NCBI GenBank assembly: GCA_015233015.1 | Contig: JADFYO010000003.1 | Coordinates: 27,653 to 91,652 of the forward strand | DNA length: 64,000 nucleotides | From: Nitrospirota bacterium | GTDB lineage: Bacteria; Nitrospirota; Thermodesulfovibrionia; Thermodesulfovibrionales; Magnetobacteriaceae | Reading direction: 5' to 3' | Shown: one piece after another, positions 1 to 64,000 of the stretch | Position numbering within the stretch: position 1 is the first letter of the stretch | How the letters are laid out: every line of letters starts with the position of its first letter | Made by a program: the position numbers and the translations under genes | Notes under the pieces: model-generated | Told to the model about the DNA's origin: nothing | The model's input: the letters and a program-made list of their open reading frames with translations, nothing else | Databases searched by the model: none

Positions 1-47
1 CCGCCGTTGGGGCCGGCAATAATAATTATCTTCTTGTCTTCATTCAT
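1..47 (-). CDS. P-loop NTPase / zeta-toxin-like protein, N-terminal fragment
   Basis: Only the first 15 codons are in the window, reading MNEDKKIIIIAGPNG and continuing off the left edge. The hydrophobic strand followed by AGPNG is the beginning of a Walker A loop as found in zeta-toxin-like and related small ATPases, which typically start with a very short lead-in before IIAGPNGAGK. A weak GGAAAG ribosome-binding site precedes the ATG. Function beyond nucleotide binding cannot be judged from this fragment, so the family name is inference. Confidence 0.45.
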   Translation of the reverse strand, partial: MNEDKKIIIIAGPNG

Positions 48-120
48 ATGACTTACTTTCCATACAATCAGGCATATCAGGATAGAAGCTATTACCATAA
101 CCTGAACCAGAAACCCTTGA

Positions 121-155
121 AACATTAGACAGTTGAATTATTTTTGTCTAATGTT
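121..155. repeat. Hairpin with ACATTAGACA arms
   Basis: The 11-base arms at 121-131 and 145-155 are perfect inverted repeats, and with one bulged A the stem extends further outward. The same arm sequence, loop size class and downstream TTCA(A/G)GAA recur at 15847-15881, so this is one copy of a dispersed repeat. It lies between two minus-strand genes and could also act as a weak terminator, but no T-run follows it. Confidence 0.6.
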
Positions 156-222
156 CAAGAAACATCTTAATCGCCGTAAATGGGCGCTGTCCCTATTATT
201 TCTAATTTCTACAGAGAGTTGC

Positions 223-1014
223 TCATACGTAACACACGGGAACAATATCGATGTGTTTTTCGCCTGGCATGGAAAGCCGTAAAGGGCATTTTTCTGTCGG
301 CCATTGACTTCTGTCTTCATAAGTATATAATTGATATTTGCCCGGCAGCATATCTGAACTAATTTTATCGACTTTTGAGAAATATCTATCGTACCTGTCA
401 TAATAATCAAGTCCGGGTGCCCTCACATGATATTCTTCATTTGGGTTAGGTTCCGGATATTCAATAGTTTTCTCAGCTACTATGGGGACGGGAAGGACTG
501 CAATACCTTTGGGCTTCAGAATTCGCCGGATTTCTGAGAGTGCCTTTCCGTCGTTGGGGATATGCTCTAATACATGTGAAGCAAACACAAAATCATATGT
601 TTGATCATCAAACGGAAGTTTTTGTAAATCAACATTATGATCCACGTGAGACATGCTTAAGTCAGCGGTCTCATATTTACCAAAACGCTTAGAAAAAAAC
701 TCCCTAAAAAAAGGTTCTGGAGCAAAATGAAGCATCTTCAGCCCTGAAGGATGTATAGTCTCCAACACGTTGTTCACAACCAGGTATTGAAGCCTGTGCC
801 TTTCAAAAGCGCCACATACCGGACATTCCACGAATTTTCTATGTAAACCAGACAAGGCCGATTTGATACCTTTAAAAGGCCCTGTATATAAGCAGATTGG
901 ACACGTGAATTTCTCCTCATTATAATTTTGCATCAAGAAAATTGGGAGGCTAAGCCGCCTCTTTAGTTTACGTAGATGGTATTTTAATCCTTGCAGGTTT
1001 CTTACGAGATTCAT
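223..1014 (-). CDS. Zinc-finger class I SAM-dependent methyltransferase
   Basis: The 263-residue protein opens with two CxxC pairs (CPIC near residue 38, CPVC near residue 65) that look like a zinc-binding knuckle. A class I methyltransferase core follows. The SAM-site strand is MLHFAPEP, the acidic second strand is YETADLSM, and the DFVFASHVLEHIPND stretch followed by EIRRILKPKG is the typical motif IV to post-motif region of Methyltransf_11/25 proteins. The tail has a YDRYDRYF repeat. Such enzymes often methylate sugars or small metabolites, sometimes in glycan clusters; the substrate here is unknown. It starts at an ATG behind a G-rich ribosome-binding region. No operon partner is obvious. 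Confidence 0.8.
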   Translation of the reverse strand: MNLVRNLQGLKYHLRKLKRRLSLPIFLMQNYNEEKFTCPICLYTGPFKGIKSALSGLHRKFVECPVCGAFERHRLQYLVVNNVLETIHPSGLKMLHFAPEPFFREFFSKRFGKYETADLSMSHVDHNVDLQKLPFDDQTYDFVFASHVLEHIPNDGKALSEIRRILKPKGIAVLPVPIVAEKTIEYPEPNPNEEYHVRAPGLDYYDRYDRYFSKVDKISSDMLPGKYQLYTYEDRSQWPTEKCPLRLSMPGEKHIDIVPVCYV

Positions 1015-1123
1015 AAACGCCGCCCCCCTTCGTTTTCATATTCCATCATTAAACCGCTTCACAGATATTATACTATTATCCACTCAGATCTGTACAAGTC
1101 AGCTTGTGTAAAGGGACAGGATT

Positions 1124-1645
1124 TCAGACCTCGAAAATGTCTTCGATATTGACTTGCAGTCCCTCGATGACCTTAGATGTAACCACCCCTTCAAACGCCG
1201 CAACTGTGAGCAGTTTATACTTGGCAGCATCAAGGGTGAATATCTCAGTCGTCTTTACTTCCGGCATGACTATCCAATACTCCGGCACTCCGTATTTCTC
1301 GTAGATAGCCTTTTTAACTTCAGTATCATATTCGTAACTGCCCGGAGATACAACCTCACAGACCATATCCGGTACGCCGCGTATCCAATCCTGCTCTATA
1401 GCCGCGTTTTCTTTTCGGATAAACAGTATATCCGGTTGAAGGCGGTTAATCCCTTCCTCTAAGATTACGTCAAGTGGCGATATATGGACTTTCCCTAATT
1501 TGTTCGTTTTGACGTGGCGGCGTATAATATCAGTTAAATTTAAAACAATACTCTGATGTTTACTAAAAGGACTTGGCGACACAACTTCCTCCCCGTTAAT
1601 TATCTCCGTTAAGTCTAAGTCTCGTTCAAGAGTAAGCGTTTCCAT
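1124..1645 (-). CDS. Uma2 family (DUF820) putative restriction endonuclease-fold protein
   Basis: At 173 residues this has the size and the motif order of Uma2/DUF820 proteins, a PD-(D/E)XK nuclease-fold family. Visible motifs are an early NGEEVVSPSP segment, LQPDILFI carrying the catalytic-type Asp, VCEVVSPGS carrying the Glu, and the KKAIYEKYGVPEYWIV segment with Lys and the family's Y.VPEYWIV signature. The family is abundant in cyanobacteria and environmental bacteria. Its physiological role is not established, although nuclease activity or an association with mobile DNA has been proposed. It stands alone here, 100 bases from the methyltransferase. Start: ATG after a GGATAG-type site. Confidence 0.85.
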   Translation of the reverse strand: METLTLERDLDLTEIINGEEVVSPSPFSKHQSIVLNLTDIIRRHVKTNKLGKVHISPLDVILEEGINRLQPDILFIRKENAAIEQDWIRGVPDMVCEVVSPGSYEYDTEVKKAIYEKYGVPEYWIVMPEVKTTEIFTLDAAKYKLLTVAAFEGVVTSKVIEGLQVNIEDIFEV

Positions 1646-1710
1646 GATTATATTCTATCCTTAATCTAACGGGTTTGTCTATGCCATGCAAAGGTCTTCG
1701 AGAGGGGGTG

Positions 1711-1758
1711 TCTGGACACCGCTTAGGGTGCAGTGTCCAGAGAGTCGCCTGCGCAGGC
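1711..1758 (-). terminator. Two hairpins downstream of the DsbC-like gene
   Basis: A perfect 9-base inverted repeat (TCTGGACAC at 1711-1719 with GTGTCCAGA at 1733-1741) lies next to a 12-base palindrome GCCTGCGCAGGC at 1747-1758. Both are just past the stop codon of the minus-strand gene ending at 1774. The position suggests transcription termination or 3' end protection, but there is no U-run, so the call is tentative. Confidence 0.4.
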
Positions 1759-1773
1759 TATGGGTTGGGAGCT

Positions 1774-2532
1774 TTATTTTTTGGGTTGTGCGTCATGCGG
1801 GTTGGTGGCATTCTCGTCGGAAAGCAGTTTTTCGATAACCGGCATGTTAGCCCCGTCGACAAACGTTCCATTGATAATCAAAAGCGGCGTACCGGTTACT
1901 CCGGCGCTGTCGCCGGCGGCCTTGTGGTCGTTGAGCAGCTCATCTACCTTTGGATCGTTGCAAAGCTCAAGGGTGTCGTTGTCATGTTTGCCGGCCATCA
2001 CATCCTCGAGAGCCTTTTTCCTATCCCCGGAACAGAGTATATACTTGGCCTTTTCAGCGGCTTTAGGATGAAGCTGCGCTATTGGAAACAAAAAGACATA
2101 CCTCGTAATATCGCTTCTGGAGGCAAGATAAACCCCGGCCTTCCTGCAAAATGGGCAGTCAGGGTCGGTGAACTCAATTACAGTCTTCTTGCCGTCTCCA
2201 ATCTTTATCGCCTTATCGAGAGGCATATTTTTGAGTTTAGCCTCCCTTAACTGGCGCTTTCTGTCAGCAGTAAGACTCTTCTTTTCCTTGGGTGAAACTA
2301 TCTCTCCGAAGATCAAGTATCCGGTTACTGGATCTAAATAAACAATCTCACTACCTTTAACTATCTCGTAAAGCCCTTTTACGGGACTCTCCTGAACACT
2401 ATCCGGCTTTACATCGGGGAAGATCTCCTTTATCTTATCCTCCACCGGGTCAGCACACACTGTCTGGACATACATAACGCATATCAATACACTTATAAGC
2501 ACACTCAAAAGCACTGGCATCTTTTTCAACAT
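1774..2532 (-). CDS. DsbC/DsbG-like periplasmic thiol:disulfide interchange protein
   Basis: The 252-residue protein has a signal peptide (Lys-rich start, hydrophobic LLSVLISVLICVMYV, cleavage near VCADP), then a DsbC-type N-terminal dimerisation domain up to about residue 105. The following thioredoxin fold contains the active-site segment FTDPDCPFCRKAG (CPFC around residues 126-129) and the cis-proline loop GVTGTPLLI. Two further cysteines (ILCSGD and LELCND) match the second disulfide of DsbC-type proteins. Expected role: isomerising or reducing disulfides in exported proteins. A strong AAGGAGAG site precedes the ATG. The preceding small gene ends only 23 bases upstream, so the two are probably co-transcribed. 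Confidence 0.85.
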   Translation of the reverse strand: MLKKMPVLLSVLISVLICVMYVQTVCADPVEDKIKEIFPDVKPDSVQESPVKGLYEIVKGSEIVYLDPVTGYLIFGEIVSPKEKKSLTADRKRQLREAKLKNMPLDKAIKIGDGKKTVIEFTDPDCPFCRKAGVYLASRSDITRYVFLFPIAQLHPKAAEKAKYILCSGDRKKALEDVMAGKHDNDTLELCNDPKVDELLNDHKAAGDSAGVTGTPLLIINGTFVDGANMPVIEKLLSDENATNPHDAQPKK

Positions 2533-2555
2533 CCGATTCTCTCCTTGTGTTTTAA

Positions 2556-2900
2556 TTAGTTTATTATCCCCGTGGCCTCTTTTATCTTCTGAAGCCTGTC
2601 TACCATATTGTCCTGAAGCTCTTTCATCTTGTCAAGTTTGCTCCACGCCGAAAGGATAAGCCAGTTCAGCGAATGGTCGATAGCATCCTCGGCAACCCCC
2701 CTTCCAGACAGACGCTGCAAGGCATCGAACACCGACGATGCGTCCCTGAAAGTACCTTCTTCATATAGGTCGTCCATACTGTTGCTGCCACGCACACCGG
2801 CAGGAACGTCTGGCCTTTCCTGCCCGAACCTGCCCTGCAGCCCATCTGGTAGCCCATCCTGCCGGGCGTCGGCATCTTCTTGTCCATCCCGGGTATCCAT
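2556..2900 (-). CDS. Hypothetical 114-residue protein upstream of the DsbC-like gene
   Basis: No recognised family. The first 40 residues are rich in Asp, Gln, Gly and Arg and look disordered. From about residue 42 there is a helical, amphipathic segment (FRDASSVFDALQRLSGRGVAEDAIDHSLNW) that ends in a short coiled-coil-like tail (MVDRLQKIKEATG). It is in the same orientation and 23 bases ahead of the DsbC-like gene. Another reading frame (2666-2887, minus) is open through the same DNA but looks less protein-like. The start is uncertain; the true N-terminus could be downstream at the MDDLYEE methionine. Confidence 0.5.
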   Translation of the reverse strand: MDTRDGQEDADARQDGLPDGLQGRFGQERPDVPAGVRGSNSMDDLYEEGTFRDASSVFDALQRLSGRGVAEDAIDHSLNWLILSAWSKLDKMKELQDNMVDRLQKIKEATGIIN

Positions 2901-3019
2901 ATCTACCTCCTTAATGAAGACATGCTTTCAGAGAAGTAAGATATATTACAATCCCATGTGAATATCTTACAATCATTATTTTTTAAAAGTCAAGCATTTT
3001 TTCATGATATAATTATTTC

Positions 3020-3049
3020 TTGAAAATAAAACATTCTTTCTGATATACT
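3020..3049 (+). promoter_or_regulatory. Promoter placing the ribbon-helix-helix start at or near the transcript end
   Basis: TTGAAA at 3020-3025 and TATACT at 3044-3049 are separated by 18 bases. The ATG of the next gene is at 3058, only 9 bases past the -10 element, so the transcript would be leaderless or nearly so. No Shine-Dalgarno sequence is visible. Confidence 0.55.
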
Positions 3050-3057
3050 TTATAATC

Positions 3058-3240
3058 ATGGCTCGCGAAAAAGACAGCATTCAGAGGGAGACGTTCTCAA
3101 CACGGCTAAACCCGGAACTCCTGAAAAAGTTGAGATATCTTGCCGTTGAGGAAGGTAAAAAGCTCAACGAGTTGATAGAAGAGGCCGTTGTCATGCTGCT
3201 CGATGAATACAAAAGGCGAAAAGGCAGACTTTTCGATTAA
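3058..3240 (+). CDS. Ribbon-helix-helix (CopG/Arc-type) DNA-binding protein
   Basis: This is a 60-residue protein. A short basic lead-in is followed by the beta strand QRETFSTRLNPELL, helix KKLRYLAVEEGKK, the turn and then helix LNELIEEAVVMLLDEY, which is the ribbon-helix-helix layout. Such proteins bind DNA as dimers and often act as antitoxins or autoregulators. No toxin gene is adjacent: a MITE-like element begins at the last base of the stop codon. The promoter suggests a leaderless mRNA. The target operator is unknown. Confidence 0.75.
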   Translation: MAREKDSIQRETFSTRLNPELLKKLRYLAVEEGKKLNELIEEAVVMLLDEYKRRKGRLFD

Positions 3241-3415
3241 TACCAAGTTGCGTTCATAGAAGTAAGAAAACTTGAATCATCCTGAGCCTTTCGAAGGATG
3301 CTCCTTTAAGTCTCATTTCCACATAAATCGGAAATCCTTCGACAAGCTCAGGATGATTCTATTAACAGGATTATTTAACAGGATTATTTTTACTCATATG
3401 ATTACAACTTGGTAT
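3240..3415. mobile_element. MITE-like non-autonomous element
   Basis: The ends are perfect 11-base inverted repeats (ATACCAAGTTG at 3240-3250, its complement at 3405-3415), with similarity continuing imperfectly inward to about 29 bases. Inside lies a 27-base stem (3274-3300 with 3333-3359, three mismatches) built on the GAATCATCCTGAGC core. The element is about 176 bp and has no coding capacity. A second, more diverged copy sits at 16061-16256. The insertion abuts the stop codon of the ribbon-helix-helix gene. Confidence 0.7.
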
Positions 3416-3467
3416 AATCCCCGATATCCGGCCTTCTGCAAGACTTAATCCGGCTATCTGCCAGATT

Positions 3468-5165
3468 TCATTCGCTGGCCCTAAGTGCCTTGATGTTTAA
3501 CTGAACAGTACGGCTTCCGTTCCACTCGTTTATAATGGGAGTAAACGCGGCGTCAATACATTCGGAATTGTCAATATCATTTAAAAACCCTCCCATGTCA
3601 TATCCGATTGCGTCAATGACAAAGCCGTTGTGGCTGAGTTTCAGCTTTAGGTGGTTTTTCCCTACTATGCGGGGTTTTATCGCCAGAAGGCCGCGCGCCC
3701 CGAAGATCGGGTCGGGATTTCCATAACCATATGGGGCAAGTCTCGCAAGATCAGACATTAATTTCATATTCACATCTTTTATATAACAGCCCACATCTAT
3801 TGTCAGGGTTGCCGCCGAGTTGGCTTCATTAAACTCCGCCTCTACATAGTTATTGATGGCCTTTTCAAACAAGGGTATGGCGGCGGCCTTTAATTTCACC
3901 CCCGCCGCTTGCTTATGCCCTCCGAATTGAATTATGTGCTCATGGCACAAGGAGATAGCCTTGCATATATCTACTTCCAGAATGCTTCTGGCGGAGCCCC
4001 TCGCAATACCGTCCTTTATGGAAAACACAATGCTGGGGAGATTAAATTTGTCCACGAGCTTCGAGGCCACTATTCCGATGACCCCTTCGTGCCAGTTTTC
4101 GTCTGCGACCACTATGACGCGGCCCTGAGGTTTCTCAATATCTAATTTTTTTAACGCGCTTTTGAAAACCTCTTCCTCGACTTTTTGCCTTTCCTGATTC
4201 AATTTTGTAAGGTATTCGGCCAGTGCCTGCGCCTCATCGGGGTCTGTTGTCAACAGGAGGCGCACTACGTTAGCGGCGTCGTCCATTCTGCCCGCGGCGT
4301 TGATTTTAGGTATCAGCATGTAGGAAAGGATGTCCGGCTCCAGAGTGCGGCCGTTGATGCCTGAGCATTTTATGAGCGCCTTAAGGCCCGGCCTTCGCGT
4401 CTCACGCAATACCTTAAGACCGTCCTTTACGATTAACCTGTTTTCACCGGTCAGAGGCGCTACGTCGGCTATGGTTCCAATGGCCGCCATATCCAGGAGA
4501 CCTCTGTCCATACTGCCAAGCAGGGCGCGGCTGAGCATAAGGGCAATTCCAGCTCCGGTGAGATTTGGAAACGGTGAGTTATTAGCGTCAATCTTAGGAT
4601 TTATTATACTAATGGCCTGGGGCAGAAGATTTCCTCCGCCTTCGACATACGGCTCGTGATGGTCGGTAATAATCACGCCTATTCCATATTGCCGCGCCGC
4701 CTCAACGGCGTCAACGGAGCTTATTCCACAGTCAACCGTTACAATCAGAGAACAGCCCAGCTCCCTGGCCCTCTCGACGGCCTGAATATGAAAGCCATAG
4801 CCGTGTTTAAACCTGCTTGGGATAAAGCACTCCACAGAGGCACCCATGCCGAGAAGCGTTTCTGTTATGATAGCGGCCGCTGTTGTGCCATCGGCATCAT
4901 AGTCACCGCTGATAAATATCTTTTCTGAACGAGCAACCGCCCCTGCTATCTCACTAACCGCCCTTTCCATGCCATGAAGCCCAAACGGATCCCCAATGGA
5001 ATCTATAGTGGACAGTAGAAAGTCCTTTGCCTTCTCCGGTGTCCTGATGTCGCGGTTGACCAACACCTGAGCGGCCAACGGAGATATGTCCAGCTCCCTT
5101 GCAAAGTACTCTAAGAAATCCTGATTAGTCCTTTTCAGCAGCCATCGCTTTTCTATCGAAGGCAT
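3468..5165 (-). CDS. recJ: Single-stranded-DNA-specific exonuclease RecJ
   Basis: At 565 residues it is the normal RecJ length. The DHH phosphoesterase motifs are present in order: ISGDYDADGTTAA (near residue 82), IVTVDCGIS, IITDHHEPYVEGG (near residue 165) and the later DHHA1-type segment containing FGGHKQAAG. A C-terminal OB-fold region follows. RecJ degrades single-stranded DNA 5' to 3' in recombination and mismatch or base-excision repair. It is the last gene of the yajC-secD-secF-recJ series; secF ends four bases before its ATG, indicating translational coupling. The secDF-recJ order is a common bacterial arrangement. Confidence 0.96.
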   Translation of the reverse strand: MPSIEKRWLLKRTNQDFLEYFARELDISPLAAQVLVNRDIRTPEKAKDFLLSTIDSIGDPFGLHGMERAVSEIAGAVARSEKIFISGDYDADGTTAAAIITETLLGMGASVECFIPSRFKHGYGFHIQAVERARELGCSLIVTVDCGISSVDAVEAARQYGIGVIITDHHEPYVEGGGNLLPQAISIINPKIDANNSPFPNLTGAGIALMLSRALLGSMDRGLLDMAAIGTIADVAPLTGENRLIVKDGLKVLRETRRPGLKALIKCSGINGRTLEPDILSYMLIPKINAAGRMDDAANVVRLLLTTDPDEAQALAEYLTKLNQERQKVEEEVFKSALKKLDIEKPQGRVIVVADENWHEGVIGIVASKLVDKFNLPSIVFSIKDGIARGSARSILEVDICKAISLCHEHIIQFGGHKQAAGVKLKAAAIPLFEKAINNYVEAEFNEANSAATLTIDVGCYIKDVNMKLMSDLARLAPYGYGNPDPIFGARGLLAIKPRIVGKNHLKLKLSHNGFVIDAIGYDMGGFLNDIDNSECIDAAFTPIINEWNGSRTVQLNIKALRASE

Positions 5166-5169
5166 GGCG

Positions 5170-6114
5170 TCAATGTTTTTTCATCAACGGCTTATTCCCT
5201 GACCACAGCAGCACGACAGGGCTGGCTACGAAAACGGACGAATATGTCCCTACAAGGACGCCGAGAATCATTGCGAGGGCGAAGTCATGCAGCACCTCGC
5301 CGCCAAAGATGAACAGCGCTATCGAGGCCAGAAGCACCGTCATAGACGTTATCAATGTCCTCGAGAGCACCTCGTTAATACTCCTGTTTATGAGGCTGTC
5401 AATGGATTCCTTTAGTAACACCCTCATGTTTTCCCTGATTCTGTCAAATACGACGACCGTATCTGTTAGTGAATAACCGGCGATGGTTAGGAGCGCGGTC
5501 AGAAGGATGAGATTTATCTCAAGCCCTGTAATGTAGAAAAACCCAAGGACGGCAAGGACATCGTGAAACGTGGCCACGGCAGCCCCTAAACTAAAACTTA
5601 ACTGAAAGCGCCATCCGACATATATGATAATCCCAACAGTGGAGGCAATCACAGCCCACAGGGCGTCAACCCTTAGCCTCTTACCAACCTTCGGCCCTAT
5701 CTCGGAGATTGAGTCCACGGTTATCCTGTTATCGGGAAAACCCTTCGTAAGGGCCTCGATGACCTTATCCGAAAGCCCCTTGTCTATCGATGCCGGTGCT
5801 GACGTGGTGGATGTGTGTTCGCCCGCCTTTTTTAACACGATAAGGACTTTTTTTGCCGATGGGAAATCCTGCAGGTCTGCCCCTTTTATCCCATTACTCT
5901 CAAGGGCTGTCCTGACCTGATGAAGGGTAACCACCTTATCGAACTTTACCTGAACGGCAGTGCCGCCGGCGAAATCTATTCCCAGATTTGCCGTCCCGCG
6001 CGCTATCGCCACAACGCCCAGAATGCCAATCAGAGACAACACCCCCGATACTATAAAGGCTATGTAGCGCTTTCCCATAAAATCTATATTGGTTCGCTTA
6101 ATAATTTCAATCAT
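5170..6114 (-). CDS. secF: Protein translocase subunit SecF
   Basis: The 314-residue protein carries SecF signatures: the N-terminal [12 protein letters not shown] membrane segment, [14 protein letters not shown] in the first periplasmic region, and the [12 protein letters not shown] motif in the membrane core near residue 223. Six transmembrane helices are expected. With SecD it uses proton motive force to pull exported proteins through SecYEG. Its ATG overlaps the secD stop codon (ATGA at 6111-6114), so the two are translationally coupled. Confidence 0.96.
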
Positions 6115-7733
6115 ATGCTGAGATGCTTAACCTCCTTGGATGAATTTAAGTAGTCAAAGACGGCCTTCGTACCTATAAGAGAAGTAAAAAGGTTGATTGC
6201 TATACCGATGCTCAATGTGACGGCAAACCCTTTTATCGGGCCGGTGCCGAACTGAAACAGCACTGCTGCCGTTATGAGTGTGGTTACGTGTGAGTCGACA
6301 ATCGTGAGGAACGCCTTATCATATCCTGAGTCGACCGCCGCGCGGGGGGTCTTCCCAAGTTTTATTTCGTCTCTCATACGCTCAAACATAAGGACGTTAG
6401 TATCGACCGCCATACCTATGGCGAGGACGATACCGGCTATGCCGGGCATTGTCAGTGTTGCGTTCATTGCCGCCATAGCGCCAAGCAGAAACACTATATT
6501 AAGAATAAGTGCGAAATCGGCTATGACACCGGCGAGGCGGTAGTATATGCCCATGAACACGGCCACCATGATAAACGCCACCAGAGCGGCACGTTTGCCG
6601 GCCTCGATAGAATCCGACCCAAGCGACGGCCCTACGGTGATATTCTGAAGCAGATTGACCGGTGCAGGCAGAGAGCCTGCCCTCAGAACTATGGCAAGGT
6701 CTTTGGCCTCTTCCATAGAGTATGAGCCGGAGATTTGGGCGCTTCCACCGGCGATTTTTTCCTGTATCACAGGGGCGGAATAGACGTTGCCGTCAAGTAT
6801 AATGGCCAGACGCTTTTTTACATACTTGCCGGTCAGCTCCTCGAAGAGCTTAGCCCCCTCAGGATTAAAAGTTACGGAGATATACGGCGAATTAAAACGT
6901 GAATCTATGGCCACTCTGGCCTCCGAGAGGAATTCACCTGTGAAAAGGGCATCTTTTTTGAGCAGATATGGGTGTTTAGTAACCTCGCCAGTCTCCCTGT
7001 TCACGTGTCTTTCAAAGAGTATCTCACCGCCTTCGGGGATTTTTTCCTTCATTTTCGCAATGAATTCCTCCTCGTCCACCGGTTTAACGGAGGCGGGAAT
7101 TTCGGCGGCCAATGCGGCTTCGTCATCGACAAGTTTGAACTCCAGCTGTGCTGTTTTACCGATTAAATCAATAGCCCTTTTAGGGTCTTTTACGCCCGGA
7201 AGCTGAACGACGATTTCTCCTTCTCCCTGCCGCTGGATAACCGGCTCTGCAACGCCGAACTGGTCTATGCGGTTGCGTATGGTCTCGAGGGCCTGGTCTA
7301 TCGCGTTTTCCTTAATGGATTTAATCTCTTTTTCGGAAAGCGAATAGACTAAACGGCCATCGGCCTCTTTAGCAGTGAGTGTGGGAAACGCGGCCTCAAC
7401 GGCCTTTCTTGTCTCGGAAGAGGCGGGGGCGATAGTTATTTCAGAGCCGTTTGCCGTGGCCTCCGCCTTGGTTTCTTTCTTCGACAGGAGTTTATTAATA
7501 CTGCCGGCAATCCTTTTTGCGTTCAACTGGACGGCCTTGTCACCTTCTACTTCAAAAACGAGATAAATACCGCCCTGAAGATCAAGACCAAGAATAATCC
7601 CCTTATCAGGCATATAATCCCTGTACGTCTTATGCATCAACTTATAAACAGGAGTATTAGGGAGCAGGGCTATAAATGACGCCGCAAGCGCCAGGGCAAT
7701 AAGAGAGAAGCGCCACTTTATGTTCTTTTTCAC
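6111..7733 (-). CDS. secD: Protein translocase subunit SecD
   Basis: The 540-residue protein shows the N-terminal membrane anchor, then [14 protein letters not shown], the large periplasmic domain including [18 protein letters not shown] and [19 protein letters not shown], and five C-terminal membrane helices with [17 protein letters not shown]. It forms the SecDF motor with the adjacent SecF. The start is GTG behind a strong AAGGAGG site at the expected spacing. The gene lies between yajC and secF in one minus-strand operon. Confidence 0.96.
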
Positions 7734-7809
7734 AACTATCCTCCTTCAACCGAAAATGAAATTATTCCTGTGCCCGGCCAATATGTTCAACCCGGCCCGC
7801 GATCGTAAG

Positions 7810-8145
7810 TCAGTCTTCTTCCTGATTAACCCTTACGGCGGCTACAAAGGATTTGCCGAATTTGACTTTCACATTTTCAGCAATCTTCAGGACTACAGTA
7901 TTGTCTCCTACGCTTTCAACAAGGCCATAAACGCCGCCGGTTGTGATGACCTTATCGCCTTTTTTGATGTTGCTTAGCATTTCCTTATGTTCCTTTGCCT
8001 TTTTTTGCTGCGGCCGGATAAGGAGCAGATAGAAAATCGCGAAAATAACGATCAGCGGGAAAAAACTCATAAACATATCAGGGGCACCTGCCGCCTGGCC
8101 TGATGGCGGCGTCGAACCCATTGCCCATGCAAAAGTTTCAAACAT
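7810..8145 (-). CDS. yajC: Preprotein translocase subunit YajC
   Basis: This 111-residue protein has one hydrophobic helix (FPLIVIFAIFYLLLIRPQQKK, spanning about residues 29-49) followed by the family signature HKEMLSNIKKGDKVITTGG and a C-terminal beta-rich tail. YajC is an accessory of the SecDF complex. It is the first gene of the operon with secD 76 bases downstream. A GGAGG site sits ten bases from the ATG. Confidence 0.95.
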   Translation of the reverse strand: MFETFAWAMGSTPPSGQAAGAPDMFMSFFPLIVIFAIFYLLLIRPQQKKAKEHKEMLSNIKKGDKVITTGGVYGLVESVGDNTVVLKIAENVKVKFGKSFVAAVRVNQEED

Positions 8146-8334
8146 TAATTAATACCTCCAAATTTTTTATAGTCCATATGATAACCTTTATACAATTATT
8201 ATATCAAGCCATTTTTACGGTATTTTAAAGGTACCTGCAAATTGGCCGTTTAATTCTTAAATGTGGGGATACTCTTTACATAAATCAAGCCATTGTGATA
8301 GGATTCGATTACAAGCGATAGGGGGAACTCATCC

Positions 8335-9420
8335 GTGTACAAGATACTTATAGTCGATGACAGCGAACCGGTAAAGGAATTCCTTAGTTTTCAGCTAAGA
8401 CAACTGGATTGCGAAGCGGCACCGGCAGTTGGCTCGACAGCGATAAGCATGGCCGTTAAGTTTATCCCTGACATGGTGCTTCTCGATATTGAGATTACGG
8501 CGGTAAGCGTACTTGACCTCATCAGGGAACTTCGCTCCCATGACGAATTTAAAAATACCCCTGTGATAATCTTATCCTCCCGCGCCGACAAGACAACCAT
8601 CATGAGCGCATTTACCGGCGGGGCGGACGACTACATCTTAAAGCCGGTCAATACAGGCTTGTTGTTTAGCAAGATCATCGGATGGCAAAATCTGGAGATG
8701 GAGACAAACTGGACAGGGATTACGCACAATCAGGGGAAGGCGCTTCGTTTACTAAAAGTAATAATGGACGAGTCTTTTGAGAACCTTAGAAAATCAGCCC
8801 CCCTGTCTGCCGCGTCAGTAAGAAACGCATGTGAACTATTATATCTTACAATCGAAGCTGAAGGTGCCGGCGCAATTGTTAAGGCCGTCGCCGGATACAA
8901 CACTACGCTGTTTCTGCACTCGCTCCTGATGTGTGTATATATTATGATGTTTACAAGATATAAAGGATACGCCAAAGACGATTGTATAGATATGGCAATG
9001 GGGGGACTTCTCCACGACATCGGGAGTGTTAAGGTACCAAATAATATCCTCTTCAAGCCCGGTAAGTTCAACATCAGCGAATACAACGATAGCGGATTGC
9101 ACGTAAAATACGGCATCGAAATCATGGACAAGACGCCGGACTTGCCTCAGGCAGTAAAAAATATCTGCCGCTGCCACCACGAAAGAATCGATGGAAGCGG
9201 TTTCGGGGGCATAAAGGCGGAGGGAATATGCACAGAGGCACGCATCGCCGCCATCGTCGAGACATACTGCGCCATCACTGCAAAAACCGGGGACAGCGAC
9301 TCAAAAACCGCAGCGGAGGCCATTCCCACGCTGATGTCCTTTCAAAACCAGCTCGACCCCAAACTGCTTGAGGCATTCAAAGAGGCCGCCATGAATGACT
9401 TCAAGTCCAATCTGTTGTAA
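8335..9420 (+). CDS. Response regulator with HD-GYP-type output domain (copy 1)
   Basis: Residues 1-118 form a receiver domain with the acidic pair VDDSE, phospho-acceptor Asp in MVLLDIE and the conserved Lys in ILKPVN. After a helical linker, an HD-GYP-like domain runs from about residue 190 to the end: LHSLL, GGLLHDIG, ILFKPGKF, CHHERIDGSGFGG. Canonical members hydrolyse cyclic-di-GMP. Here GYP is replaced by GFGG, and the usual VADVFDALT Asp region reads IVETYCAIT, so activity may be altered or lost. The start is GTG after GGGGGA. A tandem paralogue follows 256 bases downstream. Confidence 0.88.
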   Translation: MYKILIVDDSEPVKEFLSFQLRQLDCEAAPAVGSTAISMAVKFIPDMVLLDIEITAVSVLDLIRELRSHDEFKNTPVIILSSRADKTTIMSAFTGGADDYILKPVNTGLLFSKIIGWQNLEMETNWTGITHNQGKALRLLKVIMDESFENLRKSAPLSAASVRNACELLYLTIEAEGAGAIVKAVAGYNTTLFLHSLLMCVYIMMFTRYKGYAKDDCIDMAMGGLLHDIGSVKVPNNILFKPGKFNISEYNDSGLHVKYGIEIMDKTPDLPQAVKNICRCHHERIDGSGFGGIKAEGICTEARIAAIVETYCAITAKTGDSDSKTAAEAIPTLMSFQNQLDPKLLEAFKEAAMNDFKSNLL

Positions 9421-9676
9421 TATACTGCAATCAGAAAAGTAAGTGGATTTTCACATAGGTAATTTCCCTATGTATATTCTAAATAATCCTACATAGAAGC
9501 TATATTTTTACCGATTGACTCAAAATATCGTTCATGTTATAATTCATCTGATTCGGGGATGAAAACAAAAGGGTGAGTTTTAAATCCTGGTGAAGACCGG
9601 AGTCCGTATCCTTAAAATGACGGCTCGGTGCCGTTGAACTAAAGGGCTGGACAGCACATTACAGGAGGAGGCATCC
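9421..9676 (+). other. Structured intergenic leader between the two receiver/HD-GYP genes
   Basis: No gene is seen. A 7-base inverted repeat (ACATAGG/CCTATGT, about 9454-9474) may end the first transcript. Closer to the second gene are short hairpins, CGG-AGT-CCG near 9599 and ACGGC-TCGGT-GCCGT near 9621, ahead of a very strong AGGAGG site at 9663-9668. I compared this stretch by eye with the cyclic-di-GMP (GEMM) riboswitch pattern and did not find its conserved core, so no riboswitch is claimed. Confidence 0.35.
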
Positions 9677-10777
9677 ATCTATAAAGTACTATTAGTCGAT
9701 GACAGCGAATCAATAAAGGAACTGTTTAGTCTCAAACTGAGGCAAATAGGCTGCGAAGTGGCCACAACACGCGGTGCTACGGCAATAAACAAGGCCATTA
9801 AGTTTATCCCGGACCTGGTGCTTCTCAATGATGAAATGCAGACACTAAAAGGTCTCGATGTCTTGAAGGAACTTCGCTCTTATAGCGAATTTAAGGATAC
9901 TCCCGTGATAATGCTATCTCGCAGTGCCGACAAGTCAAACATTATAAACTCAATCAAAAGCGGAGCCAACGACTATGTCGTAACGCCCTTTGATATAGGT
10001 GTGCTTTTTGCCAAAATCATCGGCTGGCAAAACTCCGAAATGGAGACTCAATGGCACGGCCTATCGCACGAGCAAGCAAAGATACTTCGTTTATTGAAAG
10101 TAATGATAGAAGAGGCATTCGAGAATGTCAGGAAATCGACACCCCTGTCTGCTTCGTTAATCAGGTACGCGTGCGAAATATTATATTTAACAATCGAATC
10201 CGAAGGTGCCGATGCCATCCTTAAGGCCGTCGAGGGATACAATACTACGATGTTTCTGCACTCGCTCCTGACGTGTGTATATATGATGCTGTTTACCAGA
10301 TATAAAAGATACGCCAAAGACTCTTGTATAGAGCTGGCCATGGGTGGACTTCTCCACGACATCGGGAGTGCTAAGATACCTAATAATATCCTCTTCAAGC
10401 CCGGAAAACTCGACATCAACGAATACATCGAAATAAAAGCGCACGTACAATACGGCATAGAAATCATGGACAAAACACCCGACTTACCACAGGTGGTAAA
10501 AGATATCTGTCTCTACCACCATGAAAGACTGGATGGAAGCGGTTACTATGGCATAAAGGCAGAGAAAATAAGCACGGGGGGGCGGCTGGCAGCCATCATT
10601 GAGACATACTGTGCCATCACGACAAAAACGGTGTACAGGCAGCCAAAGACCACAGCAGAGGCCATCGCAACTCTTATGTCCTTACAAGACCAACTCGACC
10701 CCAAACTGCTTGAGGACTTCAAAGAAGCCGCCACGAATAACTTCAAGGTCAATAACGTCAAGGTCAAACAGCCCTGA
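9677..10777 (+). CDS. Degenerate receiver plus HD-GYP-type protein (copy 2), probable AUC start
   Basis: A close paralogue of the preceding gene. The homologous reading frame begins at 9677 with ATC TAT AAA, exactly where copy 1 has GTG TAC AAG. It is preceded by AGGAGG at 9663-9668, with no ATG, GTG or TTG between the upstream in-frame stop (9635) and that point. A start at GTG 9758 would remove the first 27 residues of the receiver fold. The phospho-acceptor Asp is replaced by Asn (LVLLNDE) and the conserved Lys by Thr (VVTPFD), so the receiver is probably not phosphorylated. The HD domain keeps GGLLHDIG and YHHERLDGSGYYG but has IIETYCAIT in place of the usual Asp segment. Confidence 0.82.
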   Translation: MYKVLLVDDSESIKELFSLKLRQIGCEVATTRGATAINKAIKFIPDLVLLNDEMQTLKGLDVLKELRSYSEFKDTPVIMLSRSADKSNIINSIKSGANDYVVTPFDIGVLFAKIIGWQNSEMETQWHGLSHEQAKILRLLKVMIEEAFENVRKSTPLSASLIRYACEILYLTIESEGADAILKAVEGYNTTMFLHSLLTCVYMMLFTRYKRYAKDSCIELAMGGLLHDIGSAKIPNNILFKPGKLDINEYIEIKAHVQYGIEIMDKTPDLPQVVKDICLYHHERLDGSGYYGIKAEKISTGGRLAAIIETYCAITTKTVYRQPKTTAEAIATLMSLQDQLDPKLLEDFKEAATNNFKVNNVKVKQP

Positions 10778-13016
10778 TATCCAATGTTTTTTTAACGAGA
10801 ATAGCCGTCCCGCCAAACATCACGGCAAGCATAATAATATCGTTGATATAATATATCTCGTCCAGACGCTTATCCATGGAAAACCACACCGGCGCAATAA
10901 GCATTATCAGTACCTCAACCCCTCGCAGCGACAATATTGCGGTCTGTGTCCTTGTCACAACCAACGGCCTCCACGCCCAAACCATAAATAAAATCACACT
11001 CATAACCCATACGTGAAGCCCCTCCGGCATCAAACCCGTTATATTAAAACCCCAATATACCGCAAAACCAAAAAAAGGAACCGCCACAACCGCCGTAAAT
11101 ACCATTGGATGCTCTCGTGCGCCGCCATATGTCTTTTCTATTAGCAATATATGCGCCGTAAACCCAAAACCAAACGGTACCGTGTTCCAATACTGAAATA
11201 TAAAAGGTATTATTTCAGGCACCCTGCCATACACAGAAGTCACCCCCTGCGCTCCTCCCGTGAAAACATACAGATAGAGAGGTATAACCGTATTGGCAAA
11301 CGACTGCAGACGTGAAATCAGCCATGCCGACGTCCCTGCGCCAAATTTTTCATTGGACATTAATATATACTTTAGAAAAAACTCCTGATGGTCAGAAAAT
11401 CCGTTCACGGCTTTCCAAAGCAGAAGAAATAACCCGCAGATTATAAAGATAAGACAGCCGTCAAGCAATATTTTCTTATATTTCACAAATATCAAATCCC
11501 TGAGTGAGCCATCCGCCTCCACCGCTATCCAAACGAATAATATAACTGGAAGTGACAATAACGCCATTGGATGAAACAAGTACCCCAATCCAAGGAAAAG
11601 GCCGGACAACCGGGGGCGTTTAACAATGACCAAATATAAGGCAGTCATCACAAGACCTGCCGTCGCAAGTTTAGACCATGAATAATAGACCTCGTGAATA
11701 AAAAAAGGCGTCATGGCCGTCAGCAATACACTAAAGTGCCCTGCCCTTTTGCCTCTAAGCGCCGACGCGACACTAAATAAGCCAAAAAGACACGACGCCG
11801 ACAACACTATCATAGCAATTCGATATACGGCAAATCCCTCGTTATCAAAAGGTCTCCATGCCTGAACAGGCATACCGGGCGGAGGTTTTCCACCGGCTAA
11901 AAAGACCAGAGGGGCCGCTGTAAGCCCGCCCATAGGCGTGCGGGACGCAAACGACCAGGGATGGAAGTACTTGCTGCCGGCATTGCTATATGGGTATAGT
12001 CCGTTTCCAACCAGCTGTACCACATGGTATTGAATCCTGCTGTCAGGACGTCCCCCGGCATCCAGCGTCCTCAATATGGTGTGTCCATAAAGTTCCTCAA
12101 ACGGGCCGACAGAATAACCACCCTTCGCCGCCGCTATCAGTATAACGATAAATACAATGCCGATGACCTTCCACTCTGCCCGATAGACTAACTCGTGGGC
12201 TTTTCTCATAACCAGAACACAAATGCAGAGAAATAAGCTCAACAGGCTTGTCAGCGTCGAAATAAGCTGAAGATTTGCAGCTGGTGCCGCCTTCCAGCAT
12301 ATCAGGCCGCAGACAGATAAAATAAGCACCCCGGGAACCGGAATAAATGCGGCCGTCCTCAAAACGGACCCCTTTTTCAAAAATGTTCTGAGGGCAAGCC
12401 CCGGTCCAATGATTAATGTCACGGCGGCAAAAATAGAAAGCATTATCCTCACTATGGACATCAACTCGCCTGTTTTCCCCGTAACAATAAACGGTTCGGA
12501 CACAGAAAACCACGAATTAACACCAGAAGCGCCATGTCTTCCAACTATGCGGACCCTGTAAGGGCCTCGTTTATTGTTTAAAGTTATCTTTCTCAGTACC
12601 ATCACATTTCGTGGATTTACCTTGTCTGTCAAATCAAACCTTTCACGCATGGAACTTTTCGACTGAACCTCAACCTGCAAGGTATTGCCTTCTAAAAAAG
12701 GAAACCCTCCGAGCATTATATCAAAATCGCCGCTGGCAACATACCAATGAGAAAATGTCTCTTCGGGCTGGCCCTCGATAAACGAAAATATCCTTAGATT
12801 GACGGGTGTGCCAATGCTCTCGTCCTTCACATACACCGCCGGGGGAAAGGGTATGACGGCGTCTTTGTCATCTGGCAAACCAGTCTCTGTGAGTGTCGAA
12901 TAACTAAAACCAGAATAAAAGCGTGCCGCAGGTATTATCATGCTAACTGCTATATGAATCAGTGTTATACCTATGAATAAACAAAGAGTTACTTTAATAA
13001 TTTTGCCGTCTCTCAT
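10764..13016 (-). CDS. Large polytopic membrane protein with N-terminal periplasmic domain
   Basis: The 750-residue protein has an N-terminal membrane helix (residues 9-29), an extracytoplasmic beta-rich segment to about residue 185, then a dozen or so hydrophobic helices. An acidic and aromatic loop after the first helices (EELYGHTILRTLDAGG) and the general layout resemble glycosyltransferase-C-like or polymer-related membrane proteins, but no decisive motif was recognised, so no function is assigned. Its last 14 bases overlap the convergent HD-GYP gene. The start is ATG at 13016 followed by a basic RDGKIIK lead-in, consistent with an inner-membrane anchor. Confidence 0.75.
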   Translation of the reverse strand: MRDGKIIKVTLCLFIGITLIHIAVSMIIPAARFYSGFSYSTLTETGLPDDKDAVIPFPPAVYVKDESIGTPVNLRIFSFIEGQPEETFSHWYVASGDFDIMLGGFPFLEGNTLQVEVQSKSSMRERFDLTDKVNPRNVMVLRKITLNNKRGPYRVRIVGRHGASGVNSWFSVSEPFIVTGKTGELMSIVRIMLSIFAAVTLIIGPGLALRTFLKKGSVLRTAAFIPVPGVLILSVCGLICWKAAPAANLQLISTLTSLLSLFLCICVLVMRKAHELVYRAEWKVIGIVFIVILIAAAKGGYSVGPFEELYGHTILRTLDAGGRPDSRIQYHVVQLVGNGLYPYSNAGSKYFHPWSFASRTPMGGLTAAPLVFLAGGKPPPGMPVQAWRPFDNEGFAVYRIAMIVLSASCLFGLFSVASALRGKRAGHFSVLLTAMTPFFIHEVYYSWSKLATAGLVMTALYLVIVKRPRLSGLFLGLGYLFHPMALLSLPVILFVWIAVEADGSLRDLIFVKYKKILLDGCLIFIICGLFLLLWKAVNGFSDHQEFFLKYILMSNEKFGAGTSAWLISRLQSFANTVIPLYLYVFTGGAQGVTSVYGRVPEIIPFIFQYWNTVPFGFGFTAHILLIEKTYGGAREHPMVFTAVVAVPFFGFAVYWGFNITGLMPEGLHVWVMSVILFMVWAWRPLVVTRTQTAILSLRGVEVLIMLIAPVWFSMDKRLDEIYYINDIIMLAVMFGGTAILVKKTLDIRAV

Positions 13017-13226
13017 CTAACTTTCCTCACTGGTGTTTTATCTATCGTATTCTACACTAAGAACCAGCTTATTTTATCGTTCTTTTTTATCTGCCTGTTT
13101 CATTCTGCAATATTTTTTCTTGCAATAATATTGAAATATTGTTACACTATATCAGGCGGTAATTTGGGTGCGCTTTGAATCGATGTCTTTTAGTACTGAT
13201 TACATTTGTCGGGGAGTGGTAATCTG

Positions 13227-13658
13227 ATGGACATACCGGGAGTTGCGTCTCCGGGTTTTGCGTCTCGTGGAAATATACTTTTCATGGACGATGACGGCGA
13301 CATAAGGGAGGCTACTTCTGAGCTTCTTCAGCAGTATGGGTTTACGGTTACGCTGGCTGAAGAGGGTTCGCAGGCAATTTCCATTTATGAAAAATCCATT
13401 GCCGAAAATGCCGTCTTCGATGTCGTTATCCTGGACTTGGTTGTACCGCGCGGTTTAGGGGCAAAGGATACCATTACCAGATTGCATTCATTAAACCCCT
13501 CGGTTAAGGCGCTGGTGGCCAGCGGGTATTCAAACGACTACATACTCGACAACTATGAAGAATTCGGATTCTGCGGTACTCTGGCCAAGCCATACAACTT
13601 CGATGAATTGCTGGACGCTATTACAGCACTAATCACCGGGAAAGGCAACAAGTCCTGA
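13227..13658 (+). CDS. Single-domain response regulator (CheY-like receiver)
   Basis: A stand-alone receiver of about 143 residues. The acidic pair is in FMDDDGD, the phospho-acceptor Asp in VVILDLVVPRG, the Ser switch residue in LVASGYS and the conserved Lys in LAKPYN. No output domain follows, so it probably acts by protein interaction or in a phosphorelay, perhaps with one of the hybrid kinases. The ATG at 13227 is preferred because GGGGAGTGG precedes it; an in-frame TTG at 13206 lies upstream of that ribosome-binding site. The sequence resembles the receiver tails of PAS-containing hybrid kinases (GLGAKDTI). Confidence 0.88.
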   Translation: MDIPGVASPGFASRGNILFMDDDGDIREATSELLQQYGFTVTLAEEGSQAISIYEKSIAENAVFDVVILDLVVPRGLGAKDTITRLHSLNPSVKALVASGYSNDYILDNYEEFGFCGTLAKPYNFDELLDAITALITGKGNKS

Positions 13659-13737
13659 GAGCGTCTCCTTAATTATTTTGCCGTATTAAAATATTCTTAT
13701 ACAATTTTAAGTCGGAATATTATAAAATATAACTACA

Positions 13738-14523
13738 ATGCTGCTGTTCACTGTTGTCGTTCTGGGATTTCTAGCTATACCGGCGACGGGCTATGCGTGG
13801 GGGCCTCTTACTCATATGTATTTGGGCAATGAAGTGCTGTCCCTGCCATATCTCCTTCCTCCGGCCATATACGTTATTATAAAAAAATTCAAAGAGGATT
13901 TCCTCTATGGAAACATAATAGCTGACATTGTACTAGGTAAGAAGTATCTCCCGCAAAACGGCAGCTCCCACTCATGGGAATTTGGCTTCGCTATCTTAGA
14001 CAACGCCCGAAATAACCAGCAAAAGGCCTTCAGCTACGGCTATCTCTGCCACCTCGCCGCCGATACGGTCTCCCATGAAATCCTCACGAAGGAAAAAAAG
14101 AACATTGAACACACAATGTATGAAATTAAGGCCGACAGCCTTATAAACAAAAAATATTGGCTCCAGGCTGTAGCAATTAAACGAAGTGTGCAGAAACGCA
14201 ACGACGAATTCCTCGAAAATTCCATATGCAATACCTTTTTCTCATACAAGGCCAATAAGAGGATCTTCAAGAGCCTTGTCTTTATGTCATTATTTACATC
14301 GGCTTCATTTGTCAATCTGTTTGAGAAATCATTCTTATTGAGTTGCAGCCCCGCAACAGAGGCCATCAAAGACCTGACGGACACATCCCTTCAACGTATA
14401 GTTGACGTCATAATAAACGGGAGAAACTCTTCGGTTACGAAATTCAGACCGGCTGGTAAAATAGTTCACGGCGTAATTTATAACACACTCTTCCAACAAC
14501 ACGACTCTCCCGACGAATTGTAA
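13738..14523 (+). CDS. Zinc-dependent phospholipase C-like protein
   Basis: This is a 261-residue exported protein with a signal peptide (MLLFTVVVLGFLAIPATGYA). Motifs of the zinc-dependent phospholipase C / S1-P1 fold follow: WGPLTH at the mature N-terminus, DFLYGNIIADIVLG, SHSWEFG and FSYGYLCHLAADTVSHE with several metal-type His and Asp residues. Substrate specificity is unknown; many bacterial members are uncharacterised. There is no Shine-Dalgarno sequence: TATAAA at 13721-13726 is just upstream of the ATG, suggesting a nearly leaderless mRNA. The moeA gene starts two bases after its stop, so the two are probably co-transcribed. Confidence 0.78.
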   Translation: MLLFTVVVLGFLAIPATGYAWGPLTHMYLGNEVLSLPYLLPPAIYVIIKKFKEDFLYGNIIADIVLGKKYLPQNGSSHSWEFGFAILDNARNNQQKAFSYGYLCHLAADTVSHEILTKEKKNIEHTMYEIKADSLINKKYWLQAVAIKRSVQKRNDEFLENSICNTFFSYKANKRIFKSLVFMSLFTSASFVNLFEKSFLLSCSPATEAIKDLTDTSLQRIVDVIINGRNSSVTKFRPAGKIVHGVIYNTLFQQHDSPDEL

Positions 14524-14525
14524 CT

Positions 14526-15776
14526 ATGGTTGATATGCTCGGCAGGGGAGACGCCATCCCGTTAAACAGGGCACTCGAACTCCTCGATAATACTACGTTC
14601 ACCAAGCCAGAAATAGAAAGAATACCCTTAGAGGACATCTGCGGGAGGATTCTTGCCGAAGCAATCTCTTCAGATGAGGACCTGCCTCATTTCTCCCGCT
14701 CTACGATGGATGGATACGCGCTAAAGGCAGAGGATACATTTGGAGTAACAGAGACTTTGCCTGCATATGTTAAAGTAATAGATGAAGTATCTATGGGTAA
14801 GACTCCGAGTTTTCATATCGCCCGTGGTGAAGCGGCCAAAATTCCAACAGGAGGGATGCTTCCGGCAGGCGCAGACGCGGTCTTAATGTTTGAGCACTCA
14901 CAGCCATTCGGCGGTCATGATATCGAGGTATTAAAGGCACTTGCCCCAGGCGACAATGTCATCCATAAAGGACAGGACATCTCTAAGGGTGCGGCGCTGC
15001 TCTTTCGCGGCCATAAGCTCAGGCCCCAGGACATGGGTGCGCTCGCCGCAATAGGCATCTGCAATGTATTGGTATATAAAAAGCCCGTGGTTTCCATTAT
15101 CTCAACAGGCGACGAGATTATCCCGCCGGGAAGGCCGCTTAACGGCGCAGAGGTCAGGGATATTAACTCATATAACCTAAGCGGCCTGCTGCTTAATAAC
15201 GGCGCCATGCCTTCCCGAAAAGGGATTTATAGGGACGACTTCAATACCATTTATAGCATCGTCACCGAGGCCGTTAAAACGTCTCAGATGGTCTTAATCA
15301 CCGGTGGCAGCAGTGTGGGCACCCTGGATATGACGGGGAAGATTATTGACAGACTTGGGCGTCCCGGCGTCATATTCCACGGAGTTGCCGTAAAGCCCGG
15401 CAAACCCCTCATCGCGGGCTGCGTCGATGGAACCCCGGTCTTCGGCCTCCCAGGGCATCCTGCGGCTGTTACCGTAAGTTTCGAGGTATTCATTAAAGAA
15501 GTTCTAAGGCGGCTTACAGGTGAATTGCAGGGCGAATCTGGTACATGCAAAAATATTATTAAGGCAAGGCTCACGTCAAATATTTCGTCGCAGCCAGCAA
15601 GGACTGATTTTATCTGGGTCAAAATACTCAACAAAGACGGGGAGTTATACGCTCAGCCTGTTTTGAGCAAATCCGGCCTCATCGCGTCACTTGTAAAGGC
15701 TGACGGCGTAATAGAAATTCCGGCGGACAAACGTGGTCTCGACAAAGGAGATGAGGTCATCGTCAGACTATTTTAG
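14526..15776 (+). CDS. moeA: Molybdopterin molybdenumtransferase MoeA
   Basis: At 416 residues this is full-length MoeA. Motifs in order are HFSRSTMDGYALKAEDT, IPTGGMLPAGADAVLM, the MPTb-type core with IISTGDEIIPPG, DINSYNLSGLL, ITGGSSVGTLDMTG, KPGKPLIAG and GLPGHPAAVTVSFE, then a C-terminal beta-barrel domain. It inserts molybdate into adenylylated molybdopterin, giving molybdenum cofactor for oxidoreductases. No other moa/mob gene is nearby. It is coupled to the preceding phospholipase C-like gene by a two-base gap. Confidence 0.96.
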   Translation: MVDMLGRGDAIPLNRALELLDNTTFTKPEIERIPLEDICGRILAEAISSDEDLPHFSRSTMDGYALKAEDTFGVTETLPAYVKVIDEVSMGKTPSFHIARGEAAKIPTGGMLPAGADAVLMFEHSQPFGGHDIEVLKALAPGDNVIHKGQDISKGAALLFRGHKLRPQDMGALAAIGICNVLVYKKPVVSIISTGDEIIPPGRPLNGAEVRDINSYNLSGLLLNNGAMPSRKGIYRDDFNTIYSIVTEAVKTSQMVLITGGSSVGTLDMTGKIIDRLGRPGVIFHGVAVKPGKPLIAGCVDGTPVFGLPGHPAAVTVSFEVFIKEVLRRLTGELQGESGTCKNIIKARLTSNISSQPARTDFIWVKILNKDGELYAQPVLSKSGLIASLVKADGVIEIPADKRGLDKGDEVIVRLF

Positions 15777-15846
15777 CATGTCGCGTAACTCTGGTAGGCC
15801 TATTATAGTAATTATGGTGAGTAGCGGACAAATAGATAATTTACCA

Positions 15847-15881
15847 AACATTAGACAAGAGAATCCTATTTGTCTAATGTT
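15847..15881. repeat. Hairpin with AACATTAGACAA arms
   Basis: A perfect 12-base inverted repeat (15847-15858 and 15870-15881) surrounds an 11-base loop. It matches the hairpin at 121-155 in arm sequence and in the TTCAGGAA that follows. Two shortened copies of its inner part recur in the 83-bp tandem repeat immediately downstream. No gene is present between 15777 and 16293; this repeat block and the MITE-like copy account for the whole 517-base gap. Confidence 0.7.
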
Positions 15882-16101
15882 CAGGAAGTAGCTTACCCCA
15901 AATGCGTTTATAGAAGTAAGAAGATTTGAATCATCAGACAAGAGAATCCTATTTGTCTAATGTTCAGGAAGTAGCTTATCCCAAATGCGTTTATAGAAGT
16001 AAGAAGATTTGAATCATCAGACAAGAGAATCCTATTTGTCTAATGTTCAGGAAGTAGCTTATCCCAAATGCGTTTATAGAAGTAAGAAGATTTGAATCAT
16101 C
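15853..16101. repeat. Three tandem 83-bp repeat units
   Basis: Three nearly identical 83-base units start at 15853, 15936 and 16019. Each contains AGACAAGAGAATCC, the right arm of the ACATTAGACA hairpin, TTCAGGAAGTAGC, and the left end of the MITE-like element (CAAATGCGTTTATAGAAGTAAG). The last unit runs directly into the body of a MITE-like copy. The pattern indicates amplification of the junction between hairpin and MITE. There are no unique spacers, so it is not a CRISPR. Confidence 0.85.
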
Positions 16102-16256
16102 CTGAGCTTGTCGAAGGATGTTCCTTTATTTCGTATTTCCCTATAAATCGGGCATCCTTCGACAGGCTCAGGATGATTCTTTTAACAGAATAATTGTTAT
16201 ATCTATGTAATTGTTACTTTTATATAATTGTTTCTTCTGTGGTTGCAACTCAGTAT
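16061..16256. mobile_element. Second MITE-like copy, decayed ends
   Basis: The central stem (16094-16120 with 16153-16179, 27 bases with one mismatch) is the same CATCCTGAGC-type hairpin as in the element at 3240-3415. The flanking AT-rich arms also align, but the terminal repeats have diverged. Its left end is shared with the 83-bp tandem repeats. Confidence 0.6.
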
Positions 16257-16293
16257 TAGTACAAGGCCAATCCGCCGTGTGCGGAGCTTGCCA

Positions 16294-17874
16294 CTACTCT
16301 ATCAGGGCGAGGCTTTGAAGGATGGTGTCAAGTTTATTTTTTATTTCCGAGTATCTCATGTGATGTTCCTGGGGGTTGTAGATGTTCATTGCCTTTTCAA
16401 ATGCGTATGCCGCTTTGTTGAGGTTTTCCTTTTTATTTTGAATATTCGACATCATATAGCAGGCAACGCCGAGATTATACTGTGTCTGGGCATATTTAAG
16501 CGGGAACTGACTTGTGACATCGATTTTCAATGCCTTTTCGAATGAGCGCGCTGCCTTCATCAGATTTTCCTCTTTGTCGCATACCTCTGAAAGGGTCAGG
16601 AACGCGTTTCCGATGTTGCACTGCGTAAGGTAGTATTCTAATGGAAATTCCTCCGGCGAGTATATCTTCAGTGCCTCCTTAAACGCATATACGGCAAGTT
16701 TAAGATTCCCCTCGGCCTCCTGTTTCTCTGACAGGACGGCATAGGCATTGCCAAGGTTATTCATCGTCATGGAGTAGTCTTTCGGGAAGTCTTCGGGCGT
16801 GTATATTTTAAGGGCGTCTTTAAATGCCGAGATAGCCTTCATCATATAGACTTCGCTGCCACCGCTGTCAGTCAATGCCCCGTAAGTGCTTCCAATGTTG
16901 TTTTTCAGAGCTGCGTATTCAACCGGATATTCGGCCGGGGTGCGTACCTTCAGGGCTTCTTCATAGGCGGCGGCGGCCTTTAACAGGTTTTCTGTCTTGT
17001 CCGTTATCTCCGACAAGTTGTCATAAATGCCAGCAAGGTGGTCTTGTGCTATGGCATATTGGACAGGGTCTTTGTCCAAGGGGAGCAGCCTTATGGCCGC
17101 TTCGATGAAGGCGGCTGCCTTTACCAGATTTTCTCCTTTGTCTTTGAACGCTGAAAGTTCCCAAAGTACGAGACCTATGTTGTGGTTAATCTCGGCGAAG
17201 TCATCAGGGTATTTATCGAATGTCCCGCTTTTTAGGGCCTCTTCGTAGGCCGTTGCCGCTTTTGACAGATTTTCCTCTTTTTCGCTCAGTACGGACAGTT
17301 CCCAGAATGCGAGGCCGAGGCTGTTCTGCACAGTGCCGTATTTTACGGGATTATTTTCCATGTTATAAATCTTTAACACATGTTCATAAGCGTTGACGGC
17401 CTTTTTGATGTTGACCTGCTCATCTTTCAGCTCTGAAAGCGCCCATAGGGCATTTCCTATGTCGAACCATATCATGGCATATTCGTCGGGCGAGCCGACG
17501 CCGTTGAGCATATTCCCTGCCGTAGTGCCTGTGTAAACCGACAGGGCCTCTTCGTATGCCTCTATAGCCAGTGTCAGATTCTTTTCGTTATCTCTTTCTT
17601 CGGCGAGCCTTCTGTAGCAGATTCCAATTCGATGGTTTGACTGGGCGTAGAGCAGCGGGTTGGTCTTTTTGTTTATCTTTTCCAGAATGTTTTGATGCCC
17701 CTGCAGCGCCTTCGAAGATTTGCTTTCTTCGAATAGCTTGCCGGCATTTTTGACGATGTCATCGAATGCCTCTTGTTTTTCCTTTTTCTTCAGATATATA
17801 TATATAATTGCTGCCGCGGCGGCAAACAACACCAGCGCTGCTATGACAACCAATGGTTCAGTTATTTTATCCAA
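16294..17874 (-). CDS. Membrane-anchored TPR protein
   Basis: An N-terminal transmembrane helix (residues 6-27) is followed by about ten tandem tetratricopeptide-type repeats of roughly 47 residues to the end of the 526-residue protein. The repeat consensus is a NLxKAxxAYEEALKIYTP segment, then YAxTQxNLGxAYxxLSE. This form of TPR is frequent in proteins that carry CHAT peptidase domains, but none is attached here. It should act as a cytoplasmic-face scaffold, since the repeats follow an N-in anchor with basic KKKEK residues after the helix. The start is TTG. It lies 33 bases downstream of the HEAT-repeat gene, in the same operon. Confidence 0.85.
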   Translation of the reverse strand: MDKITEPLVVIAALVLFAAAAAIIYIYLKKKEKQEAFDDIVKNAGKLFEESKSSKALQGHQNILEKINKKTNPLLYAQSNHRIGICYRRLAEERDNEKNLTLAIEAYEEALSVYTGTTAGNMLNGVGSPDEYAMIWFDIGNALWALSELKDEQVNIKKAVNAYEHVLKIYNMENNPVKYGTVQNSLGLAFWELSVLSEKEENLSKAATAYEEALKSGTFDKYPDDFAEINHNIGLVLWELSAFKDKGENLVKAAAFIEAAIRLLPLDKDPVQYAIAQDHLAGIYDNLSEITDKTENLLKAAAAYEEALKVRTPAEYPVEYAALKNNIGSTYGALTDSGGSEVYMMKAISAFKDALKIYTPEDFPKDYSMTMNNLGNAYAVLSEKQEAEGNLKLAVYAFKEALKIYSPEEFPLEYYLTQCNIGNAFLTLSEVCDKEENLMKAARSFEKALKIDVTSQFPLKYAQTQYNLGVACYMMSNIQNKKENLNKAAYAFEKAMNIYNPQEHHMRYSEIKNKLDTILQSLALIE

Positions 17875-17907
17875 GCCTACTGCCCCTTATTATAATAATG
17901 TTAAGCA

Positions 17908-18312
17908 TCATGCCGCGGGGATGTGGTTCCTTTGCCTTATTGCCTCGATTGAATCCAAGGCTGATTCGGCTATATCGGGAATTTCGTCATTTAACAGGTT
18001 CTGCAGTTGCGGTATATGCCTGTTGACGCCTATTATGCCCAGACCATAGGCCGCATCACCCCTGATAAGTGTAGATTCTGATTTCAGGAGCGGCGCTATG
18101 GCGTCGGCAATCTCTTCAAGATGGCCAAAGTTTATCTCGGCCAGCGACTCAAGCAGGGCTATTGCCCCAAGCCGTACGCGCATACGCTCGTCGCTTATCA
18201 GCCTTGGCGCCACCGGATATATGTCAGGCTCATACTTGAACATATCTATGATGTTGTCCAAAAAACCTTTCTCCATATAATCAGCTATCATATCGTAAAG
18301 ATCTTGTTCCAT
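17908..18312 (-). CDS. HEAT-repeat protein
   Basis: This 134-residue all-helical protein has about three HEAT/PBS-lyase-type repeats. The segments RMRVRLGAIALLESLAEI, LIRGDAAYGLGIIGVNRH and PDIAESALDSIEAIRQRN show the alternating Ala/Leu helix pairs and repeat Asp. Similar small proteins serve as protein-binding adaptors. A related role with the adjacent TPR protein is inferred only from adjacency and orientation. A 10-base inverted repeat, ATGTCTCCTC at 18330-18339 with its complement at 18416-18425, lies upstream in the gap to cobO. Confidence 0.8.
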   Translation of the reverse strand: MEQDLYDMIADYMEKGFLDNIIDMFKYEPDIYPVAPRLISDERMRVRLGAIALLESLAEINFGHLEEIADAIAPLLKSESTLIRGDAAYGLGIIGVNRHIPQLQNLLNDEIPDIAESALDSIEAIRQRNHIPAA

Positions 18313-18433
18313 AGGTTATTGACCGTCAGATGTCTCCTCTTCCTTTATTGTACAGTATTTTGCTTAAACGTGTCATGTAATTATAATAAAATGCGGATAA
18401 TTAATATCTCACGCTGAGGAGACATGGCAGTTC

Positions 18434-18946
18434 TCAGTATTCAATGCCCTTTCTGGCCTTTGTCCCATTTCGGTAATAGTGTTTAATTTCCTTTAACTCA
18501 GTCACAAGGTCGGCGGCGGCAATTATCTCTTCGGAGGCACCTCTGCCGGTCAAAACCAACTCGATGTCTTCGGGACGGTCTTTGATAAGTCCGGCAATTG
18601 CCCCCGATGAAATCAGGCCGAGGCTTACGGCGACATTTATCTCATCGAGGACAACTATATCATACGAATGAGAAAGCATCGCATCTCTCGTCTCAGTTAA
18701 ACCTGCACGAGCCGCGTCTATATCTGCTTGTGATGGGGCTGACCTGATAAATCCCATCCCAAAGCGCCTCAGGCAAAAACGCCCTCCAAATGCCTCAAGC
18801 GCCGCAAACTCTGAGGACTCCGCCGCCTTGATGAACTGAGCGAAAAACACCCGGAGACCAGCGCCCAATGCCCTTACCGAAAGACCGACGGCCGCTGTAG
18901 TCTTGCCCTTGCCGTCTCCCGTATATACGTGTATGCGGCCAGACAT
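18434..18946 (-). CDS. cobO: Cob(I)yrinic acid a,c-diamide adenosyltransferase (CobO/BtuR type)
   Basis: From the internal ATG the protein is 170 residues and starts MSGRIHVYTGDGKGKTTAAVG, the P-loop hallmark of the CobA/CobO family. The Walker B-like IVVLDEINVAVSLGLI and the LTGRGA segment follow. It transfers the adenosyl group from ATP to reduced corrinoids. The longer open frame to 19006 would add a tail that overlaps the upstream gene; the ATG at 18946 lies four bases after that gene's TGA and is preferred. No other cobalamin gene is in the window. Confidence 0.93.
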   Translation of the reverse strand: MSGRIHVYTGDGKGKTTAAVGLSVRALGAGLRVFFAQFIKAAESSEFAALEAFGGRFCLRRFGMGFIRSAPSQADIDAARAGLTETRDAMLSHSYDIVVLDEINVAVSLGLISSGAIAGLIKDRPEDIELVLTGRGASEEIIAAADLVTELKEIKHYYRNGTKARKGIEY

Positions 18947-18947
18947 G

Positions 18948-19325
18948 TCAATAGTCGAGCGCCGGCAGAATTGTAAACAATATAAAGACGAAATAAATAA
19001 AGCCAATTGCGGCGGCTGCCTTTATTCTTCCATTTTTGCCGTCGTCTATGAATGGAATCATTGCTAAGGTAACGATAAATATGATTGGAAGCACAACTGC
19101 CCCAATGAATGCGAAATTACCGGGGAAATATCTCAGTATCTCGAAAAACCAGAGGAAAAACCACTCCGGCCTCGGCCTGAAGGCCGCGGAGAAACTTATC
19201 CTCCGCCCCATTTCCTTAGGAAACGACATGGCAAGGATGGCCGTTGCCATGGCAATAGCGAGGACAACAAAGAGTACCTCGACTAAATAGTCGGGATAAA
19301 ATTTCTTATCCTTCTCCGTGTCCAT
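18948..19325 (-). CDS. Cytochrome b C-terminal subunit (PetD/subunit IV-like)
   Basis: The 125-residue membrane protein has three hydrophobic helices. Between the first and second lies RPRPEWFFLWFFEILRYFPG, which matches the PEWY-loop region of cytochrome b6f subunit IV and of the C-terminal half of cytochrome b, with PEWF in place of PEWY. This loop forms part of the quinol oxidation site. It should therefore belong to a split cytochrome bc complex, but no Rieske or haem-binding cytochrome b gene is adjacent; cobO follows and the promoter of the sulfur-relay genes lies upstream. Confidence 0.8.
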   Translation of the reverse strand: MDTEKDKKFYPDYLVEVLFVVLAIAMATAILAMSFPKEMGRRISFSAAFRPRPEWFFLWFFEILRYFPGNFAFIGAVVLPIIFIVTLAMIPFIDDGKNGRIKAAAAIGFIYFVFILFTILPALDY

Positions 19326-19359
19326 TTCCCGTCTGCCTCATAAATATTATATCCTAGTC

Positions 19360-19389
19360 TTGACAATTTTATCTCATAATTGTTATAAA
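19360..19389 (+). promoter_or_regulatory. Promoter of the sulfur-relay cluster
   Basis: TTGACA at 19360-19365 and TATAAA at 19384-19389 (18-base spacer) stand ahead of the TusB-like gene. A ribosome-binding AAGGGGG sits before the ATG at 19456, leaving a leader of about 60 bases. Confidence 0.6.
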
Positions 19390-19455
19390 TTGGTGTTAAT
19401 GCAGAGCAGGAGTTAGGAGAATAAATAAAATCAAGTAAATTAAGGGGGTGTACTT

Positions 19456-19752
19456 ATGAAAGTAGGGGTATTTCTAAGCGAGCACACAAAGTCAAACGAT
19501 ACCCTGGACAGGCTTAGAGAAGGTTCGTTTGATCTGGTACTGGTACAAAACGGTGTGTACTCTGCCGCAATCAAAGAAAACGGGCAGAAGTCGCCGGTTC
19601 TCGGTAGAGGTTCGAAGGTATATGCGCTGTCGGAGGACATAGTTTCGCGCGGCATAGAGCCTTCACAAGTCGATAAAAGTGTGACAGTCGTGAATTATGA
19701 CGGACTTGTCGATCTTATCTTCAATGAATTCGGGAAAACAATCTGGCTATAG
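19456..19752 (+). CDS. DsrH/TusB-like sulfur relay protein
   Basis: The 98-residue protein begins KVGVFLSEHTKSNDTL and contains the LVLVQNGVYSAA segment typical of the DsrH/TusB family. In well-studied homologues a cysteine in this protein is involved in sulfur transfer; this sequence contains no cysteine at all, so it may be structural only. It is the first gene of a four-gene cluster whose other members are DsrE-superfamily and TusA proteins. These relay sulfane sulfur for tRNA thiolation or dissimilatory sulfur metabolism. Confidence 0.75.
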   Translation: MKVGVFLSEHTKSNDTLDRLREGSFDLVLVQNGVYSAAIKENGQKSPVLGRGSKVYALSEDIVSRGIEPSQVDKSVTVVNYDGLVDLIFNEFGKTIWL

Positions 19753-19763
19753 GAGGCAATAAA

Positions 19764-20123
19764 ATGGGCAAATTAACCATCGGATGCTTTTCATCGCTTG
19801 TCGGGTCAATGACGCTGGACTTTGCGGTGAAGCTTGCGGAGGCGGCAAGAAAGAAAGGCCATGATGTTGACGTGTGGCTTTCTGGAAACGGCACGATGTT
19901 GTCGAAGAAGGGGCAGCGTTCATTTAAGGACTATTCGGCGCTTGAAAAGACTATCACTGAGCTGGTCGAAGGCGGCGCAAACGTGACCGCGTGTGAGGCA
20001 TGTGCCGAGGCGCGTGGAATTCATAAGGAAGACCTGATAAGCGGGATTGGCATAAAGAGCGCTGACTGGTTTCTTGCCAGTTGTTTCGCTGCCGACAGGG
20101 TTCTTCAAATAGGAGGTGAGTAA
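19764..20123 (+). CDS. DsrE-family sulfurtransferase subunit (TusD/DsrE-like)
   Basis: The 119-residue protein has the DsrE fold pattern: KLTIGCFSSLVGSMTLDFAVKLAEAARKKGHDVDVWLSGNG, then the cysteine-bearing loop ACEACAEARG (about residues 73-82) where the family's active-site Cys is found, and SADWFLASCFAADRVLQIGG at the end. It should accept persulfide sulfur from TusA or a sulfurtransferase and pass it on within a DsrEFH-like complex. It starts 11 bases after the TusB-like gene and overlaps the next gene at its stop (TAATG). Confidence 0.82.
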   Translation: MGKLTIGCFSSLVGSMTLDFAVKLAEAARKKGHDVDVWLSGNGTMLSKKGQRSFKDYSALEKTITELVEGGANVTACEACAEARGIHKEDLISGIGIKSADWFLASCFAADRVLQIGGE

Positions 20124-20536
20124 TGGCGATAAAGAAAATGGCCTTTATAGTGAATAAACTGCCGTACAAATCCGAGACATCACGCCTGGCCCTGACGCAC
20201 GCGATAGCGAGCCAGACGGTGGAGATTCACCTCGATGACGGGGATAACGTCGAACCAGTAATTGCATTTATCGGCGATGGTGTGTTGAATTGTTTGAAAC
20301 ATCAGAAGGCCGATGAGGCATATGGTGTATCGACGCTGGAGTCTCACATTAAAAATGCCTTACTTACGGACATAAAGCTGCTTATTTGCGAAGAAGACGT
20401 AAAGAAGTTCGGCCTGACAGAGGCTCAGATAATCATGGACGCCGAGGACATAGGTGCCGATGTGACAAGCGAGCTGGTGCCGTTTTCCCAGATAATGAGC
20501 GAAATGGAATCGGCAGACCATATCCTGTTTTTCTAA
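20123..20536 (+). CDS. DsrE-superfamily protein (DsrF/TusC-like)
   Basis: The 137-residue protein starts with KKMAFIVNKLPYKSETSRLALTHAIA, the strand-helix unit of the DsrE superfamily. It carries cysteines in GVLNCLKHQ and LLICEED, and ends in ESADHILFF. By position between the DsrE-like and TusA genes it is the likely DsrF/TusC partner. Its ATG overlaps the preceding stop codon by one base, so the two are translationally coupled. Confidence 0.75.
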   Translation: MAIKKMAFIVNKLPYKSETSRLALTHAIASQTVEIHLDDGDNVEPVIAFIGDGVLNCLKHQKADEAYGVSTLESHIKNALLTDIKLLICEEDVKKFGLTEAQIIMDAEDIGADVTSELVPFSQIMSEMESADHILFF

Positions 20537-20587
20537 TACCTAAGACACATAAATTAGTTAATAAATATATATGACAAGGAGGAACTG

Positions 20588-20839
20588 ATGGCCGAACTAA
20601 GATCTCAGGAACCTACGGAGGTTCTGGACGTGCTGGGGAGGGTATGCCCATATCCCCTGGTTTTAACGAAGAAAAAACTTCAAAAGATGGACGGCGGCAC
20701 ACTGTTGAAAGTCCTGTGTGACGCGCCTGCCTCAGCCGAAGACTCAATCCCTAAGTACGCACAGAAAGAGGGTTGGGGCTTCGATTCAGTCAAGGTAGAA
20801 GATAAGGGTTACTGGGAGCTGTACATAAAAAAGAGCTGA
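20588..20839 (+). CDS. tusA: TusA-family sulfur carrier protein
   Basis: The 83-residue protein contains the family core: LDVLGRVCPYPLVLTKKKL, with the CPxP motif whose cysteine carries the persulfide, then LLKVLCDAPASAEDSIPKYA. TusA-type proteins deliver sulfur to DsrE/TusD proteins and other acceptors. It follows the DsrF-like gene by 51 bases with an AAGGAGG site. The strong bidirectional terminator at 20861-20898 ends the operon. Confidence 0.92.
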   Translation: MAELRSQEPTEVLDVLGRVCPYPLVLTKKKLQKMDGGTLLKVLCDAPASAEDSIPKYAQKEGWGFDSVKVEDKGYWELYIKKS

Positions 20840-20860
20840 ACCCTGCAGACCTTATAATAA

Positions 20861-20898
20861 AATAAAAGAGGGAAGGCCTAAGCCTTCCCTCTTTTATT
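20861..20898. terminator. Bidirectional intrinsic terminator
   Basis: A perfect 17-base stem (20861-20877 with 20882-20898) encloses a CTAA loop. The GC-rich heart is flanked by A-rich sequence on one side and T-rich on the other, so it can stop transcription from tusA (plus) and from the large secreted-protein gene (minus). Confidence 0.9.
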
Positions 20899-20918
20899 TC
20901 TCAAAAACTCCCACTCGT

Positions 20919-23900
20919 TCATGGGGAATAAACGGCGGTAACGGCGTAATCCTCAACCATGATGGCCCGGATGACGCTGACCGGCGGCATCGCCACCCCG
21001 TTGACCAGTATTTGCGTCAGCGTACTGCCGGCACCCGGCATGAAATAGAATATTCTCGTCGAACCCGAAGGTACGGATATGTTGCTGTCTTTTTTCAGTG
21101 CCGCTTGCGGGTTAAAGCTGTCGTCATAGACAAGCACCGAGCCGTTTCCGGAGATTGTAAAGGTAACGGTTTGAATTGTGTTATTGGTTATTTGCTGTTT
21201 AATTGGTGCTGACTTAGAGGCTGGATTGTCCGCGTCGCCGCTATAGTTTGCCGTTATAAAATGAGTACCCACGGGCAGTGCATCGGTTGCCATGGAAGCG
21301 GTTCCATCAAAGAGAGAAACTGCCTTGAGGGTGGTTATGTTATCAAAGGTCGTGTTGCCGGTTGTGTTGTCGATAGTCATGTTGTCCATAAATGTAACGG
21401 TGCCGGTGGGGTAATTGCCGGTAACCGCCGCCGTGAAGGTTACCAAAGTGCCGTAAAGTGCGGGATTTATAGATGACGTGACTGTAACGGACGCAATGAT
21501 TTGGGTGAGTACCGCCGATGTCGCAGCCGGATTATTCGCGTCTCCGCTGTAGGCCGCCGTAATCGAATACGTACCGGCGGCCATCGATGAAACGGTCAGA
21601 GCTGCCTGTCCGCCGCTGTCGAGTGTGACGGTTGACAAACGTGTTGTGCCGGACATAAATGTAATGGTGCCGGTTGGAGAATTCCCCATAACCGCCGCCG
21701 TGAAGGTTACCGGGACGCCGTAGTTTGCCGGATTCATCGACGATGTAACGATTACAGAAGTTACAACCTGACTGAGTGCATTTGATGTGGAAGCAGAGTT
21801 ATTAGTATCCCCGCTATAAACAGCGGTAATTGAATGAGAACCGGCAGAGAGTGACGCTGTCGTATAGGCGGCCTGTCCGTTTGAAATGGAAACGGCAGCA
21901 AGGATGCCTGAGCCGTCTTTAAACGTAACGGTACCTGTCGGCGCGCTGCCGTTGACGGTGGCTGTGAACGTTACCGACACGCCAAATGTCGCGGGATTCC
22001 TGGACGATGTGAGAGATGTTGCCGACGACATTGAACTTACGACCTGACTTAACGCCCCGGATGTGGAAGCAGCGTTTATTGTATCCCCGCTATAAACAGC
22101 GGTAATTGAATGAGTGCCGACAGAAAGTGACGATGTAGAATATGCGGCCTGTCCATTTGCAAGTGAAGCGGTGCCAAGTGTAGTCGATCCGTCCTTAAAC
22201 GTAACGGTGCCCGTTGGGGATGTGCCGGGAACTGTGGCTGTGAAAGTAACAGCCGAGCCGTATTTTGCTGGATTCATGGACGATGTTATGGATGTCGTTG
22301 TAGTTATCGGATTTACGACCTGACTAAGCGCACCCGATGTGGAAGATGAATTATTAGTATCCCCGCCGTAGGCCGCCGTGATTGAATGAGTGCCGGCAGA
22401 AAGAGTGGACGTGGAAAATGAGGCTTGCCCGTAGTAAGGTGAAGCGGTACCAAGTGTTGTAGAGCCGTCAGAAAAAGTAATAGTGCCTGATGGAGGGGGG
22501 CCGGTTTGAGCGCTGCTGGTCACGGCAGCCGTGAAAGTTACCGCCGCGCCGTAGGTTGAAGGATTCTGGGATGACGTAATAGTTGTCGTTGTAGTTGCCG
22601 GAGTTGGCGTTGGAGTGGGTGTTGGGGTTACTGAATTAACAACCTGATTGAGTACCGATGATGTGGAAGACGAATTGTTTGAGTCCCCGCCGTAGGCCGC
22701 CGTTATTGTGTGAGTTCCGGCAGAAAGGGAAGACGTTGAATATGCGGCTTGTCTGTTTGCATTGAGTGAAGCAGCGGCAAGAGTAGTCGTGCCGTCCTTA
22801 AATGTAACTGTTCCTGTTGGCGAGCTGCCGGTTACTGAGGCTGTGAAGGTTACAGTGTCGCCGTCGTTTGATGGTTTCAGGGACGAGCTGACGGTTGTTG
22901 TTGTCGATGTTGTGGCATTCACAACCTGTGTAACAGTACACGAAGTTGACGCATTGTTTGTGTCCCCGCCGTAAGCCGCCGTTATTGTGTGGGTGGATGC
23001 AGAAAGTGACGATGTTGAGCAGGAGGCTGAAGTCGAGCTGAGTGTAACCGAGGAGCAAATTGTCCCGCCTATACTATCGGAAAATGTAACGCTACCGCCA
23101 GGAGAATTACCACCTGACACTGAAGCCGTAAATGTTACCGAATTGCCGTATGTCGAGGGCGTTCCAGATGTAGAGCATGAAATCGACGGCGACATCTTTA
23201 GCAGTTTTACGCCGGTCTCGCTCCCGCTGAATGTGCTCTGAAGGGCATTTGTGATTATTGAGGCGATATAATGACCGCCCGGGTAAGAAGAGATAGAGGT
23301 TGATTGAAAGGCAGTAGCGCTCCAATTTGTAGTGCTGTCGAAAGGGACATAATATGACTGCCCGTTGTCAATCCGCATCATCTGTAAAATAGGATAGTTG
23401 GTGGATGAGTTGTTGGTAGCGCCTCCGCTTGCTTCAGAATCACCCTTGAACTTAGTGCCAGCTATAGTTATATTGGTTCCGGCATAAGATATTGAACTTA
23501 CGTCAGGACGGCGGCTACCGGTTATCAGGCCAGCGAATGGGTCGAATACTTCCGCTGTCTGAGTAGAGTAGAACCCCCCGGCAATAAGCACCTTACCATT
23601 TGGTAACAGAGTAGATGTGTGGTAGAGACGCTGTTGATTAGGATTGTCGGTAGCAGTAAATGTCCCTGTTGTTGGGTCATAGAGTTCTGCTGTTTGATTA
23701 GAAGAGTACCCCCCGACAATAAGCACCTGACCGCAGGGTAACAGCGTGGCTGAATGTAGATAACGTTGTTGAACAGGATTGCCTGTAGCAGTAAATGTCC
23801 CTGCCGTTGAATCATACAATTCTGCTGTTTGTTGAGAAGGGGAGCCTCCGACAATGAGCACCTTACCGTTGGGTAACAGCGTAGCTGTGTGATAGTAACG

Positions 23901-25604
23901 CTGTTGAACAGGATTGCCGGTAGCGGTAAATGTTCCTGCCGATGGGTCATAAAGTTCTGCTGTTTGTTGAGAACCAGTGATGCCGCTGCCGGTAATAAGC
24001 ACTTTTCCGTTTGTTAACAGCGTGGCGGTGTGCATGTCTCGTGGCTGTTTCGGTGTGCTGGTAGCGGCAAAAGTCCCTGCTGTTGGGTCATACAGTTCTG
24101 CAGTTTGTTCAGCAGCAGTCGTTGACCAGCTGCCGACAATAAGTACCTTACCGTTAGGTAACAGAGTGGCAGTATGCCAGCTGCGCGGTTGAACAGGTGT
24201 GCCGGTAGTGGCAAAAGTCCCTGGTGTTGGGTCATAGAGTTCCGCTGTTTGAGCAGCACCAGAAAGACCGCTGCCGACAACAAGCACCTTACCGCTGGGT
24301 AACAGCGTGGTCGTGTGATAGTAACGCTGTTGATTTGGATTGCCGGTAGTATTGCTGAACATCCCTATCCCTGCCACAGATGGGTCGTACAGTTCCGCTG
24401 TTTGAGCATATGTGGTATTGTCGCTGCCGACAATAAGCACCTTACCGTTTGCTAACAACGTGGATGTGTGATTCCAACGCTGATAAGTAAGATTGTAGGC
24501 GGTGGCGGAATATGACCCTGCCGATGGGGTGAACACTTCCGCAGTCTTTTGGTTACCCGAAGAGTTAGTACCGACAATGAGCACCTGACCGCCTGCTAAC
24601 AATGTTGCTGTGTGGTAACAACGTGATTGAACGGGGTCCCCGACAGTGCGGGCAAAAGTAGTCGCAGTAGGGTCGTAAAGTTCAGCTGTTTGACCAGAGG
24701 TGCCGCCCCCGACAATAAGGACCTTACCATTAGGCAGCAGTGTTGCCGTGTGGAGGTAACGGTTCAGAACCGGACTGCCGGTAGCGGCGAATGTACCCGC
24801 GGTTGGGTCGAAAAGTTCAGCTGTTCCGGCAGATGAGTTACCCCCGACAATAAGCACCTTACCGTTACCGGTTTCTAACAGCGTTGCTGAGTGATAGTAT
24901 CGCTGATGAACCGGGTTGCCGGAAGTATAGGAAAAAGTCCCGGTAGTATTGTCGTAAAGTTCAGCCGTTTGAAGAGAACCCGTACCCCCAACGATAAGCA
25001 CCTTGCCGTTTGATAAGAGAGTTGCGGTGTGATAGGAACGCTGTTGTTTAGGAGTGCCGTTAGTAGCGGTAAACGTTCCTGCTGACGGGTCATAAAGTTC
25101 AGCTGTCTGCTCGCTGCCAGCGTAGCTGCTGCCGACGATAAGCACCTGACCGTTGGATAACAGCGTGGCGGTGTGATTTGCACGCGGTTGAACAGGAGTG
25201 CCATTAGTGCCGGAAGTAGCGGTAAACGTCCCTGTCGATGGGTCATAAAGTTCAGCTGTCTGACCGGTAGCCGAGGAGACCCCACTTCCTACGATGAGCA
25301 CCTTACCGTTGGGTAAGAGCGTTGCTGTGTGATAGTAACGTTGCTGTGTAGGGGCACCTGTAGTAGTAGTAAACGTCCCTGTTGACGGGTCATAAAGTTC
25401 GGCTGTTTGAGTAGACAACATACCTCCGACAATAAGCACCTTGCCGTTGTTTAACAGCGTGATTGTGTTGGATTCGCGGGAGTTATTTGCATTGCCAACA
25501 GCATTAAAACCGCCCACTACCAATGCGGAGGCCGTCTGATTTGTTGCGAAAAGAATTATAGCAAATAACAACAGAGTTATGAGAATATCCGGTACCCGAT
25601 TCAT
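20919..25604 (-). CDS. Secreted giant with 14 Kelch-type blades and 7 Ig-like domains
   Basis: The 1561-residue protein starts with a signal peptide ending near TASALVVGG. Fourteen consecutive repeats of about 46-51 residues follow (QRxYHTATLLPNGKVLIVGG, then QTAELYDPxxGTF), enough for two seven-bladed propellers. Next comes a galactose-oxidase-C-terminal-like domain (near residues 690-790), then seven bacterial Ig-like domains of about 90 residues (VTFTA, GTVTFKDG, ITAxYxGDxNN). A PTPTPTPTP linker precedes the third. A short C-terminal beta domain ends the protein. No catalytic Tyr-Cys motif of galactose oxidase was noticed. A surface or adhesive role is likely. No LPXTG or autotransporter barrel is seen. 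Confidence 0.85.
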   Translation of the reverse strand: MNRVPDILITLLLFAIILFATNQTASALVVGGFNAVGNANNSRESNTITLLNNGKVLIVGGMLSTQTAELYDPSTGTFTTTTGAPTQQRYYHTATLLPNGKVLIVGSGVSSATGQTAELYDPSTGTFTATSGTNGTPVQPRANHTATLLSNGQVLIVGSSYAGSEQTAELYDPSAGTFTATNGTPKQQRSYHTATLLSNGKVLIVGGTGSLQTAELYDNTTGTFSYTSGNPVHQRYYHSATLLETGNGKVLIVGGNSSAGTAELFDPTAGTFAATGSPVLNRYLHTATLLPNGKVLIVGGGTSGQTAELYDPTATTFARTVGDPVQSRCYHTATLLAGGQVLIVGTNSSGNQKTAEVFTPSAGSYSATAYNLTYQRWNHTSTLLANGKVLIVGSDNTTYAQTAELYDPSVAGIGMFSNTTGNPNQQRYYHTTTLLPSGKVLVVGSGLSGAAQTAELYDPTPGTFATTGTPVQPRSWHTATLLPNGKVLIVGSWSTTAAEQTAELYDPTAGTFAATSTPKQPRDMHTATLLTNGKVLITGSGITGSQQTAELYDPSAGTFTATGNPVQQRYYHTATLLPNGKVLIVGGSPSQQTAELYDSTAGTFTATGNPVQQRYLHSATLLPCGQVLIVGGYSSNQTAELYDPTTGTFTATDNPNQQRLYHTSTLLPNGKVLIAGGFYSTQTAEVFDPFAGLITGSRRPDVSSISYAGTNITIAGTKFKGDSEASGGATNNSSTNYPILQMMRIDNGQSYYVPFDSTTNWSATAFQSTSISSYPGGHYIASIITNALQSTFSGSETGVKLLKMSPSISCSTSGTPSTYGNSVTFTASVSGGNSPGGSVTFSDSIGGTICSSVTLSSTSASCSTSSLSASTHTITAAYGGDTNNASTSCTVTQVVNATTSTTTTVSSSLKPSNDGDTVTFTASVTGSSPTGTVTFKDGTTTLAAASLNANRQAAYSTSSLSAGTHTITAAYGGDSNNSSSTSSVLNQVVNSVTPTPTPTPTPATTTTTITSSQNPSTYGAAVTFTAAVTSSAQTGPPPSGTITFSDGSTTLGTASPYYGQASFSTSTLSAGTHSITAAYGGDTNNSSSTSGALSQVVNPITTTTSITSSMNPAKYGSAVTFTATVPGTSPTGTVTFKDGSTTLGTASLANGQAAYSTSSLSVGTHSITAVYSGDTINAASTSGALSQVVSSMSSATSLTSSRNPATFGVSVTFTATVNGSAPTGTVTFKDGSGILAAVSISNGQAAYTTASLSAGSHSITAVYSGDTNNSASTSNALSQVVTSVIVTSSMNPANYGVPVTFTAAVMGNSPTGTITFMSGTTRLSTVTLDSGGQAALTVSSMAAGTYSITAAYSGDANNPAATSAVLTQIIASVTVTSSINPALYGTLVTFTAAVTGNYPTGTVTFMDNMTIDNTTGNTTFDNITTLKAVSLFDGTASMATDALPVGTHFITANYSGDADNPASKSAPIKQQITNNTIQTVTFTISGNGSVLVYDDSFNPQAALKKDSNISVPSGSTRIFYFMPGAGSTLTQILVNGVAMPPVSVIRAIMVEDYAVTAVYSP

Positions 25605-25787
25605 TTTATACCCTCAGTCGGCAATTGAATCTATGTCTGTAAACTGAACTGTGTTAACCCTGATTTAACCCTTTATGTCTATAAGACAAATATTAACCCC
25701 TCTTTGAAAAAAAAAGCAAGCAGGAAAATGTTTAGTGTCACAGATGGTTTGCAAAAACTGCAATTTCTGTGCGCGTTTTCTACTTCC

Positions 25788-26606
25788 TCATGGCTTAGTT
25801 GGCGTGTACTTTTCCAGCATAGCCGTTAAGATTTCAGGGGATGACGGCCATTGACCACGCCTCTGCCCCGCATGGGTTTGATAGTCTCCCAATCGGTCAG
25901 GGTCAGGCTGTACCACTTTTCCATCCTTTAGGAATAGCAGCCCGACTTTATCAGTGGGCATTCGGGAGACAAAGGTCTCGGCGGCATTCAGAACCTGCCT
26001 CAGAAGCGTCAAAACATTGGCGGCATCTACAGGCGGGTCGCTGGTAACGCGCCGAAAGTCGGCCTCCGTATAACAGGCAAGACGGCGGATTTCGTTGATA
26101 AGCCCTTCGGGCGTGAACCCTGGAGACTTCTCGACTGCGGCCAGGACAACGGCACCTATCGGTAAAATCCGGTCGTTGATCGTTATTATGTCAACCACAT
26201 CGCGCGGCTCTCGCCGCCCGGCTGCGGCCATAACCTTATTCATGGCAAGATCAAGGGGATGAAGGACGAAGCCGAACGTGTCATCCCGCACAGTCGGGAA
26301 AAACCGGAAGTCGCTGTCAACCACCCACTCCAGCTTTGTTGTCGCATCCTCCTTCGAGGCCAGTATGGAGTAAAAGGCCGGCTCACGCCGCTGCCATTGG
26401 AGGGCATACCCATTGGCCTGCAACATTGCGCTGTCCACCTGCACCGCCTGCGCCACTCGTTCTTCTCGGTCATGGAAGATGTCGATATCTTCAGAATAGC
26501 GCGGGGCATTCCTGTTTAGAGGAGCGCTTCCGGCAACGTAACTTTCGGGGTCGCGGTGAGCAGCCAGAAGGCACAAAATCGCGGTCTGAATTTTAGACAG
26601 CGGCAC
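25788..26606 (-). CDS. Nucleotidyltransferase of the AbiEii/AbiGii toxin type
   Basis: The 272-residue protein contains the DNA-polymerase-beta-like nucleotidyltransferase motif: VAGSAPLNRNAPRYSEDIDIFHD (about residues 21-43) with a GS, an Arg and the DID metal-binding pair, then a third acidic segment in TTKLEWVVDSDFRF. The AMNKVMAAAGRREPRDVVDII segment is characteristic of AbiEii/AbiGii-type proteins. Members act as toxins or abortive-infection effectors that modify tRNA or proteins. The GTG start overlaps the upstream small gene by 14 bases, a toxin-antitoxin-like arrangement. GC content is visibly higher than in the neighbouring accessory gene. Confidence 0.82.
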   Translation of the reverse strand: MPLSKIQTAILCLLAAHRDPESYVAGSAPLNRNAPRYSEDIDIFHDREERVAQAVQVDSAMLQANGYALQWQRREPAFYSILASKEDATTKLEWVVDSDFRFFPTVRDDTFGFVLHPLDLAMNKVMAAAGRREPRDVVDIITINDRILPIGAVVLAAVEKSPGFTPEGLINEIRRLACYTEADFRRVTSDPPVDAANVLTLLRQVLNAAETFVSRMPTDKVGLLFLKDGKVVQPDPDRLGDYQTHAGQRRGQWPSSPEILTAMLEKYTPTKP

Positions 26607-26817
26607 GGCAAGCCGCCTCTATCTGCTCTGCAAGCCGTCGTGCTGCCATGCCGCCTTCGACCCTCAGGCTCCATGTGATAGCTAAGGCATCAGCTGGGGT
26701 AGGGTGCGGCACAGGGCGGCTGCTCCACAAGGCAATAGCGCCGTACTCTTCAAAGGCCGTGCGATAGAGCCGCTCTATTTCGCTTAGTTTACCGCCGTCA
26801 TTGAGTTGCTCGTCCAT
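26593..26817 (-). CDS. Small helical protein, candidate antitoxin of the nucleotidyltransferase
   Basis: A 74-residue, mostly helical acidic protein with no recognised domain: KLSEIERLYRTAFEEYGAIALW, a proline-rich turn, then ALAITWSLRVEGGMAARRLAEQIEAACRAAV. Its end overlaps the start of the nucleotidyltransferase gene, so the two are translationally coupled, as in type II or type IV toxin-antitoxin pairs. The antitoxin role is inferred from that arrangement only. The promoter leaves virtually no 5' leader. Confidence 0.6.
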   Translation of the reverse strand: MDEQLNDGGKLSEIERLYRTAFEEYGAIALWSSRPVPHPTPADALAITWSLRVEGGMAARRLAEQIEAACRAAV

Positions 26818-26823
26818 AATTAT

Positions 26824-26852
26824 AGTATATCATTCAGCGGGGTGCTTTGCAA
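26824..26852 (-). promoter_or_regulatory. Promoter of the nucleotidyltransferase pair, leaderless
   Basis: Read on the minus strand, TTGCAA (26852-26847) and TATACT (26829-26824) are spaced by 17 bases. The ATG begins at 26817, six bases after the -10 box. Transcription should start at or next to the initiation codon, and no Shine-Dalgarno is present. Confidence 0.55.
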
Positions 26853-26952
26853 GCGGTAAGTTTGAGCGCTTAATTCCCTTGTATATGGTAACTCTCTGTG
26901 GGCTTATATGTTTGGTTTCCACTAAATGTGCATTTTACTCATGTCGGTATCT

Positions 26953-27975
26953 CTATAGACCGAGAGCTGTTTTTATGGCATATGTAGCAACTCCTGTTCC
27001 GACTTTGGTAGCAACATCTAACGCCCATTTCCCAGCACTTTTAAGATGCTGCAGTGTAGATGGACCATCCTTTTTTATGGCCGATGTTTCAGCAGAGGCG
27101 ATATCTCCAATAGAAATATCATGCTCTGGATTTGTTGCCTCTTTACGCATAGCTGATCTTAATAAAGGTAGTTCCATTGCTAAAGCAGAAAGATCAATTT
27201 GACCGTTTTGTTGATTCCATATCTGATGAAATGTAATATCTTTGGCATGGTTATTATGTCCCATTTGAAATGCCTGACCTGCATTATATGTATCTCTTGT
27301 CACGTTAACCGTCCCCCTATTTATCATTATCGAATTTGCTTGTTCACTTAAAGTACTTCTACTTCCATCTGAAGTGAGTTCTAAAAGTCCAGGCCGACCA
27401 GAAAAACCCATAATTTGATTCGTAAGAAAACGAAGCTCGTCAAGAGGTAGCTTGATATTATTGGCCATCATACCTGCTTCTTCATTTATTTCTGATATAT
27501 TTGATTCTGTAAGAACTCCAGCCATATTGCTTATATCATAAACCGTTCTTTCAACCATTCTTATAATCCTACCTTCGCGTTCTTCAATAAGCCAGAAAAG
27601 ATTCTGCCATTCTTTATATCTTTGTAGATGCGCTACCAACGGTTCTATTTGCGTATTAAATTGTTCTCTTAAGTGGTGCAAGCGGCTACAGATTTCTTCT
27701 GCGTCCCGATATCGACTTCTTGCTAATAAAAGATCAAGATTTTTACGCAATTCAACCAACCTGCGAGAATGAAAATCTTCTACTGACAAATATTTAAAGT
27801 CGATAAGAACAGAAAATACATCTTGAAATGCTTGCTCAACAATCTGAACGACCTTCGCTATAAATCTAAGTAGTTGACGCAGGTCGTAATCAGAAATTGA
27901 TCTATCATCTACTGCTGATACCAGCATGTCCTCTATTTGGTGTACAACTCGCTCTAACTCATTTCCTCTGTCCAT
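26953..27975 (-). CDS. Orphan helical protein with conflict-system-like C-terminal segment
   Basis: About 340 residues from the ATG at 27975, which is preceded by AGGAG at good spacing; an in-frame start at 28047 lacks this. The first 190 residues are helical and charged and look coiled (VELRKNLDLLLARSRYRDAEEICSRLHHLRE). A middle region has INRGTVNVTRDTYNAGQAFQMG. The last 80 residues (LSALAMELPLLRSAMRKEA, then a run ending STLQHLKSAGKWALDVATKVG plus a hydrophobic glycine-rich tail) resemble, from memory, a C-terminal module found in bacterial conflict and NTPase-linked proteins. No enzyme motif is seen. The gene is AT-rich compared with its neighbour. Confidence 0.6.
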   Translation of the reverse strand: MDRGNELERVVHQIEDMLVSAVDDRSISDYDLRQLLRFIAKVVQIVEQAFQDVFSVLIDFKYLSVEDFHSRRLVELRKNLDLLLARSRYRDAEEICSRLHHLREQFNTQIEPLVAHLQRYKEWQNLFWLIEEREGRIIRMVERTVYDISNMAGVLTESNISEINEEAGMMANNIKLPLDELRFLTNQIMGFSGRPGLLELTSDGSRSTLSEQANSIMINRGTVNVTRDTYNAGQAFQMGHNNHAKDITFHQIWNQQNGQIDLSALAMELPLLRSAMRKEATNPEHDISIGDIASAETSAIKKDGPSTLQHLKSAGKWALDVATKVGTGVATYAIKTALGL

Positions 27976-28145
27976 CACAATCTCCTTTTCCAACACTGCT
28001 AACCAGTCAACCACAGATATGCAGACCACTCCGCAGTCATCAGACACTGACTAATCCACAATGCATTCTAACAACCTATGCTTATATTATACACATAATC
28101 ATTTCAATTGTCAATAATAATTATTATTAATATAGCGATATATCA

Positions 28146-28209
28146 TAACGTTACGAGGCGCGTTACGCCATATTGTTACTCTTAGGTAACATGTAACGTA
28201 AAGGTAACG
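28146..28209. promoter_or_regulatory. Array of GTTAC / GTAAC sites
   Basis: Three GTTAC sites (28150, 28162, 28175) are followed by three GTAAC sites (28186, 28193, 28204). The inner pair forms TGTTAC-TCTTAG-GTAACA, the outer sites are CGTTACG direct repeats 12 bases apart and GTAACG repeats 11 bases apart, and a TAACGTTA palindrome is at 28146-28153. Near-helical spacing suggests cooperative binding of a regulator or an iteron-like array. The array lies about 170-230 bases upstream of the minus-strand gene starting at 27975. Confidence 0.5.
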
Positions 28210-28366
28210 CTGCTATAAAATTAATTCATAAAGGCACCCGTTATTTTATTGGGGAAAATGGGATGTTTAACTTCCTGATTTCGTTATATAAGACTGTTAT
28301 CCAAAAGAATTCTTCGACAGGTTCAGGCAGGTGGTTTTATTAAAGAATTATTTACCTTTAGTTACT

Positions 28367-28437
28367 GCCTGTGTATAAACATTTTTTTTATCTATTGGCG
28401 GCGGCACCGGCAACAATGCCGTTGTTTATACACAGGC
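28367..28437. repeat. 15-base perfect inverted repeat with nested hairpin
   Basis: GCCTGTGTATAAACA at 28367-28381 is exactly complementary to 28423-28437. The 41-base interior carries a second stem (CGGCA-ACAA-TGCCG). It lies 11 bases past the stop codon of the small exported-protein gene on the minus strand, so it may act as a 3' structure. The unusual length also fits a mobile-element remnant. Confidence 0.75.
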
Positions 28438-28448
28438 CTTTCGGTGGG

Positions 28449-28781
28449 TTATTGATTTCCGCCTTGATGGTTGTTGCGATTGCCGGGGCCGTTGCCATGA
28501 CCGTTATTGTTGGGGCCGTATTTTTCATGGCACGCCTTGAGGTCGCCGTGTACTTTGGCCGCCTGTACGCATGACTTCATTGACTGTAGGCGGGAAATCC
28601 TGCCATCGATATTTTGAAGGATTTCAGCCTTTTTCTTCTCAATATCCGGCCCCTGGCCCTGACCTCCCTGCTGAACTTGCTCCTGTGGGGCTCCCCCCTG
28701 CTGTGTGACCGTGCCGCCTATTGCGTATGCCGGTATTGCAAGCACACAGCTAATTACTACAGCTATCAGTTCCTTTTTCAT
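28449..28781 (-). CDS. Small exported glycine/asparagine/glutamine-rich protein
   Basis: From the ATG at 28781, which has an AAGGAGG site, the product is about 109 residues with a clear signal peptide (KKELIAVVISCVLAIPAYA). The mature part has a Gln/Gly-rich segment, a helical middle (IEKKKAEILQNIDGRISRLQSMKSCVQAAKVHGDLKACHEKYG) with two cysteines that could form a disulfide, and an Asn/Gly/His-rich tail. No family is recognised. An in-frame start 54 bases further upstream would spoil the signal peptide. Confidence 0.65.
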   Translation of the reverse strand: MKKELIAVVISCVLAIPAYAIGGTVTQQGGAPQEQVQQGGQGQGPDIEKKKAEILQNIDGRISRLQSMKSCVQAAKVHGDLKACHEKYGPNNNGHGNGPGNRNNHQGGNQ

Positions 28782-28912
28782 CGCTGCCTCCTTATTGAAT
28801 GACCATTTTCCCGGATGAGCTGCTTCACGACCCATTCTCCGGGTAAGATGAAGTATAAACTAACTATACAGCTTTTATAAACCTCTCTTTGCGAACACCC
28901 GCGTCTGATATC

Positions 28913-28941
28913 TTGACAAAATCTCAACAAATTACTATCAT
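28913..28941 (+). promoter_or_regulatory. Promoter of the radical SAM gene
   Basis: TTGACA at 28913-28918 and TATCAT at 28936-28941 with a 17-base spacer, about 55 bases ahead of the ATG at 28998. Confidence 0.6.
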
Positions 28942-28997
28942 AAAACATAAAGTGGGGCGTTGCTCAGCTATATTGATTGAATTGGGGTGGCATAGCT

Positions 28998-30068
28998 ATG
29001 GGACTATTGTATTCTAAAATGAAGATATTTCACTTCAAGGACAAGATCGACTCCCTTGCCCCTGGTGTCGATAAGATTCTTCCTCCCGTTCAAATCAGAA
29101 TAAAACCCACGAACCGCTGCGGGCACAACTGCCGTTACTGCGCGTATAGGGCTAAGAATTTGCAGATTGGGAAGGACATGAACCTTGCCGACTCAATCCC
29201 AAAAGACAAGATGCTGGAACTGATAGACGATATAATCGACATGGGCGTAAGAAGCGTGACCTTCAGCGGCGGTGGCGACCCGTTTTGCTACCCATTCTTG
29301 ATAGACACCGTCACAAAACTATCAAACAGTCCGGTTAAATTCGCATCCCTGACAAACGGGGCAAATTTAAACGGTGAGATAGCAGAAATCTTTGCCGCCA
29401 AGGCCACATGGCTTAGAATCTCCATCGACGGATGGGACGACGAAAGCTACTCGGCGTACAGGGCCGTGAAACATGGGGAATTTACCAGGGTTATGAATAA
29501 TATCGGGATGTTTAAGAAGCTCCCGGGGCGGTGTTTTTTAGGCGTTGTTATTGTTGTGGACAAGAAAAATGCCCCCCATGTGTATGATTTTATAAAAAGA
29601 CTAAAGGATACCGGCGTTGACAGCGTTAAAATCTCTCCCTGTATTGTCAGCAACACAGGCGTCGAAAATAATCTTTATCACCGCGATATATTCCAATCTG
29701 TGAAAGAGCAGACTATAAGGGCGCGCAGAGATTTCGTCGATTCGGCGTTTGAGATATTCGACGCCTATCATGAACTACACAATAAGTTCGATAAAGATTA
29801 CACATGGTGTCCATATATTCAGATATTACCGATAATCGGCGCCGATTTAAACGTATATTCGTGTCAGGATAAGGCGTATAATCTTGAGGAAGGACTGATA
29901 GGGTCTGTGAAAAATATGGGATTTAAAGAGCTATGGTTTTCGGATAAATGGAAGTTCTTTCGTATTAATCCATCTATCCATTGTAATCATCACTGCGTTT
30001 CAAACGAAAATAACAGACTTATTATCGAGTATTTAAACGCCGATCTCGAACATTTGGACTTTGTATAA
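28998..30068 (+). CDS. Radical SAM protein with C-terminal cysteine-rich (SPASM-like) region
   Basis: About 356 residues. The iron-sulfur motif is CGHNCRYCAYR (Cys-x3-Cys-x2-Cys, near residues 42-49). It is followed by the GGGDP-type SAM contact in VTFSGGGDPFCYP and ISIDGWDDESYSAYR. The C-terminal part has several cysteines (WCPYI, YSCQDKAYN, HCNHHCVS) that could hold an auxiliary cluster, as in SPASM or twitch domains. Members modify peptides or carry out diverse radical chemistry; the substrate is unknown. ATG 28998 is preferred over the in-frame TTG 28977. Confidence 0.87.
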   Translation: MGLLYSKMKIFHFKDKIDSLAPGVDKILPPVQIRIKPTNRCGHNCRYCAYRAKNLQIGKDMNLADSIPKDKMLELIDDIIDMGVRSVTFSGGGDPFCYPFLIDTVTKLSNSPVKFASLTNGANLNGEIAEIFAAKATWLRISIDGWDDESYSAYRAVKHGEFTRVMNNIGMFKKLPGRCFLGVVIVVDKKNAPHVYDFIKRLKDTGVDSVKISPCIVSNTGVENNLYHRDIFQSVKEQTIRARRDFVDSAFEIFDAYHELHNKFDKDYTWCPYIQILPIIGADLNVYSCQDKAYNLEEGLIGSVKNMGFKELWFSDKWKFFRINPSIHCNHHCVSNENNRLIIEYLNADLEHLDFV

Positions 30069-30077
30069 AAACAAATT

Positions 30078-30117
30078 GCCTGGCCGTCCCCTTAGGGACG
30101 GCGTGAACTGCCCAGGC
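30078..30117. terminator. Nested hairpin between convergent genes
   Basis: An 8-base perfect stem (GCCGTCCC at 30083-30090 with GGGACGGC at 30095-30102, loop CTTA) sits inside an outer GCCTGG/CCAGGC pair (30078-30083, 30112-30117). It separates the radical SAM gene from dapA, which converge here. There is no strong T-run, so termination efficiency is uncertain. Confidence 0.6.
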
Positions 30118-30134
30118 TCGCTTACACTAACTTC

Positions 30135-31007
30135 TTATATCAACTTATAAGAACTTAATACGTCTTTGAGTTTGCCTCTGTTGGATTCGGACATCTCACA
30201 AAGCGGCAGGCGAAACTCCTCCTTTACCCTGCCCATCATGGCAAGGGCTGTCTTTACAGGTATAGGGTTGGTCTCGATAAACATTGCCACATTCAAGGGG
30301 TCAAGGTAGAAGTGAAGCCTTCTGGCCTCGTCAATATTGCCCTGCAGCAGAGCTGTGCACATTTGCGCCGATTCCTTTGGCATGACGTTTGCCGTTACGC
30401 TGATGGCACCCTTGCCGCCAAGCAGCATCTGTGGAAACGTAGTGAAATCATCCCCTGAGAGCACCGTTATAGCATCGCCGCAGAGTCTTATTATCTCGCT
30501 TGTCTGTTTCATATCGCCGGTCGCCTCTTTTATAGCGACAATTGACTTGATAGCCGAGAGGCGGGCAACGGTTGACGGCAATATATTAAGTGCCGTGCGC
30601 CCAGGCACGTTATAAAGCACAATCGGTATATCGACAGCCTCCGCAACGGCCTTGTAATGCCGGTAGATGCCCTCCTGTGTGGGTTTATTATAGTATGGGC
30701 AGACAAGCAGTGAGGCGTCTGCGCCAATCTTTTTTGCCTCTCTGGTCATCCGTATTGTCTCTTCCGTCGAATTTGCACCAGTGCCGGCTATTATCGGAAT
30801 CCTGCCGTTGGCGGTCTTCACCGCGGTTTCGATGACGCGGTAATGCTCATCATATTCCAGCGTGGCCGACTCGCCGGTAGTGCCGCACGGGATGATTGCG
30901 CTTGTCCCGGACTGGATATGCCACTCTATCAGCTCCGAATAGGTCTTTTCGTCGAAACGTCCGTTATTAAAGGGTGTTACAAGTGCCACCATCGAGCCTT
31001 TAAACAT
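30135..31007 (-). CDS. dapA: 4-hydroxy-tetrahydrodipicolinate synthase
   Basis: The 290-residue protein shows DapA motifs: ALVTPFNNG at the start, the pyruvate/ASA-binding PCGTTGESATLEYDEH, the Tyr of LYNVPGRTA, the Schiff-base Lys in VAIKEATGD (near residue 161) and GGKGAISVTAN. It condenses pyruvate and aspartate semialdehyde at the entry to the diaminopimelate/lysine pathway, serving both lysine and peptidoglycan. It ends the lysA-dapF-dapA operon, 20 bases after dapF. Confidence 0.97.
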   Translation of the reverse strand: MFKGSMVALVTPFNNGRFDEKTYSELIEWHIQSGTSAIIPCGTTGESATLEYDEHYRVIETAVKTANGRIPIIAGTGANSTEETIRMTREAKKIGADASLLVCPYYNKPTQEGIYRHYKAVAEAVDIPIVLYNVPGRTALNILPSTVARLSAIKSIVAIKEATGDMKQTSEIIRLCGDAITVLSGDDFTTFPQMLLGGKGAISVTANVMPKESAQMCTALLQGNIDEARRLHFYLDPLNVAMFIETNPIPVKTALAMMGRVKEEFRLPLCEMSESNRGKLKDVLSSYKLI

Positions 31008-31027
31008 TGATATTCTCCTCCTGTATG

Positions 31028-31867
31028 TTATATTTCAATAGTACCTGTAAATACGTATGCCGCAGGGCCTGTCATATATACATTGCCGTCTGTTTCTATT
31101 CGTATTTCAAGGTCGCCGCCTTTTAGGTGGACAGTCGTCACTAGCGTATCGATAAGTTCCTTCATGCTAGCGGCAACCACGGCGGCACATGCCCCTGTCC
31201 CGCAGGCAAGCGTCTCACCGGCTCCACGCTCCCATACGCGCATCCTTATCTCTCTACGGTTTATTACCTGAACGAACTCCACATTTGTCCTCTCAGGAAA
31301 AAATGAATTTGTCTCAAGCAAAGGGCCATCTGCGTCAACCTGATAGCTGTCCACATCATCCACGAAGACAACGGCGTGCGGGTTGCCCATAGAAACGCAT
31401 GTGACTTTAATCTCTTTATGTCCAATTTTAATAGGATAATCTATTATCTGCCCATCGGCATCGACGGGGATTTTCCTTCCCATGGCCTGCGGCCTTCCCA
31501 TGTTTACGCGCACCATATTGTTTACTCTGGTAATAGATTTATTTCCCGCAGGGGTTTCCACGTCTAATTTGACCTCCGTGGCTACGCCGTTGTCCCAGGC
31601 ATACACGGCGAGGCACCGAATACCGTTTCCGCACATCTGTACCTCAGAGCCGTCGGCGTTAAAGATTCTCATGCCAACATTGGCGGTTTTTGACGGTAAA
31701 AGCAGTAGCAGTTGGTCTGCCCCAATTCCATAGCGGCGGTTACAGAGTGTAATCGCATAGCCGCTCCATGTCTTGTAGGAAATATCCTGCAGCGCGGCGT
31801 TGGTTATGCAATCGACTAAAATGAAATCATTGCCGATGCCGTGCATCTTTGTGAAAGCAATCTTCAT
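31028..31867 (-). CDS. dapF: Diaminopimelate epimerase
   Basis: The 279-residue protein has both catalytic cysteines in their family contexts, VQMCGNGIRCLA (near residue 78) and ETLACGTGACAAV (near residue 222), plus the N-terminal FTKMHGIGNDFILVD and the ERGAGET loop. It interconverts LL- and meso-diaminopimelate. It starts within the last four bases of lysA (31864-31867). Confidence 0.97.
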   Translation of the reverse strand: MKIAFTKMHGIGNDFILVDCITNAALQDISYKTWSGYAITLCNRRYGIGADQLLLLLPSKTANVGMRIFNADGSEVQMCGNGIRCLAVYAWDNGVATEVKLDVETPAGNKSITRVNNMVRVNMGRPQAMGRKIPVDADGQIIDYPIKIGHKEIKVTCVSMGNPHAVVFVDDVDSYQVDADGPLLETNSFFPERTNVEFVQVINRREIRMRVWERGAGETLACGTGACAAVVAASMKELIDTLVTTVHLKGGDLEIRIETDGNVYMTGPAAYVFTGTIEI

Positions 31868-33120
31868 TTCATAAATTCAGGGACAAGTTCATTTCTGACG
31901 AGGTCGTCGTACGTCTCTCTTTTACGAATCAGGAAGTGTTCGGCTCCGTGTACAAGCACCTCCGCCGCGCGCGGCCTGCTGTTGTAGTTGGAACTCATCG
32001 AGTATCCATAGGCCCCGGCACTCATGACGACGGCATATTCCCCTTGCTGCATTGCTGGCAGGTCTCTGTCTTTGCCCAGATAATCGCTGGATTCGCAGAT
32101 GGGGCCGACGATGTCCGCAAACACATCCTTTCTGTTCTTCTTATACACGGGCATTATGTGGTGATAGGCGTCATACATAGCCGGCCTTATCATGTCGTTC
32201 ATTCCGGCGTCAACTATTATGAAGTCCCTGTCGTGCCCTTTTTTCGTATAGAGGACCTTTGTGACTAAAAGCCCTGCATTGCCGACGAGTGTCCTGCCCG
32301 GTTCCATGACAATTGTCAGGTTCCTGCCCTGAAGAATGGGTTTTATCTGCTCGGCCAGATCGGCTGGATGGGGCGGGATTTCATCGAGATATTGGATTCC
32401 AAGGCCGCCGCCGATGTCCAGGTATTTTATTTCTATTCCCTCGGCGTTGAGTTCGTCTATGAGCGATACAAGGCGCTGAAGAGCAATGAGAAACGGCTTT
32501 AAGCTGATAATCTGAGAGCCGATATGCTCATGAATGCCGACAATCTTAACGTGTTTTAATTTTTGGGCAAGTTTATAAAACTCCAGGGCACCCTCGAAGG
32601 GTATCCCAAATTTATTTTTTTTGCTGCCCGTAGTAATTTTCGCGTGAGTGGCAGGGTCAACACCCGGGTTTATGCGCAGCGCTATAGGGACGAGCTTGCC
32701 GAGCTTCTCGGCAGCCTTGTCCAAAGCCATGAGTTCCTGTTCCGATTCCACATTGAACATCAGAATGTCCTGGTTCAGGGCATAGTTTATCTCGTCCTCT
32801 TTTTTGCCGACGCCCGCATAGACAATCTTTTGCGGCGGTATGCCGGCCCTCAACGCCCTATAAAGCTCACCACCGGAGACGATATCCGCCCCGCCGCCCT
32901 CGGCAGCGAATGTCCTCAATATAGCAGCGTTTGAGTTTGCCTTCAGCGCATAGCAGATAATGTGCGGAAAATCCTTAAAAGAGTCGTCATATGACTTAAA
33001 ATGCCGCAACAGGGTCTTATAACTGTAAACATAAAGAGGCGTGCCATACGTCTCGGCAAGAGTTTCCACTGAAACGTCCTCGGCATGGAGCACACTGTTC
33101 TTGTAATTAAAATAATGCAA
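31864..33120 (-). CDS. lysA: Diaminopimelate decarboxylase
   Basis: The 418-residue protein is a PLP-dependent alanine-racemase-fold decarboxylase. It shows the PLP lysine in ICYALKANSN (near residue 60), the phosphate-binding DIVSGGELYRAL and GGGLGIQY, the HEHIGSQI segment, and the C-terminal cysteine loop GPICESSDYLG. It produces lysine from meso-diaminopimelate. It heads the lysA-dapF-dapA operon; a region upstream (33121-33365) was inspected for a lysine riboswitch and none was recognised. Confidence 0.97.
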   Translation of the reverse strand: MHYFNYKNSVLHAEDVSVETLAETYGTPLYVYSYKTLLRHFKSYDDSFKDFPHIICYALKANSNAAILRTFAAEGGGADIVSGGELYRALRAGIPPQKIVYAGVGKKEDEINYALNQDILMFNVESEQELMALDKAAEKLGKLVPIALRINPGVDPATHAKITTGSKKNKFGIPFEGALEFYKLAQKLKHVKIVGIHEHIGSQIISLKPFLIALQRLVSLIDELNAEGIEIKYLDIGGGLGIQYLDEIPPHPADLAEQIKPILQGRNLTIVMEPGRTLVGNAGLLVTKVLYTKKGHDRDFIIVDAGMNDMIRPAMYDAYHHIMPVYKKNRKDVFADIVGPICESSDYLGKDRDLPAMQQGEYAVVMSAGAYGYSMSSNYNSRPRAAEVLVHGAEHFLIRKRETYDDLVRNELVPEFMK

Positions 33121-33272
33121 TTTAAGCCCTCACTTTCCAACAAAAGAGTTAACTGTGATGTAATGATAAAATTATTCCTTACTTTTTCGCAATAGACACA
33201 CTATAAAAAATATATTACACGAAATCGTGCCCCCATCCCTGTTGTTACCACTCTTAGCGAATAAAAAACATA

Positions 33273-33302
33273 TTGACAGGCGCCCTGACAATATAATATC
33301 AT
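33273..33302 (+). promoter_or_regulatory. Promoter of the exported 179-residue protein
   Basis: TTGACA at 33273-33278 with TATCAT at 33297-33302 (18-base spacer). A TATAAT at 33292-33297 is also present but only 13 bases from the -35 element. The downstream ATG at 33366 has GAGGGC as its ribosome-binding site. Confidence 0.45.
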
Positions 33303-33365
33303 CAGAGCAGAGCGTTTAATCCTCTATATGGATAAAAAATATTTTAGTATAGTGAGGGCATAGCA

Positions 33366-33905
33366 ATGTCAGGGACAAAGATGAAGCGGTTTTTAAACAT
33401 GAGAGTATTAATCCTGAGCCTCTTATGTCTCTCGTTTATACTGTCTATAAAGGCGTTTGCGGCACAGGGGCTAAGCACCGGAGAGCTGGTTAAGTCGTCG
33501 GAGGTTATCGTTTCCGGTAAGGTTGAAAACGCAAGCTGCCACTGGTGCAAGGGAACGGTTGTCACAAGGGCAACGGTTAAGATAACAGAGGTTCTCGCCG
33601 GACGCCTCGATAAGAAAGATATAATCGTCGAGTATGAAGGCGGCAAGGTAGGCGACCTTGAGTTAAAATTAACTGACGCGGTCTCCCTTACCAAGGGCGA
33701 GGAGATAATCCTGTTTCTCAGGACAGCAGAGAGCAAACTTGCCGGCACGGTGTTTATAATCGAGGGCCAGGCACAGGGCAAATACACCATTAAAAACGGC
33801 ATCGCCTCAAAGGGCGGCTTTACGCTCGATAAGAATCAGGACGTTGTTGACAATAACATCCCTGTAAAAGACTTAATTGCCAAAATAAGGCCAGAAGGCT
33901 CTTAA
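33366..33905 (+). CDS. Exported beta-rich protein of unknown function
   Basis: The 179-residue protein has a hydrophobic signal segment (VLILSLLCLSFILSIKAFA) after a basic start. The mature region begins with STGELVKSSEVIVSGKVENA, a CHWCKG motif, then KITEVLAGRLDKKDIIVEYEGG and LTKGEEIILFLR. This pattern (a 'susceptible to export, sets a price on secretion' type beta domain) is seen in many uncharacterised extracytoplasmic proteins. The CxxC could bind metal or form a disulfide. The rubredoxin gene follows 88 bases downstream. Confidence 0.7.
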   Translation: MSGTKMKRFLNMRVLILSLLCLSFILSIKAFAAQGLSTGELVKSSEVIVSGKVENASCHWCKGTVVTRATVKITEVLAGRLDKKDIIVEYEGGKVGDLELKLTDAVSLTKGEEIILFLRTAESKLAGTVFIIEGQAQGKYTIKNGIASKGGFTLDKNQDVVDNNIPVKDLIAKIRPEGS

Positions 33906-33932
33906 AAATGTCCTGCCGCCCGAAACGGCCAA

Positions 33933-33990
33933 GTGGGCTGCATTATGTAGTGGGCTGCGTTATGAGTGGGCTGGGGTGGGCCGCATTAAT
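33933..33990 (+). repeat. Short direct repeats GTGGGCTGC(A/G)TTATG
   Basis: Two copies (33933-33947, 33950-33964) and a diverged third (from 33966) occur at 16-17 base spacing between the exported-protein gene and the rubredoxin gene. Probably local slippage expansion. Confidence 0.5.
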
Positions 33991-33992
33991 TT

Positions 33993-34157
33993 ATGACAGG
34001 TAAAAAATACATGTGCCGCGATTGCGGATATATCTACGACCCTGCCTCAGGAGATAAATTCACTGGTATTGGTGACGGGCTGTCATTTGAGGATTTACCA
34101 TCGGGCTGGCTCTGCCCCGTATGCGGCGTCAGCAAGGCCGACTTCGTTCCCTGGTAA
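33993..34157 (+). CDS. Rubredoxin
   Basis: This 54-residue protein has the two metal knuckles [12 protein letters not shown] (Cys 8 and 11) and [13 protein letters not shown] (Cys 41 and 44), which bind a single iron in FeCys4 form. The [15 protein letters not shown] bridge is the classic rubredoxin sequence. It transfers electrons in the cytoplasm, commonly to oxygen- or peroxide-reducing enzymes. No partner enzyme is adjacent. The ATG at 33993 lacks a clear Shine-Dalgarno; an internal ATG at codon 7 is also possible. Confidence 0.95.
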
Positions 34158-34231
34158 ATTGATGAGGCAATGGATGAAGTGCGTCCGGCTGGTTAAAACC
34201 CGGGTCGTACCAAAATGCGTTCCTCTTAGTA

Positions 34232-37200
34232 TCAGCGCGCTGTCCTGAATCTCTTCTCAAACAGATACCTTCTCTCCGATAAGATAGTCTTCCAGTTTGC
34301 CGCTATTTCGTCGAGTTTATTTTTTATTCCTCCGGTTGTCAGCCACCCATATCCGCGCAGAGATAACTCCCTTTGCAGCTCCTTGAAATCACTGTCAGTC
34401 CACTGGGGTTTTTTCACCGCGGGGTATTTGCCGGCTGTTTTGAGCGCTAAAAATATCTCCACAAATGGCCGTGCGCCGTCGTCCCAGTCCGCGGGTTTTT
34501 TTATGGCTGTCTGCCAGTGCGCGTACCAAACCCCTGCGGCGGTATCGTCGCCGCCCGTTACAATATAATGGCCGTCGGGGCTTATGCCAACTGCCATTAG
34601 CGCGCCCATATGCCAGTTGGCCACCTTTGATAACTCCCCTGAGAGTATGTCGTAAAACCGCAGACTGCCGTCGTCGCCGCCTAAGGCTGCATACCTGGCG
34701 TTAGGCATTATGCCGGTGCAGGTGGGCTTCCCCATGCGCCATCCAAACGTGCGAAAGGTCTCGCCCGTTGGCACATCCCACAGACGCGCCGCTTTATCGC
34801 CTTCGGCCGTCAGGATAAATCTCGCGTTTGGTGTGACCGCAAGGCTCGTAACGCCGTGTGCGGCAAGACCTTTAAACTTATTCAGCTGCTGCCCTGTGGA
34901 CAAATCCCAAAGAGCCGCCGCCCCGTCTGCCCCGCATGTAAAGTAATACATCCCGTCGGGGCTGACTGCCAGAGCGGCCAGTTTACCGCCGGACATATAT
35001 GTATCGAGGCATTCACCGGTAAAAGAATCCCATAGTTTTATCGTGCCGTCTGCCCCGCCTGAGAGGATGCGGCGGTTATCGGGGACGGTAACCACAGCCG
35101 CCACTGCATCCTTGTGCGCCTCGATGATACGAACACATTCGCCGCTTAACACATCCCACTGCCGGACTGTGCCGTCAGTACCCGCCGAGAATATGGAACG
35201 ATTGTCCATTGCCAGACCAAGGGCAGTTACGCCGCCCGTATGGCCCTCTAAGACCCTTATACACTTGCCGGTAATAATATCCCAGAAACGCAGCGTCTTG
35301 TCGGAACTTGCCGTTATGGCGTGCCTGTTGTCGGAAAATACTGCCACACCGGTTATCTTCCCTCGGTGGCCTATGAGTGAATTCACCCTCCATACATCTG
35401 CAAGTTTCGTCTGAGGAAATACGCTGTGCATCTTATCGAGAAGGCGAAGGGGTTCCTCTTCCCGCTGGAAACCCTTGAGTGCGTGAGCCAGGGATAAGGC
35501 TTCTATTGCCTTTGCATAGTGTTTATCCTTCATAAAGTCCACGCCAAGCTTCAGCAGACCCTTATACTTTGCCACGCTTTCCTGCCAGTCAGCGCTGGTT
35601 TTGTCCTTCAGTTCAGCGAATTTGGCGTTAACGCCCTCAACAGTCAGCCAGCCAAACCCCCTTCGTCTCAGCTCTGTCTTTAGTCTGGCCGCGTCCCCGG
35701 CTTCAAACACCGGCGGCCCCACTGTTGTCAGCGTGTCGGTTACTATCTTTCTATGATTTGAGAGAAATCTATTTACATAAGGAAGCGCCCCGTCAACCCA
35801 GTCCGTAAAATCCCTTATTGTAAAACCCCACTGGAGATGCCACACAAAGGCCGTATGGTCCTCGCTCCCCGTTATCATCATGCCTGCCGATGGGGCAAGC
35901 GCTATGCTGGTTACAGGGGCCTTGTGTCCGCCAAAGGCGGAGGATGCCTCTGGTTGTGTCTTATCCCAGAGAAGCGCTGTGCCGTCATGGCTCCCTGAAA
36001 TAAAAAACCGTCCGTCAGGACTTATTTGTATGGATGTAACAGCGCCGCTGTGTCCTTCGAATATAGCGGTATTTGTTCCCGTTAAACTGTCCCACAGGCG
36101 AACTCTCCTCTCAGCGCCTCCGGAAACAATAAACGTACCATCGGGACTTATCGCAACTGCCGTTACCGTATCCGTATGGCCGGCGAGGACATTTCTGACA
36201 TTTCCTGACACGCAATCCCATAGGCGGATGTTTCTGTCAGTGCTGCCCGATGCGATAAAGGTAAGGTCTTCGTCTATTGCCGCACATGTAACACTGTTCG
36301 ATGGGCATTTATATACCTTAACGCGCCCGCCTGTTTCGACATCCCAGAGAATTATCAGGCCGTCAAGGCTTCCAGAAAGAAGAAACCTGCCTCCACGGGC
36401 GCTGCAGAGCGAATTAATCTCTGCCGTATGCCCCTTGAAGGCCCTCTTTACCTCACCCGTTTTTATATCCCACAGGACAATACCCCCGTCTCTGCCGCCT
36501 GAGATTACTCGCTCACTGCCATATGTAAGCAGTGCCGTAACGGGACTGCCGCTTAGCGTCATTATCAAATTGCCCCTGGATAAGTCCCATATTCGCACAC
36601 GATTGTCTTTGCAGGCGGTGACGGCAAGTTTTTCGTACCGAGTGAATGCGGCTGCCGTTATCCCGCTGCCGTGCCCTCTGAGAACGTAAAGCCTCAGAGA
36701 GGCCGCAAGGCGTGTCCTGGGAAACGTCATTGACATCTCCTCAGTGAGCATGAGGGCCTCTGCATGATTTTTATAACCGTCAATGGAGCGCGCCTTGTTT
36801 ATTTCTGAGACAGCGGCGGAGTAACTTCCGGCATTCATCAATTCCTTCGCCTGTGCTATCGCCCTTTTAAAGCCTTCCTCCGAAAGCCGCCAGCTGGTTA
36901 GCGCCGCTTGCTGAAGTTCGTTTAATTTCGCGCGTACTCCGTCGGGTTTGAGCCATCCAAAGCCCCGCAGGCCGAGTTCTGAAAGGAGTGAGGCGACATC
37001 AGTCTCATCCCATATGGGGCTGCCCCTTCTTGTGAACGAATCTTTTATAAACGGCGTATGCCTCGATATAAATAGTTCCGCATATGCTGCGGCCCCGTCG
37101 TCCCAATCTTTAAAATCCCTGGCCTCTATCTCCCAATCGATATAGAAGGCTCTCAGCGTGTGGTCGGCACTCCCTGACCAGGCATACCAGCCGTCACAAC

Positions 37201-40200
37201 TGAAACACACAGAGCACACACCGCCGCCGTGGCCGGTAAACGTGCGGCTTACGCGGCCTGTCCCCGCGTCCCACAGGCGCACCGTGCCGTCGAGACTGCC
37301 CGATACTATGAATCTGCCGTCGGGGCTGAACTCAGCGGCAAGCACTCCACCAGTATGGCCTTTGAAAGAACGGGAGAGTTTTCTCGTGCCGATGTCCCAT
37401 ATATGAAATGTATTGTCAAACTGTCCCGTAGAGACTACATATTTAAGGTCGGGGCTTATCGCCGCAGAAGACACGCTGTTGTTATAGGGCTTCATAGACA
37501 CCAGACACTCTTCAGTGGCAACGTCCCATATGCGAAGGCTTCCATCTTCATATCCGGCTATGACACTGCGCAGGTCAGGCGTGGCCACGGCACATGTGAC
37601 GCGGCTCATGCGCTCGAAAAAAATTCGCACTTCAAGTCTGCTTTTTAAGTCTGTCAGGACAACGGAGCCGTCAAGGCTTCCTGTTAGCGCATATTTGCCG
37701 CAGGGGCTGAATGAGGCTGCCGTTACGGGTGCACAATGGCCGCTGAATATCCACTTTAATTCACCATTTTCCACGTCCCACAGACGTACCGCGGCGTCCT
37801 CGCCCCCGGAGATGATAAACCGGCTGTCGCCGCTTATTGCAACGGCGTTAACCATTCCCTCATGCCCTTTAAAGATTTTCAGACAGCTCATCGAAGCGGC
37901 ATCCCAGAGCGCGGCTGAGCAGTCAGCGCTGCCGGTAACGACATACCTGCCGTTTTCGCTCACGGCAACGGCATTTACAGCGCCGTCGTGTCCCTGGACC
38001 GCCCCCAACTCCCACGCCCCTTGTACCCTTTGCTTTGGAAACACGCGGGAGAGTCTCTCTATGAGTTTCAGCGCATCCCTGTCCCGTTCGTAACCCTTTA
38101 TCTGGCGGCCTTTTTTTATAAGCTCGGGGATGCTCATGAGGCTGCCTTCATTTATAAGCCTTTCGGCCTCGTCCAAAATCGTTTGAAAGCCGCCCTCTCG
38201 TTTCCCCGCCTCTTCGCTCGATACAGGAACGGCTAAGGCATATGGCAGTATAAACCTGTTCAGGCAATTTACCACACGCAGGCCATTCCATACAGAATAT
38301 ATGGCCGTCTTGCCGTCAGCGCTCAGGGCCAGCGACGGCCCCTCAAATCTTTTGAATACATATTCCCGCTGGCCGCTCTCTATGTCCCAGCGGCAGAGGG
38401 TGTTGTCAGTGCTGCCAGAGATAAAACTCCTGCCACTTTGCATAAATGCAGCCGAGGTAACGGCGCCGTTGTGTCCGCTGAATGTCTTCAGGTGTTTACC
38501 CGTGGCGGTATCCCAGAGCCGTATCGTCATGTCTTCGCTGCAGGTGAGGATAAGGGACGAGCCGCTGTCTCTTGCTATGTTGTTCACTGCCCCTTCGTGC
38601 CCGGCCATAACCATCAGGCACTTCCCCGTTACTATGTTCCAGATGCGGACAGTCTTGTCATTGCCTGCCGATATAACATAAGGTCCGCGCTGACCAGTCG
38701 ATAGTGAGGTTATCCTGCCGCTGTGGCCCTCAAGGGTTCGAACGAGGCTGGCAGAACCCGACAAACTCCAGAGGCGAATTGTCCCGTCGTTCCCTCCGCT
38801 TATTGCATATTTGCCATCGGCAGTCGCCGCAACCGCTGTTACGCCGTCCTTGTGGGCATCGAAGACCCTGATGCAGTTCCCCCGCATTACATCCCAGAAA
38901 CGCAGAGTTCCGTCAAGGCTTCCCGATATTACCGCGGCCCCGCCGGGGCTATAACACACGCACGTAACCCAGTCGTTGTGTCCCTCAAGGACATGAAGGC
39001 ATACCCCTGTGTCCATTTTCCACAGGCGCACACTCCTGTCTTCGGTACCGGCAGATACGGCCGTGTTGCCGTCCGCAGACAGAACAACCATGCTGACAAG
39101 GCCGCTATGCCCCTCCATTTGATTTATTACCTCGTAACCCGGCAAATACGCCAGCGACACGGCAATGACCGAATTTGGCAGCGACGGGATTTCCTTTCTC
39201 ATTTTATCGTAAAATGCCTCAGCCTCATCCGCTCTGCCCTGCTTCAGCAGGGACATGGCATGGGCGGCGATAATCTGTATATCCCTCGAGCCTCCTTCGA
39301 TCAGGAACTTCGAATATTTCTCCGCGTCTTTCCATATGACCATGGCGGCGGTGTCGTCTTTTTTCGAGGAATGCCTGCCCTCTGCACAGAGTGCCGCAAC
39401 GAGGGCCTTTATTTCGTCTGAGGAGGCCGTAGCCTCTTTAAATCCCCTCCACATAGTATCGAGCGCCTTTCCATATTCGCCAAAGAACATATACATCCTG
39501 CCTATCAGATTGTAATCCCTGTGTTTGAGGGTTTGATTCCTCATCACTTCCTCAAATCTGCGAAATATATCCCGCTCCGTAATGGCGCACAACTTCCATT
39601 CGTAGAGGGCGAGATTGAACGTAGATTCGATATGATGCGGGTCAACGCGCAGGGATTCCTTCCACATGCCCGCGGCCTCGTCCACCCGCCCAAGGTCTAA
39701 GAACGAAACGGCACGATTATTCAGGCTGTCGGCGGTGAGGCGCGCTGCCAGAAATTCGCCGCGCGGGTAGTCTTTCCCCGTGATGTCTTTATATATTTGC
39801 CTGAGTTCTATTATTATCTCCATCATATTGGCGGGACGCTGAGCGACTTCCTGCGAAAAACACCGTCTGAGGAGCGCTGCCAGCGGCCCCGGCATTTTGG
39901 GGATATTTCTTTCTCCCGACGGAGCTTCTCTCAGGTAATCGTCCAGCACGAGGGCGGCCACATTGCCGCTTAACCACGTGACGCTTCCTATGAATATCTC
40001 TAACATGGAAACCCCCCATGACCAGATGTCTGTCTTTAAGGTGAGGGGGGCCTTATTTGCCTGTTCACACGAACAGTATGCCTGCGTCATGCCGCCGAAG
40101 CTCGACAGGTGCTTCTTTTTGCTCTGCATATTCGTCGGCATGACCTCGCCCGATACAATAGGTACAGCGGCGGGAGATGGGGCATCTGAGGCGGTAAGCG

Positions 40201-40696
40201 ACTGTGCCCGGGCAAGTCCGAAATCCGTAACCTTGGCAATCCCATCCAGCGTCATCAACACGTTTGCCGGCTTGACGTCCTGATGAATAAGCCCCTTTTC
40301 GTGCGCATAGTTAAGCCCTGTGGCGAATTGTATTGCTGTGTCGAGGATTACATCCATAGACTTGAGCTTGCCCTGCTTTATACAGTCGCGCAGGGAGCCG
40401 CCTTCGAGGTACTCGGCAAACACACATGGAACTCCGCCTATGCGCCGAACATAGTAACAGCTGACAATATTCGGATGAAGGCCCAGGTTCATCCATGTCC
40501 CGGCCTCCCGTTCAAAACTGCTTTTTTGTGTCTCTGTCCTGAAATACTCCGGACGGGGGCATTTCATTGCCATGTCCGAGTTCCAGCCCCTGTGATATAC
40601 GCGATAGACCAGCCCCATGCCCCCACTTGTGAAGACTTCCCTTACTTCGTAGAGGTCTAAGATTACGTCGCCAACCGACCACCCGGTGCTAGTCAT
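34232..40696 (-). CDS. Ser/Thr protein kinase with TPR-like region and four WD40 propellers
   Basis: The 2154-residue protein begins with a Hanks-type kinase (residues 15-300): SGGMGLVYRV nucleotide loop, Lys in MAMKCP, catalytic HQDVKPANVLM (Arg of HRD replaced by Gln) and DFGLARA. A helical, TPR-like region follows to about 500. Then comes a first WD40 block of about seven repeats, followed by three copies of a roughly 430-residue module. Each module has a helical linker ending in VFPxxR/K, seven to eight WD40 repeats, and a tail with DW(D/V)DGAxPYVxxF and GFGWL (about 1199, 1632, 2069). Such kinases act as signalling scaffolds. ATG follows GAGGAA; it is divergent from a hybrid kinase. Confidence 0.92.
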   Translation of the reverse strand: MTSTGWSVGDVILDLYEVREVFTSGGMGLVYRVYHRGWNSDMAMKCPRPEYFRTETQKSSFEREAGTWMNLGLHPNIVSCYYVRRIGGVPCVFAEYLEGGSLRDCIKQGKLKSMDVILDTAIQFATGLNYAHEKGLIHQDVKPANVLMTLDGIAKVTDFGLARAQSLTASDAPSPAAVPIVSGEVMPTNMQSKKKHLSSFGGMTQAYCSCEQANKAPLTLKTDIWSWGVSMLEIFIGSVTWLSGNVAALVLDDYLREAPSGERNIPKMPGPLAALLRRCFSQEVAQRPANMMEIIIELRQIYKDITGKDYPRGEFLAARLTADSLNNRAVSFLDLGRVDEAAGMWKESLRVDPHHIESTFNLALYEWKLCAITERDIFRRFEEVMRNQTLKHRDYNLIGRMYMFFGEYGKALDTMWRGFKEATASSDEIKALVAALCAEGRHSSKKDDTAAMVIWKDAEKYSKFLIEGGSRDIQIIAAHAMSLLKQGRADEAEAFYDKMRKEIPSLPNSVIAVSLAYLPGYEVINQMEGHSGLVSMVVLSADGNTAVSAGTEDRSVRLWKMDTGVCLHVLEGHNDWVTCVCYSPGGAAVISGSLDGTLRFWDVMRGNCIRVFDAHKDGVTAVAATADGKYAISGGNDGTIRLWSLSGSASLVRTLEGHSGRITSLSTGQRGPYVISAGNDKTVRIWNIVTGKCLMVMAGHEGAVNNIARDSGSSLILTCSEDMTIRLWDTATGKHLKTFSGHNGAVTSAAFMQSGRSFISGSTDNTLCRWDIESGQREYVFKRFEGPSLALSADGKTAIYSVWNGLRVVNCLNRFILPYALAVPVSSEEAGKREGGFQTILDEAERLINEGSLMSIPELIKKGRQIKGYERDRDALKLIERLSRVFPKQRVQGAWELGAVQGHDGAVNAVAVSENGRYVVTGSADCSAALWDAASMSCLKIFKGHEGMVNAVAISGDSRFIISGGEDAAVRLWDVENGELKWIFSGHCAPVTAASFSPCGKYALTGSLDGSVVLTDLKSRLEVRIFFERMSRVTCAVATPDLRSVIAGYEDGSLRIWDVATEECLVSMKPYNNSVSSAAISPDLKYVVSTGQFDNTFHIWDIGTRKLSRSFKGHTGGVLAAEFSPDGRFIVSGSLDGTVRLWDAGTGRVSRTFTGHGGGVCSVCFSCDGWYAWSGSADHTLRAFYIDWEIEARDFKDWDDGAAAYAELFISRHTPFIKDSFTRRGSPIWDETDVASLLSELGLRGFGWLKPDGVRAKLNELQQAALTSWRLSEEGFKRAIAQAKELMNAGSYSAAVSEINKARSIDGYKNHAEALMLTEEMSMTFPRTRLAASLRLYVLRGHGSGITAAAFTRYEKLAVTACKDNRVRIWDLSRGNLIMTLSGSPVTALLTYGSERVISGGRDGGIVLWDIKTGEVKRAFKGHTAEINSLCSARGGRFLLSGSLDGLIILWDVETGGRVKVYKCPSNSVTCAAIDEDLTFIASGSTDRNIRLWDCVSGNVRNVLAGHTDTVTAVAISPDGTFIVSGGAERRVRLWDSLTGTNTAIFEGHSGAVTSIQISPDGRFFISGSHDGTALLWDKTQPEASSAFGGHKAPVTSIALAPSAGMMITGSEDHTAFVWHLQWGFTIRDFTDWVDGALPYVNRFLSNHRKIVTDTLTTVGPPVFEAGDAARLKTELRRRGFGWLTVEGVNAKFAELKDKTSADWQESVAKYKGLLKLGVDFMKDKHYAKAIEALSLAHALKGFQREEEPLRLLDKMHSVFPQTKLADVWRVNSLIGHRGKITGVAVFSDNRHAITASSDKTLRFWDIITGKCIRVLEGHTGGVTALGLAMDNRSIFSAGTDGTVRQWDVLSGECVRIIEAHKDAVAAVVTVPDNRRILSGGADGTIKLWDSFTGECLDTYMSGGKLAALAVSPDGMYYFTCGADGAAALWDLSTGQQLNKFKGLAAHGVTSLAVTPNARFILTAEGDKAARLWDVPTGETFRTFGWRMGKPTCTGIMPNARYAALGGDDGSLRFYDILSGELSKVANWHMGALMAVGISPDGHYIVTGGDDTAAGVWYAHWQTAIKKPADWDDGARPFVEIFLALKTAGKYPAVKKPQWTDSDFKELQRELSLRGYGWLTTGGIKNKLDEIAANWKTILSERRYLFEKRFRTAR

Positions 40697-40765
40697 ATGT
40701 CAAGTTCCTCATCTGTAATCAAAATATATTCACATATCCATGCCCGTGTAGTCAAATCCGGCCTA

Positions 40766-40796
40766 TTGACATTGCGCCATTTGTATATAATATAAT
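40766..40796 (+). promoter_or_regulatory. Promoter for the hybrid histidine kinase
   Basis: TTGACA at 40766-40771 and TATAAT at 40791-40796 with a 19-base spacer. A transcript would begin near 40803, after the first in-frame ATG at 40797. This supports the ATG at 40866 as the real start. Confidence 0.5.
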
Positions 40797-40865
40797 ATGT
40801 GGGCTGTTAATGAACCGGCGCTGTCTCACAGCTGTCATAACCATTGCCCTTATATTACTGACGGT

Positions 40866-43800
40866 ATGAGGTTAAGTTTGAGTTATCTGAGAAATAAATA
40901 CATAGCCCTGGGCATATTCTCACTTCTGGCAATAGTGGCTGCCGGATTGCTGTTTACTTATTACCTAGTTGCACACGCCGAGTATGAAGACCGCCAAAGC
41001 GGCACAGCGACTATTAAAATCCTGAAAAACAGAATAGTAGGGGAGTTAAGCAAATATGAGCAGTCAGTTGTCTCCCTTTCCAGCTCGCCGTGGATAATAA
41101 GCGCTCTGAAATCCGGCGGAGATATTGAAAAGGCCAATTCTGTCCTTGACAGATATAATAAAACGTTTAAATCTACTGTGTGTTTTATCCTTGACCTCAA
41201 AGGCATGGTCATCATGTCTTCTAACCGGAACAGCGAAGACAGTTTTATAGGTACGTCCGTTGCCTTCAGGCCATATTATTTACAGGCTTTATCGGGCGGC
41301 GTCGGCCGTTATTTTGCCCTTGGAGTAACATCGAACAAGAGGGGTTACTATGTATCTTCTCCGGTAAGGGATGACAACTCAACTATAATCGGCATAGCCG
41401 TGATAAAAAAAGAAATCGATGTCCTCGAAAATGACTTTCGGCACTACTCCTATTGCTTTCTGGTTGACCCTCACGGAGTTGTTTTTATTGCCGGAGACTC
41501 GGCTCTGGCCAGTAAAAGCCTCCAGCCGCTGAACAGAGAGGAAGAGCTGGATTTACTTCGCTCAAAACAATTTGGAAATAAATCTTTCAGGTCAATATTG
41601 AACGCCAGACATAGAAACGGCGATATCATCTCCTTCAAAGACCGCACGTTTACCTATTTAGAAGAACCAATAGATATTTATGGATGGTCTATAGTACTTT
41701 TCGCGTCCAACAAAAACTCAGAACAACACAGAGTCTTTGGACTGGCCGTTACATCAACGCTATGCGCCGTCTTATTGATCTTTTTCTTTGGCGCAATCAA
41801 AACTGAGAGGGCAGGAACTATTGCCGTTGCGACCAAAGAAGAGCTGACAAGATTAATCAATGCCATGCCAGATATAGTGTTTTTTAAAGACGGCCAGGGC
41901 AAATGGCTTGAGGCTAATGATTTCGTCCTTAATTATTTTAACATCGATAAACAGAGATACAAAGGTAAAACCGACGCTGAGATAGCGCTTGATAACGAAT
42001 ACTACAAAGACGCTATCAGGAGAAACACCGGGCTGGACGAGGAGGTGTGGACTTCCGGGACGATCATGAATAAGGAGATAACAATAACACACCCTGACGG
42101 CACGGTAACGACATTTGATATACTGAAAACGCCCGTGTTTCACCGCGATGGCAGAAGACGCGGCCTCGTTACCATTGGACGCGACATAACAGAAAAGAAG
42201 CTGATGGAAATAGAGCGTAAGAGATCTGAGCAGACGCTGCTGAAATATCAAAATACCCTTGAGGACCTCGTAAATGAACGAACCAACGACCTTGTAAAGA
42301 CAAATGAGGAGCTGCGCGCCGAGATAGCAGAAAGAAAGAAGGTTGAGGCCGCCCTGACAGAGAGCGAAATAAAATACCGGCAGCTCTTCGAGCTTACGCA
42401 CGCCGGTATCCTCGTCATAGATAAAAATGGAATAATAACGTTGGTAAATCCACGCATGGCAGAAATGCTTGAATACGATGCACAGGAAATGACGGGAAAG
42501 CAATTACTGCAGTTCATTAACGCTCAATACATAAACATATGCCGGCACAGCATAGAGCGCCTTGCCCAGGGCATAAGAGGCCAGATGGAGCTGGAATTCC
42601 TGAAAAAGAACGGCAAGGCCGTTTACGCGACAATCGAAACGTCTCCGATAGTGGACGACCTCGGCAGATACGAAGGAGCGGTAGCAGGGGTCATCGACAC
42701 AACAGGGCACAAAGAACTTGAAAATCAACTCCTGCAATCGCAAAAAATGGAATCCATTGGGCAGCTTGCCGGAGGCATTGCCCACGACTTCAACAACATC
42801 CTGTCAGCAATGACAAACTATGGATATCTGCTTAAGATGCGGATAAAAGACGACACTGCAGCAGCTGGTTATACCGCTCACATACAAGCCCTGATAGAAA
42901 GGGCGGCAAGTCTAACTAAAAGCCTGCTTGTCTTCAGCAGAAAACACATCTACGAATTAAAACCTGTAAATATTTCCGAACTTGTAAGGAACATAGAAAA
43001 ACTCCTGACGCGGCTCATAGGCGAAGATATTGAAATTAAGACGATAATCAGAGACTCCGGTGTAATGATAATGGCAGATAAGACTCACATCGAAATGGCC
43101 CTGATGAACCTGGCTGCAAACGCCAGAGACGCCATGCCGGAAGGCGGTGCTTTAACCGTAGAGCTTGGAATTCCCAGCCCTGACTTTCCGAGAACTCACG
43201 GCCTCACCGGCGGCACCAGATACGTCTATATTAAGATATCCGATACCGGAATGGGTATGAATGAAGATACAAAGGCAAAGATGTTCGACCCATTCTTTAC
43301 GACAAAAGAAGTAGGCAAGGGGACGGGGCTGGGCCTAAGCACTGTCTATGGGATTGTGCGGCTTCACAAGGGTCATATAGAGGCAGAAAGTAAAAGAGGA
43401 GAGGGTTCGGTTTTTACCATATATCTGCCAGTTGAGGAGAATATCGGCGAAGAGGAAACTCTCTGCCAACCCACGGCTAAGATGGGTGCCTCAGAGACGA
43501 TACTCCTTTCCGAGGACGATGAAGCACTAAGGAGAATAACCGTCAAGGTGCTCAAACGAGCGGGCTACAAGGTGGTCGAAGCCGTTGACGGCAAGGATGC
43601 GGTAGAGAAATTCATCGAGCACAAGGACGATATAGATATCGTCGTGCTGGATGTCATAATGCCAAAGAAAAACGGCAAGGCAGTCTATAACGAGATAAAG
43701 TTACATAAACCCAACATAAAGGTGCTCTTCATAAGCGGCCACACATATAACGTAATTCATGGAAAGGGTGTTTTCGAGGAGGGGTTGAACTACATCGCGA

Positions 43801-43877
43801 AACCAATAATGACCGATGAGTTTTTGTCGAAGATACGGGACATTCTCGATAAAGATGTCTCATCGGCTGCATTTTAG
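40866..43877 (+). CDS. Hybrid sensor histidine kinase (extracytoplasmic sensor, two PAS, HisKA, HATPase, receiver)
   Basis: About 1003 residues from ATG 40866. A transmembrane helix (about 10-35) and a second (about 290-311) frame a Cache-like extracytoplasmic sensor. PAS domains begin near 325 ([16 protein letters not shown]) and 503 ([15 protein letters not shown]). The phosphorylated His is in [15 protein letters not shown] near 636; the N-box is [17 protein letters not shown], with [11 protein letters not shown] after it. The C-terminal receiver (876-998) has [12 protein letters not shown] and AKPIM. Autophosphorylation should pass to its own receiver. The gene end overlaps the convergent HD hydrolase by four bases. 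Confidence 0.92.
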
Positions 43878-44701
43878 TATGACACTGCGGCCTTCTCTCT
43901 GACATGAGCGGTCAATGCCGCCGTTATTTCTCCAATCTCATCATTTCGCGGTAAATATTCAGATATTCTGGCTATATAGTCCCTATCGTTTATCAGGCGA
44001 AAACTCTTTTCATAGTTAATATCGAAAATCCAGGTCAAAAGGAGTATCTTATAATCGTTTACAGACCTAACGTTCTTTAAATTGCCGATTCTTTTGTCTT
44101 TAATACATGTAATAAGCCCACCGGAATAGCCATCCGTATCAGGGAACCCGAGCGTGGCGGCGGAGGCCCTTAGTTCTGGCGGCAAAGAGAAAAGCTCTAT
44201 GAAGACTTCCCATATGTCAAGCTTATCGGCGTCGCGTATCATTTTCAGGAATTTAATGGTCTCAGCGGTCTGAAAGGCCGGGATTTTATAGGCGTTGTGA
44301 TATTTGACCGCCTGGATTATCAGCGTTTGTTCATCTGCGGGCAAAGCAACCAGAACCTGTTCCTTTAACAGTGTCTCTGCTCCCAACAGTCCGTGATTAA
44401 CTGAGACGGCGTCTCTGAAGGTCTTCCATCTGGCATATTGGGGAAATCTCCCCGTGTCGTGAAAGAGGGCAACCGCCTCGGCAAGCAATACATCGTTCGG
44501 GTCAATATAGTGAGCGCGCGCGATTTCAACCATGTTTGAGCATACATTTTTTGTGTGCTGTTCCTTCAGCGTAATGTTTCTCTGGTCATCGATGTCGTCA
44601 AAATAGTAGCGAGCGCAAAAATCTGAAAACCAGCTCTTAAAATAAATTAAATCCTCTTCTTTCATTTCTAACTCCCGTATTGCTTCAAGTATAAATCTCA
44701 T
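43874..44701 (-). CDS. HD-domain phosphohydrolase
   Basis: The 275-residue protein has the HD metal-binding set: His in KEQHTKNVC (near residue 49), His-Asp in AVALFHDTGRFPQYARW (near 79), a later His in SVNHGLLGAE and Asp in IRDADKLDIWEVF. The FHDTGRFPQ and RDADKLD segments are shared with bacterial HD proteins of unknown substrate; a nucleotide phosphohydrolase is likely. The ATG at 44701 follows a weak ribosome-binding site. Four bases overlap the convergent hybrid kinase gene. Confidence 0.85.
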   Translation of the reverse strand: MRFILEAIRELEMKEEDLIYFKSWFSDFCARYYFDDIDDQRNITLKEQHTKNVCSNMVEIARAHYIDPNDVLLAEAVALFHDTGRFPQYARWKTFRDAVSVNHGLLGAETLLKEQVLVALPADEQTLIIQAVKYHNAYKIPAFQTAETIKFLKMIRDADKLDIWEVFIELFSLPPELRASAATLGFPDTDGYSGGLITCIKDKRIGNLKNVRSVNDYKILLLTWIFDINYEKSFRLINDRDYIARISEYLPRNDEIGEITAALTAHVREKAAVSY

Positions 44702-44893
44702 AGAGTAGTTGCCTCACGACGAAATCTATACGAAAGCATTGGTATTATTGCCGTAGTTTTTGTTTTTAGTCAATGGTTTTTTCGCGGAAGCCTTTTTAAA
44801 AAAAGCAGGCAAGCTCCTGAAGCCTTTCCTGCAGATGTGATTAGTAGTATAGGCAATGGTTAAGGAGCAGGGTGCCGGGGCGTGTCAAGAGGA

Positions 44894-44922
44894 TTGCGTA
44901 ATTTTATTTGTTGTGATATACT
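44894..44922 (+). promoter_or_regulatory. Promoter of the small coiled-coil gene
   Basis: TTGCGT at 44894-44899 and TATACT at 44917-44922 with a 17-base spacer, followed by GGAGGTG and ATG at 44943. Confidence 0.45.
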
Positions 44923-44942
44923 GAAGACATGGAGGTGAATCT

Positions 44943-45284
44943 ATGGCAACAGTATTATTTGATACTTTAAAGGTAGTAGAATCGTTAAAATCAACCGGTT
45001 TTTCGGATGAGCAAGCAAGGGGTTTATCCGAGGCTTTTAAAGTAACACAGCAAACAAGTTCTGAGAACCTTGCCACTAAAAGTGATATAAAAGATTTAAA
45101 GTCTGACCTTGAACGTTTTAAGCTGGCGACTAAAACAGACCTTGAAATGGTGAAGTCTGCACTTGAACTCAAAATAGAGCAATCCAAAGTAGATACTATC
45201 AAATGGATGATAGTTTTTGGGGCAACACAAGCCGGAATTCTCATTGCTGCTATGGGCTTAATGTTTAAATTCTTCATAAAGTAG
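44943..45284 (+). CDS. Coiled-coil protein with C-terminal membrane anchor (DUF1640/CCDC90-like)
   Basis: The 113-residue protein starts ATVLFDTLKVVESLKSTGFSDEQARGLSEAFK. A long heptad-like stretch (TKSDIKDLKSDLERFKLATKTDLEMVKSALELKIEQSK) follows, and then a single membrane helix (IKWMIVFGATQAGILIAAMGLMFKFF). This layout is typical of DUF1640-type proteins, for which no biochemical role is fixed. Two related but broken genes occur at 52455-53159 and 60041-60436; this is the intact member in the window. Confidence 0.75.
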   Translation: MATVLFDTLKVVESLKSTGFSDEQARGLSEAFKVTQQTSSENLATKSDIKDLKSDLERFKLATKTDLEMVKSALELKIEQSKVDTIKWMIVFGATQAGILIAAMGLMFKFFIK

Positions 45285-45419
45285 TTTCCAATAACGTCAA
45301 TCTTCCACCATCATAACGCCAACACCTCTGGACTTTATAAGCCTCAAGTCAACTTAGCTTCGCTGGTTATGGCTGCCCAAAGATTCCTTGAGGTTTGGCT
45401 TTCCATGCGGGATTATAAG

Positions 45420-45493
45420 TGCCCCCTGCAAGATTCGAACTTGCGGCCCCATGATTAGGAATCATGTGCTCTATCCTACTGAGCTAAGGGGGC
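45420..45493 (-). tRNA. tRNA-Arg (anticodon CCU)
   Basis: Read on the minus strand, the 74-base gene folds as a full cloverleaf: acceptor GCCCCCU with AGGGGGC, D arm GCUC/GAGC, anticodon stem CAUGA with UCAUG and loop UUCCUAA, T arm GCAAG-UUCGAAU-CUUGC, and discriminator A. The anticodon CCU lies at 45457-45459 and reads AGG. CCA is not encoded. No insertion signature was noticed at its 3' end. Confidence 0.95.
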
Positions 45494-45568
45494 AGTCATT
45501 GGTACAGAGATAGTAACATAATAATATGAGCCAACTCAAGAAAATCCCTAAAAAAATTATTCAGGCTT

Positions 45569-46696
45569 TCAGGCGTGGTAGAGCGCCTCTTCAAAGGCAT
45601 TGACCATCTTGCCGCAGAACTGACCCCACGTAAGGTTATCTTTTACAAACTGCTTCCCACGCCTTGCTGTTTCTTTATATATTTGCCGGTTGAGATATAT
45701 GTCCATGATCGCACCGGCGTAGTCTAAGGTTACGGTGCCAAGTGCCCCGGAGCTTATCATCGGGGCGGCAGTCATCTCAGGCGATACGACTACGGGGGTT
45801 TCTGCCGCGAGCGCCTCAAACGGAGAGAGCCAGCCGCCCTGTGATTTTACAGGATGTAGAAGGATGTTGGCGGCATAATAGAGTTCCCTGAGTTTTTCCC
45901 TGTTCATATGCCCGGGGAGTTCTACTATGTCGTTGAGGCCGTGTTCATCGATATATCTTTTTACCTCTTCAAAATATGCCCCTCCCTGAAATCCGGCCAG
46001 TATCAACCGGATCTCAGGGATTTTATCCCTTAACGCATTGATTGCCCTGACAGTTTCGAGCTGATTTTTATATGGGTTAAACATGCCGGATTGAAGGACG
46101 GTGAACCGGCCCGCATTGGGTGGTATCGTCTCAGGAGGATTAGAGAAAAATTCGTAGTTTATCCCATATGGAATTATCTTCGGAGTAATCCCGTAGAGCG
46201 ACTGAAAACGGGCGGCATTAAACTCGTCCGCTACTACGACGTTTCTCACGAACCGCCTGACGATAAACTTATCTATGTCATAAAACAGAGATTTGGCAAG
46301 CCGCTTCTGTACGCTTTCGCTGGCAGTGGCGCCGCCTAAGAACACCTCCGGCGGTTCGTTGCAAAGCCACACAGCGGGCTTGGAAACCGTGAACGCCGCA
46401 AGTTCTGCCGGGCAGTTGTGCAGATTTATCACGTCGAACCTTTCAGCGTGGCGGCGAATGCCCTTACTTAAGAGCCACGTGTTTTTTAATAAGTCGCGCC
46501 AGTCATTTGATGCCTCAAACGGCAGTGTGATGCACTCTGTGTTATTCGTTATGTCTCTTTGGATTTCGGGAATCACTCCAGTGGTCAGCAGGGCGTGTTC
46601 GATTTTATTTCGTGACAGATAGTTCAGAAGCTCTACGATGACCAGCTCCGCACCGCCGTAGATATACAATTGGGGGGCTGCAATAAGCACGCGCAC
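45569..46696 (-). CDS. Glycosyltransferase family 4 protein
   Basis: The 375-residue protein is GT-B fold. It has an N-terminal GGAELVIVELLNYLSR donor-domain start, VINLHNCPAELAAF, and the C-terminal nucleotide-sugar domain with GMFNPYKNQLETVRAINALRDK, LPGHMNREKLRELYYAANILLHPVKSQGGWLSPFEALAAETPVVVS (the E-x7-E region of retaining GT4 enzymes). It probably adds a sugar during lipopolysaccharide, exopolysaccharide or glycoprotein synthesis. It starts with GTG two bases after the radical SAM gene's stop and is the last gene of the gmd operon. Confidence 0.9.
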   Translation of the reverse strand: MRVLIAAPQLYIYGGAELVIVELLNYLSRNKIEHALLTTGVIPEIQRDITNNTECITLPFEASNDWRDLLKNTWLLSKGIRRHAERFDVINLHNCPAELAAFTVSKPAVWLCNEPPEVFLGGATASESVQKRLAKSLFYDIDKFIVRRFVRNVVVADEFNAARFQSLYGITPKIIPYGINYEFFSNPPETIPPNAGRFTVLQSGMFNPYKNQLETVRAINALRDKIPEIRLILAGFQGGAYFEEVKRYIDEHGLNDIVELPGHMNREKLRELYYAANILLHPVKSQGGWLSPFEALAAETPVVVSPEMTAAPMISSGALGTVTLDYAGAIMDIYLNRQIYKETARRGKQFVKDNLTWGQFCGKMVNAFEEALYHA

Positions 46697-46698
46697 GG

Positions 46699-47787
46699 TC
46701 AGGCGTCTCCACGGGATTTATAAATGCAGCAGTTACTGCAGGGGGGCGGACATTGCCCCGACTTCAGCATTGTTTTAAGATTCCGGTAACGCTGTCCTCT
46801 CCAGATTTCTTTAAATTGCTGATTGAATACATTCCCAAGCGAATTATCGCGCTGTAAGTCCCTCCGGTTTGCCTCGTTTCCAGAACAGCAGGGGATAACG
46901 TCTCCGGTTGCGAATATAAACGGCATCGTCCACTCGATACAGTTTTTCATAGGCGGCTTGTCGGCTGCCACATCGAGATTCCATGTTATTTTTACCCCGT
47001 GTTTTTTACCGGTCTCAACCGCTTGGGCAATTATTTCTTCGGGGACTTTGATAAAAAGATCTTCGGTTTCCTTGTATCTGTGCAGCATCTGCGAAAAGAA
47101 TATCGTTACGTCAGCCCCATCGGACAGTTCAGATACAAGCCCGACATATCTTTTGACCTCGCCGCAGTTGAGTTTGTTGATTATATAGTGGAAGTTCATC
47201 TCGGGAAAAAACGCCCCCATCTCCTTTTTTATCCTGAAAAATTGCCTTACGTTTTCAGTAACCCTTTTCCAGTCTGACCCTACGCGCAGTGCCTCATAGG
47301 TCTCCTTCGTTGCCGCATCCAGTGAGACAAAGAAGTTTTCGATGTTGATTTCTATGAGCCTTCTTGCGACTTTCTCATCGATAAAATAAAATGTATCGAA
47401 CAGCTCTATGATGGCGCTTTTCTTCTTGACATACTCAAGCATATTCAGGAAATCCCTGTGCATAAAGCTCTCTCCAATTCCCGTCAGGCCAATCCACTTC
47501 AGGCGTGGGAACTGGTCAACTATGTGTTTAAAATTGTCGAAGGACATATCGATGGCAGGCTCATTCCAATATGTATGCTCACACTGAATGCAGCGAAGGT
47601 TGCAGCGTGTGGTCACCTCAATCTCCAGATACTGCGGATAGGCGTCCATTAGATACAATAATTTTATTATCAGAGGATGGCGCGCAAACCAGAATATGTG
47701 ATAATGCAGGTAATTATAGGCGTACCGAATGCCCTTGTATCTGAAGGCTGCCCAAATGCGCCTCAGGCCGGACAGATATTTCGTCAT
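46699..47787 (-). CDS. Radical SAM protein with SPASM-type C-terminus, in a glycan operon
   Basis: The 362-residue protein has the iron-sulfur motif CNLRCIQCEH (Cys-x3-Cys-x2-Cys, near residues 61-68), WIGLTGIGESFMHRDF as the SAM-contact glycine region, and a C-terminal SPASM-like cluster with MPFIFATGDVIPCCSGNEANR and CPPPCSNCCIY. Its context between gmd (four-base overlap) and a glycosyltransferase (two-base gap) suggests action on sugar or a glycan-linked substrate, which is inference. An N-terminal hydrophobic and aromatic stretch (YAYNYLHYHIFWFARHPLII) may attach it to the membrane. Confidence 0.88.
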   Translation of the reverse strand: MTKYLSGLRRIWAAFRYKGIRYAYNYLHYHIFWFARHPLIIKLLYLMDAYPQYLEIEVTTRCNLRCIQCEHTYWNEPAIDMSFDNFKHIVDQFPRLKWIGLTGIGESFMHRDFLNMLEYVKKKSAIIELFDTFYFIDEKVARRLIEINIENFFVSLDAATKETYEALRVGSDWKRVTENVRQFFRIKKEMGAFFPEMNFHYIINKLNCGEVKRYVGLVSELSDGADVTIFFSQMLHRYKETEDLFIKVPEEIIAQAVETGKKHGVKITWNLDVAADKPPMKNCIEWTMPFIFATGDVIPCCSGNEANRRDLQRDNSLGNVFNQQFKEIWRGQRYRNLKTMLKSGQCPPPCSNCCIYKSRGDA

Positions 47788-48767
47788 ACAGAAAGCCTTG
47801 CCAAGTCGGCGTCAACCATCATGTGGACGATGGTCTCAAACTTAACCTTAGGTGACCAGCCGAGGGTTTTCCTTGCCTTCTCCGGGCTTCCCCATAGAGT
47901 GTGTACCTCTGTGGGGCGGCTGAATCTCGAATCGAACCTGATGTAGCGTTCCCAGTCATTTACGTCAAGACGTCTGAATGCTGCATCGAGAAACTCGCGT
48001 ATGGAGTGAATTTCCCCTGTTGCGATTACGTAGTCATCAGGCCTTTCGTGCTGGAGCATAAGCCACATTGCCTCCACATAATCGCCGGCAAATCCCCAGT
48101 CGCGCCTGCCGTCTATGTTTCCAAGTATCAGCTCATCGGCAAGGCCGAGCTTTATTTTTACAGCGCCTGTGGTTATCTTTCTGGTGACGAACTCCTGTCC
48201 TCTTATAGGGGATTCGTGATTAAACAGCAGCCCGTTGCAGCAGAACATCCCATAGCTTTCACGAAAGTTTACGGTCATCCAGTACGCGTAGAGTTTGGTA
48301 ACGGCATATGGGCTTCGGGGCTTAAACGGGACAGTCTCGTCCTGAATGCCATTAATATTATTATTGCCAAAGAGGTCGCCGGTTGAGGCCTGAAATAGTT
48401 TTCCCGAAGGGGCAGACGCGCGCATTGCGTGAAGCAGATAGAGGACGCCGAGGGCGTTTATCTCTGTCGTAGTCTTTGGCTGTTCCCATGAGACGCCGAC
48501 AAAGGACTGGGCGGCAAGATTATATACCTCATCGGGGGTGATAAGTTTAAATATTGCCATGAGGGACTCTTCGTCAGTCATATCGCCGGTAACGAATTCG
48601 ATGTCATTTGTGACGCCCAGATAGTCGGTGTTGCCGAAGTTGGGATTTGAATATCTGCGAATAAGCCCATAGACCTTGTATCCCTTCTCGAGAAGCAGAC
48701 GCGCCAGATATGGCCCGTCCTGCCCGAGAATTCCGGTTATTAATGCCGTTTTTTGGGTCATTTTCAC
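47784..48767 (-). CDS. gmd: GDP-mannose 4,6-dehydratase family protein
   Basis: This 327-residue short-chain dehydrogenase/reductase has the NAD(P)-binding GILGQDGPYLARLL loop (the GxxGxxG pattern of the Gmd group), LAAQSFVGVSWEQP, the STGDLFGNN catalytic strand, the YxxxK pair in SPYAVTKLYAYW, and RGQEFVTRKIT plus GNIDGRRDWGFAGDYVEAMW. It converts GDP-mannose to GDP-4-keto-6-deoxymannose, precursor of GDP-fucose, rhamnose or perosamine. It begins the three-gene glycan operon. GTG 48767 and the nearby in-frame ATG 48761 are both possible starts after GGAGGAC. Confidence 0.9.
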   Translation of the reverse strand: MKMTQKTALITGILGQDGPYLARLLLEKGYKVYGLIRRYSNPNFGNTDYLGVTNDIEFVTGDMTDEESLMAIFKLITPDEVYNLAAQSFVGVSWEQPKTTTEINALGVLYLLHAMRASAPSGKLFQASTGDLFGNNNINGIQDETVPFKPRSPYAVTKLYAYWMTVNFRESYGMFCCNGLLFNHESPIRGQEFVTRKITTGAVKIKLGLADELILGNIDGRRDWGFAGDYVEAMWLMLQHERPDDYVIATGEIHSIREFLDAAFRRLDVNDWERYIRFDSRFSRPTEVHTLWGSPEKARKTLGWSPKVKFETIVHMMVDADLARLSV

Positions 48768-48827
48768 GATGTGTCCTCCATAAATCGTACTCTCTCGCCT
48801 TCAAAATTGGATTATAACAAAAATTAC

Positions 48828-48856
48828 TTGATATAAAAAACAAAATATAGTATAGT
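48828..48856 (+). promoter_or_regulatory. Promoter of the citrate/homocitrate synthase-type gene
   Basis: TTGATA at 48828-48833 and TATAGT at 48851-48856 with a 17-base spacer; ATG at 48893 follows a GAGG ribosome-binding site. Confidence 0.55.
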
Positions 48857-48892
48857 TACTGTCTAAAATTCCGACGAAAGAGGTTAAGAGAA

Positions 48893-50128
48893 ATGGCAAA
48901 CACCGTACACATCATTGACGTAACGAATCGCGACGGCGTCCAGACGTCCCGCATACTCCTTCCCAAGCTGTCCAAGACGATGCTCAACATCTATCTTGAC
49001 GATATGGGGATATTTCAGTCCGAGGTAGGGTTTCCGACACTAAAACATGAGGTTGGCTACATCAACGCAAATCTAAAGCTGTTTGAGAAAGGCGTTATGA
49101 AGCAAATTCACCTTGAGGGCTGGTGCAGGGCAGTTGTGGAAGACATCGAGACTACCTTTAAGAATTGTCCTAAGATGAAGCATCTGAACATCTCCGCCTC
49201 CACATCCGAAATCCTCATACAGGGCAAGTTTCAGGGCAGAAAGACGTTTAAGGACGTTATTGACGGGATGGTTAAGGCGTTGAGGGCGGCAAAAGAGGCT
49301 GGGGCTGAGACGGTTGGCGTAAACGCCGAGGATGCCTCGCGCACCGATATAGATAAACTGGAGGAATTCATTATAGCCGGCAAAGAAAACGGCGCCTCGA
49401 GGTTCAGATATTGCGATACGCTCGGCAGCGAAGACCCAATTACCATGTACGAAAAGATAAAGACGCTCACTGAAAGGACGAAGTTTCCCATAGAGATGCA
49501 CTGCCACAACGACCTTGGGATGGCAGAGGCGATATCCATAGCCGGGGCGCGCGCGGCAATCGAGTGCGGGATAGACACGTACATCAACACGACGGTAAAC
49601 GGTTACGGAGAGCGCGCAGGAAACGCCGACCTCGTGCCGATACTTCTGGCGCTCAGGTTTTCCCCGTATTTCATTAAAAAGGGAATCACGCACGACAAAG
49701 TCAATCTAAAAATGTCATGGAGGATTGCGCGGTATGCCTCCTACGCCTTCGGGCTTCCAATCGCGATTAACCAGCCAGGAGTTGGGGCGAATGCCTTTGC
49801 CCATGAGTCCGGCATACACGCCGACGGCACACTCAAAGACCGCCGCAACTATGAACTATATGACTATGAGGAATTAGGGCGGGGCGAGCCAGAACTCCAT
49901 CAGACCGGCAGGGTAATAACCACAGGGGCATACGGCGGCATCACGGGGTTCAGGCACGTATATGACGGCCTGGGGATTCATTTCAACAGCGACTACGAGG
50001 CCAGAGAAATCCTTGAAATCGTTCAGTATGCAAATCTCCACACACAAAAACCGCTGACCGACGATGAGCTGCGCCTGCTGGCAAGCCATCCCGACGAAGC
50101 AAGGGAAATATTGAGGATAAGCCTATGA
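48893..50128 (+). CDS. HMGL-like acyltransferase: homocitrate synthase or Re-citrate synthase
   Basis: The 411-residue protein is of the isopropylmalate/homocitrate synthase family. Motifs are [17 protein letters not shown] with the catalytic acid-base region, [24 protein letters not shown], the metal-binding [12 protein letters not shown] (near 202), [15 protein letters not shown] and [11 protein letters not shown]. No C-terminal leucine-type regulatory domain is present. Its ATGA overlap with an isocitrate dehydrogenase gene argues for citrate formation (Re-citrate synthase) from acetyl-CoA and oxaloacetate. Homocitrate for nitrogenase is the alternative. Lysine is made by the DAP route, so an aminoadipate role is unlikely. 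Confidence 0.85.
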
Positions 50129-51210
50129 AAACACATAATATAACGTTGATACCGGGTGATGGGGTAGGGCCGGAGATAACCGACGCGGTGGTGAGGGTGA
50201 TAGACGGCGCGGGAGTGAAGGTAAACTGGGACGTTCAGCACGCAGGGACGGACGTGTTTGAGGCAGAGGGCGTTCCGCTTCCCGCGCGCGTCATAGACAG
50301 CATAAAGAAAAACAAGGTTGCGCTTAAAGGCCCGGTAACAACGCCGGTTGGGACGGGGTTCAGGAGTGTAAACGTAACGCTGCGCCAAGAGCTGGATTTG
50401 TATGCCTGTCTGCGTCCATGTAAGTCATACGAGGGGGCGCGCTGCGTTTATCCCAGCGTTGACCTCGTTGTGGTGCGGGAAAACACAGAGGATTTATACG
50501 CCGGCATAGAGTTCCAAAAGGACAAGGAAGAGACGCTTGAGCTGATAGATTTCATAAAATCAAAGACGAACAAGGTGATACGCCCTGATTCCGGTATAAG
50601 TATTAAGCCTATTTCGGTATTTGGCACGGAGAGGATAGTGCGGTTTGCATTCGAATACGCAAGGAAAAACGGCAGAAAGAAGGTAACCTCAGTCCACAAG
50701 GCAAACATAATGAAGCACTCAGACGGGCTGTTCTTAGAGGTAGCCAACACGGTGGCAAAGTCATATCCCGACATTGCCTACGAAGACAGAATAATCGACA
50801 ACATGTGTATGCAGCTGGTGCAGAAGCCGGAGTTATATGATGTGCTGGTGCTGCCGAACCTGTACGGCGACATAGTATCAGATTTAGCGGCGGGGCTGAT
50901 AGGGGGATTAGGGCTTGCCCCGGGGGCAAATATAGGCGGTGAGATGGCGGTCTTTGAGGCCACACACGGCAGCGCGCCCAAATATAAGGGCCTGAACAAG
51001 GTAAACCCAATGGCGATGATGCTCTCGGCGATAATGATGCTGAACTACATAGGAGAGCGCGAAGCAGCGACAAGCATAGATGCGGCAATTGCCGCAATTA
51101 TAAAAGAGGGCAAGCACGTTACCTACGATATGAAACCCACATCAAACGACCCAACGGCAGTAGGGACGAGTGAGGTTGCGGACGAGGTCATTAGACGATT
51201 GAAGGGGTAA
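50125..51210 (+). CDS. icd: NAD(P)-dependent isocitrate dehydrogenase (short beta-decarboxylating type)
   Basis: The 361-residue protein begins [14 protein letters not shown]. Its substrate-recognition loop [21 protein letters not shown] shows the SxNxxLR pattern of isocitrate dehydrogenases, not the isopropylmalate pattern. [25 protein letters not shown] and [25 protein letters not shown] complete the family hallmarks. It converts isocitrate to 2-oxoglutarate. Translation is coupled to the upstream synthase (ATGA overlap). Homoisocitrate dehydrogenase cannot be completely excluded, but the Ser-x-Asn loop favours isocitrate. Confidence 0.92.
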
Positions 51211-51244
51211 TCCTTAGTTTTTTTATGAATAAAAGGAGGGTTGT

Positions 51245-51820
51245 TTGGATAGTGGAACAATTGTAAAAACACTTGGGACTTCAGCCCTCTTAGTTTTGTT
51301 AGTTGGTTATCTTGGAAGAGAATTAATCAAACAGTTACTTTCTAAAGAGCTTGAGAAGTTCAAAGAAGATCTAAAAATTCAGGCTTTTGAGCATCAGACT
51401 GTTTTTTTGAAACTTCAGGAGAAAAGGGCAGATATTTTTGCTCAAGTGTATAAGAAACTTCAGAAGAGTTACATTGATGTACAAAATTATATAACGCTTG
51501 TCAATAATAGTGGCCCCATTGACGAGAATAAATTCAATGTAATGCGTGAAACTATAAAAGATTTTATATTTTATTATGAAGAAAATAAAATATATTTTCC
51601 TACGTCTCTATGTTCAAAGATAGAGGGGTTCTGTGATAAAAATCATGAAACTATTAATAGATTTACTTATATTGATAGGGATTATGATACTGGTCATATT
51701 CCTGCGACGAAATGGTATGATATATACAAAAATTATGGTAAAGACGCTACTGCCCTTAAGGAAGATATAGAAGATTGTTTTAGAAAACTGATAGGTGTAG
51801 AGGATAAACCAGTCTTTTGA
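51245..51820 (+). CDS. Membrane-anchored coiled-coil protein of unknown function
   Basis: About 191 residues beginning with TTG, with AGGAGGG five bases ahead. It has one N-terminal membrane segment (IVKTLGTSALLVLLVGYLGREL), then a charged helical domain (LSKELEKFKEDLKIQAFEHQTVFLKLQEKRADIFAQVYKKL) and a C-terminal region with Trp, Cys and Tyr residues. I recall this TLGTSA...GRELIKQLLSKELEKFK type from many hypothetical proteins in environmental genomes, often in accessory regions. No function is assigned. Lower GC than the IDH gene before it. Confidence 0.6.
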   Translation: MDSGTIVKTLGTSALLVLLVGYLGRELIKQLLSKELEKFKEDLKIQAFEHQTVFLKLQEKRADIFAQVYKKLQKSYIDVQNYITLVNNSGPIDENKFNVMRETIKDFIFYYEENKIYFPTSLCSKIEGFCDKNHETINRFTYIDRDYDTGHIPATKWYDIYKNYGKDATALKEDIEDCFRKLIGVEDKPVF

Positions 51821-51849
51821 TTCTGCACAGTCCAGTTGAATCGTATGTC

Positions 51850-52354
51850 CCCCGTTTATGCCCCAAAAAAACCACTCAGCGTCCAATGAACCGGCTTTCT
51901 TGATGAGACTTTTAAACTCCTCTAATTTATCTATGGAATCAACCGCTCTAACCTTGTCCGTCAGCTCAAGCCCTGATGAACCGTATTTGAGTTCAAGCAT
52001 CCCCTCAATTCCCTCAAGTAAACCTTCGAGTAACCCTTCAAGTTTACCGTCCTGTTTGCCTTCCTGTTTACCCACAAGCATCCCCATCTCACGACCCTGC
52101 CTGAATCTTATGTCTCTCTCTAAGTCATATACTAATGCCATTGCCTCTGCCTCCTTAGATATTTCGTCCTGTAAATCCATCAACTGCGACAGGACTTCTA
52201 TCTGCCTTATGTACTTGCCCCGGAGCGTTTCCTCCGGCACCAGCTCACTTAATCGCTCAAGTATCTCTCTTATAAATAGTTTAACACCTTTCTGCTGATA
52301 ATTGCACAAGATATAGATTATCACCCAGGGCAATCGGCAACGGGACGCTGACAC
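51850..52354 (-). pseudogene. Remnant of an Rpn/PD-(D/E)XK-type transposase-related protein
   Basis: The recognisable portion contains VIIYILCNYQQKGVKLFIREILERLSELVPEETLRGKYIRQIEVLSQLMDLQDEISKEAEAM, a DLERDIRFRQG segment and the glycine-rich KQEGKQDGKLEGLLEGLLEG repeat typical of the C-terminal half of Rpn-like (recombination-promoting nuclease) proteins. The nuclease N-terminus is missing upstream, and at the other end the open frame runs on through the antisense of the preceding gene to 51614, which is not part of the protein. A truncated copy left by decay or rearrangement is the likeliest explanation. Confidence 0.6.
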
Positions 52355-52454
52355 TGCTGGATTTGTCCGGCGTGTAAAAGCGGGGTAGGGGGATGTTGTA
52401 CATTGGCCCGCTGATTTGCTTTATTTTCATCTGATTGATTCTACTTTTGTTTTT

Positions 52455-53159
52455 CTACTTTATTACGAGGCCAAAGAGTTTGGCGATGAGGTCGAGGGCT
52501 TTCGGGTTGGTTATGAGTATGACAAAAAGAAGGATGAGAAAGTATATCTTAATTTTCCCGTCCAGACCTGTTAATCTCTCGTTTAAGCGGCCTTCAACTG
52601 CGGTAATTCTCTCGCTGAGCCGACCTTCAATGCCAGTCATCTTTTCGTTCAAACGACCTTCCAGTTTTGCTAAATCTTCTTTATTGGCCAGCTCAACGGC
52701 GGTAATCCTCTCGTTGAGCCGACCTTCCAACTTTACTAAATCTTCTTTTACTACAGTAATTTTCTCAGTGAGGCGACCTTCCAGCTTAGCTAAATCTTCT
52801 TTGTTGGCCAGCTCAACGGCGGTAATCCTCTCGTTGAGCCGACCTTCCAACTTTACTAAATCTTCTTTTACTACAGTAATTTTCTCAGTGAGGCGACCTT
52901 CCAGCTTAGCTAAATCTTCTTTTACAGCAGTAATTTTCTCAGTGAGCCGCCCTTCTAACTTAGCTAAATCTTCTTTAGTGGAAAGCTCCTTGGTTAATTC
53001 CTCTTTAATCTCCGCTTTTTTTTGAACAACAACGGATTCGGCTCTTCTTTCGATTGCGTCAAAAGAGGCCGTTATGATTTTCCCGATTTCACGGGCTTCC
53101 TATTTGCCAATCTTACTCTCCATCAGGTCATAGACCTCTACTGGTAATGTCGTAGGCAT
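52455..53159 (-). pseudogene. Coiled-coil membrane protein gene interrupted by an in-frame TAG
   Basis: The intact reading would start at ATG 53159 (MPTTLPVEVYDLMESKIGK), but codon 20 is TAG at 53100-53102, where the relative at 60436 has Glu. After it the frame is open: a coiled coil built from EGRLTEKITAVKEDLAKL repeats and a final membrane helix (IKIYFLILLFVILITNPKALDLIAKLFG) to the stop at 52455. The first usable start after the TAG is TTG 52850. Two identical 120-bp units expand the coiled coil. Related to the gene at 44943. Confidence 0.75.
52681..52920. repeat. 120-bp tandem duplication inside the coiled-coil gene
   Basis: Positions 52681-52800 and 52801-52920 are the same except for a single difference in TTATTGG versus TTGTTGG. 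In protein terms each unit adds a 40-residue coiled-coil segment (LVKLEGRLNERITAV, then LANKEDLAKLEGRLTEKI). The near-identity points to a recent duplication. Confidence 0.9.
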
Positions 53160-53326
53160 AGCTTCATTGTAGCTCAACATATCGGAGGAAGTCAATATGC
53201 GGCAAGACATTCACAGGCAAATGCGCTAATTCAATGAAAATCAACCATCTGTGCAAGCATTATCAAACTGTTATAGTGTGAATAAATGTTATACTTAATA
53301 CACATGCCAACGGAGGGTTCGCTATT

Positions 53327-54478
53327 ATGTATAAACTCGATGACAGGATTATGAGAGGTAAGGCGGGTGGGGCGGCTAAGACCGTTTTGGTTATCGATGA
53401 CGATGAGGCTATTCGTTTGTTGATTAGGAATATTCTGGAGCCGGATTATATCGTCTTTGAGGCGGTTGACGCGGCGGGTGCGCTCACGCAGATCGGAGCG
53501 TCGGATTTTGACGTTATTTTAATTGACCATCATCTCGGCGGGCGCGACGGCCTTGACCTGTTGATAGAACTGCGCGAAGACCGGAAGGTTGATTCCGTTA
53601 TTATATTTATGACAGCCGATACGTCGCGAGATTTGACCGCTCAGGCATTCAGAGAAAATGCCGACGACTTTATAGGGAAGCCCGTCAACCGGCGGCTGTT
53701 TAAATATGCCGTCAGTGAGGCGCTCCAAAAAAAAGAAACCGAGAGGCAGCTGCGTGAGGCCGTTGCCAAAGCGGAAATCGAGGAATCGAAAAACCTGCTG
53801 ATAGCTATGGCAAGCCACGAGCTGCACACCCCGCTGCTTCCCTTAATCGGCCTCTCAAGCGCGCTGCTTAAACGCAACAACGAGGATACTCTGGACAAAG
53901 ACGTGCTGTCTGACGGCTTGAAGCGTATCGTTGCAGCCGCCAGACGATTAAATGAAATCATAGGGGATATCTTAGAAGTTGCCTCCATGAATAAAAAAGA
54001 CCTCCTCCCCCAATGGGAAAAGACAGATGTGCGCACATTGATGGAATCCCTCAGAGAAGATTACCGCGAGGCGGCAGATGAAAAGGGTCTTCGTTTATTT
54101 ATCACTATCCCTGAAGGCGAACATTCCCTCGATATCGATAGTAAAAGGCTGCGGCAGGTTCTAAGTCTGATTATTGAGAATGCGGTAAGATTCACCGAAT
54201 TTGGCGAGGTGGAAATTGGGTTTGATGAGAGGGTCGAAGATGTCTTATTCTTCGTCCGCGATACGGGTTCGGGAATTTTGCCCGAATTTCAAAAGCGGCT
54301 GTTTGAGTCGTTTGAAAAGGTGGATATGAAAAGCGGTACGTCGCCGGGGCTTGGCGTTGGGCTATATCTATGCCGCCGTATTGTGGAGACGATGCTTGGC
54401 GGCACAATTGAGCTTGAGAGCACATTAGGAAGGGGCAGCAGGTTTACGGTAAGGATTCCAAAGATGCAGCCGGAGTAA
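53327..54478 (+). CDS. Receiver-histidine kinase fusion (REC-HisKA-HATPase)
   Basis: The 383-residue protein has an N-terminal receiver (about 18-135) with VIDDDEA, phospho-acceptor in VILIDHHLGGRDG and conserved Lys in IGKPVN, joined to a cytoplasmic histidine kinase: ASHELHTPLLPLIG (phosphorylated His near residue 164), N-box LIENAVRFTEFG, G1 VRDTGSGILPEF and G2 GLGVGLYLCRRI. There is no sensor domain or membrane segment, so input probably comes through the receiver. It is ten bases from the following CHASE-type hybrid kinase and likely works with it. Confidence 0.92.
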   Translation: MYKLDDRIMRGKAGGAAKTVLVIDDDEAIRLLIRNILEPDYIVFEAVDAAGALTQIGASDFDVILIDHHLGGRDGLDLLIELREDRKVDSVIIFMTADTSRDLTAQAFRENADDFIGKPVNRRLFKYAVSEALQKKETERQLREAVAKAEIEESKNLLIAMASHELHTPLLPLIGLSSALLKRNNEDTLDKDVLSDGLKRIVAAARRLNEIIGDILEVASMNKKDLLPQWEKTDVRTLMESLREDYREAADEKGLRLFITIPEGEHSLDIDSKRLRQVLSLIIENAVRFTEFGEVEIGFDERVEDVLFFVRDTGSGILPEFQKRLFESFEKVDMKSGTSPGLGVGLYLCRRIVETMLGGTIELESTLGRGSRFTVRIPKMQPE

Positions 54479-54487
54479 ATTCTGCAT

Positions 54488-57400
54488 ATGACAAGAGCAA
54501 TATCGAAACTCTGGATTATCCTGCTCACTCTGTTGAGCGCCGCCATCGCCGTCGCGGTTTACTACGCCGCCGCTTTCAGCGAAGATGCGGCAATCTCTGC
54601 CCAGTTCAAACGCATATTCGATAAGCAGACCGTGATGATTCAACGAGACCTGGACGATGACTTTGAGATAGTAATCTATCTTGGCAGGCTTTTCCATTCA
54701 ATAGAAAATATAAATGGCAAGGAATTTTCGAGCTATATAATGAAGGCCCCAGAGGAACACCCCTCCGTTTACGCCTTCGAATGGGTACCGCGTGTTTCAT
54801 ATTCTCAAAAAACAAGATACGAACTCACGGCCAGAGAAGAGGGGGTATTGCCGGACTTCTATATATTTGAAAAGGCCGGAGATAAGAACATCCCCGTTGC
54901 CGCAAGGGACGAATACTTTCCTATTTATTATGTCGAGCCAAAAGAACAGAACGCCGCGGCGATAGGATTTGACATCGCATCTACTCCTATGAGACGCAGG
55001 GCAATCGAAAAAGCGCGCGATACCGGAGAGCTGACCGCCTCGGAGCCGGTTATACTTGTGCAGGAACGTGAAAGCGGCGTCAGGGCTTTTTTGGTATTCA
55101 TGCCGGTCTATTACGGGCAGCCCAAGACATTGGAAGAGAGACGCCATGGACTGAAAGGTTTTACTTCCGGGGTGTTTCGTGTCAATGACATACTTCAGAA
55201 GAGTTTTTGCGTTAAGGGCTATTTAAACGAGCACGCGGTCTTTGATATAGAGGATGAGGGGTTGTCCGCTGAAGAGAGACTGCTCTATCACCACGGCCCT
55301 ACGGATGCCCGTGAGCTTTCGAAACTGAGCTATATACAACAGAAAATTGATGTGGCAGGGCGAACCCTTCAGCTTAGGGCCGCACCGGTCAAGGCTTATT
55401 TTCAAACAAGGCGCACATGGGGGCCGTTTACATTTGCCGCCGGAAGTTTTATCATAATAATTTTGCTTGCCAGTTATTATAAAACCACATCTGCGCGCAC
55501 CTCGCAAATCAAGGCCGAGGTGCTCGAAAGGACACGGGAGTTAGAGGCAAGCGAGACCAGGATGCGGGCGATTATAGACGGTGCGGTTAACTCGATAATT
55601 ATTATTGATCATGTTGGCACTGTCCAGTTGTTTAACATAGCGGCAGAGAAAACCTTCGGATATGGCGCCGCTGAGGTCATGGGCCATAATATTAAGATGC
55701 TCATGCCGGAGCCGCACAGCAGCGCCCATGACCAGTATCTGTTAAACTATATTACCACCGGTAATAAGAAGGTAATCGGCATGGGCAGAGAAGTCAGCGC
55801 CCTAAGGAAAGATGGAACCACCTTTCCAATGTATTTATCTGTGAGCGAGATAAAGTCAGACAATCAGAAAAAGATATTTGTCGGACTATGTGTCGATATA
55901 AGCAAGCGCAAAGAGGCGGAGAAGGAATTAACGCGTCTTTCCGAACGCCTGAGCCTGGCCGTTCGTTCTGGTGGACTTGGGATATGGGATTTGGATCTGA
56001 AGACGGGGAAACTTATCTGGAATGAACAAATGTTCGGGCTATATGATGTATTGCCGGAGAATTTTAAGGGGACACCTTCCGATTGGTCTGACAGACTCCA
56101 CCCTGATGACCTGCCCGCGGCGCAGGCAAAACTCAACGCGGCTCTAAGAGGAGAGAAGGATCTCGATACGGAGTTCCGCATTATTACTTCAACCGGAGAA
56201 AAAACAATCAGGGCATCCTTAATTACACAAAGGGATGCCTCTGATCAGGCCATCCGTATGATTGGCGTTAACTGGGATATTACCGCTGAGAGAAAGAGAG
56301 AAAAGGAATTATTGGATTTATCGGAAGGCATGAAAGCGGTCAAAGATATGGCCGAGAAGGCTAGTAATGCCAAGTCGGAATTCCTGTCCAGCATGTCGCA
56401 CGAGATTCGTACCCCGCTCAATGCCATCATCGGTATGGCCGACCTGCTCTCGGAGACGAATTTAACAGAAGAGCAGGCTAAATATATCGATACCTTCAGA
56501 CATGCCGGTGACAGCCTGCTTGTGATAATCAACGACATACTTGACCTGTCTAAGGTAGAGGCCGGTCTGCTTGAGCTTGAGTCGATGTGCTTTGAGCTGA
56601 ACGAGCTGTTGGCGAAAATCGGCGAGATAATGTCGTTCCATGCACATTCTAAGGGGCTTGAGCTGGTTATAACACAGTTTCCTGAGACTATAGGACTGAT
56701 TGGCGACGCGATGCGTCTGAGGCAGGTGATTGTCAATCTTGTCGGCAACGCTATCAAATTTACCGAAAAAGGGGAGATTGCCGTAATGGCAGAGGTCCTG
56801 AGCAAAACCTCTTCTGACATGGAATTGAAATTTTCGGTACGAGACACCGGAATTGGCATCCCAAATGATAAACTGGCATCTGTCTTCGAGCGTTTTACGC
56901 AGGTTGATTCCTCAACGACAAGGAAATACGGCGGCACAGGCCTGGGGCTGACAATCTCCAAAAGGTTTGTGGAAATGATGGGCGGGCAGATTTTTGCAGA
57001 GAGTGAATATGGCAAAGGCAGCGTCTTTTCGTTTACGGCTAAGTTTAAAGTTGACAACGAGTGCAGGTACGATTTAAAGCCGGCAGATAATCAAAGAAAA
57101 GAAACACCTCCTCCCGGAAAGATTGAGACAAGACCGCTTTCTATATTACTGGTAGAGGATAACGAAGATAACAGAAACCTGATCCTTATGTATCTGAAAA
57201 AGACCGGGCATAAGGTTGAAACCGCTGAAAACGGCCAAATCGCGGTAGAGAAATTCATAAGCGGCCACTATGACTTAGTCCTGATGGATATGGAAATGCC
57301 GGTCAAGGACGGTCTGACCGCCGTAAGGGAGCTAAGGCAGTGGGAAGAGGAACAAAAAAAGCAGAGCACAACAATCGTCGCACTCACTGCCCATGCCCTG

Positions 57401-57505
57401 AGGGAACACGAAGAGAAGTGCCGCGAGGCCGGATGTGACGGGTATCTTACTAAACCTATAAAAAAAGCGGCGCTTTTAGATGCGCTGGCGAAATATGGCG
57501 GTTAG
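54488..57505 (+). CDS. CHASE-domain hybrid histidine kinase with two PAS domains and a receiver
   Basis: The 1005-residue protein has membrane helices at about 7-29 and 314-333 that enclose a CHASE sensor domain (YAFEWVPRVSYSQKTRYE and IGFDIASTPMRRRAIEKARDTGE are its signature strands). PAS domains follow near 356 (RAIIDGAVNSIIIIDHVG) and 486. HisKA is near 636 (SSMSHEIRTPLNAIIGMADLL), then HATPase with GGTGLGLTISKRFVEMMGG. The C-terminal receiver (883-1003) has VEDNED, LVLMDMEMPVKDG and TKPI. CHASE domains sense extracellular small molecules. Two-gene operon with the REC-kinase. Confidence 0.94.
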   Translation: MTRAISKLWIILLTLLSAAIAVAVYYAAAFSEDAAISAQFKRIFDKQTVMIQRDLDDDFEIVIYLGRLFHSIENINGKEFSSYIMKAPEEHPSVYAFEWVPRVSYSQKTRYELTAREEGVLPDFYIFEKAGDKNIPVAARDEYFPIYYVEPKEQNAAAIGFDIASTPMRRRAIEKARDTGELTASEPVILVQERESGVRAFLVFMPVYYGQPKTLEERRHGLKGFTSGVFRVNDILQKSFCVKGYLNEHAVFDIEDEGLSAEERLLYHHGPTDARELSKLSYIQQKIDVAGRTLQLRAAPVKAYFQTRRTWGPFTFAAGSFIIIILLASYYKTTSARTSQIKAEVLERTRELEASETRMRAIIDGAVNSIIIIDHVGTVQLFNIAAEKTFGYGAAEVMGHNIKMLMPEPHSSAHDQYLLNYITTGNKKVIGMGREVSALRKDGTTFPMYLSVSEIKSDNQKKIFVGLCVDISKRKEAEKELTRLSERLSLAVRSGGLGIWDLDLKTGKLIWNEQMFGLYDVLPENFKGTPSDWSDRLHPDDLPAAQAKLNAALRGEKDLDTEFRIITSTGEKTIRASLITQRDASDQAIRMIGVNWDITAERKREKELLDLSEGMKAVKDMAEKASNAKSEFLSSMSHEIRTPLNAIIGMADLLSETNLTEEQAKYIDTFRHAGDSLLVIINDILDLSKVEAGLLELESMCFELNELLAKIGEIMSFHAHSKGLELVITQFPETIGLIGDAMRLRQVIVNLVGNAIKFTEKGEIAVMAEVLSKTSSDMELKFSVRDTGIGIPNDKLASVFERFTQVDSSTTRKYGGTGLGLTISKRFVEMMGGQIFAESEYGKGSVFSFTAKFKVDNECRYDLKPADNQRKETPPPGKIETRPLSILLVEDNEDNRNLILMYLKKTGHKVETAENGQIAVEKFISGHYDLVLMDMEMPVKDGLTAVRELRQWEEEQKKQSTTIVALTAHALREHEEKCREAGCDGYLTKPIKKAALLDALAKYGG

Positions 57506-57535
57506 TAGTTTCCCGTAAGGCTCTTATCTCATCGG

Positions 57536-59650
57536 TTATTCCTTAAATACTTCATTACAGAAAGGACAAAATTTCCAGTCAAGATTCCTTGTATTGAGGC
57601 ATTTAGGGCATTTGTGTTTCAGGGAATGGCCGCAAAACGGGCAAAAAGTGAAATCGGAATTCAACGTCCGCATACATTTTTGGCATATAATCATCTCCCT
57701 GCCTGATATGTTCGATGTTACCCTCATTACCTCTTCGAGGGTTGTTATACCCTGCATGGATTTCCTAAGTCCATCCTCAATAATAGTGCTCATGCCGGAG
57801 TCAAAAGCGGCGCGGGATATATTGCTCTCTCCGGCTTCCTCGTATATGAGTTTTCTGACTGCAGAATTAGCCGGCAGGATTTCATAAATCCCAATCCTGC
57901 CACTGAAGCCGCGCCCGCCGCAGTCATCACATCCCTTCGCATGATAGAACTGTACGTCCATACCCAGGTGCTCTCCTTTCAACCCCAACAAGATGAGTTC
58001 ATCCAGCGTCGGCGTATAAGGCTGTTTGCATTTGTCGCAAAGTTTTCTGACAAGCCGTTGGGCAATTATTCCGTTTAGAGACGATGCTATAAAATGGGAT
58101 TTGATATTCATACCCTTGAGTCTGGTAATTGCCGCAACGGCATTGGTAGTGTGTAGGGTGCTTAACACAAGATGTCCTGTAATTGACGCCTGAATAGCTA
58201 TCTCAGCCGTTTCAGGGTCGCGCATCTCTCCAACCATTATAATGTCCGGGTCTTGTCTCAGCACGGAGCGCAGGGCAGTTGCGAATGTAAGTCCTGCCTT
58301 ATCGTTTATATTCACCTGAGTAGCGCCCTTAAGATTATATTCTACGGGGTTCTCAATCGTAATAAGATTGCTCCTGTCGTTCATCAGGTGATTTAATGAA
58401 GAGTAGAGGGTTGTGCTCTTCCCGCTGCCCGTGGGTCCGGTAACAAGCACCAGTCCCTGTGGTTTTTCTATCATCTCCAACACCATCTGGTAATCCTTGC
58501 CGGACAACCCTATATCGGCTAACGACAGATTTGACGCCGATGGATCAAGCACCCTGATAGATATTGTTTCGCCAAATTGTGTAGGCAGCGTAGAGACCCT
58601 GAGATCAATCCCCTTGCCTTCCAGCTTGATCTTTATCCCCCCGTCTTGCGGAATGCGTCTTTCGGATATATCCATCTTGGCCATAACCTTTATCCTCGAG
58701 GTTACCGAGGGCGCGTAAGTCTTTGAAAGCTGTGTAAGGCCGGACATTATCCCGTCAACGCGCAATCGTATAATGAATGCGTTTTCCTTAGGCTCCATAT
58801 GTATGTCGCTTGCCCTGGCTTTGAGAGCGCTGAATATTATTTTATTTACAAGTTGAATTACCGGGGGGGATTCACTATCTTTTAATAGTTTGTTTGCCTC
58901 ACTATAAACATCGATACGTTCGGTCTTTATGTCCATTTTAGCATCTATGCTGTCTTGATCGTCGAAGAGTTCCCTAAGCCTGTCAACCGTATCGATTTGC
59001 GTTGTGCCGGTTGACCTGTCAACTCTGATTTCTGCGTAACTCCGGCGTATGGCATTCTCTATCTCAGTCGGTGTGGAGATAACAATTTCAACGTCTTTGT
59101 TAAGCATATACTTGATTTCCATTATGGTGTCGATATCCATCGGATCGGCCATTGCTATTTCCACTACCTGATTTGTAACACTCAACGGAACAACCTCATA
59201 TTTCAACGCGCAATCCATATTCAGCAATTTGACCACATCAGCTTGTATGGCTACAAAAGTCAAATCGATGTATGGTATATTAAGTTGTGAAGACAATGCA
59301 CGCGCGATTTCAGTCTCTGTGGAGAAATTCATCTGCACGATAATATCGCCAAGCTTTTTTTTGCTCGTCTGCTGCTTTTTAAGACATATTTCAAGCTGCT
59401 CCGGTTTAATGGTTCCAGCTGTGACTAGTATCTCTCCCAGCATTATAGGTTTTGTTTTGTAGTAATAAGACTGAATAGCCCTTCTTATTTCTGTCAATGT
59501 CGTAACTACTGGAGTCACACTTTTCCCGGTGACAAACACCAGGTCTCTGATTGCTTTAAGGTCAAGTGGGTCAGACATTGCCACCTTTATCCGGTTACCT
59601 GTAAAATTGATGGGCATCACAAGGTGTTTCTCTGCGAGTTTAACCGGCAC
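57536..59650 (-). CDS. PilB/GspE-type secretion ATPase, main frame
   Basis: This is the longer frame of a gene interrupted near 59665. It includes the end of one MshEN-type domain and all of a second (MLGEILVTAGTIKPEQLEICL), then the ATPase core: GPTGSGKSTTLYSSL, EMRDPETAEIA, HTTNAVAAITRL and the tetracysteine CDKCKQPY/CDDCGGRGFSGR. The C-terminus carries an extra double zinc ribbon (CQKCMRTLNSDFTFCPFCG, then CPKCLNTRNLDWKFCPFCN), unusual for this family. It should power type IV pilus or type II secretion assembly. A GTG at 59650 gives a truncated product unless the frames are joined. No other pil or gsp gene is nearby. Confidence 0.85.
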   Translation of the reverse strand: MPVKLAEKHLVMPINFTGNRIKVAMSDPLDLKAIRDLVFVTGKSVTPVVTTLTEIRRAIQSYYYKTKPIMLGEILVTAGTIKPEQLEICLKKQQTSKKKLGDIIVQMNFSTETEIARALSSQLNIPYIDLTFVAIQADVVKLLNMDCALKYEVVPLSVTNQVVEIAMADPMDIDTIMEIKYMLNKDVEIVISTPTEIENAIRRSYAEIRVDRSTGTTQIDTVDRLRELFDDQDSIDAKMDIKTERIDVYSEANKLLKDSESPPVIQLVNKIIFSALKARASDIHMEPKENAFIIRLRVDGIMSGLTQLSKTYAPSVTSRIKVMAKMDISERRIPQDGGIKIKLEGKGIDLRVSTLPTQFGETISIRVLDPSASNLSLADIGLSGKDYQMVLEMIEKPQGLVLVTGPTGSGKSTTLYSSLNHLMNDRSNLITIENPVEYNLKGATQVNINDKAGLTFATALRSVLRQDPDIIMVGEMRDPETAEIAIQASITGHLVLSTLHTTNAVAAITRLKGMNIKSHFIASSLNGIIAQRLVRKLCDKCKQPYTPTLDELILLGLKGEHLGMDVQFYHAKGCDDCGGRGFSGRIGIYEILPANSAVRKLIYEEAGESNISRAAFDSGMSTIIEDGLRKSMQGITTLEEVMRVTSNISGREMIICQKCMRTLNSDFTFCPFCGHSLKHKCPKCLNTRNLDWKFCPFCNEVFKE

Positions 59651-59910
59651 TGCCTTAATGGCCTCTGCATCGCGATTGTGCTTTTTTGAAGTTCTACATA
59701 CTCAAGCCCCATGTTATCGGCAATTGTACGTACCATTTCCATTTCCGTGGTAAGCCCAAGGTCTTTAAGTACTTTGCTAAGTTTATGTCCCGTTCGTTTT
59801 TGCTCAGTCAGAGCCGAATTCAGATCCTTTTCATTAATTGCACCGGCCTCCAGCAAGGCTCCGCCAAGCTTCGTAGTGTTAGTTTCTGGTCTGCATACTT
59901 TAACTGTCAT
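59617..59910 (-). CDS. N-terminal fragment of the PilB/GspE ATPase (out of frame)
   Basis: From ATG 59910, with GGAGG nine bases before, the first about 80 residues (KLGGALLEAGAINEKDLNSALTEQKRTGHKLSKVLKDLG, MGLEYVELQKSTI) are the start of a MshEN domain. After STI the frame departs from the family; the expected continuation (DAEAIKAVPVKLAEKH) is one frame over. The change sits near an A6 run at about 59679-59684. The fragment and the main frame overlap, so transcript slippage, sequencing error or a genuine pseudogene are all possible. Confidence 0.7.
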   Translation of the reverse strand: MTVKVCRPETNTTKLGGALLEAGAINEKDLNSALTEQKRTGHKLSKVLKDLGLTTEMEMVRTIADNMGLEYVELQKSTIAMQRPLRQCRLNSQRNTL

Positions 59911-60040
59911 AATACTGTCCTCCAGCACATAAGGAATGACACATTGATCTATTCACTTGTTATGTCGGCCATTGTGGTTTTCCATTTCCTTCTGTCGTCG
60001 CCGTCCATCCGGAAATGACTTTATGTGAGACTGTGGCTGG

Positions 60041-60436
60041 CTATTTCACAAGTCCAAAGAGCCTGGCTATCAGCTCAAGCGCCCTGGGGTTGGTCAGGAG
60101 AATAATTGAGGCGAGAATGAGAAAAATTATTTTCTGCTCAAGTCGCAGTGCCCTGTTTTCACCTTTCATTTCTGCTCTGAGTTGAGTTGCTTTCACCTTT
60201 CATCTCGGCCCTGAGTTCCTTGATTTCGCCTTTTATTTCGGCAATATCGGCCTTAGTGGCAAGCTCCTTAGCGAGTTCCTCTTTGATCTCTGTTTTTTTC
60301 TGAACGGCAATGGCTTCGGCCTTTTTTTCGATTGTCTCAAGAGAGGCCGTCAGGATTTTCCCACCTCGCGGGCTTCCTCTTTCCCGATCTTTTTCTCGAG
60401 CAGATCGTATATCTCTATAGGCAGTGTCGCTGACAT
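60041..60436 (-). pseudogene. Frameshifted coiled-coil membrane protein gene
   Basis: Conceptual start ATG 60436 gives MSATLPIEIYDLLEKKIGKEEAREVGK and then, after a one-base loss in a G run near codon 26, an early TGA. With the frame restored it continues ILTASLETIEKKAEAIAVQKKTEIKEELAKELATKADIAEIKGEIKELRAEMKGE. A second shift caused by a partial internal duplication precedes the membrane end (KIIFLILASIILLTNPRALELIARLFGLVK). It is clearly related to the gene at 52455-53159 and to DUF1640-type proteins. Two independent disruptions make a pseudogene likely. Confidence 0.7.
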
Positions 60437-60489
60437 GCCTTTATTATACCTCAATAAATATGAGAAAAGCAACAAAAGTTAAATTTGCC

Positions 60490-60518
60490 TTGACAAAAGC
60501 AGATAAACCAGTTATAAT
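60490..60518 (+). promoter_or_regulatory. Consensus promoter of rpmH
   Basis: TTGACA at 60490-60495, a 17-base spacer and TATAAT at 60513-60518, an exact match to the housekeeping sigma consensus. The ATG of rpmH is at 60557. Confidence 0.85.
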
Positions 60519-60556
60519 TCAGTTTCAAAAAATAACGGTAGTTAAAGGAACTAACT

Positions 60557-60700
60557 ATGGGTGGAGCTTACACTACATATCATCCTCATAAGATTAAGAG
60601 GAGACGCAAACACGGGTTTTTACATCGCATGAGCACCAAGGCTGGCCGCAAGCTGATTAATCGCAGGAGGGCAAAGGGACGCAAGAGCTTAAGCGCCTGA
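60557..60700 (+). CDS. rpmH: 50S ribosomal protein L34
   Basis: The 47-residue basic protein contains the L34 core [22 protein letters not shown] and [13 protein letters not shown]. The N-terminus [10 protein letters not shown] differs from the usual MKRTYQPS form but aligns in length. It heads the conserved rpmH-rnpA-yidD-yidC block. A perfect consensus promoter precedes it. Its TGA (60698-60700) overlaps the apparent CTG start of rnpA. Confidence 0.97.
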
Positions 60701-61071
60701 GCACGTTAGAAAGCCTTAAAAAAAGTTTTGAATTCAAGAACGTATTTCATAATGGCAGGCGATATAAGGCCGCCCATCTTGGCATTTATATCTCAGCCGG
60801 TAAGAAGCGTGGTGTAAGGGTTGGCCTCGTCGTAAGTAAACGCGTGGGCAACGCCGTCGTAAGAAACAAAGTTAAACGCCGGTTTCGTGAGGCGATGAGA
60901 ACTCTTTCAGTGATAAACAGCTCGGATATGTCTTTGGATATTGTATTGCTTGCAGGGACGCAGACCCCTCTGGCCGCATATAAGGATATTTATAACGAAT
61001 TGAGGGGTGTGCTTGAAAGACATTATGCGGCATTGCAAAAACAGAGCGTTGCTGAAAATCGTACGCGTTGA
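60697..61071 (+). CDS. rnpA: Ribonuclease P protein component, apparent CTG start
   Basis: The homologous frame reads [33 protein letters not shown] and then the RnpA signature [18 protein letters not shown] near residue 49. It binds the RNA subunit of RNase P to mature tRNA 5' ends. Between the in-frame stop at 60658 and the GTG at 60844 there is no ATG, GTG or TTG. The CTG at 60697, overlapping the rpmH stop as CTGA, gives the natural length of 124 residues. A start at GTG 60844 would remove the N-terminal half of the fold. Confidence 0.9.
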
Positions 61072-61072
61072 A

Positions 61073-61282
61073 ATGAAAAGAATAATCATCTTTGCGATTT
61101 GGCTCTATAAGGCGGCAGTCTCACCATTCCTGCCGCAGAGTTGCCGGTTTGCGCCGTCGTGCTCCGAGTATGCAGCGGCTGCCGTCGAAAAGTATGGGGT
61201 GATGAAAGGTACTGGTATGGCCGTTAAGAGGCTGCTAAGGTGCCATCCCTTCAGCGAAGGCGGTTATGACCCTGTTAAATAG
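61073..61282 (+). CDS. yidD: Membrane protein insertion efficiency factor YidD
   Basis: From the ATG at 61073 the 69-residue protein reads IFAIWLYKAAVSPFLPQSCRFAPSCSEYAAAAVEKYG, with the family's CRFxPSCSEY motif, followed by RLLRCHPFSEGGYDPV. YidD aids YidC-mediated membrane insertion. It begins two bases after the rnpA stop; the longer in-frame opening at 61007 would overlap rnpA and is not preferred. Confidence 0.95.
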   Translation: MKRIIIFAIWLYKAAVSPFLPQSCRFAPSCSEYAAAAVEKYGVMKGTGMAVKRLLRCHPFSEGGYDPVK

Positions 61283-61345
61283 TCCTTTTATTAGAAGGTC
61301 ATTTACAGGTTTTAAAAATATGAACTTAAGGTAAATTACATAACT

Positions 61346-62941
61346 ATGGAAAAAAGGGCGCTCGTTGCAATCGTTCTATCTATCTCAATCCTGATGCTGT
61401 ACCAGTACTTTTACGTCAATCCTAAGATGAAAGAGGCCGCTAAGGCCGCACAGCTTGCCGCCGCTAATGACAATCGCACCAGTACCGCCGCCATTGCCTC
61501 GTCAAAGGCGGAGCCGACTATTCCCACCCCCGTGCAGAGCGCTGCACCTTCAGCCGGCCAGCCGGCTATACATTCGATAGATCTTCCCACCGTGGTGTCC
61601 GAACCTAAGACAGTTAAGGTTGACACACAACTATATACCGCCATAATTTCCCACACCGGCGGCGTTATTACGTCGTTTAAACTTAAGGACTATAGAGATA
61701 AAGGCGGCAAAGAAGTCTACCTAATAGATAAAAGCGCTAAAATCCCGGCCCTTGCCTCAGGTTATAATACCGACTTTACATTTATGAAGGCCGCTTTCAA
61801 TACCGCCTCATCAGGCAACATCACCCTCACAGGACAGGAGACCCGGCAGCTGGCCTTTGCTTTCGACTACAACGACATCCATATAAAGAGGACTTATACC
61901 TTCTACGGCGACAGCTATAAGATAGGATTAAAGGACGAGGTCGCCGGCATAGACGACTATTACATCACTACCGGCAGCGATTTCAGCTCCGAGGGAGCCG
62001 ACAGCTATGGCGCGCATAAAGGCCCTGTCATTCTCAGGGATATGGACAGGATAGAACTCAATACGAGTAAAAAACTTGACGGCATAAAACTCTACGACGG
62101 CAACATCAAGTGGATAGCCGAGGAAAACAAGTACTTTTTCGATGCCTTATCGCCATTGACCCAGACCAAAGGCGCGCAGATGTGGAATGATGGTGAAAAA
62201 TCAATCATTGGCGCCATTAAAACGGGAAGCGGCACAAATGAATTCATGTTCTACGCCGGTCCAAAGAAATACGAGGTCTTGAAATCTGTCAACGCCTCCT
62301 TAGAGCATATCGTAGATTTTGGTTTTTTCTCTATCATAGCCAGGCCGATTTTCTGGATGTTGATGTTTATTAACAGATACATCGGCAACTTCGGATGGTC
62401 TATCATATTGCTTACACTTATCATCAGAATCCCATTTATACCATTGATAAACAAGGGGCAGTCGTCAATGAAGAAACTCCAGAAGGTGCAGCCCCTGATG
62501 ACTGAAATCAGAGAGAAACACAAGAAAGACCCCCAGCGTATGCAGACTGAGCTGATGGCGCTTTACAAAAAACACAAGGTAAACCCGATGGGCGGATGTC
62601 TGCCGATGCTCGTGCAGATTCCGGTGTTTTTTGCCCTCTACAAGGTGCTCCTTGTGTCCATAGAACTCAGGGGTGCGCCGTTTATGCTTTGGATAACAGA
62701 CCTCTCATCCAAGGACCCGCACTATGTGCTTCCTATTATCATGGGCGGCACGATGTTCATGCAACAGAGAATGACGCCTACCACGATGGACCCCACACAG
62801 GCGAAGGTAATGATGTTTATGCCCATTATCTTTACGTTTATGTTTTTGAGCTTCCCCTCCGGACTGGTGCTCTACTGGCTGGTAAGTAATGTCCTGAGCA
62901 TACTTCAGCAGGTTTACATAAACAAGAAGAAAACCGCCTGA
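61346..62941 (+). CDS. yidC: Membrane protein insertase YidC
   Basis: The 531-residue protein has an N-terminal membrane helix (VAIVLSISILMLYQYFY), an Ala/Ser-rich linker, a periplasmic beta-supersandwich domain (about 80-320), and the conserved five-helix core from about 345: WSIILLTLIIRIPFIPL, then MQTELMALYKKHKVNPMGGCLPMLVQIPVFFALYKVL and FPSGLVLYWLVSN. It inserts and folds inner-membrane proteins with or without SecYEG. The presence of the large periplasmic domain points to a diderm organism. It ends in a basic KKKT tail. Confidence 0.97.
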   Translation: MEKRALVAIVLSISILMLYQYFYVNPKMKEAAKAAQLAAANDNRTSTAAIASSKAEPTIPTPVQSAAPSAGQPAIHSIDLPTVVSEPKTVKVDTQLYTAIISHTGGVITSFKLKDYRDKGGKEVYLIDKSAKIPALASGYNTDFTFMKAAFNTASSGNITLTGQETRQLAFAFDYNDIHIKRTYTFYGDSYKIGLKDEVAGIDDYYITTGSDFSSEGADSYGAHKGPVILRDMDRIELNTSKKLDGIKLYDGNIKWIAEENKYFFDALSPLTQTKGAQMWNDGEKSIIGAIKTGSGTNEFMFYAGPKKYEVLKSVNASLEHIVDFGFFSIIARPIFWMLMFINRYIGNFGWSIILLTLIIRIPFIPLINKGQSSMKKLQKVQPLMTEIREKHKKDPQRMQTELMALYKKHKVNPMGGCLPMLVQIPVFFALYKVLLVSIELRGAPFMLWITDLSSKDPHYVLPIIMGGTMFMQQRMTPTTMDPTQAKVMMFMPIIFTFMFLSFPSGLVLYWLVSNVLSILQQVYINKKKTA

Positions 62942-62963
62942 CACAGACGCGGCACTTAGGGTA

Positions 62964-64000
62964 ATGGACGTCATCATATGCCATATAAATGCCGACTTTG
63001 ATTGTCTTTCCTCTATGGTTGGGGCAAAGAAACTCTTCCCTGATGCAAAGATAGTCTTCCCCGGCGCTCAGGAAAGGCCGCTCAGGGAGTTTCTGAAGGC
63101 ATTTCCCGTGGAAATCTCAAAGACGAAAGAAATAGATATGTCCCAAATTACCCGCCTTATTATTGTTGACACAAAGGACCCGGAGAGAATTGGAGACTTT
63201 AAAAAAATATTAGGAAGGAAGGGCCTTCAGATATTTATATACGACCATCACGTACGCCGCCCCGGTGACATTACAGGCACGGTTGAGCTGGTTGAGGAAA
63301 TTGGAGCAACGGCAACCTTAATCGCTGAGATTTTACACTCAAAAAACATCTTGTTGTCCCCGATAGAGGCCACCATATTATGTCTGGGAATATATGAGGA
63401 GACAGGCTCGATGCGCTTCTCATCGACGACCGAAAGGGACATGGTTGCGGCGGCGTATCTGCTCAGGCGCGGTGCCGACCTCAATATTGTCTCGACATTC
63501 ATAAGGCCGCAGCTGAGCAGGGACGACCTCGAACTCTTAAATGAACTGCTCTCGTCGCTTTCAGAGGTAATAGTCCACGGTGTCAGGGTGAAGATAGCCG
63601 CAGCCGCCAGAGAAAATTACACAGGCGATGCGGCCTTCATAGCCCACGGCATAATGGACATGGAGGACATTGACGCGGTAGTTTTGATATTAAACATGGC
63701 CGGCAAGAGTTTGCTCATAGGAAGAAGCCGGGTGTCAGAACTTGACATAGGCGAGCTTATGCGGCGGTTTAACGGCGGGGGGCATCCCTCGGCGGCATCG
63801 GCCACAATGAAAGAAACTATCACAGACTTAGTCAAAGAAATGGTCGTCACAGCACTCCATGAGATAATCAGGCCCGAAAAGGCGGCAAGGGACGTTATGA
63901 CAAGTCCTGTAATTTCCATCGATTGGGACTCGACAATTAAAGAGGCCGAGGTGCTTTTGACCAAGTATGAGATAAATGTCCTGCCGGTCATCAGAGATGC
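62964..64000 (+). CDS. DHH/CBS protein, probable A-adding tRNA nucleotidyltransferase (partial)
   Basis: The gene runs off the right edge after 345 codons. It begins VIICHINADFDCLSSMVGA and continues with IIVDTKDPE, IYDHHVRRPGD and GGGHPSAAS, the DHH/DHHA1 motif set also used by RecJ and NrnA. A CBS domain follows (RDVMTSPVISIDWDSTIKEAEVLL). The DHH-CBS order at the head of a longer gene matches the tRNA nucleotidyltransferase/poly(A) polymerase proteins of several deep-branching bacteria, whose polymerase domain would lie beyond the window. That last point is inference. The start is ATG after a short GGG site, 22 bases from yidC. Confidence 0.8.
   Translation, partial: MDVIICHINADFDCLSSMVGAKKLFPDAKIVFPGAQERPLREFLKAFPVEISKTKEIDMSQITRLIIVDTKDPERIGDFKKILGRKGLQIFIYDHHVRRPGDITGTVELVEEIGATATLIAEILHSKNILLSPIEATILCLGIYEETGSMRFSSTTERDMVAAAYLLRRGADLNIVSTFIRPQLSRDDLELLNELLSSLSEVIVHGVRVKIAAAARENYTGDAAFIAHGIMDMEDIDAVVLILNMAGKSLLIGRSRVSELDIGELMRRFNGGGHPSAASATMKETITDLVKEMVVTALHEIIRPEKAARDVMTSPVISIDWDSTIKEAEVLLTKYEINVLPVIRD

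Follow-up and report, generated by a model that had tools for sequence, protein, structure and literature searches.

WD40 genes of cyanobacteria and planctomycetes are frequently linked to kinases or fused with them (PMC5587647), and earlier work has described bacterial kinase-TPR-WD40 proteins that carry long repeat arrays (PMC5587647, PMC11032199). The kinases of Planctomycetota carry up to 19 WD40 repeats (PMC11032199), and the structure of the WD40 domain of PkwA has been solved (PMC6113231). In PkwA of Thermomonospora curvata (PDB: 5yzv), a seven-bladed WD40 propeller lies C-terminal to a Ser/Thr kinase (PMC6113231). The gene described here, found in a 64,000-nucleotide stretch of a Magnetobacteriaceae genome (the window), likewise encodes a kinase and WD40 propellers in a single chain. 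In contrast to PkwA, with which it was compared via the WD40 domain, this protein (hereafter the long form) has four propellers and, in addition, linkers that are TPR-like and tail domains. It also resembles the kinases of Planctomycetota such as Ca. Uabimicrobium amorphum, in which a Pkinase domain precedes long C-terminal WD40 or TPR arrays; those proteins are mostly membrane spanning, whereas the long form has about 28 repeats and no membrane segment (PMC11032199). Its best 19-residue hydropathy value is 1.49, within the kinase domain, and no transmembrane-like segment was detected. The long form is thus an enlarged relative of bacterial kinase-WD40 proteins that are already known; its novelty lies in a linker-propeller-tail unit that was triplicated long ago and in the tail, as yet unnamed, that closes this unit.

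The protein is encoded by a single minus-strand open reading frame (ORF) of 2154 codons uninterrupted by a stop, exactly as the initial annotation had placed and measured it. A kinase domain, a TPR region, and a first propeller are followed by three copies of a unit composed of a TPR-like linker, seven blades, and a tail (Table 1). Boundaries were set with three profiles, for the blade (built from the protein's own sequence), the linker, and the tail. A motif scan located DW[DV]DGA three times (residues 1197, 1632, and 2070) and G[FY]GWL likewise (residues 1245, 1680, and 2115). The repetition noticed in the initial annotation is therefore real, but its period is 435–438 amino acids rather than about 430, and the unit limits lie slightly away from those first drawn. 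When tail 1 was used as a query against the genome, it recovered tail 2 (E = 7e-17), tail 3 (E = 5e-11), and a paralogue (E = 7e-12); such matches cannot be put down to chance, and by them the three tails are homologous. Pairwise identity among the whole units is 27–34%.

Table 1. Parts of the long form in window coordinates, and the related cassette elsewhere in the source genome
Feature	Residues	Position	Strand	Basis
Kinase-TPR-WD40 protein, long form, whole ORF	2154 aa	34232..40696	-	ORF and translation
Ser/Thr kinase domain	about 12-305	39782..40663	-	kinase model matches, catalytic residues
TPR region	about 315-515	39152..39754	-	weak TPR matches; kept among orthologues
Propeller 1, without tail behind	about 522-815	38252..39133	-	blade profile
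Unit 1 linker, TPR-like hairpin	834-895	38012..38197	-	linker profile, structure model
Unit 1 seven-bladed WD40 propeller	896-1186	37139..38011	-	blade profile, model, fold match
Unit 1 tail domain	1187-1263	36908..37138	-	motifs, tail profile, model
Unit 2 linker	1269-1334	36695..36892	-	linker profile, structure model, fold comparison
Unit 2 propeller	1335-1620	35837..36694	-	blade profile
Unit 2 tail domain	1621-1699	35600..35836	-	motifs, tail profile
Unit 3 linker	1704-1768	35393..35587	-	linker profile
Unit 3 propeller	1769-2058	34523..35392	-	blade profile
Unit 3 tail domain	2059-2133	34298..34522	-	motifs, tail profile
Three-gene cassette of the source genome		L030:7830-14904	-	

The four propellers comprise 28 blades, seven in each. 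The blade profile scored 27 of them; the exception is the degenerate seventh blade of propeller 1, directly behind which the first linker begins. Pfam alone finds 26 PF00400 stretches in the protein. The repeats are about 40 residues long and end in WD, and a structure model covering one unit, built from nine sequences from three genomes, shows linker helices, a seven-bladed ring, and tail helices (pLDDT 83.5, pTM 0.80). The closest solved structure to the modelled propeller is the PkwA WD40 domain, 5yzv, with 37% identity and a TM of 0.96 by target length. Compared with solved structures, the linker gave many TPR matches with a best Z of 10.2, although helical hairpins reach middling Z values by chance, and against Pfam it matched TPR_2 only at E = 0.05. 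The linker is helical, as first described, but fold comparison makes it a probable TPR-like hairpin rather than a novelty.

It was also proposed at the outset that the tail is distinct from a WD40 repeat and may be a new small domain; the first suggestion held, and the second stands as a candidate. An alignment of 22 diverse tails has invariant positions W3, F24, G60, and G62 and nearly invariant W13, L52, and L56. Queried singly, the tail found no convincing match in Pfam, NCBIfam, PHROGs, or PDB sequences. In searches of Pfam and NCBIfam, no family was matched by more than one of the 22 tails; the best PHROGs match had an E value of 0.47 and came from one tail, and the profile of the 22-member set reached an E value of only 0.36 against PDB sequences. 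The tail-plus-linker model gave nothing below E = 1 with Foldseek, and nearly all of its VIA fold matches span the linker alone and barely cover the tail. Identity with a known domain was therefore rejected as unsupported by the sequence searches and by fold matches that touch little of the tail. Prediction makes the tail an ordered, helical segment rather than a disordered one: 10-residue blocks in the unit model mostly have a pLDDT of 76–87, with the lowest at 61. Helices occupy model residues 367–379 and 398–410, and a third continues for 38 residues (418–455) from the tail into the following linker. When the tail was modelled without the propeller, its helices persisted and its first residues and inter-helix loop fell below a pLDDT of 50, consistent with the propeller supporting the tail. 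We regard the tail as a candidate small helical domain, new in the sense that it is unnamed in the libraries searched.

Genome searches, which were centred on Nitrospirota, found the tail in eight of 295 sampled genomes of that phylum, all from Magnetobacteriaceae, the source family. The family is represented by 19 genomes, of which 17 encode the tail and 10 a three-tailed long form. Seven of these ten are single ORFs of 2143–2282 amino acids, one is cut by a contig end, and two (G235 and G300, loci L037 and L042) are split by frameshifts, which may reflect sequencing error or decay. The orthologue in Ca. Magnetominusculus xianensis is full length and 77% identical, and another, also at 77% identity, is present in MAG nDJH14bin7; in the library of papers searched, none names both WD40 and Magnetominusculus. 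Most genomes carrying the long form also encode a one-unit paralogue of about 1250 amino acids. That of the source genome (L030:7830-11558:-) is 52% identical to the long form over the kinase and the start of the TPR region, and its layout is kinase, TPR, propeller, linker, propeller, and tail. It differs in having one unit, an N-terminal zinc-ribbon-like CxxC pair, an HRD motif, and a place in an FHA-kinase/PP2C-FHA cassette.

The tail was not found in viral contigs, and among the plasmids searched it occurs only in Nostoc, where a kinase with one unit and one tail represents the family outside Nitrospirota. This protein (WP_179076175.1, Nostoc sp. C057 plasmid p057_E) has, like the long form, a kinase starting GDIILDLY with an HQD motif, then a linker, a propeller, and a tail that is 38% identical to that of the short paralogue, and its neighbouring gene encodes an FHA-kinase. 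In contrast to the long form, it has a single unit, a first propeller shrunk to a few repeats, and a TPR array behind the tail. In genome G304 (L044:4286-14034:+), two adjacent kinase-WD40 proteins are encoded downstream of an FHA-kinase; by eye, one has a membrane segment and TPR-like sequence behind the tail and the other a long MORN-like array. A third paralogue in the source genome (L047:3335-9953:-, 1579 amino acids) adjoins an FHA-kinase and has a kinase and WD40 repeats followed by a hydrophobic, membrane-like segment. It was considered as a tail carrier and rejected: it shares the kinase-WD40 layout, but the segment behind its propeller cannot be aligned to the tail.

Kinase models match the N-terminal domain, and the catalytic Lys, HxD Asp, Asn, and DFG Asp of Hanks-type kinases are all in place (K45, H138-Q139-D140, N145, and DFG158). 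Three features might nevertheless mark the long form as a scaffold or pseudokinase, with a kinase fold that now serves for binding and an arm of propellers that does the work. The G-loop reads TSGGMG, with the second and third Gly kept and the first changed to Thr, whereas short paralogues have GEGGMG; the first Gly is replaced in all long forms read (the window, Ca. M. xianensis, nDJH14bin7, G172, G235, G241, and G300), a loss that could, to judge from the motif, weaken ATP binding. In the window protein, Cys replaces Pro in the SPEQ motif, and HQD stands in place of HRD. The initial annotation had noted this last substitution correctly, but it is no peculiarity of the protein: all long forms read at this motif have HQD, as do most short forms, Nostoc included, and the two Magnetominusculus short forms have HRD instead. 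Being so widespread, the Gln is not a sign of damage; non-RD kinases are in general independent of activation-loop phosphorylation. Moreover, HQD is found in short forms and in Nostoc together with canonical G-loops, and kinase-domain dN/dS among three near relatives is 0.08–0.18. With the four catalytic residues intact as well, we consider a pseudokinase unlikely.

At six of the eight Nitrospirota loci read (L030, L032, L034, L039, L040, and L041), the short form comes third in an FHA-kinase/PP2C-FHA/kinase-WD40 cassette, with the FHA-kinase and PP2C-FHA genes directly upstream on the same strand. By eye, the PP2C-FHA protein has a cyclase-like C terminus. On the Nostoc plasmid, the FHA-kinase and kinase-WD40 genes are kept as an adjacent pair. 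A link through the FHA and PP2C genes to the PpkA/PppA/Fha pathway of type VI secretion was rejected because the genome has no VipB (PF05943), with a positive control, so these genes more likely serve general phospho-signalling. No FHA-kinase or PP2C-FHA gene lies beside the long form within the DNA read at long-form loci. In the window, a hybrid histidine kinase with Cache, PAS, HATPase, and receiver domains (40797-43877, plus strand) is divergent from the long-form gene; such a neighbour adjoins the long form in Ca. M. xianensis too, but the search found none next to other long forms. Farther away, 20919-25604 (minus strand) encodes a 1561-amino-acid protein with Kelch repeats and seven Big_3_5 Ig-like domains, and the product of 25788-26606 (minus strand) has a weak AbiEii-like nucleotidyltransferase match under the curated cut-off.

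An anti-phage or other biological-conflict system, in which the propellers sense an invader and the kinase is the effector, might be read from the presence of the family on a Nostoc plasmid and from matches of the kinase domain to the PADLOC kinase models mad6 and PD-T4-6. Those models match kinases generally, however, and the NCBIfam MAD6 score is 85.9 bits against a cut-off of 460. No recognised defence-system genes lie next to the long form, which has been kept through the genus and the family, and we judge such a role very improbable.

In a tree of units, all one-unit forms, including Nostoc, fall into one group (100/100) and the unit 1 copies into another (86/88); units 2 and 3 each cluster by position, except for the long-branched G172 rows. 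The kinase tree separates long forms (90/100) from the short forms and Nostoc (96/98). Since units group mainly by position and the kinases split into long and short, the triplication predates the genera that carry the long form. Three tandem units within one ORF might be an assembly artefact or a very recent, functionless duplication, but this is refuted with near certainty by the low identity between units, the same layout in orthologues from independent genomes, and the mostly positional unit trees. Among three near relatives, every part of the protein, tails included, has a dN/dS of 0.07–0.47, which indicates purifying selection. On these comparative grounds, the triplication is old and retained. 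We infer that the change ran from one unit to three, not the reverse, because Nostoc has the one-unit form. The ancestor probably had an arm made of propeller 1 and a single unit of TPR-like linker, propeller, and tail, as in the short paralogue.

On balance, we think it likely that the long form is a soluble, cytosolic, and probably active Ser/Thr kinase of the kinase-TPR-WD40 family with a four-propeller docking arm. For this protein we infer kinase activity and, for its arm, docking, rigidity, and partner specificity. A one-unit arm would have been triplicated before the genera carrying the long form split. The tail would be a small helical domain behind each unit propeller, probably closing the ring, and since the last tail helix runs into the next linker, the units would be joined into a semi-rigid chain. 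Most likely, protein partners dock on the propeller faces of the arm, which presents them to the kinase; because the three units have diverged, they probably bind different partners. Different modules are seen behind the tail in relatives, which would make it a junction. More tentatively, and with less confidence than in the docking kinase itself, we propose that the tail is a new helical family specific to kinase-TPR-WD40 proteins, a junction that locks the propeller and accepts a further unit, TPR or MORN repeats, or a membrane helix behind it, and that the triplicated form is a kinase scaffold with four docking faces derived from the operon-bound, one-unit form.

These findings add a definable, unnamed domain to the bacterial kinase-WD40 proteins. 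They also provide a natural one-to-three-unit series for tracing position-specific divergence, and the conserved FHA-kinase/PP2C-FHA/kinase-WD40 cassette gives a functional entry point to the family in magnetotactic-type Nitrospirota.
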